Origin: Candidatus Gastranaerophilales bacterium
GTDB taxonomy: Bacteria > Cyanobacteriota > Vampirovibrionia > Gastranaerophilales > Gastranaerophilaceae
Assembly (NCBI GenBank): GCA_944325905.1
Contig: CALVBY010000005.1
Span: 1-46,231, forward strand
Direction: 5' to 3'
Length of the DNA stretch: 46,231 bases
Shown: piece after piece, positions 1 through 46,231 of the stretch
Position numbering within the stretch: the first letter of the stretch is position 1
Layout: every line of letters starts with the position of its first letter
Position numbers and translations under genes: made by a program
Notes under the pieces: generated by a model
Database searches by the model: none
What the model saw: the letters and a program-made list of their open reading frames with translations, nothing else
What the model was told of the DNA's origin: nothing

Positions 1-65
1 CAAAAGTTGCCGCCGTGCGCGCAGCACTTAACATAATCTTTAAAATTAAACATGGGTTCAATAAT
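1..65. repeat. 3' end of a GC-rich dispersed repeat (copy 1, cut by window edge)
   Basis: The first 30 bases are identical to 11333-11362, and similarity continues at roughly 85-90% to about base 65. At the second copy the shared segment is the right half of a long hairpin, so copy 1 probably continues upstream of the window. The GC-rich part contrasts with the AT-rich flanks. Family unknown. Confidence 0.8.
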
Positions 66-104
66 AATTTTATATAAAAACAGAGTCAAACCGCGAATAT
101 TTGA

Positions 105-146
105 CTACAAAAGGATTTCAGACACATGACCAAAATCCTTTCGTAG
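105..146. other. Long imperfect hairpin upstream of rpoB
   Basis: Arms 105-118 and 133-146 are 14 bases each and complementary except for one G-T position; the loop is 14 bases. No run of T follows either arm, so it is not a typical intrinsic terminator. It could be an RNA structure at the end of an upstream transcript or a protein-binding site. The rest of 1-461 holds no gene that I can see. Confidence 0.6.
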
Positions 147-272
147 CAATATATACGTTTTATACCTTGACAGGCAAATTCAAGTATAGTCAAACTTTCG
201 ACCTATACCAAAAAACAAAAAAAATATTGTAACAAAAATTTAACAAATTACAAAAATCAAGCCGAAATTTTC

Positions 273-300
273 TTGACTATAAACCTTGATGTACTATGAT
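273..300 (+). promoter_or_regulatory. Promoter of the rpoB-rpoC1-rpoC2 operon
   Basis: A TTGACT box (273-278) and a TATGAT box (295-300) are separated by 16 bp. A/T tracts at about 205-260 could act as an UP element. Predicted transcription starts near 307, giving a leader of about 155 nt before rpoB. Confidence 0.7.
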
Positions 301-306
301 GAAGTA

Positions 307-461
307 ACATGAAAAAGTAAAGTAGGGGCAATTTGTGCCTAAATACAAAAAGTCCCGTAAAATATATTTATTTGCCGGTTTCAGGCAAAAGGTTAACAGC
401 CTCAAGTTAGAAAATTTTAAAAGTTTAGTACGTACACCATTTATGAAAATGAGGTAATTTA
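307..461 (+). promoter_or_regulatory. rpoB 5' leader with two small hairpins
   Basis: The leader contains a short GGCA/TGCC stem (327-339) and a perfect TTTGCC/GGCAAA stem (371-376 with 384-389). A GAGG ribosome-binding site lies just before the ATG at 462. Neither stem is followed by a T run. In many bacteria rpoB follows rplL in one transcript; here it has its own long leader, which could carry autoregulation. That role is inferred. Confidence 0.4.
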
Positions 462-3400
462 ATGTCTAAGACAAAATACGCAGAAAGAGTAACTCCAATG
501 GGTATTCCGCATACTCGTTTGGACGATTTACCGGACCTTATTGAAGTGCAAAAGAAATCTTTTGAATGGTTTTTAAAAGAAGGCTTGAAGGAAGAATTAC
601 TTTCATTCAGCCCTATTAAAGACTACACAGGAAGATTAGAATTACACTTCTTACCAAATTATACTTTCGACAATGCAAAGTATACAGTAGAAGAAGCTAG
701 AATCCATGACGCAACATATGCAAAACAATTGCGCGTTATGATCAGATTAGTAAACCGTGACAGCGGTGAAATCAAGGAACAAGAAGTTTACATCGGCGAC
801 ATCCCGACAATGACTGACAAAGGTACATTCATTGTAAACGGTGCTGAACGTGTAATCGTATCACAAATCGTACGTTCACCTGGTGTATATTTCAAACGTG
901 AAGTATCACCTGCAGGAAAACGCTTGTATAACGCAACAATGATTCCTAACCGCGGAGCATGGTTGAAGATAGAAACAGACAGCAACGATTTAATTTATGT
1001 CAAGATAGACAAAAATAGAAAAATCCTTGCTACAACTTTATTAAAAGCAATGGGCATAACTGTTTCTGAAATGGAAACTTTATTCACACACTTTGAATTC
1101 TTGAAAAAGACATTGGATAAAGATACAACAGAAACAACAGACGATGCTTTAATCGAAGTTTATAAAAAACTAAGACCTGGCGATCCTGCATCTCCTCAAG
1201 GCGGACGTTCAATATTGGAAGCTCGTTTCTTTGATGAGAAAAAATACGACATCGGTCGTGTTGGTCGTTATAAATTAAACAAAAAATTAAACTTGAACAT
1301 TCCTAAGAACCAAAGAACATTAACAGTTCAAGATATCGTTGCATCAATTGAATACCTAATCAATTTGACATATGATGAAGGTACATTGGATGACATCGAC
1401 CACTTAGGAAACAGAAGAATCCGTTCAGTAGGTGAATTGCTACAAAACCAATTCAGAGTAGGTCTTTCAAGAATCGAAAGAATTGTAAAAGAAAGAATGA
1501 CCCTACAGGATTCAGAAACATTAACCCCATTGAACTTGTTGAACACTAAACCATTAGTTGCTTCATTGAAAGAATTTTTCGGAAGTTCACAGTTGTCACA
1601 GTTCATGGATCAAACAAACCCATTGGCTGAATTAACACACAAAAGACGTATTTCAGCATTAGGACCTGGCGGTTTGATGAGAGAACGTGCAGGTTTTGCG
1701 GTTCGTGACATTCACCCTTCACACTATGGACGTATTTGTCCGGTTGAAACTCCGGAAGGTCCGAACGCAGGTTTGATCGGTTCATTGGCAACACACGCAA
1801 AAGTAAACGACTACGGATTTGTTGAATCTCCATTCTTTGTAGTAAAAGACGGTGTAGTAACTGACGAAGTTCACTACTTGACAGCAGATGAAGACGAAAA
1901 CTTCCGTGTAGCACCGGCAGACGTACAATTAAATAAAGACAGAAGCTTTAAAGATGAATACGTTCCGGTACGTTATCACTCAGAATTCACAATGGGCGAT
2001 TCAAAGAAAGTTGACTACGTAGGTGTTTGTCCTATTCAGATAATCTCAGTTGCGACATCAATGATTCCGTTTATTGAACACGATGACGCTAACCGTGCAT
2101 TGATGGGTTCAAACATGCAACGTCAAGCAGTTCCATTGTTCATAACTCAAAGACCGGTAGTAGGAACAGGGTTGGAAGCAAGAGCTGCTAAAGACTCAGG
2201 TATGGTAATCGTATCTGAAGTTGACGGTACTGTTGAAAGAGTAGTCGGTGAAGAAATTGTTATTCGTGATAAACAAAATAACCCTCACGTATATCAATTA
2301 ATGAAATACGTAAGAAGTAACCAAGATACATGTATTAACCAACGTCCTATAGTAAACGAAGGCGATAAGGTTAAAGCCGGTGATGTAATCGCAGACGGTG
2401 CATCAACTTGCGGTGGAGAACTTTCATTAGGTAAAAACGTTCTTGTAGCGTATATGCCTTGGGAAGGTTATAACTTCGAAGATGCTATCTTGTTATCAGA
2501 AAGATGTGTTCACGATGATATCTTCACATCAATCCACATTGAAAAATTAGAAATAGATGCAAGACAAACAAAACTTGGACCTGAAGAAATTACCCGTGAA
2601 ATTCCAAACGTTTCAGAAGACGCTTTGAGACACTTGGACGAACGTGGTATTGTTCGTATCGGTGCAAGAGTTTATGCAGATGATATATTAGTCGGTAAAG
2701 TAACTCCAAAAGGTGAATCAGAACATCCGCCTGAAGAAAAACTTTTAAGAGCAATCTTTGCTGAAAAAGCAAGAGACGTAAAAGATAACTCTTTAAGAGT
2801 CCCTCACGGAGAAGGCGGTCGCGTTATCGACGTTAAGGTATTTGACAGAGAAAAAGGTGACGAATTGCCACCTGGTGCAAATACAGTAATCAGAGTTTAC
2901 ATCGCACAAAAACGTAAGGTTTCAGTTGGTGATAAACTTTCAGGACGTCACGGTAACAAAGGTATCGTATCACGTATTTTACCGAAAGAAGATATGCCGT
3001 TTATGCCGGATGGTACACCTGTTGATATCGTGTTGAACCCACTTGGTGTTCCTTCACGTATGAACGTTGGTCAAACATACGAATTATTGCTAGGTTTGGC
3101 AGCATATTTAACAGGAAACTATTACGAAGCACCATCATTTGATGAAATGTATGGCGAAGCTCAATCAGAAATCGCAACAAAACACGAATTATTAAAAGGT
3201 ATCAAAGAAAGCGGATGCGATTGGGTAACAGAAGACGGTAAAGTAAGACTTATCGACGGAAGAACAGGTGAACCGTTTGATGAACCTGTTGCAGTAGGTC
3301 TTTCATACATCTTGAAACTTGTCCACCTTGTTGACGATAAGATTCACGCACGTTCAACAGGTCCTTACTCTCTTGTAACACAACAACCTTTAGGTGGTAA

Positions 3401-3779
3401 GGCACAGTTCGGCGGACAAAGATTTGGTGAAATGGAAGTTTGGGCATTGGAAGCATACGGTGCTGCTTATACATTACAGGAAATGTTAACAATCAAATCC
3501 GATGATGTAAACGGTAGAAACCGTGCTTACGAATCAATCGTAAAAGGCGACAATATTCCAAGACCAGGTATTCCTGAATCATTTAAGGTACTTGTAAGAG
3601 AATTGCAAAGTATCGGTTTGGATATTACAGTAGCGAAAAAAGACGGTGAAGAAGTCGATTTAATGAGCGATATGGATGATTTAAGAAAATCAGCACCAAA
3701 ACGTACATTATCAGACATCGATTCAGAGTTGTTGAATATCAACTTCTTTGAAACACCGACAACTTTCGGTGATCTTTAG
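462..3779 (+). CDS. rpoB: DNA-directed RNA polymerase subunit beta
   Basis: This is the beta subunit of RNA polymerase, forming one jaw of the catalytic cleft. At 1105 residues it is close to the short cyanobacterial form and lacks the large insertions of the E. coli protein. The rifampicin pocket (about residues 374-405) contains SQFMDQ, THKRR and ISALGPGG, matching the drug-sensitive consensus. The conserved [12 protein letters not shown] block follows near residue 823, and the C-terminus has the [20 protein letters not shown] anchor for beta'. The ATG is preceded by GAGG at proper spacing. It is first in an operon with rpoC1 and rpoC2. Identification is certain. Confidence 0.99.
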
Positions 3780-3790
3780 AAATAATTTAA

Positions 3791-3809
3791 GCGGGGATAA
3801 TCTCCCCGC
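3791..3809 (+). other. rpoB-rpoC1 intercistronic stem-loop
   Basis: A perfect 7-bp GC stem (3791-3797 with 3803-3809) has a 5-base loop and no T run. It is therefore not an intrinsic terminator; RNA processing or mRNA stabilisation is more likely. The rpoC1 ribosome-binding site AAAGGAG follows. Confidence 0.6.
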
Positions 3810-3827
3810 CAATAAAAGGAGAAAATA

Positions 3828-5537
3828 ATGTCAACAAGCATAGATTATTTTGACTATATACGAATAAGTATAGCTTCACCGGAAAGGATTTTGAAATGGT
3901 CCTACGGCGAAGTAACAAAACCGGAAACAATAAATTACCGTACCTTGAAACCTGAAAGAGACGGTCTATTCTGCGAAAGAATTTTTGGACCTACAAAGGA
4001 TTGGGAATGCTATTGCGGTAAATATAAAAGAGTAAGACATAAAGGTATTATCTGCGAACGCTGCGGTGTTGAAGTTACTGATTCAAAAGTACGTCGCCAC
4101 AGAATGGGCCACATCAAACTTGCAGCTCCGGTATCACATATCTGGTTCTTAAAAGGTATTCCATCATACTTGGGTTTACTTTTGGATATGACTTTGAAAG
4201 ATTTGGAACAGGTAATTTACTTCAACAATTATGTTGTAATCGAACCTGGTGAAAGTCCTTTCAAAAAATTCCAATTGTTAGGTGAAGAAGAATACGAAGA
4301 TTATATTGCTGAAAACGAAGAAACTGAATTGAAAGTAGGTATCGGCGCAGAAGCAATTAAAGAACTTTTAGCAGAAATTAATGTAAAAGAATTGGCAGAA
4401 GAAATTCGTTCAGAATTAGCAGGAAACGTAACTTCTGTTCAAAGAAAAAGTAAATTAATCAAACGATTAAGATTACTTGATGCATTAATTTCATCAGAAA
4501 CAGATCCAACCTGGATGATAATGGACGTATTACCGGTAACACCGCCGGATTTAAGACCGATGGTACAGTTAGACGGCGGACGTTTTGCAACATCAGACTT
4601 GAACGATTTGTACAGACGTGTAATTAACAGAAACAACCGTTTACAAAGACTTTTGGAAATGGGCGCTCCTGAAATTATCGTAAGAAATGAAAAACGTATG
4701 TTACAAGAAGCAGTTGATGCATTGATAGATAACGGCCGCAGAGGTAGAACAGTTGTTGGTCCTAACAACCGTGCATTGAAATCATTATCAAATATCATTG
4801 AAGGTAAACAAGGTCGTTTCAGACAAAACTTACTTGGTAAACGTGTTGACTACTCAGGTCGTTCAGTTATCGTAGTAGGTCCGCAATTGAGCTTGAATCA
4901 GTGCGGTTTGCCAAAAGAAATGGCTATTGAATTGTTTAAACCATTTGTAGTTAATAAACTTATTGAAAGAGGATATGTTCAAAATATCAAATCAGCTAAA
5001 AAGAAAATTGAACGTTCCGAGGCGATAGTTTGGGATATATTAGAAGAAGTAATTGACGGACACCCGGTACTGTTGAACCGTGCTCCAACCTTGCACAGAT
5101 TAGGTATCCAAGCATTTGAACCTAAGCTTGTAGAAGGTAGAGCAATCCAATTGCACCCGTTAGTATGTACAGCATTCAACGCTGACTTCGACGGTGACCA
5201 GATGGCTGTTCACGTGCCGCTTTCAATCGAAGCACAAACAGAAGCAAGAATGTTGATGCTCGCTACAAACAACATCTTGGCTCCTGCAAACGGAAAACCG
5301 ATTATTACACCTTCTCAAGATATGGTACTTGGTATGTACTACCTAACCATCTTGAAAAATCCTGAACAAGAACCTAAAGGTTACTTCTATAACTTCCAAG
5401 ACGCAATTTCAGCTCTTGAAGTAGGCGTAATCGACTTGCACGACAAAATCGTTGTAAGAAATGAAAAAGGTGAAAGAATGGAAACTACAGTAGGAAGAAT
5501 TATTTTTAACGAAACTGTTAAAAATGCTCTTGCTTAA
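3828..5537 (+). CDS. rpoC1: DNA-directed RNA polymerase subunit gamma (N-terminal part of beta')
   Basis: This is the N-terminal portion of beta', encoded separately as in cyanobacteria and plastids. The zinc ribbon has Cys61, Cys63, Cys76 and Cys79. The absolutely conserved NADFDGDQM, whose three aspartates hold the catalytic magnesium, is at residues 451-459. The protein ends at residue 569, where other bacteria continue as one chain. A strong SD (AAAGGAG) precedes the ATG. rpoC2 follows after a 36-bp gap with its own SD and ATG, so this is a genuine gene split and not a frameshift. It is somewhat shorter than the roughly 620 residues usual in cyanobacteria. Confidence 0.97.
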
Positions 5538-5573
5538 TGTAAATAAAGGTAATAATTAAAAAGGAAATACATA

Positions 5574-8500
5574 ATGGAAACAACATACATTCATGAAAAA
5601 AAGACACCCGAATACATTAACAAACAAATGGATAAAAAAGCACTAAACAATTTGCTTGCACAAATGTATTTGGAATATGGCGGTGCAAAGACAGCAGAAC
5701 TTGCTAACGCCTTGAAGAACTTGGGCTATAAATATGCGACCAAGTCAGGAACAACGATTTCCATAGCTGACTTGCAAGTTCCTCCTGCAAAAAAAGAACT
5801 TTTGCAAGAAGCTGAAAAAGAAATTGAACAATCAACAAACAGATATCTAAAAGGTGAAATCACCGAAGTAGAAAGATATACAAAAGTTATCGATACTTGG
5901 TCAGAAACAACCGCAAAATTAACAGAACAAGTAGTCGAAAACTTTGACAGATTAAACCCTGTGTATATGATGGCATTCTCCGGTGCGAGAGGTAACTTAT
6001 CACAAGTATCACAATTGGTAGGTATGCGTGGTTTGATGGCAGACGCACAAGGTCAAATCATCGACTTGCCTATTAAATCAAACTTTAAAGAAGGCTTATC
6101 CGTAACTGAATACATCATTTCATCATACGGTGCTCGTAAAGGTCTTGTAGATACAGCGTTAAAAACAGCTGACTCAGGATACTTGACAAGACGTTTGGTT
6201 GACGTTGCACAGGACGTTATAATCAGAGCAGAAGATTGCCACACAACAAAATCAATTAACATGAAACCTATTGTTGATGGTGATGCCGTTATTGTACCTT
6301 TGATTGACAGATTGTTAGGAAGAACAGTTGCTGAAGATATCAAAGATACTGACGGAACAGTTCTTGTAAAATCAGGAACGACTCTAAACCGTGATGATAT
6401 TAAAAAGATTGCACACTTAAACTTGCAAGAATTAAAAGTACGTTCAGGCTTAACTTGTGGACTTGAATATGGTATATGTCAAAAATGCTACGGTTGGGCA
6501 ATGACAACTCAAAAACTGGTTGATGTGGGTGAAGCAATCGGTATTATCGCGGCACAATCAATCGGTGAACCTGGTACACAGCTTACAATGAGAACCTTCC
6601 ACACAGGCGGTGTATTCAAAGGTTCAGGTGCTATGAAGCACATTGATGCTAAATCTGCCGGTGAAGTTGTATCAAATGTGAAAACAAGAGAACTAAGAAC
6701 TCGTCACGGTGATATCGTAAATGTCGCAAACTACGAAGCTGATATTGAAGTTAAGGGAGCAAAAAGAACTGAAAAATATCACATCCCTGCAGGTTCAACA
6801 GTATTCTTCACTAACGGTATGAAGGTAGAAAAAGGATTCACGTTGGCATCCTACGAACCAGCTTCTCAAGGTGACGGTTCACGTTTGACTGAAAAAGCAA
6901 CAAAAGATATCAACGCAGATTTGAGCGGTGAAGTTATATATGAAGACTTCGTTGCCGATGAAAAGAAAGACAGACAAGGCAACATCTCAAGAACTACAAA
7001 TAAACAAGGTGTTATTTGGGTTCTTGGCGGTGATGTTTACAACTTGCCTGGCGGTTCAAAAGTAATCGTTAAAGACGGTCAAAAAATAAAAGAAGGCGAA
7101 AAATTAGCTGAAACATTAACAATCTCTGAACACGGCGGTGAAGTTCGTTTCGGTGAAGATTTGGTTATTGAAGATGTTAATTTTGAAGGCAAAAAGATTA
7201 AAAAGATTGTACAAGGTAAAGAAATCACCATTGTAATCGCATCTTTGATGCCAGAAAATGCAACATTTGAACAAACTAAAAAAGAACAACTTTGGACAGT
7301 TAAGAAAACAGGTGAAAAATACATTGTAAAAGCACCTATAGATACAACTGTTGAAAACGGTATGATTATAGCTGAACTTTTGGATGACGAATGTGCAGTA
7401 ACAAGCTCAGGTGAAATCAGATACGTAGATGTAGAAGTTGACGAAAATCAAATTATTACAAAACCAGGAACAGTCGTATTTATTCCGGAAGAAATCCACC
7501 AAATTTCAAAAGACAGTTCTTTGAAAATGGTTGAAAACGGAACATACGTAACAGCCGGTACTGAGATTGTAAAAGACGTTTACTGTCATATAGACGGTAT
7601 CGTTGAGTTCAAAGAATACAACGAAATTATTCATGAAATCACAGTTAGACCTGGAGAAATCCACTCACTATCAAGTGTTTCTGAATTAAAAGTTGATGAA
7701 GGCGAAGTTGTTAAAAAAGGAACCGTTATTGCTGACGGTATCAAGGCAAAAGAAACTTCTATCGTTACAATTATGGATTCATCAATGGATGATATCGATA
7801 TTGAAGATTTGGATGAGGAACTTGATTCAAGTCTTTCACTTGATGAAGATAACATCTCAAATCAACCGATACAAATATTGGTTAGACCTGTTCAAGTACT
7901 TGATGTTAAACAAAAAGACGTATCAATCAAGTTCAACACTACCGATGAATTAATTGATATAGTTCCTGTAACTCAACTTCAGTATAAAGACGGAGCAAGA
8001 GTAAGAAATCTTGACGGTTCAACAATTACAAGAACAAGCTTAGTTCTTCAAATGCAAGGCTACCTATCACACTTAAAAGGAATGGTAGAATTGGATGACA
8101 AAGGTAATTTAAGAATTGTAGTTCTTGAAAACTTAATTGTTCGTCGTGAATTTGAAGGTAATTCAAAATTATTATCAGCTCTTCAAACAGAATTGCTTGT
8201 TAAAGACGGTCAAACTATCGAACCAAAAACACCTATTGCAAAAACACAAGTGCTTGCAATCAACGATGGTGTAGCTTCAATTAGTGAAGGTAAAGCTGAC
8301 AATAGACGTCTTTTATTAACAAGTGAAAAATACGAAGAAGTTGTTAAGATTAAATCAACTGCAAGCGTTAAGAAGGGTGATTTTGTAAAAACCGATGCAA
8401 TTATTTCATCAAACGGTGACAAATCACCAGTGTCAGGTCTTGTTGTTGCAGTTAATAAAGGCGAAATAACTGTAAGAACCGGACGTCCTTACTTGATCAG

Positions 8501-9434
8501 CCCTGGTACTATGTTGCAAGTTGAATCAGGCGCATTGGTACTTCGTGGTGATATGATTGCTACATTGGTATTTGAAAGACAAAAAACAGGCGACATCGTA
8601 CAAGGTTTGCCAAGGGTTGAAGAACTTCTTGAAGGTCGTAAACCTAAAGATTGTGCAATTCTTGCAGAAGAAGACGGTGTTGCAGAAATCGAAACTGATG
8701 ACGATTTGCCAAGATTATACCTAGTAAATGAAAACGGCAGAGTAGAAATCAAATACGCAATCGATGCAAACATTATCGTTCACGATAAACAAAAAATAAC
8801 AAAAGGTCAGCCTTTAACAAGCGGTCCTTTGAACCCGCATGACGTAATTAGACTTTGCGGAGTTGAGGCAGCTCAACAATACTTGGTTGACGAAGTACAA
8901 CGTGTATATCGCTCACAAGGTGTAGAAATCGCAGACAAACATATCGAAATTATCGTACGTCAAATGACTAAGAAAGTTAAGATTATTGATGCCGGCGATA
9001 CAAACCTTCTACCTGGCGAGCTTATTGAACTTCAAACATTTGAAGAAGCAAATAAAAAGGCTGAAGAGGAAGGTAAAGTTCCAGCAACTTGCGAATACAT
9101 GTTGTTAGGTATAACAAAAGCTTCATTGAATACTGAAAGCTTCATTTCAGCAGCCTCATTCCAAGAAACAACAAGAATCCTGACAGAAGCTGCAGTTGAC
9201 GGAAAGAAAGACCTGTTAAGAGGATTAAAAGAAAACGTAATTATCGGTCGTTTAATACCTGCAGGTACAGGCTTCCACCATCTGTCTAACGCCAACGAAG
9301 AAAAAGAACGCGAAGCAAGAAAACGTGCAGTAGCACAAAGAAATCAGGCAAGAAAACCGTCTGCAATTTTGGAAGAAATTGAAGGCATGTTCGGCGCTCC
9401 TGATTTCACATTAGACGATAACGAAGATGAATAA
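5574..9434 (+). CDS. rpoC2: DNA-directed RNA polymerase subunit beta' (C-terminal part)
   Basis: This is the C-terminal portion of split beta'. The second zinc site uses Cys222, Cys295, Cys302 and Cys305. The bridge helix/trigger loop block [19 protein letters not shown] with MRTFHTGG lies near residues 318-346. About 640 residues then separate the trigger loop from the conserved [19 protein letters not shown] (about residue 1003), corresponding to the giant SI3 insertion of cyanobacteria, built of repeated beta-barrel-like modules. Within it, residues about 733-760 are a strongly acidic Asp/Glu/Ser linker. The C-terminus carries the conserved [17 protein letters not shown] element. SD AAGGA precedes the ATG. 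A terminator follows. Confidence 0.97.
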
Positions 9435-9452
9435 TCATACTTCAAAATAACA

Positions 9453-9482
9453 AAAAAAGCCTCCAAATCCGGAGGCTTTTTT
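9453..9482 (+). terminator. Intrinsic terminator of the rpoBC1C2 operon
   Basis: GCCTCC (9459-9464) pairs with GGAGGC (9471-9476) around a 6-base loop. An A tract lies before the stem and six T follow it. It could act in both directions. Confidence 0.93.
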
Positions 9483-9532
9483 CATTTATTTACATTATAT
9501 ACAAAAAACAAAAAACTTATATAATATAGTAT

Positions 9533-10609
9533 ATGAAAGAAAAAACTATAGACGATTACAGACGCGAATTTTATCAGGTATATCATAAAGAAATTCTGCC
9601 AACACTTATTGAATTTGAAGAAAAAAGAAAAGGCAGCTTCAGCTTTTGTTTTTTTATTGAAGTAATTGTAATAGCCGCATTTGCATTGGTATCTTATTAT
9701 TCACTAAAGGATGCAACAGATATAGTATGTCAAATTTTGAGTCTTATTCTTGGATTGGCTGCAATAGCAATACCACATTATATGAATAAAAATTTTATAA
9801 AAATGCTAAAAAAGGAATGCATGCACAGTTTAACAAAAGTATTTGGTGATGTAGAATGGGGGAATGGACTATTTTTTATAACAGATGAAGAACTGGGGAA
9901 AAGCGAATTATTTGCTGGATATAACAGAAGAAGCAACGATGATTCTTTCAAAGGTAAATATAACGGGGTTAACTTTGTAATTTCGGAAACAAAACTTGTA
10001 AACCAAACAGGCAGCGGCAAAAATCGTCGCAGACGGACAATATTCAAAGGAATCATAATAAATTTTGAATCAAACAAAACTATACGTAATAAAACAATTA
10101 TTACTACAAAATGGGATATGCATACCGCCAGAATGGGCAAGTGGATGTTTTTCAGCTCCATTTTACCCCTATTTGCATATATATACTTATTCCCTGAGCT
10201 CAAAATCCTGCTTATAGCAGCGGTAGCACTTGCAATAATTGCGATTTTCACATTCTTTTCAAAAGGGAACGGTGAAGTAATGGACGAAGTTAACCTTGAA
10301 GATCCAGTATTCGAAAAGAAATTCAATGTATATTCATCCGATCAGGTGGAAGCAAGATACTTAATTACAACCGCATTTATGGAAAGATTTAATAACCTGA
10401 ATACAGCTTTTGGTGCTAAAAAAGCAAAATGTTCTTTTTTTGATAACACAATAATGTTTGCGATTTCAACACACAAAAACCTGTTTGAAATAGGGAACTT
10501 ATTTATGAGGCTGGATGACCCAAACAGAATAACCAAATTTTTTAACGAAATCGCATCAATTCTGATACTTGTTGACTATTTCAAACTTGATGAACACATA
10601 AAATTATAA
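9533..10609 (+). CDS. DUF3137-like membrane protein
   Basis: Function unknown. The C-terminal half contains the pattern EDPVFEKKFNVYSSDQVEAR followed by YLIT and FMERF, which I recognise as typical of DUF3137 proteins. Two hydrophobic segments lie at about 40-86 and two more at about 203-242, so it is probably an inner-membrane protein with soluble parts between. The 358-residue length fits the family. A TATAAT box (9520-9525) ends 7 nt before the ATG and there is no Shine-Dalgarno, suggesting a leaderless mRNA. It stands alone after the rpoC2 terminator. Confidence 0.8.
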   Translation: MKEKTIDDYRREFYQVYHKEILPTLIEFEEKRKGSFSFCFFIEVIVIAAFALVSYYSLKDATDIVCQILSLILGLAAIAIPHYMNKNFIKMLKKECMHSLTKVFGDVEWGNGLFFITDEELGKSELFAGYNRRSNDDSFKGKYNGVNFVISETKLVNQTGSGKNRRRRTIFKGIIINFESNKTIRNKTIITTKWDMHTARMGKWMFFSSILPLFAYIYLFPELKILLIAAVALAIIAIFTFFSKGNGEVMDEVNLEDPVFEKKFNVYSSDQVEARYLITTAFMERFNNLNTAFGAKKAKCSFFDNTIMFAISTHKNLFEIGNLFMRLDDPNRITKFFNEIASILILVDYFKLDEHIKL

Positions 10610-10704
10610 TTCAAATTACAAAAGAGATTTTTAAACAAAATAGCTGATTTTGCAAAGGTTTAGGGAATTTTTTGCCGTATAAAGTAATAAAGAAAGGAAC
10701 TTTT

Positions 10705-10866
10705 ATGGCAAGAATAATTGAAGGTGAAAGAAGATTAATCAAAATGAGCGTAGATGATGTAATAAGCATAGTTAGGGAATACCAGCAGATATGCAAAAAC
10801 AGCTGCTGCTATGAACATACGCGTGAGCTTTTGGCAAAAGCCGATTTTTATATCCCTGAGGATTAA
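10705..10866 (+). CDS. Small conserved-looking protein of unknown function (53 aa)
   Basis: Unknown function. The ATG at 10705 is chosen because AGAAAGGAAC lies 4-12 bases upstream; an in-frame ATA/ATG-less extension starting near 10672 has no such site. The protein begins MARIIEGERR and is mostly charged and helical, with a CKNSCC cysteine cluster near residues 31-36 and an acidic end. No membrane segment is visible. It sits between the DUF3137 gene and the repeat island. A real gene is likely from the good ribosome-binding site and compact length, but there is no homology claim. Confidence 0.6.
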   Translation: MARIIEGERRLIKMSVDDVISIVREYQQICKNSCCYEHTRELLAKADFYIPED

Positions 10867-11119
10867 CATTACCTAAAAATACTATCCGCGGCAGGATAAT
10901 ACATTGTCTCTACATAAAAACTATTAAAGGTATCTTTTTGTTCACTTTTTCTTAACTTGTTTGCTCGCGTTAAACGGGACTGCAACGTCGTCGCCAGCGT
11001 GCCGCCGCTTCGCCCTCTGCTCGCAATCCGCTTTATTGCGATGTAAAAAGAAAAACACGCGTGTTTACTTGCAATCCTACGGATTGCTCAAGCCATAACG
11101 GGCGCACATCCGTGCCGTT

Positions 11120-11184
11120 GCAAATTTTACACCATATTTCCTCTCCTCTTGTGGGAGAGGTAGGGTGAGGGGTGTAAAATTTGC
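11120..11184. repeat. Nested palindromic repeat element
   Basis: The outer arms 11120-11133 and 11171-11184 are perfect 14-bp complements. Inside, CCTCTCC (11140-11146) pairs with GGAGAGG (11154-11160), followed by AGGGTGAGG. The inner unit recurs in altered form at 39936-39997. The two-level symmetry suggests a REP/MITE-like element or an insertion into a palindrome. Confidence 0.75.
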
Positions 11185-11332
11185 AATCGTTCCCTGCACT
11201 TTCTTACTCACTCGCATTAAACGGCATTTTGGTCAGCGGAGTTCTCCGCCGACCTTCAGCCTCTGCTCGCTCGCACCTAAGGACAACGGCGCGGTTTGAC
11301 TAAATCCAGCGTACGGTGGTTACTTTTGACAT

Positions 11333-11398
11333 CAAAAGTTGCCGCCGTGCGCGCAGCACTTATTATAATCTTCTAAATTAAATAATGGTTCAATAATA
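11333..11398. repeat. Dispersed repeat, copy 2 of the window-start element
   Basis: Bases 11333-11362 are identical to 1-30, and similarity continues to about 11398. Together with 11312-11332 it forms a hairpin centred on ACTTTTGA-CA-TCAAAAGT, with mostly complementary CGG(T/C)GG arms outside. Confidence 0.8.
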
Positions 11399-11420
11399 GT
11401 AATAGTTTTTATGTAACAAT

Positions 11421-11480
11421 TAACCACAAACATTACCCACTTGTGGTTATTGATATTTTCTTTTTGTTTTATGCTAATAT
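11421..11480 (+). promoter_or_regulatory. Extended -10 promoter with upstream inverted repeat (thioredoxin-ccdA)
   Basis: TAATAT (11475-11480) is preceded by TGC, an extended -10 pattern, with TTGATA (11450-11455) as a possible -35 at 19 bp. Immediately upstream is a perfect 9-bp inverted repeat, TAACCACAA (11421-11429) and TTGTGGTTA (11441-11449), which abuts the -35 and could be an operator. SD AGGAGAG precedes the ATG at 11502. Confidence 0.5.
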
Positions 11481-11501
11481 AGAGAACATAAGGAGAGTAT
11501 T

Positions 11502-11891
11502 ATGAAGAAAAACTTGATTACGGTTATATTAGTTTTAGCAGTCCCAATAATTGCATATATGGCACTCACAAAATCAACTGCAACAACAGCTCAACCGACA
11601 GATGCAATGAACAAACCGCAAGTGTTGAAATTCACATCAAAAATGTGTCTTGACTGCCAAAAAATGAATACCGTTTTTAAGGAAATCTTCCCTCAATATG
11701 AAGGTAAAATAATTCTGACAGAAATTCCTGTTCAAGACGGAACCTCTTTCACTAATTCGCAAATTGAAAAATATAACGTAACACTTGTCCCGACGATAAT
11801 TCTTTTAGATTCATCAGGTAAACAAGTTAGAAGAATTGAAGGTGCTATAGAAAAAGAAGAAATGAATAATTACTTGAAGGATCTTAAGTAA
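11502..11891 (+). CDS. Membrane-anchored thioredoxin-like protein
   Basis: A thiol-disulfide exchange protein probably acting outside the cytoplasmic membrane. Residues 5-22 form a hydrophobic anchor or uncleaved signal, followed by a Ser/Thr/Ala-rich spacer and a thioredoxin fold. The active site is Cys49-Leu-Asp-Cys52, and the cis-proline is in LVPTI further on. The length (129 residues) fits a single domain. The next gene, a CcdA-like thiol transporter, begins 1 bp after its stop; this pairing fits delivery of electrons from cytoplasmic thioredoxin to an extracytoplasmic thioredoxin. The final target (cytochrome maturation, secreted proteins or peroxide reduction) cannot be told. Confidence 0.9.
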   Translation: MKKNLITVILVLAVPIIAYMALTKSTATTAQPTDAMNKPQVLKFTSKMCLDCQKMNTVFKEIFPQYEGKIILTEIPVQDGTSFTNSQIEKYNVTLVPTIILLDSSGKQVRRIEGAIEKEEMNNYLKDLK

Positions 11892-11892
11892 A

Positions 11893-12594
11893 ATGGACTA
11901 CGCTGATATTTTTGCAAACAGTAATAATTTGCTGATACTTTTCAGTTTATCATTTTTGGGCGGTTTAATAGCCTCAATTTCGCCATGTTCATTATCTATG
12001 CTGCCTATCATAATTGGATATATCGGCGGATATTCGGATGCAAAACCATCAAAAACACTTTTGCAAATGATATTTTTTGTTTTTGGAACCGCAATAGTAT
12101 TTTCTGCAATCGGAATAGTATGTGCAATTACTGGTAAGGTTTTTGTATCATTTGCAAGCGGATATTTTGGACTTGTATTAGCCTCTATAATTCTTATTAT
12201 GGGATTAAAACTTGTGGGTTTTTTAGATTTTGAAATGCCTGTTTTTATCAAGGAAATGCCCAAAAACGACACACATAACACTTTTGTATATCCAATAATT
12301 TTAGGCGGAGTGTTTGCACTTGTAGGAAGTCCTTGTTCTACACCAATTTTAGCAGGTATTATGGCTTTTGCATCACTTTCTGCAAATATAATAAATGCTA
12401 TTATAATGCTGTTTTTATTTTCTTTGGGGCAAGGTTTAATCCTTATACTGGCAGGATTTTTAACCTCAAGATTAAAAAATTGGCAAAGCTTTTACAAAAT
12501 TTCTGACATACTTATGAAGCTGTGCGGCGTGCTTTTAATACTTGCTTCATTATATATTTTTTATAAGATTTTTCACCCGCTTATTGTAAATTAG
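11893..12594 (+). CDS. CcdA/DsbD-family thiol electron transporter
   Basis: An inner-membrane protein that carries reducing equivalents across the membrane by thiol exchange. It has about six hydrophobic segments and the two family cysteines in SPC contexts: Cys32 in [10 protein letters not shown] and Cys148 in GSPCSTP, which lie in the first and fourth segments of the pseudo-symmetric repeat. Its 233 residues match CcdA rather than full-length DsbD. The ATG follows the thioredoxin stop by one base, and AAGGAT within the end of that gene serves as ribosome-binding site. The physiological acceptor is presumably the preceding thioredoxin. Confidence 0.92.
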
Positions 12595-12612
12595 CCCCTC
12601 GTGTTGTACAAT
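12584..12612 (+). promoter_or_regulatory. Promoter of the ribH operon
   Basis: TTGTAA (12584-12589) and TACAAT (12607-12612) are separated by 17 bp, the first box overlapping the end of the ccdA-like gene. An in-frame ATG at 12611 lies inside the -10 box, which supports 12635 as the true ribH start. Confidence 0.6.
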
Positions 12613-12634
12613 GTATGCAAAGGAGTATATTAAG

Positions 12635-13096
12635 ATGAAGACATTTGAAGGGCAATTGACGGTTAGTAATGAAAAATTTTGCATAATTATATCAAGATTT
12701 AATGATTTTATCGGAGCAAAACTATTATCAGGTGCCGTAGATGAACTTAAAAGACACGGCGTTGCCGATGAAAATATTGATATAGTAAAAGTTCCGGGGG
12801 CTTTTGAAATCCCTCTAGCAGCACAGAAGTTTGCAAAAACAGGCAAATACAATGCACTAATAACTCTTGGAGCCGTAATAAAAGGTTCAACACCGCACTT
12901 TGATTACGTAAGTGCCGAAGTATCAAAAGGTGTTGCACACGTAAGTCTTGAAACTGGAGTACCTGTAATATTTGGAGTTTTAACAACTGATAATATAGAA
13001 CAAGCAATCGAAAGAGCAGGAACAAAAGCCGGTAACAAAGGTTCTGATGCTGCCAAAACAGCTATCGAAATGGCAAATCTGGTTAAATTAGTTTAG
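12635..13096 (+). CDS. ribH: 6,7-dimethyl-8-ribityllumazine synthase
   Basis: Makes lumazine from 3,4-dihydroxybutanone phosphate and the ribitylamino-pyrimidine, the penultimate step of riboflavin synthesis. The substrate-binding segments are present: [16 protein letters not shown], and [14 protein letters not shown] with VFGVLTTD downstream. The start at 12635 gives 153 residues, normal for the family, and has AAAGGAG upstream. The next genes (murQ, gpsA, ricT) follow closely, so it probably heads a mixed operon. No other rib gene is in the window. Confidence 0.97.
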
Positions 13097-13112
13097 TTTA
13101 TTGGGGGTTTAT

Positions 13113-14006
13113 ATGAGTGAAGTTATTACAGAGTATCGCAATCAAAATACTAAAGACATCGACCTTTTACCGACGATTGAAATGGTAAGGAAGATGAATG
13201 AAGAAGACAAACTGGTTGCATTAGCCGTTGAAGATGAAGCTGAACATATTGCGGAAGCGATAGATTTAATAGCAAAACAATTTTTAAAAGGCGGAAGATT
13301 ATTCTATTTTGGAGCAGGTACATCCGGCAGACTCGGTATTTTAGATGCTTCAGAATGTCCTCCGACATTCAGCGTTCCGTACGATATGGTGCAGGGGCGA
13401 ATTGCGGGCGGTAAAGAGGCATTTTTATACTCTGTTGAGGGTGCCGAGGACAATTTTGACCTTGGAGTTGAAGATGCAAAAGTTTTAACCGATAAAGATG
13501 TATGCGTTGTTATATCTGCAAGCGGTAATCCTAAATACCTTTTGGGAGTATTACAGCAGGCAGAAGATGTGGGCGCAAAAACTATTGCCATAACCTGCAA
13601 CTCTAACGGCAGAATTGCTGAAGAAGCAGGATTGGTAATATGTGTTGAAGTAGGACCAGAAGTTATAGCAGGCTCCAGCCGCTTGAAAGCAGGTACTGCG
13701 CAAAAAATGATTTTGAATATGTTATCAACCGGTTCTATGATAAAAATCGGTAAAACATACGAAAACTTTATGATTGACCTTAAAGCTGTCAATGAGAAAT
13801 TAAAAGACAGAGCAATCAGAATTGTTGCACAAATTGCAGATGTAAGTCACGCAGAGGCATTGGCAACTCTTTTGAAATGTGATTGGGAGATTAAAACAGC
13901 AATTGTCTCAATTACACAGAATTTGGATATTGAAAAATCCAGAGAAGAATTAAAAAAACACGGTGGTGTTTTAAGAAAGATGATATACAAACCACAAGCT
14001 GTATAA
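13113..14006 (+). CDS. murQ: N-acetylmuramic acid 6-phosphate etherase
   Basis: Splits the lactyl ether of MurNAc-6-phosphate to GlcNAc-6-phosphate and D-lactate, a step in cell-wall recycling. The N-terminal SIS domain has FGAGTSGRLGILDASECPPTF, with the catalytic Glu region, and ISASGNPKY for sugar-phosphate binding. The conserved KAGTAQKMILNMLSTGSM segment follows. The ATG at 13113 is preferred over a TTG at 13101 because GGGGG lies 5-9 bases before it. At 297 residues it is full length. The product feeds NagA, encoded at 37366. Confidence 0.97.
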   Translation: MSEVITEYRNQNTKDIDLLPTIEMVRKMNEEDKLVALAVEDEAEHIAEAIDLIAKQFLKGGRLFYFGAGTSGRLGILDASECPPTFSVPYDMVQGRIAGGKEAFLYSVEGAEDNFDLGVEDAKVLTDKDVCVVISASGNPKYLLGVLQQAEDVGAKTIAITCNSNGRIAEEAGLVICVEVGPEVIAGSSRLKAGTAQKMILNMLSTGSMIKIGKTYENFMIDLKAVNEKLKDRAIRIVAQIADVSHAEALATLLKCDWEIKTAIVSITQNLDIEKSREELKKHGGVLRKMIYKPQAV

Positions 14007-14015
14007 GGAGAAGAA

Positions 14016-15017
14016 ATGAAGCTAACAGTTCTAGGAGCAGGATGTTGGGGGTTAACCTTAGCGTGGTTATTGACAAATAATTTTGAAGAAATAACTGTCT
14101 GGGGTAGAGAAAACGACTTAAGTGAAGATTTAATAAACAACAAACACACTTCAAAACCACTTGAAGTTCAACTTGCTGATAAGGTTGAAATAACTTCAGA
14201 TATGAAAAAAGCAATTGAAGGCGCAGATATCATATTAAACGTAGTTGCAACGTCAGGAACACGTGATGTATGCGAGAATTTGAAGCTGTCAGGTATAAAA
14301 TCAGAGCAAATACTTGTAAACGCATCAAAGGGCATAGAATTGCCGTCATTGATGAGGATGAGTGAAGTTATAAAAGATGTTTTACCTGAGCAAAAATTAG
14401 CAATTTTATCCGGGCCGACACTTGCCAAAGAAGTTCTTCAAGGCAAACCAACAGCGGCTTCTGTTGCAAGTGACGATATGAAAGTTGCAGAATTTGTCCA
14501 AAGAGCCTGCAATGTACCCGGTAAATTCAGACTTTACACAAATAGTGATGTAATAGGCGTGGAACTTGGCGGAAGCCTCAAAAACGTAATTGCTATTGCA
14601 TCAGGTTTTGCCCATGCAATGAATTTAGGCGACAACTGCGCAGGTACCTTGTTAACCCGAGGCATGGCAGAAATCGTCCGAGTAAGCATTCAGCTTGGTG
14701 CAAATCCTTCAACCCTGTACGGACTATCCGGTATGGGCGACTTAATTGCGACATGTTCAAGCCCTATGTCAAGGAACTACACTGTAGGTTCAATGTTGGG
14801 TAAGGGTAAAAAAATCGACGATATACTAAAGGAACTCGGGTCTGTTGCAGAGGGGGTTAAAACCTCTAAAGCAATCTGCGAACTTGCAAAAAAACTTGAT
14901 ATTGATGTTCCTGTGTCAAACGCGATTTATGAAGCTGTATACACGGATATAACACCTCAAGAACTGCTGGATAAATTAATGAACAGAAAGTTAAAAGAAG
15001 AAGAAAAATATGTATAA
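14016..15017 (+). CDS. gpsA: Glycerol-3-phosphate dehydrogenase [NAD(P)+]
   Basis: Reduces dihydroxyacetone phosphate to sn-glycerol-3-phosphate for phospholipid synthesis; cytosolic. The N-terminal dinucleotide loop is GAGCWG (residues 7-12), a slight variant of the usual GxGxWG. Further conserved blocks are SKGIE, LSGPTLAKEV, ELGGSLKNVIAIASG with the catalytic lysine, and GLSGMGDLIATCSSPMSRN. The 333-residue length is normal. It starts 10 bp after murQ with SD AAGGAG, and its last 8 bases overlap ricT, so it is translationally coupled in the operon. Confidence 0.97.
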   Translation: MKLTVLGAGCWGLTLAWLLTNNFEEITVWGRENDLSEDLINNKHTSKPLEVQLADKVEITSDMKKAIEGADIILNVVATSGTRDVCENLKLSGIKSEQILVNASKGIELPSLMRMSEVIKDVLPEQKLAILSGPTLAKEVLQGKPTAASVASDDMKVAEFVQRACNVPGKFRLYTNSDVIGVELGGSLKNVIAIASGFAHAMNLGDNCAGTLLTRGMAEIVRVSIQLGANPSTLYGLSGMGDLIATCSSPMSRNYTVGSMLGKGKKIDDILKELGSVAEGVKTSKAICELAKKLDIDVPVSNAIYEAVYTDITPQELLDKLMNRKLKEEEKYV

Positions 15018-15942
15018 ATACGCTGTAAGATATCTTAAAAACACATTTTATCCCATAACAGTACCTGAAACCTTAAAACTCGAAGACGGTCAAATGGTCA
15101 TTGTAAGAACCGAAAAAGGCGAAGAAGCTTTAAAGGTCTTTACTGTTAATTCAGAAATTGCGAAAATATGGGAAAAGAGTTCATCCAAGCCCGAACCCCT
15201 TCCTGTTATAAGAGTACTTTCGCAAAGAGATTTACAAACCCTTGAGGATATCAAAAAAGAAGAAGTTACATCATTTTTCAAGTGCAAAGAACTGGTGCAA
15301 AGGCACGGTTTAAATATGAACCTTGTTCAATGCAGAATAACTTTTGACAGAAGAAAAATAACCTTTTATTATACTGCACCTGAGAGGGTTGATTTTAGGG
15401 CTCTTTTAAAAGACTTAACCCAAGTTTTTACGCGTGTAAGAATTGATTTAAGGCATATCGGAGTTCGTGATGAAACCTCAATACTTGAAGGGACAGGCAT
15501 ATGCGGAAGACCTTTTTGCTGTTCAAGTTTTTTGAGAAAATTTGCAACGATTAACGTAAAACTTGCAAAAGACCAAGGAATGCCGATTGCCCCCGGAAAA
15601 ATTTCAGGCACATGCGGAAGATTGCTCTGCTGTCTCACTTACGAATACTCAAACTATATTGATGCCGCAAAAGGTATGCCACCTGTGGGTTCATCAGTTA
15701 TGACACCTGATGGGCTCGGAAAAGTTTGCTATTTGCAATTCCTAAGCGGCAAAGTTGCGGTTAAAATGGAAGATGGCAAAGTAAAAGAATTTCCAAAAGG
15801 CGATATCGAAATGGTTGATGCTGACGTTAACGTAGATATAGACGTTCAAATGCTTAATAACACCACTTATGTCGAAGATGATTTGAATATTGACATCAAA
15901 CAACTTGAAGATGACCGCAACAGCTCAACAGGTAATATTTAA
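15010..15942 (+). CDS. ricT: PSP1-domain protein, RicT/YaaT family
   Basis: Related to Bacillus RicT (YaaT), part of the Y-complex that binds iron-sulfur clusters and affects RNase Y-dependent mRNA processing. The PSP1 domain spans roughly residues 10-240. The family cysteine motifs are present as ICGRPFCC and TCGRLLCC, the likely cluster ligands. The C-terminal 50 residues are acidic and low in complexity. It overlaps gpsA by 8 bp, and its TAA overlaps the stop of the opposing nrdG within the four bases TTAA. No RicA or RicF partner is nearby, so the function in this lineage is inferred only from the family. Confidence 0.9.
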   Translation: MYKYAVRYLKNTFYPITVPETLKLEDGQMVIVRTEKGEEALKVFTVNSEIAKIWEKSSSKPEPLPVIRVLSQRDLQTLEDIKKEEVTSFFKCKELVQRHGLNMNLVQCRITFDRRKITFYYTAPERVDFRALLKDLTQVFTRVRIDLRHIGVRDETSILEGTGICGRPFCCSSFLRKFATINVKLAKDQGMPIAPGKISGTCGRLLCCLTYEYSNYIDAAKGMPPVGSSVMTPDGLGKVCYLQFLSGKVAVKMEDGKVKEFPKGDIEMVDADVNVDIDVQMLNNTTYVEDDLNIDIKQLEDDRNSSTGNI

Positions 15943-16616
15943 CGTACAGCAACATATTTTATTTTTTGCTTTAGAATACTTACAATATCTTCAAATTCCT
16001 TATCCGTATAAGTTTTTTCACCCATTATTTTGGGATCCAGAGTTTTGGATGGAACGAATTTTTGAAGATAATATTTTTCAGCGCCCTCAATTAAATCAGC
16101 AATATTTGAAAAATCCTCATAAGAAAGCTGTGATTTAACAACGGTTGTTCTAAATTCATACCCCAATTTTGAGGACATTATTATATTGATGCTTTCTTGG
16201 ATTTTATCACTTAAAATTTTGGAATTGGTAATAAGCGGATATTTTTCCAAAGGAGCCTTAATATCCATAGCAATGTAGTCAAGATATGGAAGAGCTTGAA
16301 TAATTTTATCAGGGAAGGTTCCGTTGGTGTCTAGTTTCACAAGAAATCCCATATCCTTAATCTGCTTTATAAAATCAACCAAATCACTTTGAAGACAAGG
16401 TTCGCCACCGGTTATCACAACCCCATCAAGCTTGCCTTTTCTTGAAGATAAGAACTCAAAAAAAGCCGGTACGGTTAATACCGGCTCTTTTAAGGCAATT
16501 AATTCAGGATTGTGGCAGTAACCACATCTAAAATTACACCCTTGCGTAAAAACAATAGCACTAATCTTATCCGGAAAATCCAGTAAAGATGTTTTTTGTA
16601 ATCCGCCTAAGAACAT
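15939..16616 (-). CDS. nrdG: Anaerobic ribonucleotide reductase activating protein (radical SAM)
   Basis: A radical S-adenosylmethionine enzyme that installs the glycyl radical on NrdD. The cluster motif is Cys27-x3-Cys31-x2-Cys34 (CNFRCGYC), preceded by DFPDK and followed by TGGEP. The 225 residues match the NrdG-like form paired with NrdD proteins lacking an ATP cone. The gene starts inside the last 10 bp of nrdD, implying translational coupling. The name rests on this pairing; the sequence alone could be called a generic glycyl-radical activase. Confidence 0.93.
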   Translation of the reverse strand: MFLGGLQKTSLLDFPDKISAIVFTQGCNFRCGYCHNPELIALKEPVLTVPAFFEFLSSRKGKLDGVVITGGEPCLQSDLVDFIKQIKDMGFLVKLDTNGTFPDKIIQALPYLDYIAMDIKAPLEKYPLITNSKILSDKIQESINIIMSSKLGYEFRTTVVKSQLSYEDFSNIADLIEGAEKYYLQKFVPSKTLDPKIMGEKTYTDKEFEDIVSILKQKIKYVAVR

Positions 16617-18454
16617 TCTCTTATAACGAATTCCTTTCTGTCTTTGAATTCACGTTTTTTACCCTTATTCCACTGTGTTACAGGTCTTATATAACCAACT
16701 ACACGTGAATAAACTTCGCACTCAGCGCCACATTCAGGGCAAGTAAAATGTTCACCTGCAACATATCCATGATTTGGACACGTACTGAATGTAGGAGAGA
16801 AAGTAAAGTAAGGCAAGTGATAATTGTTACATACTTTCTTAACCAAATTTTTCATGGTTTCAATATTGTGTATTCTTTCACCCGCATATATGTGAACAAC
16901 AGTACCACCTGTGTATTTTGTCTGCAAATCATCTTGGTGATCAAGAACTTCAAAAATATCATCTGTATAATTTACAGGCAACTGAGTAGAGTTGGTGTAG
17001 TAAGGATATTTTTCTTTATCCAATTTTGCCAACCTATATGAAGTCCCCTCACCCGGTGTTGCTTCCAAGTTATAATTGTGACCTGTTTCTTTTTGGAATT
17101 CAACAATTTTTTCTCTCATGAAATCCATTACTTCTACGGCAAATTGCTTACCTCTAAAGCTACCTATATCATCAGCCAAAAGATTCAAACAAGCCTCATT
17201 CATACCGATTAAACCTATTGTTGAGAAGTGGTTTTTCCAATAAACACCGAAACGTGATTTTATATCTCTCAAATAGAATTTAGTGTACGGATACAAATTC
17301 TTGTCCGTCAAATCTTCCAAAAGTGCTCTTTTAATTTCCAAACTCTTTTTAGCAAGTTCCATTTTTTCGGCAAGTTTTGCCATAAATTCGCCCTTAGTTT
17401 CAGAATTAGCAGCGATTTTAGGCAAGTTAATCGTAACAACCCCAACAGAACCTGTCAAAGGATTTGATCCAAACAAGCCGCCGCCTCTGTATTCAAGTTC
17501 TCTGTTATCAATTCTGAGTCTGCAACACATTGAACGAGCATCCTCAGGTGACATATCTGAATTTATGAAGTTTGAAAAATACGGAATACCGTATTTAGCA
17601 GCCATTTCCCAAAGTCCCTTGATATTTTCATTATCCCAATCAAAGTCTTTTGTTATGTTATATGTAGGGATAGGGAATGTAAATACACGACCTGAGTTAT
17701 CGCCCTGCATCATAACTTCAAAGAAGGCCTTATTTAGCATATCCATTTCTTTTTGGAATTCTTTATAAGTTTCTTCTTTCAATTCACCACCGATTATAAC
17801 AGGTTGTTCCGCATAGTAAGAAGGAACTGTCAAATCCATAGTTATATTAGTGAAAGGTGTTTGGAATCCGACTCTTGTCGGAACATTCATATTAAATACA
17901 AATTCCTGCATCGCTTGCTTAACTTGTTCATAATTCAAGTTATCGTATCTGATAAAAGGTGCAAGCAAGGTATCAAAGTTAGAAAATGCCTGAGCACCTG
18001 CAGCTTCTCCCTGCATAGTGTACATGAAATTTACTACCTGACCGAGTGCAGTTCTAAAATGTTTTGCAGGCGCACTTTCAACTTTTCCTTTAACACCTGT
18101 AAAACCTTCAGTTAAAAGATCTTTCAAATCCCAACCGACACAATAAACAGAGATAATATTCAAGTCGTGGATGTGAATATCACCATTAACATGTGCATTT
18201 TTTATGTCAGCAGGATAAATTTTGTTAAGCCAATAATTCTTGCTGATTTCAGAAGCAATATAATTATTGAGGCCCTGAATTGAATATGACATGTTCGAAT
18301 TCTCATTAACTTGCCAATCCAATTGCTTTAAATAATTGTCCACTAATGCAACATTAGAGTCTTTATCCGAAACGACCGGATTTGACATGTAAGCTGCTCT
18401 CTTTGCGGATCCCAAATCGACAACATTGTTGTCCTTCAAAATTGCATTGTTCAT
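16607..18454 (-). CDS. nrdD: Anaerobic (class III) ribonucleoside-triphosphate reductase
   Basis: Reduces ribonucleoside triphosphates to deoxy forms under strict anaerobiosis using a glycyl radical. The radical loop RVVGYIRPV is at residues 584-592 with Gly587 as the radical site. A metal-binding site lies just before it: Cys559-x2-His562 and Cys572-x2-Cys575. At 615 residues it lacks the N-terminal ATP-cone domain present in many NrdD proteins, so allosteric activity control by ATP/dATP may be missing. GGGAG lies about 8 bases before the ATG, next to the P13-like hairpin of a cobalamin riboswitch. nrdG follows with a 10-bp overlap. Confidence 0.97.
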   Translation of the reverse strand: MNNAILKDNNVVDLGSAKRAAYMSNPVVSDKDSNVALVDNYLKQLDWQVNENSNMSYSIQGLNNYIASEISKNYWLNKIYPADIKNAHVNGDIHIHDLNIISVYCVGWDLKDLLTEGFTGVKGKVESAPAKHFRTALGQVVNFMYTMQGEAAGAQAFSNFDTLLAPFIRYDNLNYEQVKQAMQEFVFNMNVPTRVGFQTPFTNITMDLTVPSYYAEQPVIIGGELKEETYKEFQKEMDMLNKAFFEVMMQGDNSGRVFTFPIPTYNITKDFDWDNENIKGLWEMAAKYGIPYFSNFINSDMSPEDARSMCCRLRIDNRELEYRGGGLFGSNPLTGSVGVVTINLPKIAANSETKGEFMAKLAEKMELAKKSLEIKRALLEDLTDKNLYPYTKFYLRDIKSRFGVYWKNHFSTIGLIGMNEACLNLLADDIGSFRGKQFAVEVMDFMREKIVEFQKETGHNYNLEATPGEGTSYRLAKLDKEKYPYYTNSTQLPVNYTDDIFEVLDHQDDLQTKYTGGTVVHIYAGERIHNIETMKNLVKKVCNNYHLPYFTFSPTFSTCPNHGYVAGEHFTCPECGAECEVYSRVVGYIRPVTQWNKGKKREFKDRKEFVIRECS

Positions 18455-18461
18455 AAAACGA

Positions 18462-18564
18462 CTCCCAGATTACCGTGGTGTAACTCAACCTAAATAAGCA
18501 TTCCGACTATAACGGCTGCGGTCCAGTGAGGGATTTTCACCCATGCTTTCCTCAGATAGGTACC
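18462..18564 (-). promoter_or_regulatory. Cobalamin riboswitch upstream of nrdD
   Basis: Read on the minus strand, the leader contains GGTGAAAATCCCTCACTG followed by GACCGCAGCCGT and AGTCGGAATGC, matching the conserved core and B12-box region of cobalamin riboswitches. A closing helix ACCTA/TAGGT (18557-18561 with 18488-18492) and an inner AAGCAT/ATGCTT helix support the fold. A hairpin at 18468-18483 could make the kissing loop. It lies 1-6 bases from the nrdD ribosome-binding site (18462-18466), so control is probably at translation; no terminator is visible. Confidence 0.87.
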
Positions 18565-18567
18565 ATG

Positions 18568-18596
18568 ATTTTATAACCATAATTCAAATTTGTCAA
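18568..18596 (-). promoter_or_regulatory. nrdDG promoter
   Basis: On the minus strand TTGACA (18591-18596) and TAAAAT (18568-18573) are separated by 17 bp. Transcription would start just upstream of the riboswitch core. Confidence 0.75.
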
Positions 18597-18616
18597 TAAA
18601 TCCCAAGATTGATTAA

Positions 18617-18823
18617 CTATGGCTTAACATAAACGTAATACACGTCACCATCAACAAGTTTTATTGAATATTTAACATAGTTTGGGTGCTTTGGATCAGG
18701 TTCTTCTTGAGAAACATTCGCAACAAAATCATTATCAATAAATTTACGCACCTCATTTAGAGTAAAATATCCTTTTGTTAAATATTTTGTAAATCGTTCA
18801 TATTGGCGTTCTTCATTACTCAT
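18617..18823 (-). CDS. Small protein of unknown function (68 aa)
   Basis: I do not recognise it. It begins MSNEERQYERF, is charged, and appears to be a small soluble alpha/beta domain ending in a hydrophobic strand (VYYVYVKP). There is no signal peptide or cysteine. A strong promoter, TTGCAT (18852-18857), 16 bp, TATAAT (18830-18835), ends exactly 6 nt before the ATG and no Shine-Dalgarno fits, so the mRNA is probably leaderless. This promoter placement is good evidence that the gene is real. Confidence 0.75.
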   Translation of the reverse strand: MSNEERQYERFTKYLTKGYFTLNEVRKFIDNDFVANVSQEEPDPKHPNYVKYSIKLVDGDVYYVYVKP

Positions 18824-18829
18824 ATTAAT

Positions 18830-18857
18830 ATTATACCCAAATTTTAAATCAATGCAA
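18830..18857 (-). promoter_or_regulatory. Promoter giving a leaderless mRNA for the 68-aa protein
   Basis: Minus-strand TTGCAT-16-TATAAT, followed by 6 nt and the ATG. The expected transcription start falls at or within a base or two of the start codon. Confidence 0.7.
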
Positions 18858-18859
18858 CA

Positions 18860-19459
18860 TTACTTAATATTCTTAAAAAATTCATCTGCTATGAGTTGAG
18901 AATATTTATCCTTTTCGGAAACTGAAATAAGCAACCTGTCTTCATCATTTGAATCTTTCACAACGGATATAATACCTGCCACATCACCAATAGGAAGTTT
19001 TTTTACTTTTGCCTCAAATTTTATATAAGGAACTGTTTTGCCATAAGACGAAAGTGTGCCTCTTTTTGTTACAGACAAATCGTTTACTGAAACTGCCTGA
19101 TATTTAATTTTCTTGACTGAATTTCGCAATTTTTCTTCAACATTGTCTGATTTTATATCTTCAGCTGTCAAAATTGGCTTTGAACCCGTATCAACGACTA
19201 TCATTTTTTGCCCTGAAGCTTTATGCTCAGCTACAACAGCATTGTAACCCATGACACCGGCAGCTTTTTCAATTTCGAATTCATCATTTATTTTTGAAAA
19301 GTCACCAACTTTTTTTGCTCGTTCAAGTAAAACATCAGCCGAAGGATTAAACCAATCAGCCAACCAACCACTCAAGAGTTCCTTTCCTCCCAGCGACATA
19401 AAACCAACTATTGCAAGAGTAATCACCACAGCTCTTATTATATTTCTTAAGCAACCCAT
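18860..19459 (-). CDS. Membrane-anchored or exported protein of unknown function
   Basis: Not recognised. The first 28 residues contain a hydrophobic stretch (VVITLAIVGFMSL), so it is probably anchored by, or exported through, its N-terminus. The rest is a soluble domain of about 165 residues rich in Lys, Asp and Val, with alternating strands near VVAEHKASGQKMIVVDTGS and the C-terminal SVVKDSNDEDRLLISVSEKD. There is no lipobox with a suitable cysteine (Cys3 is too early). GAGGA lies about 11 bases before the ATG. It is divergent from mutS. Confidence 0.75.
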   Translation of the reverse strand: MGCLRNIIRAVVITLAIVGFMSLGGKELLSGWLADWFNPSADVLLERAKKVGDFSKINDEFEIEKAAGVMGYNAVVAEHKASGQKMIVVDTGSKPILTAEDIKSDNVEEKLRNSVKKIKYQAVSVNDLSVTKRGTLSSYGKTVPYIKFEAKVKKLPIGDVAGIISVVKDSNDEDRLLISVSEKDKYSQLIADEFFKNIK

Positions 19460-19531
19460 AATATTGAATTCCTCTTATTTCCCTGATATAATTCTATCAA
19501 AAATATTTAATGTTATAATGCTATTATAAAT

Positions 19532-22105
19532 ATGACAAAACAGGAAATCAATAATCTAAATAGTTGGGAAGTAATACCGGAAGACACAACGCCGGTCATG
19601 CGTCAGTACTTGGAAATCAAGCGAGAAAATCCTAAGATGCTTCTGTTATACAGATTAGGTGATTTTTATGAAACTTTTTTTGAGGATGCTTTAAAACTTT
19701 CAAAAGCACTTGACTTAACATTGACAGGCAAAGATGCGGGTGGTATAGGCAGAATTCCACTTGCAGGAATACCGGCAAAAGCTATTGATACGTACCTTGA
19801 AAAACTTGTTCAGCAAAACATCAAAGTTGCAATTTGTGAACAACTTGAGGATCCGAAATTTGCCAAAGATCTTGTAAAAAGAGGTGTGACAAGAATTATC
19901 ACAGCAGGTACAATCATTGAAAGTGATTTTCTTGAAAAAACCTCCAACAACTACATCTGTTCAATTTACAAAGATGAAAAACATGACCTGTTCGGCTTTG
20001 CATATACAGACATCTCGACAGGTGAATTCAAAACAACACAAGCCCCTTTAGATTTAATAATGGCAGAACTTGCAAGACTTAATCCTGCAGAAATCATAGC
20101 CCCATCTATTAGAGAAGAAATTAAACCATTCCAAATTGTTCCGGATGAAAAAATAGACTTGCCGGAAAATATTACTAAGTTATACAATTGTTCAAAAATT
20201 CCGGCATCAGTTTTTGCACCGGATTTTACAGAAAACAATTTAAAAGCAGTTTTTGAAACAAAAAGTCTTGAATCATTTGGCTACGAAAGATATAGACTTG
20301 GCTTCCGCGCAGCAGGTGCACTTCTTTCATATATTTGGGAAACTCAAAAAGGAAACATGCCAAAATTTGAGAGAATTCAAAGTTACGAATTATCTGAATA
20401 TATGATAGTTGATGCAAGTACAAGAAAAAATCTTGAATTAACTGAAACTTTAAGAGAAAAAAATAAATACGGTTCTCTTCTTTGGTCAATTGATAATACA
20501 AAAACTAATATGGGCGCAAGATTACTGCGAAATTGGATTTGCCAGCCGCTCAAAAATGTTCAAGATATTCAAAAAAGACAAGATGCCGTTACGGAACTTG
20601 TTGAAAAAGAAACAATTCGCAGAGAACTCTCAGAACATCTCGGCACAATTCAAGATATTCAAAGGCTCTCTACAAGAATGAGTAGCGGCACTGCAACTCC
20701 GAGAGATTTTATAAGTCTTAAGATATCTCTTGCTGCACTTCCTGAAATTATGGACATTGCAAAAGAGTTGGAAAACAATCCATTTGTAAACGTGGAACAA
20801 TACCGCGAAGAAATTGCCTCATACACTGATTTGATTAACCGAACTATCATCGATAATCCGCCTATTCAAATCAAAGAAGGCGGGATTATAAAAAGTAATG
20901 TTAACGGAGAACTTGATTATTTCAGGGACTTGTTAACAGGCGGTGAAGAATGGCTTAAAAATTTTGAAGAAACAGAAAAAGAAAAAACAGGAATTAAAAA
21001 CCTTAAAGTTGGATACAATAAAGTATTTGGTTATTTTATTGAAATTACAAATTCCAACATAAATATGGCTCCTGAAAATTACATAAGAAAACAAACACTT
21101 GCCAATGCAGAAAGGTTCATAACAGAGGAGCTTAAAAAACACGAAGATGATGTTATGTCTGCAAAATTCAAATCTACTGAATTGGAATACAAGTTGTATA
21201 CTGATTTTAGGGAATATTCAAAAGAGTATGTAACTAAAATAAGGGAAATTGCAGATGCAGTATCTTTCCTCGACGTTATATTATCTCTTTCTGAAATAGC
21301 TGTAGAAAATAACTATGCAAAACCAATAATTGATGAGTCTGACGATTTTATTGTCAAAAACGGCAGACACCCTGTTTTGGAAAAGATATTACCTTTAGGA
21401 GAATACGTCCCAAATGATTTAACCCTAAAAAGTAATTCAACAGACACTACTCAATTTATGATTTTAACAGGCCCAAATATGGCCGGTAAATCAACATATA
21501 TGCGACAAAATGCACTAATTGCAATACTTGCACAGATAGGTTCATGGGTTCCTGCAGATTATGCAAAAATTGGCGTTGTGGATAAAATTTTCACAAGAGT
21601 CGGTGCATCTGATGATTTAACCCTCGGACAATCAACTTTTATGGTTGAAATGATTGAGACAGCCTGCATTTTGAATTCTGCAACCGATAGAAGCTTTATC
21701 CTTCTTGATGAAATAGGAAGAGGCACAAGTACCTATGACGGTGTTGCAATTGCTTGGGCCGTTGCTGAATACATAGCTACAAAAATAAAAGCAAGATGTA
21801 TATTTGCAACTCACTACCACGAATTGAACGTAATGACAAATACATATCCGCAAATTAAAAATTATCGTATAACAATTGCGGAAGAAAATGGCGAAATAGA
21901 ATTTTTGAGAAAAATTGTTCAAGGCGGCGCAAGCAAAAGCTACGGGATACAAGTTGCTAAAATGGCAGGACTGCCTTCGCCTGTAATCAAGCGTTCCCAA
22001 GACTTAATGACCCGTATGCAAAGGGATTATTCAAATAATCTTTCAACAAGAAAAAAATCTGACACAGTTGAACCAAAAGTTCCTCAATTAAACTTATTTA
22101 ATTAA
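19532..22105 (+). CDS. mutS: DNA mismatch repair protein MutS
   Basis: Recognises mispaired bases and starts mismatch repair. Domain I has the mismatch-reading motif in the YRLGDFYETFFEDA segment, where the Phe-x-Glu equivalent is FYE (about residues 48-50). The ATPase has Walker A GPNMAGKST at 647-655, Walker B region ILLDEIGRGTST, and FATHYHEL. At 857 residues it is full length and of the MutS1 type. TATAAT (19514-19519) lies 12 nt before the ATG, with no Shine-Dalgarno, so the leader would be only about 5 nt. No mutL lies in the window. Confidence 0.98.
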   Translation: MTKQEINNLNSWEVIPEDTTPVMRQYLEIKRENPKMLLLYRLGDFYETFFEDALKLSKALDLTLTGKDAGGIGRIPLAGIPAKAIDTYLEKLVQQNIKVAICEQLEDPKFAKDLVKRGVTRIITAGTIIESDFLEKTSNNYICSIYKDEKHDLFGFAYTDISTGEFKTTQAPLDLIMAELARLNPAEIIAPSIREEIKPFQIVPDEKIDLPENITKLYNCSKIPASVFAPDFTENNLKAVFETKSLESFGYERYRLGFRAAGALLSYIWETQKGNMPKFERIQSYELSEYMIVDASTRKNLELTETLREKNKYGSLLWSIDNTKTNMGARLLRNWICQPLKNVQDIQKRQDAVTELVEKETIRRELSEHLGTIQDIQRLSTRMSSGTATPRDFISLKISLAALPEIMDIAKELENNPFVNVEQYREEIASYTDLINRTIIDNPPIQIKEGGIIKSNVNGELDYFRDLLTGGEEWLKNFEETEKEKTGIKNLKVGYNKVFGYFIEITNSNINMAPENYIRKQTLANAERFITEELKKHEDDVMSAKFKSTELEYKLYTDFREYSKEYVTKIREIADAVSFLDVILSLSEIAVENNYAKPIIDESDDFIVKNGRHPVLEKILPLGEYVPNDLTLKSNSTDTTQFMILTGPNMAGKSTYMRQNALIAILAQIGSWVPADYAKIGVVDKIFTRVGASDDLTLGQSTFMVEMIETACILNSATDRSFILLDEIGRGTSTYDGVAIAWAVAEYIATKIKARCIFATHYHELNVMTNTYPQIKNYRITIAEENGEIEFLRKIVQGGASKSYGIQVAKMAGLPSPVIKRSQDLMTRMQRDYSNNLSTRKKSDTVEPKVPQLNLFN

Positions 22106-22184
22106 TAAAATTTGTAAATTTTTTTAAAAAATTCCGCAAAAAAAATATTTATGAGTTTTAATGTTAATGATAAAAGGAGTAACT

Positions 22185-22664
22185 ATGCAGGTAAGTTTCA
22201 ATCCTAATGTTAGTTTCAAACAACAAAACACTGATGTATTGCAAAATAAAAACAGTCAGCCTGTTGTTCAACAACCGGCAGTAACTGTAGTACCTGCAGA
22301 AAAAAAATCCTCCGGTTTTAGAGAAGATTTAAGCAAAATTGCCAAATTTTTTACTACAATGAGTGAAATGACAAAAGCTGCGATTAAAGCTGTTGGGTAT
22401 GGTGCATTGACCACAGCGACATTCTTAGCAGGATTTTGGTCTTTTGGAACTTTACCTAGAGCCTTTAAAAAAGGAAATTCTTTGATAGATGCCTTTAAAC
22501 ATCCTATTAAAAATATCAGTACAAAAGGCAAATTAATTACAGCGGCAGCAGGCTTAGGTGTAGCTGCATATCACATAATCAAAGGTAAATTAGCATCAAA
22601 TCAACGCACAGCAAATGTTGATCACCAATTAAAGACCGGACACAGAGATTCTGCTAAATTTTAG
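22185..22664 (+). CDS. Unknown membrane-associated protein with NPNVSF N-terminus
   Basis: Not assigned to a family. The start at 22185 is chosen because AAAGGAG lies 5-11 bases before it; an upstream in-frame ATG at 22161 precedes that site. The N-terminus MQVSFNPNVSFKQQ is followed by a Gln/Val/Pro-rich, probably disordered stretch, then two hydrophobic segments (about 70-92 and 126-143) separated by a basic loop. It ends in a charged tail. A small membrane protein with a cytoplasmic or surface N-terminal region is plausible. It lies between mutS and a transporter but shows no operon link to either. Confidence 0.75.
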   Translation: MQVSFNPNVSFKQQNTDVLQNKNSQPVVQQPAVTVVPAEKKSSGFREDLSKIAKFFTTMSEMTKAAIKAVGYGALTTATFLAGFWSFGTLPRAFKKGNSLIDAFKHPIKNISTKGKLITAAAGLGVAAYHIIKGKLASNQRTANVDHQLKTGHRDSAKF

Positions 22665-22726
22665 TATTTTTAATTAACTATTTTATACATTCTGTGGCAT
22701 TTAAGTTTTTGTGTTAGAATGGAATT

Positions 22727-24073
22727 ATGCGTTTAGCCGAATTCAAATATTATGCAAAAGAGCTTTTAAATATTGCAATGCCTATCATCATGGGAAACTT
22801 AGGCTTTGTCATGATAGCTGCCGGAGATGTTTTTATCGCAGGAAGACATTCAACTGACACTTTGGCTGCAATATCTATTGCAACTGCGATTTCCAATTGT
22901 CTCATGACATTTGGAATAGGGTTAATCGCAAGTATTTCACCGCTTCTTTCAAATTATAGGGGCGAGAAGCAATCTGCAAAAAAATATTTTTATCCGACGA
23001 TAAGATTTTCCATGATTTTGGCATTCATCATGATGTTTGCTGTATTAGCATTTGTACCGGTAATCGATTATATGAAGTTTGAGCCAAAGTTGGTTGAACC
23101 TATTAAACAGTATATGATTATCACAGCATTTTCAACTTTTGGAGCATATTTGCATGCCGCATTAAAGGAATTTTTGCAGGCATTTGAAATTGTATTTTTG
23201 CCAAATCTTGTGACTGTTTTTTCAGTATTTTTAAATATAGCATTAAATGCAATTCTTGTTTTCGGACTCGGACCAATACCGTCTTTAGGCACAATTGGAC
23301 TTGCAATTGCAAGTTTTGTTGTGAGATATTTTATGGGATTTGTCTTGTTGTGGTATTGCTTTAAGCTGATGAAGTTTCGGGATTATAAGGGTGACAAAGA
23401 ATATTTCAAAACCCTTATAAAAATAGGGTTGCCTATTTCAATTGCAATTTTGATAGAATTTGTGGCATTCAATTGTGTGGCAATAATTATGGGTAGAGTT
23501 TCAGGTGTTTATGCGGCTTCGCAAAACTTAGTTTGCACACTGACAACAATATCGTTTATGGTGCCGCTTGCTATATCAAATGCTATCGCTGTAAAAGTCG
23601 GATTCGCAAACGGGGCCCAAAACCTTATGGAATTGAGGAGATACGCATATATAGGTCTTGGTATGGCTGTGGGATTTATGTGCTGCAGTTCAGTTATTTT
23701 TGCATCATTCCCGCATTTTCTCGTCGGATTATTCACATCTGACAGCACGCTTATAAAAATAAGCGTACCGGTACTTTATATTCTATCAATATTCCAAATT
23801 TTTGACGGCCTGCAGGTTTCTCTTTCAGGAATTTTCAAAGGCATAAAAAAGACCAAGATTGTTATGATAGCAAACTTAATCGGTTATTGGTTTATTTCAA
23901 TACCTTTAGGATACACACTTGCCTTCAAATATAATATGAATATTATGGGATTTTGGTGGGGCCTTGTCAGCGCAGCAGTAATCCTTTGCTCTATAATGTT
24001 TGTAATATTGAGAATATACATAAACGACATGAAAAAGAATTTGAATTTTATAAAACCTGAAGAAGAATATTAG
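22727..24073 (+). CDS. MATE-family multidrug/cation antiporter
   Basis: An inner-membrane exporter of the multidrug and toxic compound extrusion family, driven by Na+ or H+. About twelve hydrophobic segments form two similar halves across 448 residues, the family's normal length. The family signature IMGNLGFVMIAAGDVFIAGR near the N-terminus and IGLPISIAILIEF at the start of the second half support the call. The substrate cannot be predicted. TAGAAT (22715-22720) ends 6 nt before the ATG and no Shine-Dalgarno is present, suggesting leaderless expression. Confidence 0.93.
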   Translation: MRLAEFKYYAKELLNIAMPIIMGNLGFVMIAAGDVFIAGRHSTDTLAAISIATAISNCLMTFGIGLIASISPLLSNYRGEKQSAKKYFYPTIRFSMILAFIMMFAVLAFVPVIDYMKFEPKLVEPIKQYMIITAFSTFGAYLHAALKEFLQAFEIVFLPNLVTVFSVFLNIALNAILVFGLGPIPSLGTIGLAIASFVVRYFMGFVLLWYCFKLMKFRDYKGDKEYFKTLIKIGLPISIAILIEFVAFNCVAIIMGRVSGVYAASQNLVCTLTTISFMVPLAISNAIAVKVGFANGAQNLMELRRYAYIGLGMAVGFMCCSSVIFASFPHFLVGLFTSDSTLIKISVPVLYILSIFQIFDGLQVSLSGIFKGIKKTKIVMIANLIGYWFISIPLGYTLAFKYNMNIMGFWWGLVSAAVILCSIMFVILRIYINDMKKNLNFIKPEEEY

Positions 24074-24121
24074 ATTTTACATTAAATTTATGTTATTATA
24101 ACCCTATATGGAGGAATCAAC

Positions 24122-24598
24122 ATGGTACACAGTGAAGAGAGAACATTTATTGCAATCAAACCTGATGGGGTTATCAGAGGACTTACAAGTACTATAATCA
24201 AAAGATTTGAAGATAAGGGTTATAAAATTATAGGGCTTAAAATGCTTATGGTTACACCTGAAATGGCAGCAAAGCATTACGAAGAGCACTATGGAAAGCC
24301 TTTTTACAATAGATTAATAAAATACATTACAAGCGGTCCGATAGTTGCAATGGTAATCCAAGGGTATAATGTAATAAAAGGCTCACGCCAACTTATGGGT
24401 GCCACTGAACCTGCAGAGGCACAAGTTGGAACAATCAGAGCCGATTTTGCACAATTGAAAGAATATAATGTAGTTCACGGTTCAGACAGTGCTGAAAGTG
24501 CAGAACGCGAAATAGCTATATATTTTAAACCTGAAGAACTTTGCACTGATTGGAAAAACATGGCTGAAATCGTTACTGAAAAGGAAGATTTAGCATAA
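24122..24598 (+). CDS. ndk: Nucleoside diphosphate kinase
   Basis: Transfers the gamma phosphate of ATP to nucleoside diphosphates through a phosphohistidine. The N-terminal ERTFIAIKPDGV and the active-site segment NVVHGSDSAESAEREI, whose His is the phosphate carrier, are intact. At 158 residues it is slightly longer than the usual 140-150 because of a short C-terminal extension. SD GGAGG precedes the ATG. Its stop is directly followed by the tgt ATG, so the two genes are likely co-transcribed. Confidence 0.97.
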   Translation: MVHSEERTFIAIKPDGVIRGLTSTIIKRFEDKGYKIIGLKMLMVTPEMAAKHYEEHYGKPFYNRLIKYITSGPIVAMVIQGYNVIKGSRQLMGATEPAEAQVGTIRADFAQLKEYNVVHGSDSAESAEREIAIYFKPEELCTDWKNMAEIVTEKEDLA

Positions 24599-25711
<1,113 letters not shown>

Positions 25712-25740
25712 TATATTTGAGAACCAACCGCCAATTATAC

Positions 25741-28700
25741 TTAATCCACAGAGAAGATTTCTTTTAAATCTTCCATAGTCAAAGATTTTGTAATATTTCT
25801 GTCTACGGAAATTACGCTATCAACGAGGTTACGTTTGATTGTTTTAAGTTTTTGAATTTTTTCTTCAACAGTATTTTTAGTAATAAGCCTATATACAAAT
25901 ACCTTCTTAGTCTGTCCGATACGATAAGCACGGTCTGTAGCTTGATCTTCAACAGCAGGGTTCCACCAAGGGTCATAATGGATTACATAATCCGCACCTG
26001 TCAAGTTCAAACCGGTACCGCCCGCTTTTAAACTTATCAAGAATATCGGAATTGACGGTGTTGAATTAAATCTTTCAACCGCAGCCTGACGATCTTTTGT
26101 CTTACCTGTCAGATATTCATACTGAATACCTTCACGCTCAAGCCAAGCCTTCACTATATCCAACATATCGACAAATTGGCTGAACAACAATACTCTATGA
26201 CCTTCTGAGATAATTTCTTCCAACATAACTTTGAGTTTTTCAAATTTACCGGAAGATATAATATTTTTAACATTTTCTTTATCATAAAGTCTCGGGTGAC
26301 AGCAGATTTGACGTAATCTAAGCAGCGCAGAGAAAATTGACAATCTGCTTTTTTCCAAACCGTTTTGCTCGATACTCTTGAACAATTCTTCTTTTGTACT
26401 GTCCAAAACTTGCAGATAAAAATCCTTCTGTTCATCTGTGAGTTCACAGTATGCAATATTTTCAACCTTATCCGGCAAGTCTTTTGCAACATCGCGTTTC
26501 ATACGACGCAAGATGAACGGATAAATCTGTAATTTCAAACGTTTTTCAACAGTCTTGTCCTGACGCTCCATAATCGGATTGACATATCTGTAATTAAAAT
26601 CAGCCACACTGAACAAAAATCCCGGCATCAAAAAGTCAAATACAGACCACAATTCTTCAAGTTTATTTTCAATAGGAGTACCTGAAAGTGCCAATTTATG
26701 CTGTGCTTGCAGTTTTTTAACAGCTTGTGCAGTCTGTGACATAGCATTTTTGATATTCTGCGATTCATCCAAAATTATATATCTGAAATTGATATTTTTT
26801 AATTTTTCAATATCACGTCTAACAAGTGCATAGCTTGTAATTACGACATCATAGTTAGGAATTTCCTTGAACATCTGTTTACGTTCAACACCTGCAAGCT
26901 TCAAGCAGCTCAATGTTGGCGCAAACTTTTGGATTTCAGCTTCCCAGTTAAAAACAACAGTAGTCGGACAAATTACAAGAGTCGGCATAGGACCGTCTTC
27001 TTCTTTAGCCTTTTGAACCGCTGTCAGAGCCTGCAAAGTTTTACCAAGCCCCATGTCATCTGCCAAAATTCCGTTAAGCCCATACTTATACATAAACCAA
27101 AGCCAGCCAAAACCTTTTATCTGATATTCACGGAAATCTGCGTGGATGCCTTCCGGCAATTTCAAATCTTCAGACGTTGAGAAAGTTGACATTTGAGCCC
27201 AGAATTTTTCAAAATCTTCACTCAAAATTAATTCAACACCAAGGTTTTTCAACTCATTAATCAATCCTGCACGATAAGTCTTAACAGTAAACCTGTTATC
27301 AGGAGTTCTGTATACATCAAAAGAGTTGAACGCCCTCATCATTGCATATATATTTTGGGCAGGATACTCAACAAACCCTAAACTCCTTATTCTTGCATAT
27401 TTTTCACCGCTTTGAATAGTATCATAAATGTCATCAAAATTGATTATTTCATCACCGGCTTTACCAAATATGTGAACTTCAAAACTATCTTGTGATTCTT
27501 CACTAAATTTAATTTCCGCACATAGTTTAAAAGGATTATCCATAAGTTTAAAGAAATTCATGTCATCCTTTTCTTCAAACTTCCATCCTTCACCGGCTTG
27601 CTTGATGTAATAATTATAAAAATCTATTGCGTTTTCTTTTTCCAATGCCAAGTTATTTGTCTGCATAGGAACAAATTTACAAGCCAAAAGCATATTATAC
27701 GCTTCAATCTCATGCTTGTAGTTACGTTTTACCCAATAAATCAAGTCTTCATCCGGTTTTTTAACAGTAATATATGGAGATTTTTCGTTAGCATTTTTAG
27801 AAAACGGCACCTTAACTCCGTCATATTCAAATTCTAACGTCGCCTTCAAAGACTGATCATAATCAATTCCCAGCGTAACAATATTCAAAGGCGGTCTTTC
27901 TTCAAGCATCAACTTGGAAATATTTTCAGCAATACGTACATCCATAATCTCACGCAATTTTGGCAATTCTTCATAAATAAATTTGCCGCCATCAGCATCT
28001 TTCAAATCAGTGAATGAAGATTTCAAAAGATTTTGAGGAATAGATTGCATTGCAATATTAGTCGGGAATATGATATTTTTATATCTACCCCATTTTAAAT
28101 GTCTTGAAAAATATCTGACTTCTTCAAACGGATAAACATCATCCTTATCCGGTCTTTGCCATTCTAAAGACAACAATATTGTTCCGGCTTGAGAAGAACT
28201 ATTCACATACAAAACGAGCTGCCATTCTTTATCAGTAAATTTAAGTCTTTGCTTTGTTTTCTCATCCAAAACCTCATCCGCCATCGCAAGCAAACTAAAC
28301 ATCGGGCCGAATTTGGTTATCGGAATATCGTACCAGCCCGCCTTTTTATCTTGGCGTGAAATTTTCAAAAGTTCTTTTAATATATTTATTTCAACTTTTT
28401 GGGTATTATTTAGAGAGAAATTTTTATCTTGCTTTTGGGCTTCAATAAGATTTCGCAATATCGGCTCAATTTGTCTGACGACCTTGCCTGTTTCTCTTGA
28501 CATAACCAATATTGAAAAGAAATTTGCTTTTCTTTTAGGATTGAAATGGAAAATATAATTGCCTCTAGGCTCCTCGGTAAGTGCAGTGTTTTCGTCAGGA
28601 AAATCTGTCTCAATACCAAATTTAGTTTCAAGCCAATCCTCATAAGCGTGCTCATCAATTGCTTTCAGGGCAACAGCAACCGCATGCTTACACCATTCTT

Positions 28701-28923
28701 CCTTCAATGGACAGCTACAACGAGCTGTGACACCATTTTTTTTGAAAATCAAATCCGTATTATAATGATCCTGAAAATTTCCTTTAACCTTTGCCATGTA
28801 GAAATTCTTTTCAGGATAATTGTCGAATACCATATCTTTCAAATGGTATTCATAACCTCTACGCCAACTACCAGCGCTCGCGTGTTCTTTTATGTACTTA
28901 TAATTAAATTCCTCAACACCCAT
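25741..28923 (-). CDS. SWIM zinc-finger SNF2-family helicase
   Basis: A large DNA-dependent ATPase of the SNF2/Rad54-like group, related to bacterial HepA-type proteins. The N-terminal SWIM finger is Cys69-x-Cys71-x6-Cys78-x-His80. A long variable region follows. The ATPase starts near residue 600, with motif I DDMGLGKT (about 622-629), motif II DESQ (about 718) instead of DEAH, and motif VI DRAYRIGQ near the C-terminus. Length 1060 fits bacterial SWIM-SNF2 proteins. It may remodel nucleoprotein or transcription complexes; the substrate is unknown. The leader contains an 8-bp palindrome. It faces tgt tail to tail, 29 bp apart. Confidence 0.93.
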   Translation of the reverse strand: MGVEEFNYKYIKEHASAGSWRRGYEYHLKDMVFDNYPEKNFYMAKVKGNFQDHYNTDLIFKKNGVTARCSCPLKEEWCKHAVAVALKAIDEHAYEDWLETKFGIETDFPDENTALTEEPRGNYIFHFNPKRKANFFSILVMSRETGKVVRQIEPILRNLIEAQKQDKNFSLNNTQKVEINILKELLKISRQDKKAGWYDIPITKFGPMFSLLAMADEVLDEKTKQRLKFTDKEWQLVLYVNSSSQAGTILLSLEWQRPDKDDVYPFEEVRYFSRHLKWGRYKNIIFPTNIAMQSIPQNLLKSSFTDLKDADGGKFIYEELPKLREIMDVRIAENISKLMLEERPPLNIVTLGIDYDQSLKATLEFEYDGVKVPFSKNANEKSPYITVKKPDEDLIYWVKRNYKHEIEAYNMLLACKFVPMQTNNLALEKENAIDFYNYYIKQAGEGWKFEEKDDMNFFKLMDNPFKLCAEIKFSEESQDSFEVHIFGKAGDEIINFDDIYDTIQSGEKYARIRSLGFVEYPAQNIYAMMRAFNSFDVYRTPDNRFTVKTYRAGLINELKNLGVELILSEDFEKFWAQMSTFSTSEDLKLPEGIHADFREYQIKGFGWLWFMYKYGLNGILADDMGLGKTLQALTAVQKAKEEDGPMPTLVICPTTVVFNWEAEIQKFAPTLSCLKLAGVERKQMFKEIPNYDVVITSYALVRRDIEKLKNINFRYIILDESQNIKNAMSQTAQAVKKLQAQHKLALSGTPIENKLEELWSVFDFLMPGFLFSVADFNYRYVNPIMERQDKTVEKRLKLQIYPFILRRMKRDVAKDLPDKVENIAYCELTDEQKDFYLQVLDSTKEELFKSIEQNGLEKSRLSIFSALLRLRQICCHPRLYDKENVKNIISSGKFEKLKVMLEEIISEGHRVLLFSQFVDMLDIVKAWLEREGIQYEYLTGKTKDRQAAVERFNSTPSIPIFLISLKAGGTGLNLTGADYVIHYDPWWNPAVEDQATDRAYRIGQTKKVFVYRLITKNTVEEKIQKLKTIKRNLVDSVISVDRNITKSLTMEDLKEIFSVD

Positions 28924-28966
28924 CTGTGGAGTATTATCTTCCTTCTTCTAAGGGTACAACACCGGA

Positions 28967-28986
28967 TATAGATTCACAAATCTATA
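28967..28986. promoter_or_regulatory. Perfect inverted repeat in the SNF2 gene leader
   Basis: TATAGATT (28967-28974) and AATCTATA (28979-28986) are exact complements around a 4-base spacer. It lies about 13-32 nt downstream of the predicted transcription start, so it could be a repressor site or an RNA hairpin. Confidence 0.55.
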
Positions 28987-29005
28987 AGCCCTTACTGATA
29001 CCAAT

Positions 29006-29033
29006 ATTATACATGAATAAATAAAAAGTGCAA
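29006..29033 (-). promoter_or_regulatory. Promoter of the SNF2 helicase gene
   Basis: Minus-strand TTGCAC (29028-29033), 16 bp, TATAAT (29006-29011). The leader is about 76 nt. The -35 box sits just 5 bp past the stop of the upstream PAP2-like gene. Confidence 0.7.
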
Positions 29034-29037
29034 GTAA

Positions 29038-29499
29038 TTAATTTAACAAAAAATTATGAAGTGCATAGGCATAAAATATTCCAAACACCGCCCCAAAGAG
29101 AACTTCTAACGGCGTATGTCCCAAAAGCTCTTTCAACTTACCTCCAACAGCCTGCAAATCGTGTTTATAAAAATCGTCCATCATCTTATTAAGACAAGCT
29201 GCTGTTTTTCCCGCAGCTCTTCTTAATCCGGCAGCATCGTACATTACGATCAATGCATAACCGAGAGCAACGGCAAATATCAAAGAATCAAAACCTGCAA
29301 TAATACCAACAGCCGTAGTCAAACCCATAACACCTGCAGAGTGAGAACTTGGCATACCGCCAGTTGTTGTAAATATTTTGAAATTAATTTTTCTGGTTCT
29401 AATCGTAAAAACAAAAAACTTAATTACTTGTGCAAAAAAGGCAGCTGTGATTCCACAAAAAATCGCCTCATATCCGCTATTTAATATCAAAGTGTGCAT
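29038..29499 (-). CDS. Divergent PAP2-family (DUF212) membrane protein
   Basis: A small integral membrane protein related to PAP2 acid phosphatases (YuiD-like). The segment GGMPSSHSAGVMGLTTAVG, containing the conserved SxxSH-type signature, is at about residues 47-65. It has around four hydrophobic segments in 153 residues. A role in dephosphorylating a lipid or polyprenyl pyrophosphate is plausible because a polyprenyl synthase gene lies next upstream, but this is inference. It has its own promoter and an AGAGAG site before the ATG. Confidence 0.88.
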   Translation of the reverse strand: MHTLILNSGYEAIFCGITAAFFAQVIKFFVFTIRTRKINFKIFTTTGGMPSSHSAGVMGLTTAVGIIAGFDSLIFAVALGYALIVMYDAAGLRRAAGKTAACLNKMMDDFYKHDLQAVGGKLKELLGHTPLEVLFGAVFGIFYAYALHNFLLN

Positions 29500-29539
29500 C
29501 TTTTACTCTCTTTCAATAAAAATTTGACAATCTTTTGCC

Positions 29540-29568
29540 ATTATAACAAACTATTTTTAAGGTTGCAA
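29540..29568 (-). promoter_or_regulatory. Promoter of the PAP2-like gene
   Basis: Minus-strand TTGCAA (29563-29568), 17 bp, TATAAT (29540-29545). It lies between the polyprenyl synthase stop and the PAP2-like start. Confidence 0.7.
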
Positions 29569-29582
29569 GAGCTTTACAATTC

Positions 29583-30449
29583 CTATAATATGCGAATCTT
29601 TCTTATAATTTTTTCAAAAATATCTGACTGCAAATTATTATCCGCCAACAGTTTTGTACAATCATCCAGTAAATTATTCAAATCCGTCTTTGATTTTTCA
29701 AGCCCATAAATACTTGTATAAGTCAGCTTGCCGGCCTCTTTATCCTTACCTAACGTTTTTCCCATAACTTCAAAAGTAGAAGTTTCATCCAAAATATCGT
29801 CTGCTATTTGGAAAGCAAAACCTAATTTTTGTGCAAATTCCGTTATAATTTCAAGTTGAGCATCTGTCGCCCCTGCGATAATAGCACCGCATCTAAGTGA
29901 AAGCTTGAATAAATCAGCCGTTTTGTGGGTATGAATAAATTCCAAAACTTTTCTTGGATTTTCGGGATTTTTCTTTTCACTTTCAATATCCACAATCTGA
30001 CCTGCAATTACGCCATAAGCACCTGCATATTGAACATATTCTTCAATAATTCTTACAAGCTTTTCAGCACCCAAATTTTTAGAATTTTTGAGAATAATTT
30101 GAGGTGCATAACTTAATAGAGCATCACCTGCAAGAACTGCAATAGCCTCTCCAAAAACCTTGTGATTTGTCAATTTACCGCGCCTGTAGTCATCATTATC
30201 CATACAAGGCAAGTCATCATGGATAAGAGTTTGCGCATGGAGCATTTCTATTGCACACGCTGTCGGAATAGCTTCATTTATGTCACCACCAAACATCCTG
30301 CAAGATTCAAGACACATAACCGGTCTGAGCCTTTTTCCAGGAAGGGTTACCGTATATTTCATAGATTTAAAAATATCCTCAGGATATTTTATTTCCATAA
30401 ATTTGTCCAGATTTCCATTTACTAATTCAATATACTTATCCATTTTCAT
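29583..30449 (-). CDS. Polyprenyl (farnesyl/geranylgeranyl) diphosphate synthase
   Basis: Condenses isopentenyl diphosphate with allylic diphosphates to make a short-chain prenyl diphosphate. The first aspartate-rich motif is DDLPCMD (Asp78, Asp79, Asp84) and the second is DDILD (217-221), both intact. GKRLRP, for substrate binding, is at residues 38-43. At 288 residues it is of the IspA/CrtE size. The residues at -4 and -5 before the first motif (Thr, Gln) are not bulky aromatics, so the chain length (C15 or C20) is left open. It begins inside the last 14 bp of rsgA with AAGGAA before the ATG. Confidence 0.93.
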   Translation of the reverse strand: MKMDKYIELVNGNLDKFMEIKYPEDIFKSMKYTVTLPGKRLRPVMCLESCRMFGGDINEAIPTACAIEMLHAQTLIHDDLPCMDNDDYRRGKLTNHKVFGEAIAVLAGDALLSYAPQIILKNSKNLGAEKLVRIIEEYVQYAGAYGVIAGQIVDIESEKKNPENPRKVLEFIHTHKTADLFKLSLRCGAIIAGATDAQLEIITEFAQKLGFAFQIADDILDETSTFEVMGKTLGKDKEAGKLTYTSIYGLEKSKTDLNNLLDDCTKLLADNNLQSDIFEKIIRKIRIL

Positions 30450-31431
30450 CTATTTCCTTATATAATTGCTGTTTTAGCGTATTTCTTGCACTCTGTCTTT
30501 TTTTACCGCTTATTTTTGCGACTTGTCTGTTATTCAGCATTTTTCTGCTGTATTCAACTTTATTACCTTCGTATTTTACTTTTTCCTTAAACTCCATAGC
30601 CTCATCAACAAAAGCCAGATAGCTTTCATATCTTGATAAATCTATTTTATCTAAATTGGCAAGGACAGCGCAACCGTCCTCATTCTTGTGAAGACAATCA
30701 CTATACTTACACCCGTCACGGAATTGAGCAATGTCATCAAATAACAAATCCACATCCGCAGGCATAATAAAATCAAATTTAACGTTACTAAACCCCGGGG
30801 TATCTACTATTCTTGAAGTTTCGTTGATTTTAACAATTTCACAATGACGAGTTGTATGAGTTCCCCTGCCGATTTTTTCACTAACTTGCTTTGTTTTTAG
30901 CTTAAGTTCGGGATTTAAAGCATTTATCAAACTTGACTTTCCAGCACCTGAAGTTCCGCAAAGGACGCTTGTTTTATTTTTTAACAGTTTTTCAAAATTC
31001 TTGAGCCCTTTATGCTCTATTGCAGAAGTAAAAACAATCTCATAACCTAATGGCTCATATATTGAGATTATTCTATTTTTTAATTTTTTATCGTCAATCA
31101 AATCGCTTTTATTAAAACACAACGCAACACTAACTCCATGATATTTTGCAAGTGCAATATACCTGTTCAATTGGGTAAAATTCAAATCAGGCTCTTTTAA
31201 AGCCGATACAATCACAACCTGATCAATATTGGCAACACTCGGGCGAGAAATGAAGTTTTTTCGAGGAATTATCCCCTCAATAACTCCCTGACCAAATTCT
31301 ACAAAATCTCCAACAAGTATTCGTTCTTTTTGTTTCTTAAGAACCTCACGAATCTTACATTCATAACAGCTTGCACCGTCATCAACATAATAAAAGTCTG
31401 AATGTATCTTGTAGATTTGTCCTTCTGCCAT
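30436..31431 (-). CDS. rsgA: Ribosome small-subunit-dependent GTPase A
   Basis: A circularly permuted GTPase that helps mature the 30S subunit. An N-terminal OB-fold (about 1-65) is followed by motifs in permuted order: G4 NKSD (107-110), G1 GTSGAGKSS (159-167) and G3 DTPG (210-213). The C-terminal zinc knuckle uses Cys241, Cys246, His248 and Cys254. The length of 331 is normal with a basic tail. There is no Shine-Dalgarno; a promoter TTTACA-16-GATAAT ends 11 nt before the ATG, so the leader would be only a few bases. Confidence 0.97.
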   Translation of the reverse strand: MAEGQIYKIHSDFYYVDDGASCYECKIREVLKKQKERILVGDFVEFGQGVIEGIIPRKNFISRPSVANIDQVVIVSALKEPDLNFTQLNRYIALAKYHGVSVALCFNKSDLIDDKKLKNRIISIYEPLGYEIVFTSAIEHKGLKNFEKLLKNKTSVLCGTSGAGKSSLINALNPELKLKTKQVSEKIGRGTHTTRHCEIVKINETSRIVDTPGFSNVKFDFIMPADVDLLFDDIAQFRDGCKYSDCLHKNEDGCAVLANLDKIDLSRYESYLAFVDEAMEFKEKVKYEGNKVEYSRKMLNNRQVAKISGKKRQSARNTLKQQLYKEIDENG

Positions 31432-31442
31432 TATAAGATAAT

Positions 31443-31470
31443 ATTATCACAAATACAAAAAGGCTGTAAA
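31443..31470 (-). promoter_or_regulatory. rsgA promoter
   Basis: Minus-strand TTTACA (31465-31470), 16 bp, GATAAT (31443-31448), followed by 11 nt and the ATG. An alternative -10 TATTAT (31438-31443) would sit exactly 6 nt before the ATG. Confidence 0.5.
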
Positions 31471-31486
31471 TCATTGTTAAGTGACT

Positions 31487-31515
31487 TTGAAATTTTAATT
31501 TTTTTGTGTTATCAT
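31487..31515 (+). promoter_or_regulatory. efp-accB promoter
   Basis: TTGAAA (31487-31492), 17 bp, TATCAT (31510-31515). The region is divergent to rsgA. The efp ribosome-binding site AAGGGGAAG follows. Confidence 0.55.
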
Positions 31516-31556
31516 CAGTATATTCAAGAAGATATATTTAGTAAAAGGGGAAGAAT

Positions 31557-32114
31557 ATGATTTCAGTAAACGACTTAAAAACAGGCTTGACTCTTGAATT
31601 AGACAATGGTCTATGGTCAGTAGTCGAGTTTTTGCACGTTAAGCCGGGTAAAGGCGCAGCTTTTGTAAGATCAAAACTTAAAAACGTTGAAACCGGACAA
31701 GTAGTTGAAAAAACCTTCCGTGCGGGTGAAAAGGTTGCAAAAGCTATGCTTGACAGACGTGAAATGCAATACTTATACAAAGAAGGTAAAGAATTCGTTA
31801 TGATGGATATGGAATCATACGAACAATTGCAACTTACAGAAGATCAAGTTGGTGCAGGTATCAAATATTTGAAAGAAAACATGATAGTTCAAGTATTAAT
31901 GCACGAAACAAGAATCATCGGTGTTGATATACCTGCCCACGTTGAATTGGAAGTTGTTGATACACCTCCATCAGAAAAGGGTAACACTGCTCAAGGCGGC
32001 ACAAAACCTGCAAAACTTGAAACAGGAGCTGTGGTTAACGTTCCATTCTTTATCTCTAACGGGGATAAAATTAGAGTTGATACAAGAACTAATGAATACC
32101 TCGATAGAGCGTAA
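31557..32114 (+). CDS. efp: Translation elongation factor P
   Basis: Relieves ribosome stalling at polyproline stretches. The three beta-barrel domains fill 185 residues. The tip loop KPGKGAAFV puts Lys32 at the position that is modified in many bacteria; no modifying enzyme (EpmA, YmfI) is in the window. The C-terminal signature with [16 protein letters not shown] is intact. It is followed 22 bp later by accB, an arrangement found in many bacteria, including cyanobacteria. Confidence 0.98.
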
Positions 32115-32136
32115 TTAATCAAAGAAAGGCTTAAAT

Positions 32137-32589
32137 ATGAAATTTGATACAGAATATATTGAAAAATTAGCTGATATTATTGCCGAAAAAGGTTTGACTG
32201 AAATTTCGCTTGAAGATGGCAATCAAGCAATTACATTGAGAAAAGAAATCTTCACCGGTGCAGTTCAAGTAGCAGCACCTCAAGCAATTGTAGCTCCTCA
32301 AGCGACAGCACAGCAACCTGCACAAGCTTCAGCTCCAAAACAGGAAGCTAAAAAAGGCCAGCCGGTAACATCTCCTATGGTTGGAACCTTTTATAAAGCA
32401 TCTTCACCTGATGCAAAACCATTTGTTGAAGTTGGTCAAACAGTTTCTAAGGGCGATGTGGTTTGTATAGTTGAAGCTATGAAGCTGATGAATGAAATTG
32501 AAAGCGAATTTTCAGGCAAAGTTGTTGAGATTTGCGTAGAAGACGGTCAGCCTGTAGAGTTCGGACAAGTCTTGATGTATATAGAATAG
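32137..32589 (+). CDS. accB: Biotin carboxyl carrier protein of acetyl-CoA carboxylase
   Basis: Carries carboxybiotin between the biotin carboxylase and carboxyltransferase of acetyl-CoA carboxylase. An N-terminal helical domain (1-40) is followed by an Ala/Pro/Gln-rich linker (about 43-75) and the biotinyl domain, with [10 protein letters not shown]; Lys116 is the biotinylation site. The 150 residues are typical. SD AAAGG precedes the ATG. accC follows 78 bp later, but a strong stem-loop separates the two. Confidence 0.97.
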
Positions 32590-32592
32590 AAG

Positions 32593-32640
32593 AATAATAA
32601 AGTGTGATTTACCCAAATTTCACACTTTATTATTTTATAT
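32593..32640 (+). terminator. accB-accC intercistronic stem-loop, probable (partial) terminator
   Basis: Arms 32593-32607 and 32620-32634 are perfect 15-bp complements with a 12-base loop, and the 3' side is T-rich. The stem is AT-rich, so termination may be incomplete, which would set accC lower than accB. No separate accC promoter is obvious. Confidence 0.6.
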
Positions 32641-32667
32641 AAGTATGATTTTTTAAAGGGATAACTG

Positions 32668-34020
32668 ATGTTTAGAAAAGTATTAATAGCAAACCGCGGA
32701 GAAATTGCGGTAAGAATTATAAGAGCATGTCGCGAAATTGGTATTCCGACTGTTGCAATATACTCACAGGCCGATGCAAATTCATTACATGTAAGATTAG
32801 CAACTGAGGCATATTGCATAGGTCCTGCAGCGAGTTCTCAAAGTTATTTAAGTATACCAGCAATAATATCAGCGGCTTTAGTTTCCGGTGCAGACGCGAT
32901 ACACCCTGGATACGGCTTTATGTCTGAAAGAGCTGATTTTGCCGAAATTTGTGCAAAACATAATATCAAATTCATCGGACCAACTCCTGAAGCCATGCAC
33001 AAAATGGGAGATAAAGCTACTGCTCGTAAAACAATGATTGAAAATAATGTACCTGTTACACCAGGAACAGGAATTCTTAAGACTCCTGAGGAAGTTAAAG
33101 AATTTGCAAAACAAGCAGGTTATCCTATTATCTTGAAGGCTACTGCGGGTGGCGGCGGCAAAGGTATGCGAATTGTTAGAAGCGATGATGAAGTTGAAAC
33201 AAACATGAATCTTTGCCAATCTGAAGCCCAGAATTTCTTTGGCAACCCTGATGTTTACGCTGAAAAATATCTGGAAAATCCTAGACACATAGAAGTCCAA
33301 ATTTTGGCCGATCAATACGGTAATGTGGTACACTTAGGCGAACGTGACTGTTCTATACAACGCAGACACCAAAAGTTGATTGAGGAAGCACCTTCTCCTG
33401 CAATTAACGAAGAAACACGTCGTGAAATGGGTGCAGCAGCTGTTCGTGCAGCCAAAGCTATTAACTATGAAGGTGCCGGAACATGCGAATTTTTACTCGA
33501 CCATGACGGCAAATGGTATTTCATGGAAATGAATACTCGTATTCAGGTTGAGCACTGCGTAACCGAAATGATTTCAAACGTTGACCTTGTAAGAGAACAG
33601 ATAATGGTTGCAGCCGGTGAAAAGCTTGATTTTACTCAAGATGAAATCGTCTTGAGAGGTCATGCAATAGAATGCCGAATCAATGCTGAAAATCCTGAGA
33701 AAGATTTCATGCCAAATCCAGGTAAAATTACAGGATATGTAACGCCTGGTGGTTTTGGTGTCAGAGTTGATTCGCACGTTTATCAAGATTACTCAATACC
33801 ACCTTATTATGATTCAATGATAGGTAAGCTCATATGCTGGGGCAGAACAAGAAATGAAGCAAGACGTAGAATGTACCGAGCTCTTAAAGAATATGTTGTT
33901 ACAGGTATTGAAACAACTATTCCTTTCCACCAAGATATTGTGGAAGATGAGGTGTTTATAAGCGGAAACTTTAATACCGGATTCATCGAGGACTATTATA
34001 AAAGAAAAGGTAAAAAATAA
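32668..34020 (+). CDS. accC: Biotin carboxylase subunit of acetyl-CoA carboxylase
   Basis: Carboxylates the biotin of AccB using ATP and bicarbonate, the first half of malonyl-CoA formation. The N-terminal domain starts [20 protein letters not shown]. The ATP-grasp fold has the glycine-rich loop [14 protein letters not shown], and the active-site segments [10 protein letters not shown] and [11 protein letters not shown] are intact. At 450 residues it is full length. AAAGGGA precedes the ATG. accA and accD are not in the window. A bidirectional terminator separates it from the opposing HU gene. Confidence 0.98.
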
Positions 34021-34042
34021 TTCGGAATCTAAAAAATAAAAT

Positions 34043-34074
34043 AAAGGGAAGTATCAAATGATACTTCCCTTTTT
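34043..34074. terminator. Bidirectional terminator between accC and the HU gene
   Basis: AAAGGGAAGTATCA (34043-34056) pairs perfectly with 34059-34072 around a 2-base loop. T-rich on the + side and A-rich before it, so it can serve both convergent genes. Confidence 0.92.
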
Positions 34075-34092
34075 AAGTGAACAAAAATTCAA

Positions 34093-34371
34093 TTATTTGC
34101 CGTTAACAGCAGTTTTGAACTTTTTACCTGCAGAGAAAGCAGGAACTGTTTTAGCAGCGATTTTAAGTTCTTTACCTGTTTGTGGGTTTCTGCCGATTCT
34201 TGCTGCTCTTTTGCGAGCTTCAAAAGTACCGAAACCAACTAAAGTAACTTTTTTACCTTTAGCAACTGTTTTTTGGATTGTATCAACCCAAGCGCCTAAA
34301 ACTTCAGCTGCTTCTTTTTGAGTTACGTTAGCTTTTTTAGCGATTTCTTGTACTAATTCTTCTTTGTTCAT
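34093..34371 (-). CDS. HU-family DNA-binding protein
   Basis: A small nucleoid protein that bends DNA as a dimer. The 92 residues cover the whole family fold: an N-terminal helical dimerisation region starting MNKEELVQEIAKKA, the core VGFGTF, and the DNA-contacting arm with RIGRNPQTGKELKI. The arm's intercalating proline is present. GAGGAG lies 7-12 bases before the ATG, so unlike several neighbours this gene uses a normal leader. A single copy is seen in the window; HU rather than IHF is favoured from the alternating Ala/Lys-rich sequence, with no certain subtype. Confidence 0.96.
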   Translation of the reverse strand: MNKEELVQEIAKKANVTQKEAAEVLGAWVDTIQKTVAKGKKVTLVGFGTFEARKRAARIGRNPQTGKELKIAAKTVPAFSAGKKFKTAVNGK

Positions 34372-34401
34372 GATAAAACTCCTCTTTTTGTGTACATGCC
34401 T

Positions 34402-34429
34402 ATTATATCCGAACTTTCAAGTTATGCAA
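34402..34429 (-). promoter_or_regulatory. HU gene promoter
   Basis: Minus-strand TTGCAT (34424-34429), 16 bp, TATAAT (34402-34407). The leader is about 25 nt and contains the SD GAGGAG. Confidence 0.75.
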
Positions 34430-34543
34430 GTACTTTACATTAATTAAAAATTCAAAATACACGTAACACTTACAAAAACGGTAAACAAAAAGTAATAAAC
34501 CTTATAAAATAGAGCTTTTTTTTTATTTTTTTTGTACAATAAA

Positions 34544-35932
34544 ATGTGGGTTGAAGATATGAAAGAAAGATTACTTTTATTTACAATAGTTTTTGGCTTA
34601 GGCGTATTTATTTATATATTCCAAAGCTATTTTAACACTGTTTGGGGACTTGCATTTTTAGTTGCAGCAATGGCTTTATACGCACTGTTTACAAATTTGG
34701 CATATAAAATTAAAAGCCGTAAGCTTCAAAAATATCCCCAAATTATTAACGAAAATTACAAACCATTTGTATCAATTATGATACCTGCACATAATGAAGA
34801 AAGTGTTATTTCAGATACTGTTGAAAACATTCTAAAACTGGATTACGAACATTTTGAGATTATTGTTATAGATGACAGAAGTAGCGACAATACAGCATCC
34901 GTTATAAAAGATCTGGAAAATAAATATAATAATGTAACAGCTTTTATAAGGCCAAAAGATGCTTTTCCTGGTAAATCTGCGGTCTTAAATGACGCATTAG
35001 TATGCGCAAAAGGTGAAGCTATTCTGGTATTTGATGCTGATGCAAGAGTGAACCCTGATTTTCTATCCAAACTTATTCCAAACCTCGAACCGCAAGATGT
35101 TGGTGCCGTACAGGCAAGAAAAGTTATTCGTAATAAAGATGAAAATATACTTACACGTTGTCAGAACAATGAAATGACAATGGATACACATTTCCAAGTA
35201 GGCAGAGATTCTGTTAAGGGTGCTGTCGAACTAAGGGGCAACGGTGAACTTATAAAGCGTCAAGCATTAGAAGACATAGGCGGATGGAATAATTATACGA
35301 TAACAGATGACCTTGATATGTCAACAAGATTGCATATAAAAGGTTGGGATGTAAGATTCTGCAAAGATGCAATTGTTTATGAAGAAGGTATAATTTATCT
35401 TTGGCCACTATATAGACAACGCAGACGTTGGCTTGAAGGTACTATTAGGCGTTATTTAGAATATGCGGGAGCCGTTCTCACTTCAAAAGATATGTCATTA
35501 AGAGTTAGTCTTGACCTTGTGGCATACATATCACAATTTATTATGCCGGCATGGTTTATCATGGAAATAGTTATTAGAGGGTTTAAAGTTCTCGCAAAAG
35601 ATGCACCGCCGCATATGCTTTTCTCATCAATAATTATAGGCTGCATAATTGGTATAGGCTTTTTTACAGCTGCCAGATACAGTCTTAGACGATATGATAA
35701 CTTATCAAGACTTGATGCATTTAACCAAGCTTTTGAGACATCAATCTATCTTTTCATAATATGGTTCCCTCTGGTTCTTTTCATTGGATTTAAAATATTA
35801 TTTATGAAAAAAGATATGAATTGGGGCAAAACTGCTCACGGGCTTGTACAAAGAGAACATGCAATACAAAAAGCAAAAGAAAAAATAAGATTAGCAAAAG
35901 AAGAATTAAAAAAATTACTACATACCAAATAG
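34544..35932 (+). CDS. Membrane GT2-family glycosyltransferase (PgaC/cellulose-synthase-like)
   Basis: A processive-type family 2 glycosyltransferase. Two N-terminal hydrophobic segments are followed by the catalytic domain: DDRSSDN for nucleotide binding, DADARV (the DxD region), TDDLDMS with the catalytic base region, and QRRRWLEG, the QxxRW motif of processive enzymes. Three or four hydrophobic segments and a Lys-rich tail complete it. A beta-linked surface polysaccharide such as poly-N-acetylglucosamine is plausible, but donor and product are unknown. The start is uncertain: ATG at 34544 or 34559, neither with a clear SD; TACAAT lies at 34535-34540. Confidence 0.9.
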   Translation: MWVEDMKERLLLFTIVFGLGVFIYIFQSYFNTVWGLAFLVAAMALYALFTNLAYKIKSRKLQKYPQIINENYKPFVSIMIPAHNEESVISDTVENILKLDYEHFEIIVIDDRSSDNTASVIKDLENKYNNVTAFIRPKDAFPGKSAVLNDALVCAKGEAILVFDADARVNPDFLSKLIPNLEPQDVGAVQARKVIRNKDENILTRCQNNEMTMDTHFQVGRDSVKGAVELRGNGELIKRQALEDIGGWNNYTITDDLDMSTRLHIKGWDVRFCKDAIVYEEGIIYLWPLYRQRRRWLEGTIRRYLEYAGAVLTSKDMSLRVSLDLVAYISQFIMPAWFIMEIVIRGFKVLAKDAPPHMLFSSIIIGCIIGIGFFTAARYSLRRYDNLSRLDAFNQAFETSIYLFIIWFPLVLFIGFKILFMKKDMNWGKTAHGLVQREHAIQKAKEKIRLAKEELKKLLHTK

Positions 35933-35943
35933 GAGAAATATAA

Positions 35944-36480
35944 ATGAACACAGTTGATGTAATAGCAAATGTTAAAAGTACAATAAGATCAGTAAATGAT
36001 TTTCCAAAACCCGGCATAGTATTCAGAGATATAACAACCGCTCTTAAAGAGCCTGAAGTATTGCGTGAAATGATAGATTACCTTTGCGATCAATTCAAAG
36101 ACGTAAAAATAGATTACATAGCAGGAATTGAAAGCCGCGGGTTTATATTTGGTATGCCAATGGCATATAAGTTAAATGCGGGATTTGTACCTATCAGAAA
36201 ACCTAATAAACTTCCGGCTGAAACTTTAAGCCAAGAATATTCATTGGAATATGGTACAGATAAAATTGAAATCCACACTGATGCAATCAAAGAAGGCGAT
36301 AATGTATTGATAGTTGACGATTTGCTTGCAACCGGCGGAACTGCTGAAGCTGCTTGCAAACTTATCAAAAAAACAGGCGGTAACCTTGTAGGTATTGCGT
36401 TTTTAATCGAATTAAAAGATCTAAACGGTAGAGCAAAATTCGATAAAGACTTAAAAGTTGTATCTATGCTTCAGTACTAA
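35944..36480 (+). CDS. apt: Adenine phosphoribosyltransferase
   Basis: Salvages adenine with PRPP to give AMP. The N-terminus has the family pattern DFPKPGIVFRDITT, and the PRPP-binding loop is VLIVDDLLATGGTA near residues 119-132. Its 178 residues are typical. It starts 11 bp after the glycosyltransferase with AGGAGAA before the ATG, so it is in that transcript. Its TAA overlaps the stop codon of the opposing prepilin gene in the four bases CTAA. Confidence 0.97.
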   Translation: MNTVDVIANVKSTIRSVNDFPKPGIVFRDITTALKEPEVLREMIDYLCDQFKDVKIDYIAGIESRGFIFGMPMAYKLNAGFVPIRKPNKLPAETLSQEYSLEYGTDKIEIHTDAIKEGDNVLIVDDLLATGGTAEAACKLIKKTGGNLVGIAFLIELKDLNGRAKFDKDLKVVSMLQY

Positions 36481-37286
36481 TCATACCAATACTTAGCATT
36501 ATTCCAACGTCTTATCCATTCACCACAAGTCAAACCATTTGTGTTTTTCTCAACCAAATTAAGTTTATCACAATAAGATTTTACATATTCATCGGTAGCA
36601 TTGTAATACAAAGGGAAAATCCCCTTTGTTGTTACGGTGAAAGCAAAATGATCTAAACCAAGACGATTTAATTCATTGATACTTATAAATGCATACAAAG
36701 TTCCACAGTTATTTTTATATACAATTTCCTCACCAGTAGAATCTACATTTTGTGTATAACTACAACCATTATGAACAACCGCGTAAAAAAGAACCACCCC
36801 ATTGTTAAAACGTTCTTTGACGTACGTATTCAAATTACCTATATTGTTATAACGACTTTCTCCGGTTAAAGAAACAATCTCCACATCATTTTGGATGCAA
36901 CCTTTTTTATAATAACACTTTTCAGAAACTTTCATGTATTTTGACAAAATTTCCGCCATATCTTGAGGGTCATTCAACTTCCAGTTTTCAGGGGCACCAT
37001 TTTCTGCAACTGCCATTGTAAAAGCATTTGCTAATGTTGAATAAACCCACTTGAAACGTGTAACTGTCTGTTTTTCCTGATATTTCAAAATTAAATTAGG
37101 AATTGTCAATGCCGCAACGATTCCGACTATTGCTAAAGTTATCAAAACTTCTGCTAATGTAAAACCTGTTTTTGATTTATAATTCGCCATATTTGAATTA
37201 TAAATTTTATCAATTACACTGTCAAGTTCTTTGCTATATCTACTTAAAGGAGTTGCCCCCCCCCTGTTCTTCATGAATTTTTTCAT
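36477..37286 (-). CDS. Type IV prepilin-like protein with two possible starts
   Basis: A pilin/pseudopilin. The motif G|FTLAEVLITLAIVGIVAALT has the peptidase cleavage site after Gly, Glu at mature position 5 and the hydrophobic helix. The long start (37286) has a perfect SD (AAAGGAGG) and promoter and adds 32 residues (MKKFMKNRGGATPLSRYSK and onward). This stretch contains nine consecutive G in codons 8-11. An inner ATG at 37190 gives 237 residues with a normal short leader (MANYKSKTG). It has no SD, but a consensus promoter ends 6 nt before it. Both forms are in frame now. The globular part has several Cys (CYYKKGC and others) that may form disulfides. Confidence 0.85.
   Translation of the reverse strand: MKKFMKNRGGATPLSRYSKELDSVIDKIYNSNMANYKSKTGFTLAEVLITLAIVGIVAALTIPNLILKYQEKQTVTRFKWVYSTLANAFTMAVAENGAPENWKLNDPQDMAEILSKYMKVSEKCYYKKGCIQNDVEIVSLTGESRYNNIGNLNTYVKERFNNGVVLFYAVVHNGCSYTQNVDSTGEEIVYKNNCGTLYAFISINELNRLGLDHFAFTVTTKGIFPLYYNATDEYVKSYCDKLNLVEKNTNGLTCGEWIRRWNNAKYWYD
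37197..37225 (-). promoter_or_regulatory. Consensus promoter inside the prepilin gene, for a leaderless short form
   Basis: Minus-strand TTGACA (37220-37225), exactly 17 bp, TATAAT (37197-37202), both perfect consensus, then 6 nt and the inner ATG (37190). The same bases encode residues about 21-30 of the long form. Confidence 0.75.
37256..37264. repeat. Homopolymer tract (nine C on +, nine G on the coding strand)
   Basis: Nine identical G/C bases near the start of the long prepilin form. The window is AT-rich, so such a tract is unexpected. Gain or loss of one base would end the long form at 13-15 codons. Confidence 0.9.
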
Positions 37287-37307
37287 GCAATCCTCCTTTG
37301 ATAATGA

Positions 37308-37336
37308 ATTGTATCATTTCATAATGTTTTTTGCAA
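37308..37336 (-). promoter_or_regulatory. Promoter of the long prepilin form
   Basis: Minus-strand TTGCAA (37331-37336), 17 bp, TACAAT (37308-37313), followed by the SD AAAGGAGG and ATG 37286. The -35 is a palindrome shared with the nagA promoter. Confidence 0.6.
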
Positions 37337-37359
37337 CATCTTAGTATTTGGAATATAAT
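37331..37359 (+). promoter_or_regulatory. nagA promoter (leaderless)
   Basis: TTGCAA (37331-37336), 17 bp, TATAAT (37354-37359), then 6 nt and the ATG at 37366. No Shine-Dalgarno is present. Confidence 0.72.
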
Positions 37360-37365
37360 TGCAAT

Positions 37366-38274
37366 ATGAAAACTAAATTAATTATAGAGCAACATTTTCA
37401 CGGAGCGTTCGGCATAAATTTTAATAATTGTAATGTCGAAGATGTTTTGGAACTTTCAAAAGAAATTGTCAAATACGGTATTGGCGGTATATTTCCGACA
37501 CTTGCAACTGATAGCGTCGAGAATATAAAAAAACAAATCAGCATAATAAAAGAAGCTGCACAAAAACAAACCTCTGATATGGCAAAAATTTTTGGAGTTC
37601 ACCTTGAGGGAATATTTCTTAACCCTGAGAAAAAAGGTATTCACGACGAAAGATTCTTTCTAAAACCTACAATTGAAAACTATAAACTCATTGAAGATGA
37701 TTTTATAAAAATCTTGACTTACGCACCGGAGCTTGACGAAAATTATGCACTTGCAAAATATCTATTGACTAAAGATGTAAAAATCCAAGCTGGACACTGT
37801 CTTGGAGGAGATCTTTCCTATTGCGACGGTACAACACACCTTTTCAATGCAATGTCAGGTATCGTCCAACGCGGAACATCTACCGCATTAACTGCATTAA
37901 CAGACGATAGTATTTACACAGAAATCATTGCCGATGGAGTGCATATTTCAGATTCAATCATAAGGCTTGTTTTCAAAGCAAAGCCGCTTGACAAAATATT
38001 ATTAATTTCTGACTGCTTACCTATTACCAAAAGCGGATTGGAAGAAATGGTGTTTGAGGGCGAGACAATATATTTTGACGGTGAAAAGGCAACCTCCAAG
38101 GATGGAACTTTGGCAGGAAGCACCAAATTATTGCCGGATATAATTAAGCGCCTTGGTATAATGGGGCTTTTTAACCCTCAATTAATTGATAATACATATA
38201 AATATCATAATATAGAACTTGGTGGCGAAGTTGAGTGGGATGAACATTTCAACATAGTTGGAGTAAAACTTTAA
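37366..38274 (+). CDS. nagA: N-acetylglucosamine-6-phosphate deacetylase
   Basis: Removes acetate from GlcNAc-6-phosphate to give glucosamine-6-phosphate. Family blocks are [16 protein letters not shown] (metal-binding Glu; usually HLEGPF), the QAGHC histidine, [19 protein letters not shown] with the catalytic Asp, and DGTLAGS. At 302 residues it is clearly shorter than the usual 370-390, missing most of the N-terminal small beta domain. The active site is complete, so it is probably functional. The ATG at 37366 is set by the promoter. It shares one base with the ilvD start (TAATG). It acts after MurQ in muropeptide recycling. Confidence 0.9.
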
Positions 38275-39923
38275 TGAAAAGTGATAATATTAAAAAAGGA
38301 ATAGCCAGAACCCCGCACAGGGGACTTTTAATGGCTACAGGCGTAAGCAAAAAAAATATGGATGCACCATTTATCGGGATAGCAAGCTCTTTTTCAGATT
38401 TGGTTCCTGGTCATATTGGAATGCGCGATTTGGAACGTCAAATTGAAAAAGGTATTCACACAGCAGGCGGACAAGCATTCATTTTTGGAGTGCCTGCAAT
38501 ATGCGACGGAATTGCAATGGGCCATAGCGGAATGAGATATTCTCTACCGTCCAGAGATTTGATAGCAGATTGTGTAGAAAGTGTTGCAGCAGCTCATCAG
38601 CTTGATGGGTTGGTACTGCTTTCAAATTGCGATAAAATCACGCCCGGAATGCTTATTGCAGCGTTGAGATTAAACATCCCGACAATTATAGTAACCGCAG
38701 GGCCAATGCTTGATGGTATTTGCAGAGGAGAAAACAAATTAACCATGGTTACAGGCTCATTTGAAGCCGTCGGACGCTACAGGAAAGGTGAAATCACCGA
38801 GGAACATCTTTTGGCTATGGAAGAAAATTCTTGCCCGTCAGCTGGTGCATGCCAAGGGATGTACACAGCAAACACTATGGCCTGTTTGACAGAGGTCTTA
38901 GGTATGAGTTTGCCATACTGTTCATCTGCATCTGCTGTTTCTTCACAAAAAAGAAGAATAGCGTTTGAAAGCGGTATGCAGATTTTGGAACTTGTAAAAC
39001 ATAATATAAGACCTTCTGACATAATTACAAAAGATTCTTTGACAAATGCAATTGTTGCAGATTTAGCCTTAGGCGGTTCAACAAATACTTTCCTGCATCT
39101 TTTGGCAATCGCTAACGCAGGAGGATTGGATATTACAATTGATGATTTTGACAAATTAAGCCGTAAAATTCACCAAATTGTAAAAATAAATCCGTCATCA
39201 TCGCTTACTATGACTGATTTTCATAATGCAGGAGGCATCCCAGCCGTTATGAAATCTTTAAAAGATTTATTAAAAAATACAAAAACGTGCAGAGGCCTAT
39301 CTATAAAAGAAATCATTAAAAATGCTTGGCGTGAGGAATCTATTATCCCTGATTATGACCAATCATCATACACTCAAGCAGGGTTGGGCGTTTTATATGG
39401 CAATCTTGCAAAAGACGGGTGCGTAACGAAAATTTCCGGAATCGCGCCTGAATGCTACCATTTTGAAGGCGTTGCAAGAACTTTTGACAGCGAAGAAGAC
39501 GCTATGAAGGCACTTGAAACTGACAAAATAAAAGCAGGAGATGTTATAATAATACGCTATGAAGGCCCTGTAGGCGGTCCTGGTATGCGTGAGATGCTTG
39601 CGCCGACGTCTTTGCTTGTCGGAAAAGGATTAGGCAAAACTTGCGCTCTAATAACCGACGGAAGATTTTCCGGCGCCACAAGAGGAATTTGTATAGGTCA
39701 CGTCTGCCCTGAAGCTGCAAAAGGCGGTGTAATTGCTTTGGTTCAAGATGGAGATAAAATTAAAATTGATATTCCATCTCGTTCAATAGAGCTGCTCGTT
39801 GATGAAAAAATCCTTGAAGAACGCAGAAAAAATCTTAAACCGTTTGAGCTTAAAGTCAAATCAGGCTACCTTGCAAAATACGCCAAAAACGTCGGAGATG
39901 CCTCACATGGGGCGCTGGTGTAA
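38274..39923 (+). CDS. ilvD: Dihydroxy-acid dehydratase
   Basis: Dehydrates dihydroxy acids to 2-keto acids in valine, leucine and isoleucine synthesis, using an iron-sulfur cluster. Conserved blocks with the ligand cysteines are [32 protein letters not shown] and [31 protein letters not shown] and [10 protein letters not shown] near the C-terminus are also typical. The 549 residues are slightly short of the E. coli enzyme but normal for cyanobacteria. It is translationally coupled to nagA by a 1-base overlap, an unusual partner. No other ilv gene is in the window. Confidence 0.97.
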
Positions 39924-39933
39924 GGACAAAATT

Positions 39934-39997
39934 CTCCTCTCCCTATGGGAGAGGGTGCAGTTACACGAGCACAGCGAGATGTAACTGCGGGTGAGGG
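39934..39997. repeat. Structured GGGAGAGG/GGTGAGGG repeat at the Fe-S gene start
   Basis: CCTCTCCC (39936-39943) pairs with GGGAGAGG (39947-39954). Next, GCAGTTACA (39957-39965) pairs perfectly with TGTAACTGC (39980-39988), 14-base loop, and then GGGTGAGGG. The outer parts match the inner unit of the palindromic element at 11120-11184; the second hairpin is extra. The last GTGAGGG lies 5 bases before the ATG at 40002. Confidence 0.75.
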
Positions 39998-40001
39998 TTT
40001 C

Positions 40002-41102
40002 ATGAAAAAACTATCGGATTTCGCAGATGATATAAATAAATGTTCAAAATGCGGCAAATGTCAGGAGGTTTGCCCTGTTTATAAATTAACAGGCAATGAC
40101 TGTGCGGTTTCCCGCGGGAAATTTGTTATACTGCAAGGGGTTTTGAAAGGTGAGCTTAAACTTTCCAAAACCATAGAAAAATACCTTGACTTATGCCTAA
40201 AGTGCGGCAAGTGCAAGGATTTTTGCCCGTCCGACATTGACGTTTGTGAAATATTCAACACGGCAAAACATGAATACGTAAAAAACAGACCCTATGGCAA
40301 AATTACTCGCTTTTTACAATCGTCTATGGTATTTAATAAAATATTAAATACGTTTCAAAAAATCAACGGATTTTTTAATCATCAGCCTCTGAAACAAATT
40401 CATAATGATAAAAAAATTAAGCTGCTATACTTCAAAGGCTGTGCAAATACAATAAATCCAAAGTCCGAAATAGCAATGAAAAAGGTTTTGTCGCATTTTG
40501 ATGTAGAGTTGATTGAACAAGATTTTGAATGCTGTGGTGTACCTTTTTTATCAAGCGGAAACCTAGAAAGGTACGAAGAAGTTAAAAAACATAATATTGA
40601 ACTTTTAAAAGGAGATTATAACTACATAATAACGGATTGCGCAAGTTGTGAAAGTGCATTAAAGGATTATTATAAAAACACAAAAGATTTAAACGAACCA
40701 AATATTATAAATATCTGCCATTTTCTTGCAATACAAGATAAAAAATTTATTTTTAAAAAGCATTTAAAAGTAACCTTCCACAAACCCTGCCATCTAAAAT
40801 CTGATGCTTTTTTAAAGCCCTTACTCAGCAGATGTGAAAATATTGAATACATTGAGGCTAAAGATTACGATGAATGCTGTGGATTTGCAGGTGAATTTGC
40901 TATCAGAAATCCCAAATTATCTATGAAAATGACAAAACAAAAAGCTAAGAACTTGGCTGATACAGGAGCTGACGTAATCCTAACAGCTTGTCCTTCATGT
41001 ATAATCGGGATTCATCAAGGCTTTTTAGGCAAAAAACACTCTAAAATTATGAATATTATTGAATTTTTAGCACGTGCAGACAAAATTATTCAGAATAAAT
41101 AA
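40002..41102 (+). CDS. GlcF/LutA-like iron-sulfur oxidoreductase subunit
   Basis: A two-[4Fe-4S] ferredoxin domain protein with two CCG domains, like the iron-sulfur subunits of glycolate/lactate oxidases and heterodisulfide reductase. The cluster motifs are CSKCGKCQEVCP and CLKCGKCKDFCP in the first 75 residues. The CCG motifs are ECCGVPFLSSG and ECCGFAGEF. The start at 40002 gives 366 residues; an in-frame ATG at 39945 lies within the repeat hairpin and would add 19 residues translated from repeat DNA. No flavin (GlcD/LutB) partner is adjacent, so the electron donor is unknown. Confidence 0.9.
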   Translation: MKKLSDFADDINKCSKCGKCQEVCPVYKLTGNDCAVSRGKFVILQGVLKGELKLSKTIEKYLDLCLKCGKCKDFCPSDIDVCEIFNTAKHEYVKNRPYGKITRFLQSSMVFNKILNTFQKINGFFNHQPLKQIHNDKKIKLLYFKGCANTINPKSEIAMKKVLSHFDVELIEQDFECCGVPFLSSGNLERYEEVKKHNIELLKGDYNYIITDCASCESALKDYYKNTKDLNEPNIINICHFLAIQDKKFIFKKHLKVTFHKPCHLKSDAFLKPLLSRCENIEYIEAKDYDECCGFAGEFAIRNPKLSMKMTKQKAKNLADTGADVILTACPSCIIGIHQGFLGKKHSKIMNIIEFLARADKIIQNK

Positions 41103-41131
41103 TATTAAATTTTTTAATAGTGTTTATTATA

Positions 41132-41160
41132 TTGCATTATCTTAGTAAATAAGCTACAAT
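41132..41160 (+). promoter_or_regulatory. Promoter of the two-prepilin operon
   Basis: TTGCAT (41132-41137), 17 bp, TACAAT (41155-41160). SD GAGGAGG follows before the ATG at 41179. Confidence 0.7.
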
Positions 41161-41178
41161 GAAAATGAGGAGGTTTCT

Positions 41179-41991
41179 ATGTCAAAACGTGGTTTTACTC
41201 TGGCTGAAGTATTAATAACTCTTGGTATAATCGGGATTGTTGCTGCGGTGACCATTCCAACTCTTATAAATAATTATCAAAAACAAGCCTTATTTAACCA
41301 ATTCAAAAAGGCTTATGCTAATTTAAACCAAGCTTGGCAACTTGCATATGTAGATTTAGGCTACAATGCAAAGTGCTATTATTGGGGTGTTGGACAAAGC
41401 CCATATCCTTCTGCTGTTTGCAAAGAATACAACGAAAACGGAGATTGTACCGGTTATTACATGAGTGGTGATGCTTCCCAACAAGCCCCTCTTCCAAGTA
41501 ACTTCAACGGATACTTTGATAATTGTTCACAAGTAGCCAGTTCCATAATTAAAAATCTTAAAATAACTAAGCAATGTAATGGTAATGCATATGAAGAAGG
41601 CTGCATTCCTGACTATCCCGGAAATGATACAATAACTCAGGAAAATAATACTGGTGATGAACCACTTTCGCAATATGAAATAAACAAAGCAACCACTGGC
41701 ACATCAGGATTCAGAAAACAAGCAATTTTGGAAAATTCACAAGCCTTTGTCCTAGCGGATGGAAGCATCTTGATAAGTTACGGTACAACCTTTAGACCAA
41801 GCATATTTGCGTATGATATAAATGGAATGAAAGGGCCTAACAAGTGGGGATACGATCTTTTTGACTTTAGAACTCGAATGGCTCAGGATTATGCGACAGC
41901 AATAATAAGTGGCGGCAGTTTAAAACAGAAGGATGGCACAACTGCATCTGAAATGATTAAAAAAATCTCTCAAAACAAAAAGGCTCAATAA
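41179..41991 (+). CDS. Type IV prepilin-like protein A
   Basis: A pilin/pseudopilin with a very short leader, MSKRG|FTLAEVLITLGIIGI, with Glu at mature position 5. After the 25-residue hydrophobic helix comes a globular domain of about 235 residues with several cysteines (for example CYYWG, CKEYNENGDC, NCSQ, QCNG, GCIPD) that may form disulfides. Near residue 215 is DINGMKGPNKWGYDLFDF, a motif shared with the next gene. SD GAGGAGG. Whether it is a major or minor pilin cannot be told; no assembly ATPase or peptidase lies nearby. Confidence 0.92.
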   Translation: MSKRGFTLAEVLITLGIIGIVAAVTIPTLINNYQKQALFNQFKKAYANLNQAWQLAYVDLGYNAKCYYWGVGQSPYPSAVCKEYNENGDCTGYYMSGDASQQAPLPSNFNGYFDNCSQVASSIIKNLKITKQCNGNAYEEGCIPDYPGNDTITQENNTGDEPLSQYEINKATTGTSGFRKQAILENSQAFVLADGSILISYGTTFRPSIFAYDINGMKGPNKWGYDLFDFRTRMAQDYATAIISGGSLKQKDGTTASEMIKKISQNKKAQ

Positions 41992-42019
41992 ACATAAATA
42001 ATTTATAAGTGAGGTATTA

Positions 42020-42706
42020 GTGAAAAAAGACGGTTTTACTCTGGCTGAAGTTTTAATAACTCTTGGGATAATTGGTGTTGTCGCCGCAATAACTATACCA
42101 ACACTTGTAGCCAATTATCAGAAAAAAGTTTTAGTTACGCAACTTCAAAAATCCGTGGCTCTTATATCTAATGGAGCAAAATTACTTTTGGCAAATGAAC
42201 AAACTGATAATCTAAATAATACATATCTTTTTAATGAGGTCCTCTCAAAAGAAGCTTTTGAAAACTCTGTAGGTAAATTTTTAAAAACTTACTTTAATGT
42301 AATTAAAACTTGTAATACTTGGGATAACAATGAACAAGAATGTATTGCAGAAACTTACAAATCGTTAGATGGGCAAATAAACACTATGTTTAGTGACCCT
42401 TCAACTTTTGAATACTGTGCAATAATTAATAATGGTACAGTTATATGCCTAGCCCCATTTAGAAACTGGAACCCTGCTAGGATAATTTTGGATTTAAATG
42501 GTAAAAGTGGACCTAATGTTGTCGGACGTGATCTTTTTAATCTAGATTTGAACTACAACGGGTCAATTGCAGAAAGTTTTTCGAACGAAAACTCAGCATA
42601 CGAAACTCATAAACCGGAAAATTGTGGTTTACAAGGTGAATATTATCCGTACGGCGTTGGTTGTTATAATAGGATTATTCAAAATGGATGGAAAATGGAT
42701 TATTGA
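42020..42706 (+). CDS. Type IV prepilin-like protein B
   Basis: Paralogue of the previous gene, starting with GTG at 42020 (SD GAGGT). The leader is MKKDG|FTLAEVLITLGIIGV, and the first 35 residues are almost identical to prepilin A at the DNA level as well. The rest (228 residues in total) has diverged, but the C-terminal DLNGKSGPNVVGRDLFNLD (about 158-176) matches the A motif. Cysteines occur as CNTWDNNEQEC and near the end. It follows A by 28 bp and is probably co-transcribed; it ends 3 bp before the opposing proC stop. Confidence 0.92.
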   Translation: MKKDGFTLAEVLITLGIIGVVAAITIPTLVANYQKKVLVTQLQKSVALISNGAKLLLANEQTDNLNNTYLFNEVLSKEAFENSVGKFLKTYFNVIKTCNTWDNNEQECIAETYKSLDGQINTMFSDPSTFEYCAIINNGTVICLAPFRNWNPARIILDLNGKSGPNVVGRDLFNLDLNYNGSIAESFSNENSAYETHKPENCGLQGEYYPYGVGCYNRIIQNGWKMDY

Positions 42707-42709
42707 TTT

Positions 42710-43516
42710 CTATCTTCCTAATTCATTTGCTTTCTTTGTAGTTTTATCTATCACATCGTAGAATAATTTGTCAGACTTTTCTTCGTTCATTACTGTAATC
42801 CCGACAAATGTACATCCGCCTTTGGTTGCAACATTATCAATCAGATTTTGGACAGTCAATTCACCTTTATTGAATACCATTTTGGCGGAACCTAGTGCTG
42901 TTTGAGTTGCCAACAAAAGTGATTTTTCATAATCAAGCCCCAATTTTTCGCCGGCTCTGGCCATATCTTCAATAACTTTATAGAAAAATGCAGGACCGGA
43001 ACCTGAAATCGCAGTAACTATATCTATTTGTTCCTCGCTGACTTCAATACATTTACCGATATTTGAAAGCAATTTCATAACAAAAGCAGCATCCTCATCT
43101 TTTGCAAATTCGCCCTTACAAATTCCGCTCATACCTTCTAAAACAAGTGCAGGTGTGTTTGGCATTACTCTTATTACTCTTGCTTGACCAATTATTTTTT
43201 CAATTTTAGATGTACTTACACCGGCTGCAATAGATACAACAAGCTTTTCCGACGTGATTTCATCTCTTATTTCTTCTAAAATTTGCTGAACATAATTAGG
43301 TTTTACCGCTAAAAATATGACATCGCTGTCAATAACCAACATTCTGTTATCTGTTAAAATAGGAATGCCCAACCTTTCTTGTGCAAGCTCTGCTATTTCA
43401 CAGTTAACCTCAGAACCTTTTAGTTCATAGTTATCGTCACAACAAGATGACAAAATTCCCTTGATAATTGCACTTGCCATTTTTCCGCAGCCTATAAAAC
43501 CTATTTTTTTGTTCAT
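42710..43516 (-). CDS. proC: Pyrroline-5-carboxylate reductase
   Basis: Last step of proline synthesis, reducing pyrroline-5-carboxylate with NAD(P)H. The dinucleotide motif is IGFIGCGKMASAIIKG at the N-terminus. VIRVMPNTPALVLEGMSG and the ITAISGSGPAFFY substrate segment are present, and the C-terminal KGGCTFVGITVMNE helps close the site. The 268 residues are normal. GCGAGG lies about 8 bases before the ATG. It is a single gene, facing prepilin B tail to tail without a visible terminator. Confidence 0.97.
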   Translation of the reverse strand: MNKKIGFIGCGKMASAIIKGILSSCCDDNYELKGSEVNCEIAELAQERLGIPILTDNRMLVIDSDVIFLAVKPNYVQQILEEIRDEITSEKLVVSIAAGVSTSKIEKIIGQARVIRVMPNTPALVLEGMSGICKGEFAKDEDAAFVMKLLSNIGKCIEVSEEQIDIVTAISGSGPAFFYKVIEDMARAGEKLGLDYEKSLLLATQTALGSAKMVFNKGELTVQNLIDNVATKGGCTFVGITVMNEEKSDKLFYDVIDKTTKKANELGR

Positions 43517-43543
43517 ATTATTTAACCTCGCTTCGCTTAAATA

Positions 43544-43572
43544 TTGACTAATGAGTTTTTTTCATTTAACAT
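43544..43572 (+). promoter_or_regulatory. rpmH-rnpA promoter
   Basis: TTGACT (43544-43549), 17 bp, TAACAT (43567-43572). The leader is about 35 nt; SD AAAAGGGAA precedes the ATG. Confidence 0.6.
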
Positions 43573-43612
43573 AAAAATCATACGACAAATATAAATAAAA
43601 GGGAATTAGAAA

Positions 43613-43765
43613 ATGAGACGTACACTAGAAGGAACTAAAGTAAAAAGACAACACGTAAGCGGCTTTAGAGCAAGAATGGCTACCCCGGGCGGCAGAGAAG
43701 TTTTAAACAGACGTCGCGCTAAAGGTCGTCATAAATTAGCTATTACTGCTAAAAAACGTGCTTAA
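43613..43765 (+). CDS. rpmH: 50S ribosomal protein L34
   Basis: A 50-residue, very basic ribosomal protein. It reads [20 protein letters not shown] at the start and then has [20 protein letters not shown], which is the family signature. The N-terminus differs slightly from the usual MKRT(Y/F)QPS form. AAGGGAA lies upstream. The order rpmH-rnpA is the classic arrangement near the replication origin in many bacteria, but no dnaA or DnaA boxes can be seen here. Confidence 0.97.
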
Positions 43766-43844
43766 TATTTTTATAAATTATAAATAGCACATTTTTTGCG
43801 ATTTAGGGATTATACCTGTAAGCAATTAATGAAAGGGCGGATAT

Positions 43845-44198
43845 ATGTTACCAAAGCAATATAGATTAAAAAACAGATCCGCATTTAAAGCAACATACAG
43901 AGTTAAGAACTCCTCCCATAAGGGTGGAGTAACTTTGTTTGCAGGAATTTTAAAAAAAGAAGATACCCCCACAAAAGTCGGTTTTGTTGTGAGTAAAAAA
44001 GTTCACAAAAGAGCCGTAAAGCGAAACCGACTAAAAAGACTTATGAGAGAAAGTTACAGATTATTATTAAAAGAAAATAATCTCGGGAATTCACAAAAAT
44101 ATTTGTCTTTAGTATTTGTCGGAACTGAAAGAGCTTTAGGGAAAAGTTTTAAAGAAATCGATGACGCCATAAAAAAACTCGTTCAAGGGGTTCAATAA
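43845..44198 (+). CDS. rnpA: Ribonuclease P protein component
   Basis: Protein subunit of RNase P, which trims tRNA 5' ends with the RNA subunit. The N-terminus LPKQYRLKNRSAFKATYR fits the family, and the RNA-binding RNR motif is in KRAVKRNRLKRLMRESYR at about residues 63-80. Its 117 residues are normal. AAAGGGCGG precedes the ATG. The stop overlaps the next ATG (TAATG). The usual downstream yidD/yidC genes are replaced here by an unknown gene. Confidence 0.95.
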   Translation: MLPKQYRLKNRSAFKATYRVKNSSHKGGVTLFAGILKKEDTPTKVGFVVSKKVHKRAVKRNRLKRLMRESYRLLLKENNLGNSQKYLSLVFVGTERALGKSFKEIDDAIKKLVQGVQ

Positions 44199-44722
44199 TG
44201 CTTGAGGGGCTTTATACAGAAAAAATTCTAACATTCCCTGAAATAAGACCTTACCCTGTCCACCCGCAGGAAACTTCTGGCGTAGGCTTGGGTTCTCAAG
44301 CAATTTATAGATATTCGCTAAGAGATTCTGATTATCCGATTTTAATTATAGTCGATAAAATCTCTGACACTGAAGGGAATCTAATACCTGCAGGGCACTA
44401 TGAATTGGCGCTTTCTGACGAGAGAGATTTTTTAATTCTTATGCAAACAAAAAATCCGGTAGCAATAATTCCCGTTTTTAAGGTTGAAGAAGATAAAGAA
44501 GCCTACAACAAAGAATTTGACAAAGATTATCAAAAAATGAAAAAGAAGCGCGAAAAAGAACGAGAAAAAACAAACAAAAAACGTGCTGAGGTGGGTATGC
44601 CTCCGGATGAAGAAAAAGTTCATATGCGTGCTACAATTGAATACATAAAAGACGGAAATTACTACCTAATAAAATACGAACGCGGTACAATACGCGCTTG
44701 GGGTGCAATAAAGAGTTTATAA
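44198..44722 (+). CDS. Unknown protein coupled to rnpA
   Basis: Not recognised. It has 174 residues with no signal peptide or membrane segment. The N-terminal half looks like a beta-rich domain (PILIIVDKISDTEGNLIPAG, then HYELALSDERDFLILMQT). A very charged helical segment rich in Lys and Glu (about residues 100-128) may be a coiled coil, followed by a short C-terminal strand region ending IRAWGAIKSL. It overlaps rnpA by one base (TAATG) and is followed 9 bp later by an acyltransferase gene with SD GAGGAA, so all three are probably one operon. Confidence 0.8.
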   Translation: MLEGLYTEKILTFPEIRPYPVHPQETSGVGLGSQAIYRYSLRDSDYPILIIVDKISDTEGNLIPAGHYELALSDERDFLILMQTKNPVAIIPVFKVEEDKEAYNKEFDKDYQKMKKKREKEREKTNKKRAEVGMPPDEEKVHMRATIEYIKDGNYYLIKYERGTIRAWGAIKSL

Positions 44723-44731
44723 GAGGAATTT

Positions 44732-45853
44732 ATGCAAAATACAACCATACAACAAACAAAGCCTAAAAGAGAAATGCTCAATTACATAAACGTTTTTAGA
44801 GGACTTGCAATTTTACTCATAGTTGTGGGGCACACTATGCAATTTGGCAATCCTGGCACATGGCCCAACAACATTGCGTTTGAAATTTTCACTGGCGGAA
44901 CGGCACTTTTTGTATTTATATCAGGATTTTTATTCCAACATCTATCAGACAAATATGAGTACAAAACTTATTTAAAGAAAAAATGGACAAACGTCATTCT
45001 TCCGTACATAATAACGGCAATTCCCGGGATAATCTTGTGTTTTTCAATGCCAATTGCTTACGGAAACCCTTTTGACGGCATGAATCCTTTTGCACAAATA
45101 GGAATATTTTTAACTACAGGTCGTGTCCAAAATATTCCGACTTGGTATATCCCTATGATTTGTATATTCTTTCTATTAGCTGATGTTTTTTTGATTTTAG
45201 AGAGAAAAAAGATACTTTATAAATTTATCCCGCTGCTTCTTTTGGTAACTTTCTTGGTTCCGAGAATGGCTCTTGAACCTGAAAATTTAGTAGGATTAAG
45301 CTATTTTGACAAATATCTTGAGTATATAAAGTACGTCATTAACGGGTTTGTACACTTTGCATCAATGTACATTCTTGGAATGTATTTTTCAGCAAATAAA
45401 GATAAAATCAGTTTATGCTATAAATATCGCTGGGCAGCAATATTTTTGATGCTTTTTACAGCAGTTTTAGATGTTTATTTACTCCACAATTTCAATATAA
45501 TGAATAATACTGTATCTAAAATATTCCTAAATTTCGTAGTTTTGGGATATTTAATGCACTATGATGAAAAAATAAAACAGTGCACTTGGTTCAATAATGG
45601 TGCAGATATCGTTGCCAAATACAGCTTTGCAATATTTTTTGTGCATTGGTATGTCTTTTTTGGATTTAATGAATTATTCAAAACAGCAAAAGTTCTTCCG
45701 GTAAATTCAGCAGCAGATCTGATACCAACTATTTTTGTTGCTGTTTTAAGATTCATAACCGTAACTGGTATAAGCATGCTGATACTAGTAGTAATGAAAC
45801 AGGGGCTTACAAAATTAAACGTTAAAAATACACGTTCAATCATTGGAGTATAA
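44732..45853 (+). CDS. Acyltransferase family 3 membrane protein
   Basis: An integral membrane O-acyltransferase of the OafA/WecH type, which transfers acyl groups (often acetyl) to surface sugars. The N-terminal signature NVFRGLAILLIVVGHTM holds the conserved Arg and His. About ten hydrophobic segments fill 373 residues, and the end is basic. The acceptor is unknown. SD GAGGAA precedes the ATG. Confidence 0.9.
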   Translation: MQNTTIQQTKPKREMLNYINVFRGLAILLIVVGHTMQFGNPGTWPNNIAFEIFTGGTALFVFISGFLFQHLSDKYEYKTYLKKKWTNVILPYIITAIPGIILCFSMPIAYGNPFDGMNPFAQIGIFLTTGRVQNIPTWYIPMICIFFLLADVFLILERKKILYKFIPLLLLVTFLVPRMALEPENLVGLSYFDKYLEYIKYVINGFVHFASMYILGMYFSANKDKISLCYKYRWAAIFLMLFTAVLDVYLLHNFNIMNNTVSKIFLNFVVLGYLMHYDEKIKQCTWFNNGADIVAKYSFAIFFVHWYVFFGFNELFKTAKVLPVNSAADLIPTIFVAVLRFITVTGISMLILVVMKQGLTKLNVKNTRSIIGV

Positions 45854-45881
45854 GGGATTTTATCAATAGAAACCATGGGGC

Positions 45882-45909
45882 TTGATTTTTGTTTTTTAGC
45901 GTTTAATAA
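45882..45909 (+). promoter_or_regulatory. Promoter of the initiator tRNA gene
   Basis: TTGATT (45882-45887), 16 bp, TAATAA (45904-45909), 20 bp before the mature tRNA 5' end. Confidence 0.5.
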
Positions 45910-45929
45910 TGGTGTGTAAGCGATAATAT

Positions 45930-46006
<77 letters not shown>

Positions 46007-46011
46007 TTTAT

Positions 46012-46048
46012 AAAAGAGTTTTAAGTATAAACTTAAAACTCTTTTTTT
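46012..46048 (+). terminator. Intrinsic terminator after tRNA-fMet
   Basis: Arms 46012-46026 and 46031-46045 are complementary over 15 bp with a 4-base loop, and the 3' side forms a run of seven T. Confidence 0.92.
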
Positions 46049-46130
46049 GATTTATGAGAATTCATTATAATGGCATACACAAAGTTTCACTTGTTTAGTA
46101 CATATATAGGTTCTTTGAAAGGCGGTGTAC

Positions 46131-46231
46131 ATGAAAAAATATTTTATTGGAATGATGATTTTATCTACAATGCTTATGCTGAATACACAGATAGCTCAAG
46201 CAAAAGGAAACAATGGCAAGGTAGGTACTAA
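46131..46231 (+). CDS. Secreted protein, N-terminus only (cut by window end)
   Basis: Only 33 codons lie in the window. They encode a classic Sec signal peptide: MKKYFIG, a hydrophobic core, and a likely cleavage site after TQIAQA. AAAGGCGG lies upstream at proper spacing, and a TATAAT box at 46066-46071 could be its -10. The mature protein begins with KGNNGK and cannot be identified. Confidence 0.75.
   Translation, partial: MKKYFIGMMILSTMLMLNTQIAQAKGNNGKVGT

Follow-up and report, generated by a model that had tools for sequence, protein, structure and literature searches.

A GC-rich, hairpin-dense island beside the rpoBC operon

The window, that is the whole stretch of DNA analysed (46,231 bp), is the entire contig C5 of a 1.6-Mb assembly in 92 contigs. 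Closest named relatives of its rpoB are found in two assemblies from gut or rumen (91%), one of them labelled Candidatus Gastranaerophilales. rpoB (462-3779) is followed by rpoC1 and rpoC2, which represent two halves of rpoC, by a DUF3137 gene and by a small ORF of 53 aa (10705-10866); then come the island and, from position 11502, a thioredoxin-DsbD-ribH cluster (trx cluster). The GC content reaches 0.491 at 10955-11398, while the two flanks have 0.325 and 0.332 and the window 0.360, and among 4579 sliding windows of 444 bp five were equally GC-rich, every one overlapping the island. Six pairs of inverted repeats were found in 10900-11450, and folding was far stronger than for dinucleotide shuffles (z of -5.65 and -5.95 for the two strands, with none of 100 shuffles as good on either). 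Direct repeats D1/D2 (17 and 14 nt), with a spacing of 246-247 bp, mark two diverged internal units. Bases 1-30 of the window are identical to 11333-11362, and the corresponding blastn match spans 1-66 at 89%. The longest open stretch within the island is 66 codons.

Thus the features first described at this place, a GC-rich and hairpin-dense block with two diverged internal units, a right end repeated at the window start with a 30-base identical core and an absence of coding potential, were all recovered. The block delimited in the original prediction (10955-11398) is real but too narrow: the unit extends over 10911-11415 and is closed by a perfect 16-bp inverted repeat, TACATAAAAACTATTA (10911-10926 / 11400-11415). 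Its parts are listed in Table 1, where the 28-bp extent of the left end site is set by analogy with dif.

Table 1. Features of the island, of the window start and of the candidate chromosomal dif. Positions are those of the window unless a locus is given.
Feature	Position	Strand	Description
Whole dif-module	10911..11415	.	505 bp, between the small ORF and the thioredoxin gene; end sites as in the 48 copies of six genomes
Left dif-like site	10907..10934	+	outer arm 10907-10917 TCTCTACATAA; centre AAACTA 10918-10923; inner arm 10924-10934 TTAAAGGTATC
Right dif-like site	11392..11419	-	orientation opposite to left site; outer arm 11409-11419; centre 11403-11408 (AAACTA on - strand); inner arm 11392-11402, a poor match to dif
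Internal unit 'a'	10957..11039	+	insert of about 80 bp in a hairpin arm, approximate limits; TTGCTCGCGTTAAACGG...CTCTGCTCGCAATCC; D1/D2 direct repeats
Conserved core	11056..11122	+	three short hairpins; match to covariance model R1
Long hairpin	11118..11186	+	arms 11118-11133 / 11171-11186 (I4, 100% complementary); CCTCTCC...GGAGAGG hairpin inside
Internal unit 'b'	11198..11275	+	diverged relative of 'a', approximate limits; in L182 it occupies the loop of a CCGCGCC...GGCGCGG hairpin
Terminal hairpin, right end	11309..11352	+	I2, 81% complementary; also seen at the window start and, in the G012 copy, at the left end
Right end of a second module	1..80	.	upstream of rpoB, truncated by the contig start; degenerate site at about 53-80; a module occupies this place in G002 too, about 400 bp ahead of rpoB
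Candidate chromosomal dif	L311:1502-1519 (G000:C1:17943-17961)		TTACATAA-TATATA-TTAT; inside a Methyltransf_30 reading frame

Mosaic structure of the interior

The interior of the modules is a mosaic of hairpins. Units 'a' and 'b' are inserts of about 80 bp, which in other copies interrupt the arm or the loop of a hairpin; a relative of unit 'a' interrupts another hairpin in L202, and this hairpin is intact in L203. These units also have matches outside the genus (G018:C10:14215, G029:C1:2162, G035:C1:736322 and G019:C155:9934), and for this reason they are probably repeats of their own, which insert into hairpins.

The very strong folding and the conserved three-hairpin core are what would be expected of a multi-copy family of structured non-coding RNA, an identity proposed for the island at the outset, and the covariance model marks the family well. 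Yet almost no compensatory change was observed: a two-sided change occurred in just one of the 15 core pairs, and mismatches in the stems (7 G.T against 10 A.C on the core-sense strand, few data) showed no G-U bias. Moreover, the island had no match in Rfam, and the interiors are mosaic and lie in either orientation relative to the neighbouring genes. We consider an RNA family to be highly improbable, and this part of the original prediction is abandoned.

Distribution of the modules

The family is not restricted to the two copies of the window, a case that would have counted against the original prediction: blastn matched 19 places in the module's own genome, and of 40 genomes sampled around it, its own counted, 19 had matches. 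With at most one mismatch, the 16-mer end was found in 14 of the 16 genomes of the genus and reached 37 copies in one genome. The exact 19-mer TTTACATAAAAACTATTAT was present in eight of 286 genomes of the order, all from this genus (no hits for the control), and the hairpin core (R1) in ten of 286, namely eight of this genus and two, with weak scores, of another; per-genome counts of the core are lower bounds, 18 candidates having been scored per genome. The window module had no match in 72,556 plasmid records, and no match was found in phages and viral contigs, the latter searched with one exact pattern.

Closed modules amounted to 48 in six genomes, with lengths of 310-790 bp, and none lay inside a reading frame. 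Their flanking genes are arranged in tandem (24), convergently (13) or divergently (8), or are incomplete (3). The host group consists of uncultured gut and rumen bacteria that carry small gene-free cassettes dispersed along their chromosomes. Upstream of the thioredoxin gene, in two species that have no module there (L142 of G003 and L131 of G014), other palindromic repeats, of GAGGAACGAAGTGACGAAGCAATCC type and CCTCTCCC type, were seen at the same intergenic place.

Module ends have a dif layout and matched centres

The E. coli dif site reads GGTGCGCATAA-TGTATA-TTATGTTAAAT, and Xer recombination requires equal centres in the partner sites. In the 48 site pairs, the module ends read TACATAA-N6-TTAT, with near-constant arms and six variable central bases. 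These are mostly AAACTA, and also AATATG, TATATT, TGTATA, ACAATA, TAAATA, TATTTA, TAACTA and AAATTA. Per-position identity of the centre was 0.94-1.00 within pairs against 0.65-0.98 between modules, and no such excess was observed directly outside the site. The 48 pairs had been selected by complementarity, and the centre test was therefore rerun with a search for the arms alone, in which each core was assigned the closest site to its left and the closest to its right. Recognisable sites flanked 47 of the 70 cores on both sides. The two centres were the same in 39 of these 47 pairs, compared with at most 32 in 20000 permutations, and centre mismatches numbered 15 compared with at least 31, modules at one locus in several species (L188, L210 and L264 are one site) not being independent in these counts. 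Among the eight differing pairs, five differed by one base, and the three others involved a nearer inner site while an agreeing outer pair was present. Further differing pairs, outside this set, are L201 (TAAATA/AAACTA), one on G000:C12 (GAATTG/GAATTA), a short remnant in L313 and a pair in L305. The remaining 23 cores had no recognisable site on one or both sides; about half of them lie at contig ends, and away from contig ends the sites have presumably decayed.

When 400 kb of G011 were scanned for the arms with any centre, seven inverted pairs emerged, four with like centres (three different ones) and one with centres one base apart; control patterns gave one and zero pairs, none alike. Centres also differ between species in a concerted manner. 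One locus carries TAACTA at its two ends in G004, against AAACTA in G011, G009, G013 and G002; a second has AAACTA at either end in G000, against AATATG, again at either end, in G002, G011 and G013. Such a change at both ends together is what recombination that homogenises the two sites would be expected to produce.

Read outward, the outer arm is TTATGTAAA, which we take to resemble the XerD arm of Bacillus. The outer arm would then be the XerD arm, and the elements would be 'C modules', with the XerC sites inside, in the terms used in the consulted sections of PMC13141974. Beside the main module, L186, L199, L197 and L219 carry a segment of about 110 bp between sites of the same orientation, which Xer could excise.

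Our first reading of these repeats was a MITE family, that is, non-autonomous transposons with terminal inverted repeats mobilised by a transposase in trans; it agrees with copies that are dispersed, intergenic, short, gene-free and bounded by inverted ends, and with the existence of a genome, G006, that has no module at the orthologous place. It was dropped once the central 6 bp of the supposed terminal repeats turned out to co-vary, since this middle varies between copies and agrees within a copy, which independent mutation would not give. The same arms are also present at a conserved place, once per genome (in most genomes, among the matches listed), interiors are found flipped in place (both described below), and among the sites listed we noticed no longer element that has such ends. 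A close empty site suitable for a target-duplication test was not found, the module-free place of G006 being too diverged. We judge a MITE family quite unlikely. Of the non-autonomous mobile element put forward in the original prediction, the many dispersed gene-free copies stand; the ends are Xer/dif-like and not those of a transposon, and no insertion with target duplication was seen.

Interiors occur in both orientations at orthologous sites

Sites were taken as orthologous when both flanks matched between species over at least 250 bp. At nine of 12 such sites the interior was found in both orientations, and all pairwise assignments were consistent. The 43 orientation rows comprise 25 inverted and 18 same; after hand correction for one place fetched twice in two genomes, 38 distinct comparisons remain, 21 inverted and 17 same. 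Between G011 and G013, whose flanks are 89-99% identical, six of the nine common sites listed are inverted, one of them judged by a single flank. The clearest case is L174/L231: flanks are 98% identical, and the interiors, similar save for a length difference of 48 bp, are reversed between the same two sites. The window's module lies the same way round in G002 and the opposite way in G009, and in G012 the module at this place has a left end that corresponds to the right end of the window's module. This comparison of assemblies, one per species, indicates that modules flip. At some sites interiors have also been exchanged: among seven closed G011/G013 pairs the orthologue ranked first as a match three times and second once, and came lower in the other three.

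With inverted sites, identical centres and interiors in both orientations, the modules have the anatomy of an inverton and might accordingly be phase-variation switches whose inversion toggles neighbouring genes. They are, however, not concentrated upstream of genes, as the gene arrangements given above illustrate, and the neighbours of the window's module are housekeeping genes. Such a role is unlikely.

Relocation of the rpoBC segment

The original prediction that rpoBC is bracketed by members of one repeat family held, and the bracketed segment has moved in two relatives. We compared rpoB-rpoC1-rpoC2-DUF3137-small ORF (window 462-10866) with loci L352, L353, L354, L357, L358 and L360. In G006 the order is geneX-rpoB-rpoC1-rpoC2-small ORF-trx and no module was found. 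G012 has one module, before trx, and G002 has a module on either side of the segment from rpoB to the small ORF, a layout like that of the window; in the window's genome geneX is on another contig, where it ends at a module. A single module joins geneX directly to the trx cluster in G011 and G013. The 10.8-kb segment from rpoB to the small ORF, 97.9% identical between these two genomes, is elsewhere in both, in surroundings that differ between them; it is flanked by one module in G011 and by two, one at either end, in G013. Gene order in these assemblies thus shows a rpoBC segment framed by two modules that no longer stands at its ancestral position in two sister species. The geneX-module-trx junction is the same in two separate assemblies. 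By eye, G011 and G013 have an extra reading frame between module and trx (L135, L136), which the window lacks.

In a second case, the flanks of two modules are exchanged in G004 (L283 and L281) relative to L191 and L193 of G000: in L283 the left flank is that of L191 and the right flank that of L193. Either a rearrangement whose two breakpoints fall at modules or a misassembly would account for this; in single cases of this kind misassembly at repeats can mimic a rearrangement.

Excision between direct sites of two modules would directly explain the relocation of rpoBC; homologous recombination between module copies is an alternative for this move, and larger rearrangements might in part reflect misassembly at repeats. 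More generally, RecA might drive the inversions and rearrangements while the dif-like appearance is incidental: long similar stretches are common to modules at different loci, which would suffice for exchange between loci. Inversion in place would, however, have to proceed through 17-bp ends, and dif-like arms, centre rule and a conserved single-copy relative would be left unexplained, so that we hold this view to be very unlikely. The suspicion of a recombination hot spot, on the other hand, is borne out by modules in either orientation at orthologous sites and by the relocated rpoBC segment.

A candidate chromosomal dif and two Xer recombinases

A search with the canonical dif arm pattern CATAA-N6-TTATGTTAA gave 81 matches, below the 110 of its control, and was discarded; a Bacillus-like arm led to a conserved site, the candidate dif of Table 1. 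This site shares the arms of the modules and could be aligned from 14 of the 16 genomes of the genus. Over these 14 genomes its 18 invariant bases form the longest invariant run of a 1.9-kb alignment (the next being 8). Among 117 genomes from the order, 111 contain it when one mismatch is allowed, and most genomes have exactly one perfect copy among the matches listed. Mean identity between module inner arms and dif beyond TTAT was 0.57 (96 arms), compared with 0.27 for 427 TTAT places in the window. GC skew showed no clear switch near the candidate dif. The genome encodes two full-length Xer-type recombinases, both above the NF001399 cut-off, which form a candidate XerC/XerD pair, and two short integrases. 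In the consulted part of a dif survey (PMC3025954), no dif is predicted in the five Cyanobacteria of its table, and 93.92% of predicted sites lie in non-coding DNA. A candidate is now offered for a lineage close to this phylum, for which that part of the survey gives no predicted dif.

Similar sites in other genera

Some genera are rich in dif-like sites that have other centres; one genome, G020, has 23 of them. In a 400-kb scan of this genome three inverted pairs were observed, two of them alike, and none for the control. Twenty stretches around chosen sites of other genera, from a search that allowed only centres close to TATATA and is therefore biased in its choice of centres, contained 12 inverted pairs 100-1000 bp apart; the row of L402, a site overlapping its own reverse reading (length 0), is excluded. 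Centres were identical in 11 pairs, the exception being L407, and no frame above 70 aa was found in the interiors. In nine of the 11 same-centre pairs the polarity is opposite, with D arms inward by our reading. Non-coding modules with other centres were seen in L393-L395, L397, L401-L405, L410 and L412.

Interpretation and comparison with known systems

Taken together, the island is best explained as a chromosomal dif module, a gene-free and hairpin-rich cassette with two inverse sites usable by host XerC/XerD, to which we assign a probability of about 0.8. Comparison between genomes shows what this explanation draws on: the dif layout, the matched centres, arms that match a conserved candidate dif, interiors in both orientations, exchanged interiors and the move of rpoBC. 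XerC/XerD would presumably be the agents. Acting on the inverted site pair of one module they would invert its interior, and acting on direct sites of neighbouring modules they would excise and re-insert the DNA between. The modules are most likely mainly selfish passengers on the host Xer system, and they most likely double as rearrangement points. Xer recombination alone does not explain their dispersal to new sites. As a lead, a single strand could restore a whole site through the closing stem.

A broader picture, to which we give somewhat less than even odds, would extend across Gastranaerophilales: gene-free elements may have turned a dimer resolution site into a dispersed recombination network, in which lineage-specific sites derived from dif, with private centres unlike the true dif, recombine among themselves rather than with dif. 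Chromosomal DNA between modules would then consist of mobile segments, rpoBC included, and the self-complementary interiors might be transmissible as a single strand folding a Xer site from both ends.

Like MITEs, BOX and BIME elements, the modules are short, dispersed, non-coding, hairpin-rich and modular; unlike them, they end in dif-like recombination sites with matched centres. CTX-type phages exploit host XerC/XerD with an attachment site that can fold from one DNA strand, and the closing stem of the modules could similarly fold a site. Whereas these phages carry genes and integrate at dif, the modules have no genes and other centres.

The closest parallel is offered by the plasmid dif (pdif) modules of Acinetobacter, segments between inverse sites that consist of a XerC arm, a 6-bp spacer and a XerD arm, where excision between direct sites and both C and D modules are described (PMC13141974, sections consulted). 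Site layout, inverted pair, centre rule and inversion (here by comparison only) are shared. According to the same sections, Acinetobacter modules are plasmid-borne, mostly gene-bearing and arranged in alternating C/D arrays; those described here are single, gene-free and scattered over the chromosome of a distant phylum, and their spacer is usually equal at both ends of a module. Array and gene cargo are absent here, yet neither is defining: the array belongs to the setting in Acinetobacter and not to the mechanism, and at least one module without predicted reading frame is reported there (PMC13141974).

The chromosome of Acinetobacter strain M10 similarly has many additional dif-like sites that frame modules, 22 sites when the main dif is counted; in the consulted text (PMC12907356) ten of them cluster in one gene-bearing resistance island, whereas the present ones are dispersed, non-coding and hairpin-rich. 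In Ureaplasma parvum, too, short inverted repeats are sites of specific inversion for which Xer-type recombinases are candidates, at two phase-variable loci as far as the consulted parts of PMC3599477 describe, compared with dozens of non-coding modules here. Among open-licence papers we found none on such modules in Gastranaerophilales or Melainabacteria. Set against the known dif modules, which in the sources consulted lie on plasmids or in islands and mostly bear genes, the new element is a chromosome-wide, gene-free set in a non-photosynthetic relative of cyanobacteria. If this is true, Xer-site cassettes would be a more general kind of mobile DNA, able to move essential operons.

Follow-up and report, generated by a model that had tools for sequence, protein, structure and literature searches.

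The window, the whole 46,231-nucleotide stretch that we analysed, is contig C5 of a 1.6-Mb metagenome-assembled genome from the Gastranaerophilales, a non-photosynthetic cyanobacterial sister lineage; the organism is known from metagenome assemblies only, and 15 congeners of the window genome are listed. At the locus, a prepilin ORF (PF07963 match) runs leftward from 37286 and a nagA-like gene runs rightward from 37366, with apt flanking the pilin on the side away from nagA and no regulator gene linked. The nagA product scored 187 bits against TIGR00221, under the cut-off of 226, and matched profile positions 58–316. The 302-residue protein is without the N-terminal ~57 profile positions, keeps the motifs HFHG, HLEG, GHC, THLFNAM and SDCLP, and is apparently a barrel-only form in this family. 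Because nagA abuts ilvD and the two are probably co-transcribed, the amino-sugar recycling that the earlier note placed on the rightward side is only part of that unit. The features are as follows.

36477–37190, minus strand: prepilin, from the predicted leaderless start MANYKSKTGFTLAEVLITL...; PF07963
37197–37225, minus strand: predicted prepilin promoter P2, TTGACA-17-TATAAT-N6-ATG; 12/12 consensus, leaderless
37240–37255, minus strand: post-tract element CAACTCCTTTAAGTAG, which can pair with the Shine-Dalgarno (SD) sequence and has stops in two of three frames
37256–37264, minus strand: run of nine Gs within the leader ORF, whose ATG is at 37286; at this locus the run is in frame with the prepilin
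37292–37299, minus strand: SD sequence AAAGGAGG preceding the leader ORF; 15 tract loci of the genome share the layout
37308–37316, minus strand: extended -10, TGA-TACAAT, of the predicted leftward promoter P1; left -10 5/6 and TG 2/2 columns invariant in 5 species
37331–37336, both strands: shared -35 hexamer TTGCAA, palindromic; invariant in 6 genus members
37337–37353, no strand assigned: right spacer CATCTTAGTATTTGGAA = CATNNTARTATTTGGAA, 17 bp, with 14/17 positions invariant; candidate nagA operator, or candidate for tuning the nagA promoter
37354–37359, plus strand: nagA -10, TATAAT, ending 6 nt before the nagA ATG
37366–38274, plus strand: nagA-like gene, 302 aa, N-acetylglucosamine-6-phosphate deacetylase type, truncated form
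38274–39923: ilvD, abutting nagA downstream

Two predicted promoters share a -35 hexamer

The observation in the earlier note that TTGCAA (37331–37336) is its own reverse complement and stands exactly 17 bp from a -10 on either side, TATAAT (37354–37359, plus strand) and TACAAT (37313–37308, minus strand), is right in every coordinate. A TG at 37316–37315, one base before the leftward TACAAT, was absent from that description. The two opposed sigma70-type -35/-10 sets have overlapping polymerase footprints, are both conserved as sequence elements (conservation being all that is meant here), and have predicted starts near 37366 (plus) and 37301–37302 (minus), ~65 bp apart.

We counted spacings in a 436-kb sample of genome stretches (L157–L176). 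TTGCAA was the most enriched hexamer 17 bp before TATAAT (9 versus ~1.25 expected), and TTGCAA-17-TATAAT occurs 3–19 times per congener versus 0–3 times in reversed controls, with TTGACA as the other standard -35. Any special status for the palindrome is ruled out, since TTGCAA belongs to the pair of standard -35 hexamers of the genome and genus and a palindromic -35 is therefore ordinary here. A promoter of this kind needs only a -10 on the opposite side to turn two-way.

Sixteen TTGCAA-17-TATAAT sites were found genome-wide, versus none in the reversed-pattern control. Three of them carry a -10 matching at least 5/6 on the other side at 16–18 bp (~0.6 expected; ~3.7% by chance for any one such promoter), and the nagA site is the only one of the 16 that combines TGN with an SD-led gene behind it; for any single position, the chance of TGN together with a -10 matching 5/6 or better is 0.07%. 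The strict two-sided pattern has four occurrences in 191 genomes of the family (control, 0), three at nagA and one in another genus (G019, L203); this last copy lies between co-directional genes, so it is probably due to chance. As a sequence pattern, the shared divergent arrangement is more than chance.

Conservation of the core and its limits

We read orthologues within the genus (L031, L034, L035, L038 and L032) and in other genera (L043, L046, L049, L052, L080, L083 and L097). The window and L031, L034, L035 and L038 all keep TTGCAA and both 17-bp spacers, with a left -10 of TACAAT or TATAAT that always comes with TGN. Among these five pilin-leader species the invariant columns number 6/6 in TTGCAA, 6/6 in the right -10, 5/6 in the left -10, 2/2 in the TG, 14/17 in the right spacer, 7/17 in the left spacer and 1/6 in the six bases before the ATG, compared with 13/84 (15.5%) of nagA fourfold sites (about 13–16% overall). 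The alignment contains a sharply bounded conserved block with diverged flanks, and the 29-bp core has 0–3 differences, versus 42–72% fourfold divergence for most species pairs (11% for L035/L038). Right-spacer conservation exceeds that of fourfold sites with P about 2e-9, a yardstick that may overstate selection because L034 and L038 have an identical core and even an identical, neutral-looking N6, though their nagA genes differ by 17%, so that exchange of the region between species is possible. The close relative L032, from which the pilin is gone, keeps TTGCAA and the nagA -10, but its left side reads TTTGTA, which departs from consensus by one base more; this is a single case.

These comparisons bear on the view that the nagA promoter alone is real and that AT-rich DNA simply happens to supply the leftward -10. 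A -10-like hexamer at 16–18 bp on the other side would be expected at ~3.7% of TTGCAA promoter sites, and the left spacer is poorly conserved (7/17). However, each of the five species with the pilin retains the left -10 (5/6) and its TG (2/2) at a spacing of exactly 17 bp, most other tract loci (described below) have a P1-type promoter at the same distance from the SD, and the damaged left -10 occurs in the sole pilin-less relative. We regard a chance match as very improbable and proceed with a predicted promoter on each strand.

The right spacer is more conserved than a plain promoter spacer needs, and its retention in pilin-less L032 suggests that its role probably lies with nagA, the most obvious guess being a binding site for a regulator. 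Both properties would suit an interpretation in which the conserved block is chiefly the operator of a regulator for nagA, perhaps also for P1, and promoter sharing is incidental. Yet the genome holds no clear second copy of the spacer (the best others have 2 mismatches), a candidate regulon sharing it gave 57 hits versus 36 in the reversed control, barely above, and no symmetric operator is kept: the left half of a candidate dyad around the box, ATGTT-N6-AACAT, is not conserved in relatives. We consider an operator in this sense improbable as the main content of the block, and prefer two promoters sharing a -35.

In the other genera (L043, L046, L049, L052, L080, L083 and L097) the same gene pair is found and the promoters still overlap, with separate -35s. 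The leftward -35 (TTGAAA, TTGCAA or TTGTAA) lies ~10 bp from the nagA -10, nagA's own -35 is weaker, and in sister genera the -35s of the two promoters are offset by ~7–8 bp. The symmetry in relatives is thus kept in five close species, and exact sharing is lost in neighbouring genera. Exact sharing of the putative -35 is a trait of one clade, which means that it is not needed for pairing these genes, and the offset in sister genera indicates that reuse of the P1 -35 may be secondary and not original.

A G-tract leader ORF downstream of P1

The earlier note assigned the two promoters to nagA and the prepilin. The nagA assignment stands; the other does not, since, judging by its position, predicted P1 drives an SD-led G-tract mini-ORF and not simply the prepilin, which has the putative promoter P2. 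P2 sits inside the prepilin ORF, ~83 bp downstream of P1, and its start gives the usual short pilin leader MANYKSKTGFTLAE. A strong P1 (score at least 11.5) stands just upstream of the SD at 9 of the 15 tract loci, compared with 7 of 117 other SD genes, and this score is reached by 0.2% of shuffles. The -35 is of the TTGC type at 10 of the 15 tract loci, making TTGCAA at P1 a family habit.

The leader layout (SD, mini-ORF, G9–G13, post-tract element, P2, prepilin) recurs at ~20 loci of the genome (L135, L151, L178–L202) and in congeners (L207–L236). A poly-C version (L177, L183, L188, L189, L194) encodes the leader MKxIDTKAVQIVAPPPGA..., with the C run in sense, ahead of prepilins or at contig edges, and at L224 (G003) this G-tract leader stands before membrane proteins that we call acyltransferase-like on sequence alone, so that the leader is not restricted to pilins. 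Between L001 and L031, nagA is 95% identical and promoter and leader are close, with pilin bodies beside nagA only ~42% identical; the pilin bodies at the nagA site seem to have been exchanged.

With one leader taken for each post-tract element (n = 21), the SD is predicted to pair more strongly with its own element, at an average of -9.07 kcal/mol, than with the elements of other loci, at -7.36 kcal/mol (sd 0.34; 0/1000 swaps, and 4/1000 for the window genome only), the swaps being not fully independent because related loci share SD and post-tract element. In 45 tract leaders that are followed by a prepilin motif, we counted bases from the start codon through the tract, and the remainder modulo 3 was 0 in 25, 1 in 19 and 2 in 1; 1 mod 3 is the state that reads into the pilin in the window, and short leaders end directly after the tract (..GGGQLL, then a stop). 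Homopolymer tracts are found in the 5' coding region at many surface genes, and their lengths of 9–13 vary between loci and species, the level at which they were compared. From these features the leader looks phase-variable or attenuated; we found no literature on a phase-variable or attenuated pilin leader of this kind.

In Neisseria, phase variation arises from G tracts in 5' coding sequence, where the frame decides read-through. The leaders resemble that system in placing a run of Gs close to where an ORF for a surface appendage begins, and differ from it in that the tract lies in a short upstream ORF, the SD is predicted to pair with the post-tract element, and a further, leaderless promoter is predicted for the pilin downstream. 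Tentatively, and at somewhat less than even odds, we propose a dispersed Gastranaerophilales device comprising P1 with its TTGC-type -35 and extended -10, an SD mini-ORF with a slippage-prone G run, an anti-SD element that could mask the SD of the mini-ORF and has stops in two frames, the consensus leaderless P2 and exchangeable pilins. Tract length would set pilin translation from the P1 transcript, and cassettes would enter operons and hand their -35 to neighbours.

A predicted leaderless nagA and its probable promoter history

Because TATAAT ends 6 nt before the nagA ATG, we predict a leaderless nagA transcript. This spacing of 6 nt persists from genus to genus even as the six bases themselves change, and the start has no SD. 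Among 572 candidate starts in the 436-kb sample, TATAAT ends exactly 6 nt before the ATG 21 times, whereas the distances on either side have about 1–2 cases each and, almost without exception, between 0 and 3. Another, wider peak at 22–24 nt fits SD-led genes. The 6-nt excess points to a sizeable set of leaderless genes in the lineage, in which such genes are a minority. In Deinococcus-Thermus, the -10 of comparable leaderless genes ends ~6–7 bp before the start codon and the mRNA starts at or next to the AUG (PMC12340547). The nagA gene has the same -10-to-start distance, but differs in its consensus TATAAT and recognisable -35, its phylum, and the minority status of leaderless genes.

Of the 80 searchable loci, 63 have murE immediately ahead of nagA on the same strand, and one of these 63 has TATAAT-N6-ATG at nagA; the motif is present at all 12 loci where a G-tract pilin leader or cassette faces nagA between murE and nagA. 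The gene order, with neighbours named from their protein sequences, is penicillin-binding-protein-like gene, murE, reversed pilin, nagA in L031, L034, L038, L043, L046, L052, L080 and L083, and murE and nagA abut in L033 and L036. In the simplest history, the cassette inserted into an operon of murE and nagA, and nagA recruited a new promoter; the direction (insertion and not loss) is one that we infer.

Interpretation and comparison with known systems

The best explanation, to which we give a probability of about 0.72, is that two overlapping housekeeping-type promoters use one -35 hexamer from opposite strands. A leaderless nagA-ilvD mRNA would start rightward, and the leftward promoter would be P1 of a repeated pilin-leader cassette, upstream of the pilin's leaderless P2. 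The cassette would have landed reversed between murE and nagA, cutting nagA from its operon promoter, and nagA would have gained a -10 placed 17 bp away from the P1 -35 of the cassette, a hexamer that would work in both directions since TTGCAA is palindromic. This account is built on sequence, spacing, conservation, the association of the nagA promoter with the cassette and the genome-wide leaderless peak; promoter activity and the size of any interference are predictions from them. On this account, the shared promoter element probably arose incidentally, when a pilin gene came to sit in an operon. The box likely takes one polymerase at a time, and frequent initiation on one side may therefore damp the opposite side.

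The earlier note went further, proposing that amino-sugar recycling and pilin expression might be mutually exclusive. Exclusion is possible at the level of DNA occupancy, where established structure and PMC12825309 support the point that two holoenzymes do not sit on one hexamer simultaneously, but is unsupported at the level of expression. With P2 present, pilin supply would not depend on the shared box, and a block of P1 would hit the leader-derived transcript only. Five E. coli bidirectional promoters had basal activity too low for polymerase competition, with interference only when one direction was strongly activated (PMC12825309). A selected switch would fit the exact sharing kept in five species and the near-consensus -10s, which favour occupancy, and a regulator acting unequally on overlapping divergent promoters can make switches (PMC4207663). 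In addition to P2 and the E. coli precedent, however, sister genera with the same gene pair lack exact sharing, pilin bodies are ~40% identical between near relatives under a constant promoter, so that there is no fixed pilin partner, and no regulator gene is linked at the locus. We judge a selected switch distinctly unlikely, and favour the by-product of cassette insertion described above.

Two known arrangements resemble the shared box. In the Pc/Pr pair of plasmid pLS20, the proposed elements are interchanged, each promoter's -10 lying on the other's -35, and the regulator RcoLS20 works the switch (PMC4207663); there too opposed core promoters lie on the same DNA and two polymerases cannot bind together, whereas here a single palindromic -35 serves both and a regulator is seen at pLS20 only. 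The bidirectional promoters of Warman and Grainger share a -10, with start sites 7–25 bp apart (PMC12825309, PMC10268837). DNA symmetry likewise lets one element serve both directions, and one binding event excludes the other, but here the -35 is shared, the -10s are separate and the predicted starts are ~65 bp apart, which sets the locus outside bidirectional promoters sensu Warman. A literature search for an identical shared -35, in which the minus sign of "-35" was not searchable and subscription journals lay outside the search, returned no relevant paper.

The locus illustrates a simple route by which a displaced gene may regain a promoter, since a common palindromic -35 is already half a promoter in the opposite direction, and it makes interference from exact -35 sharing testable. 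It also points to a much larger, apparently undescribed family of G-tract pilin leaders in a widespread, largely uncultured gut lineage. If the device that we propose tentatively is real, tract length would give these bacteria a phase-variable pilin repertoire.
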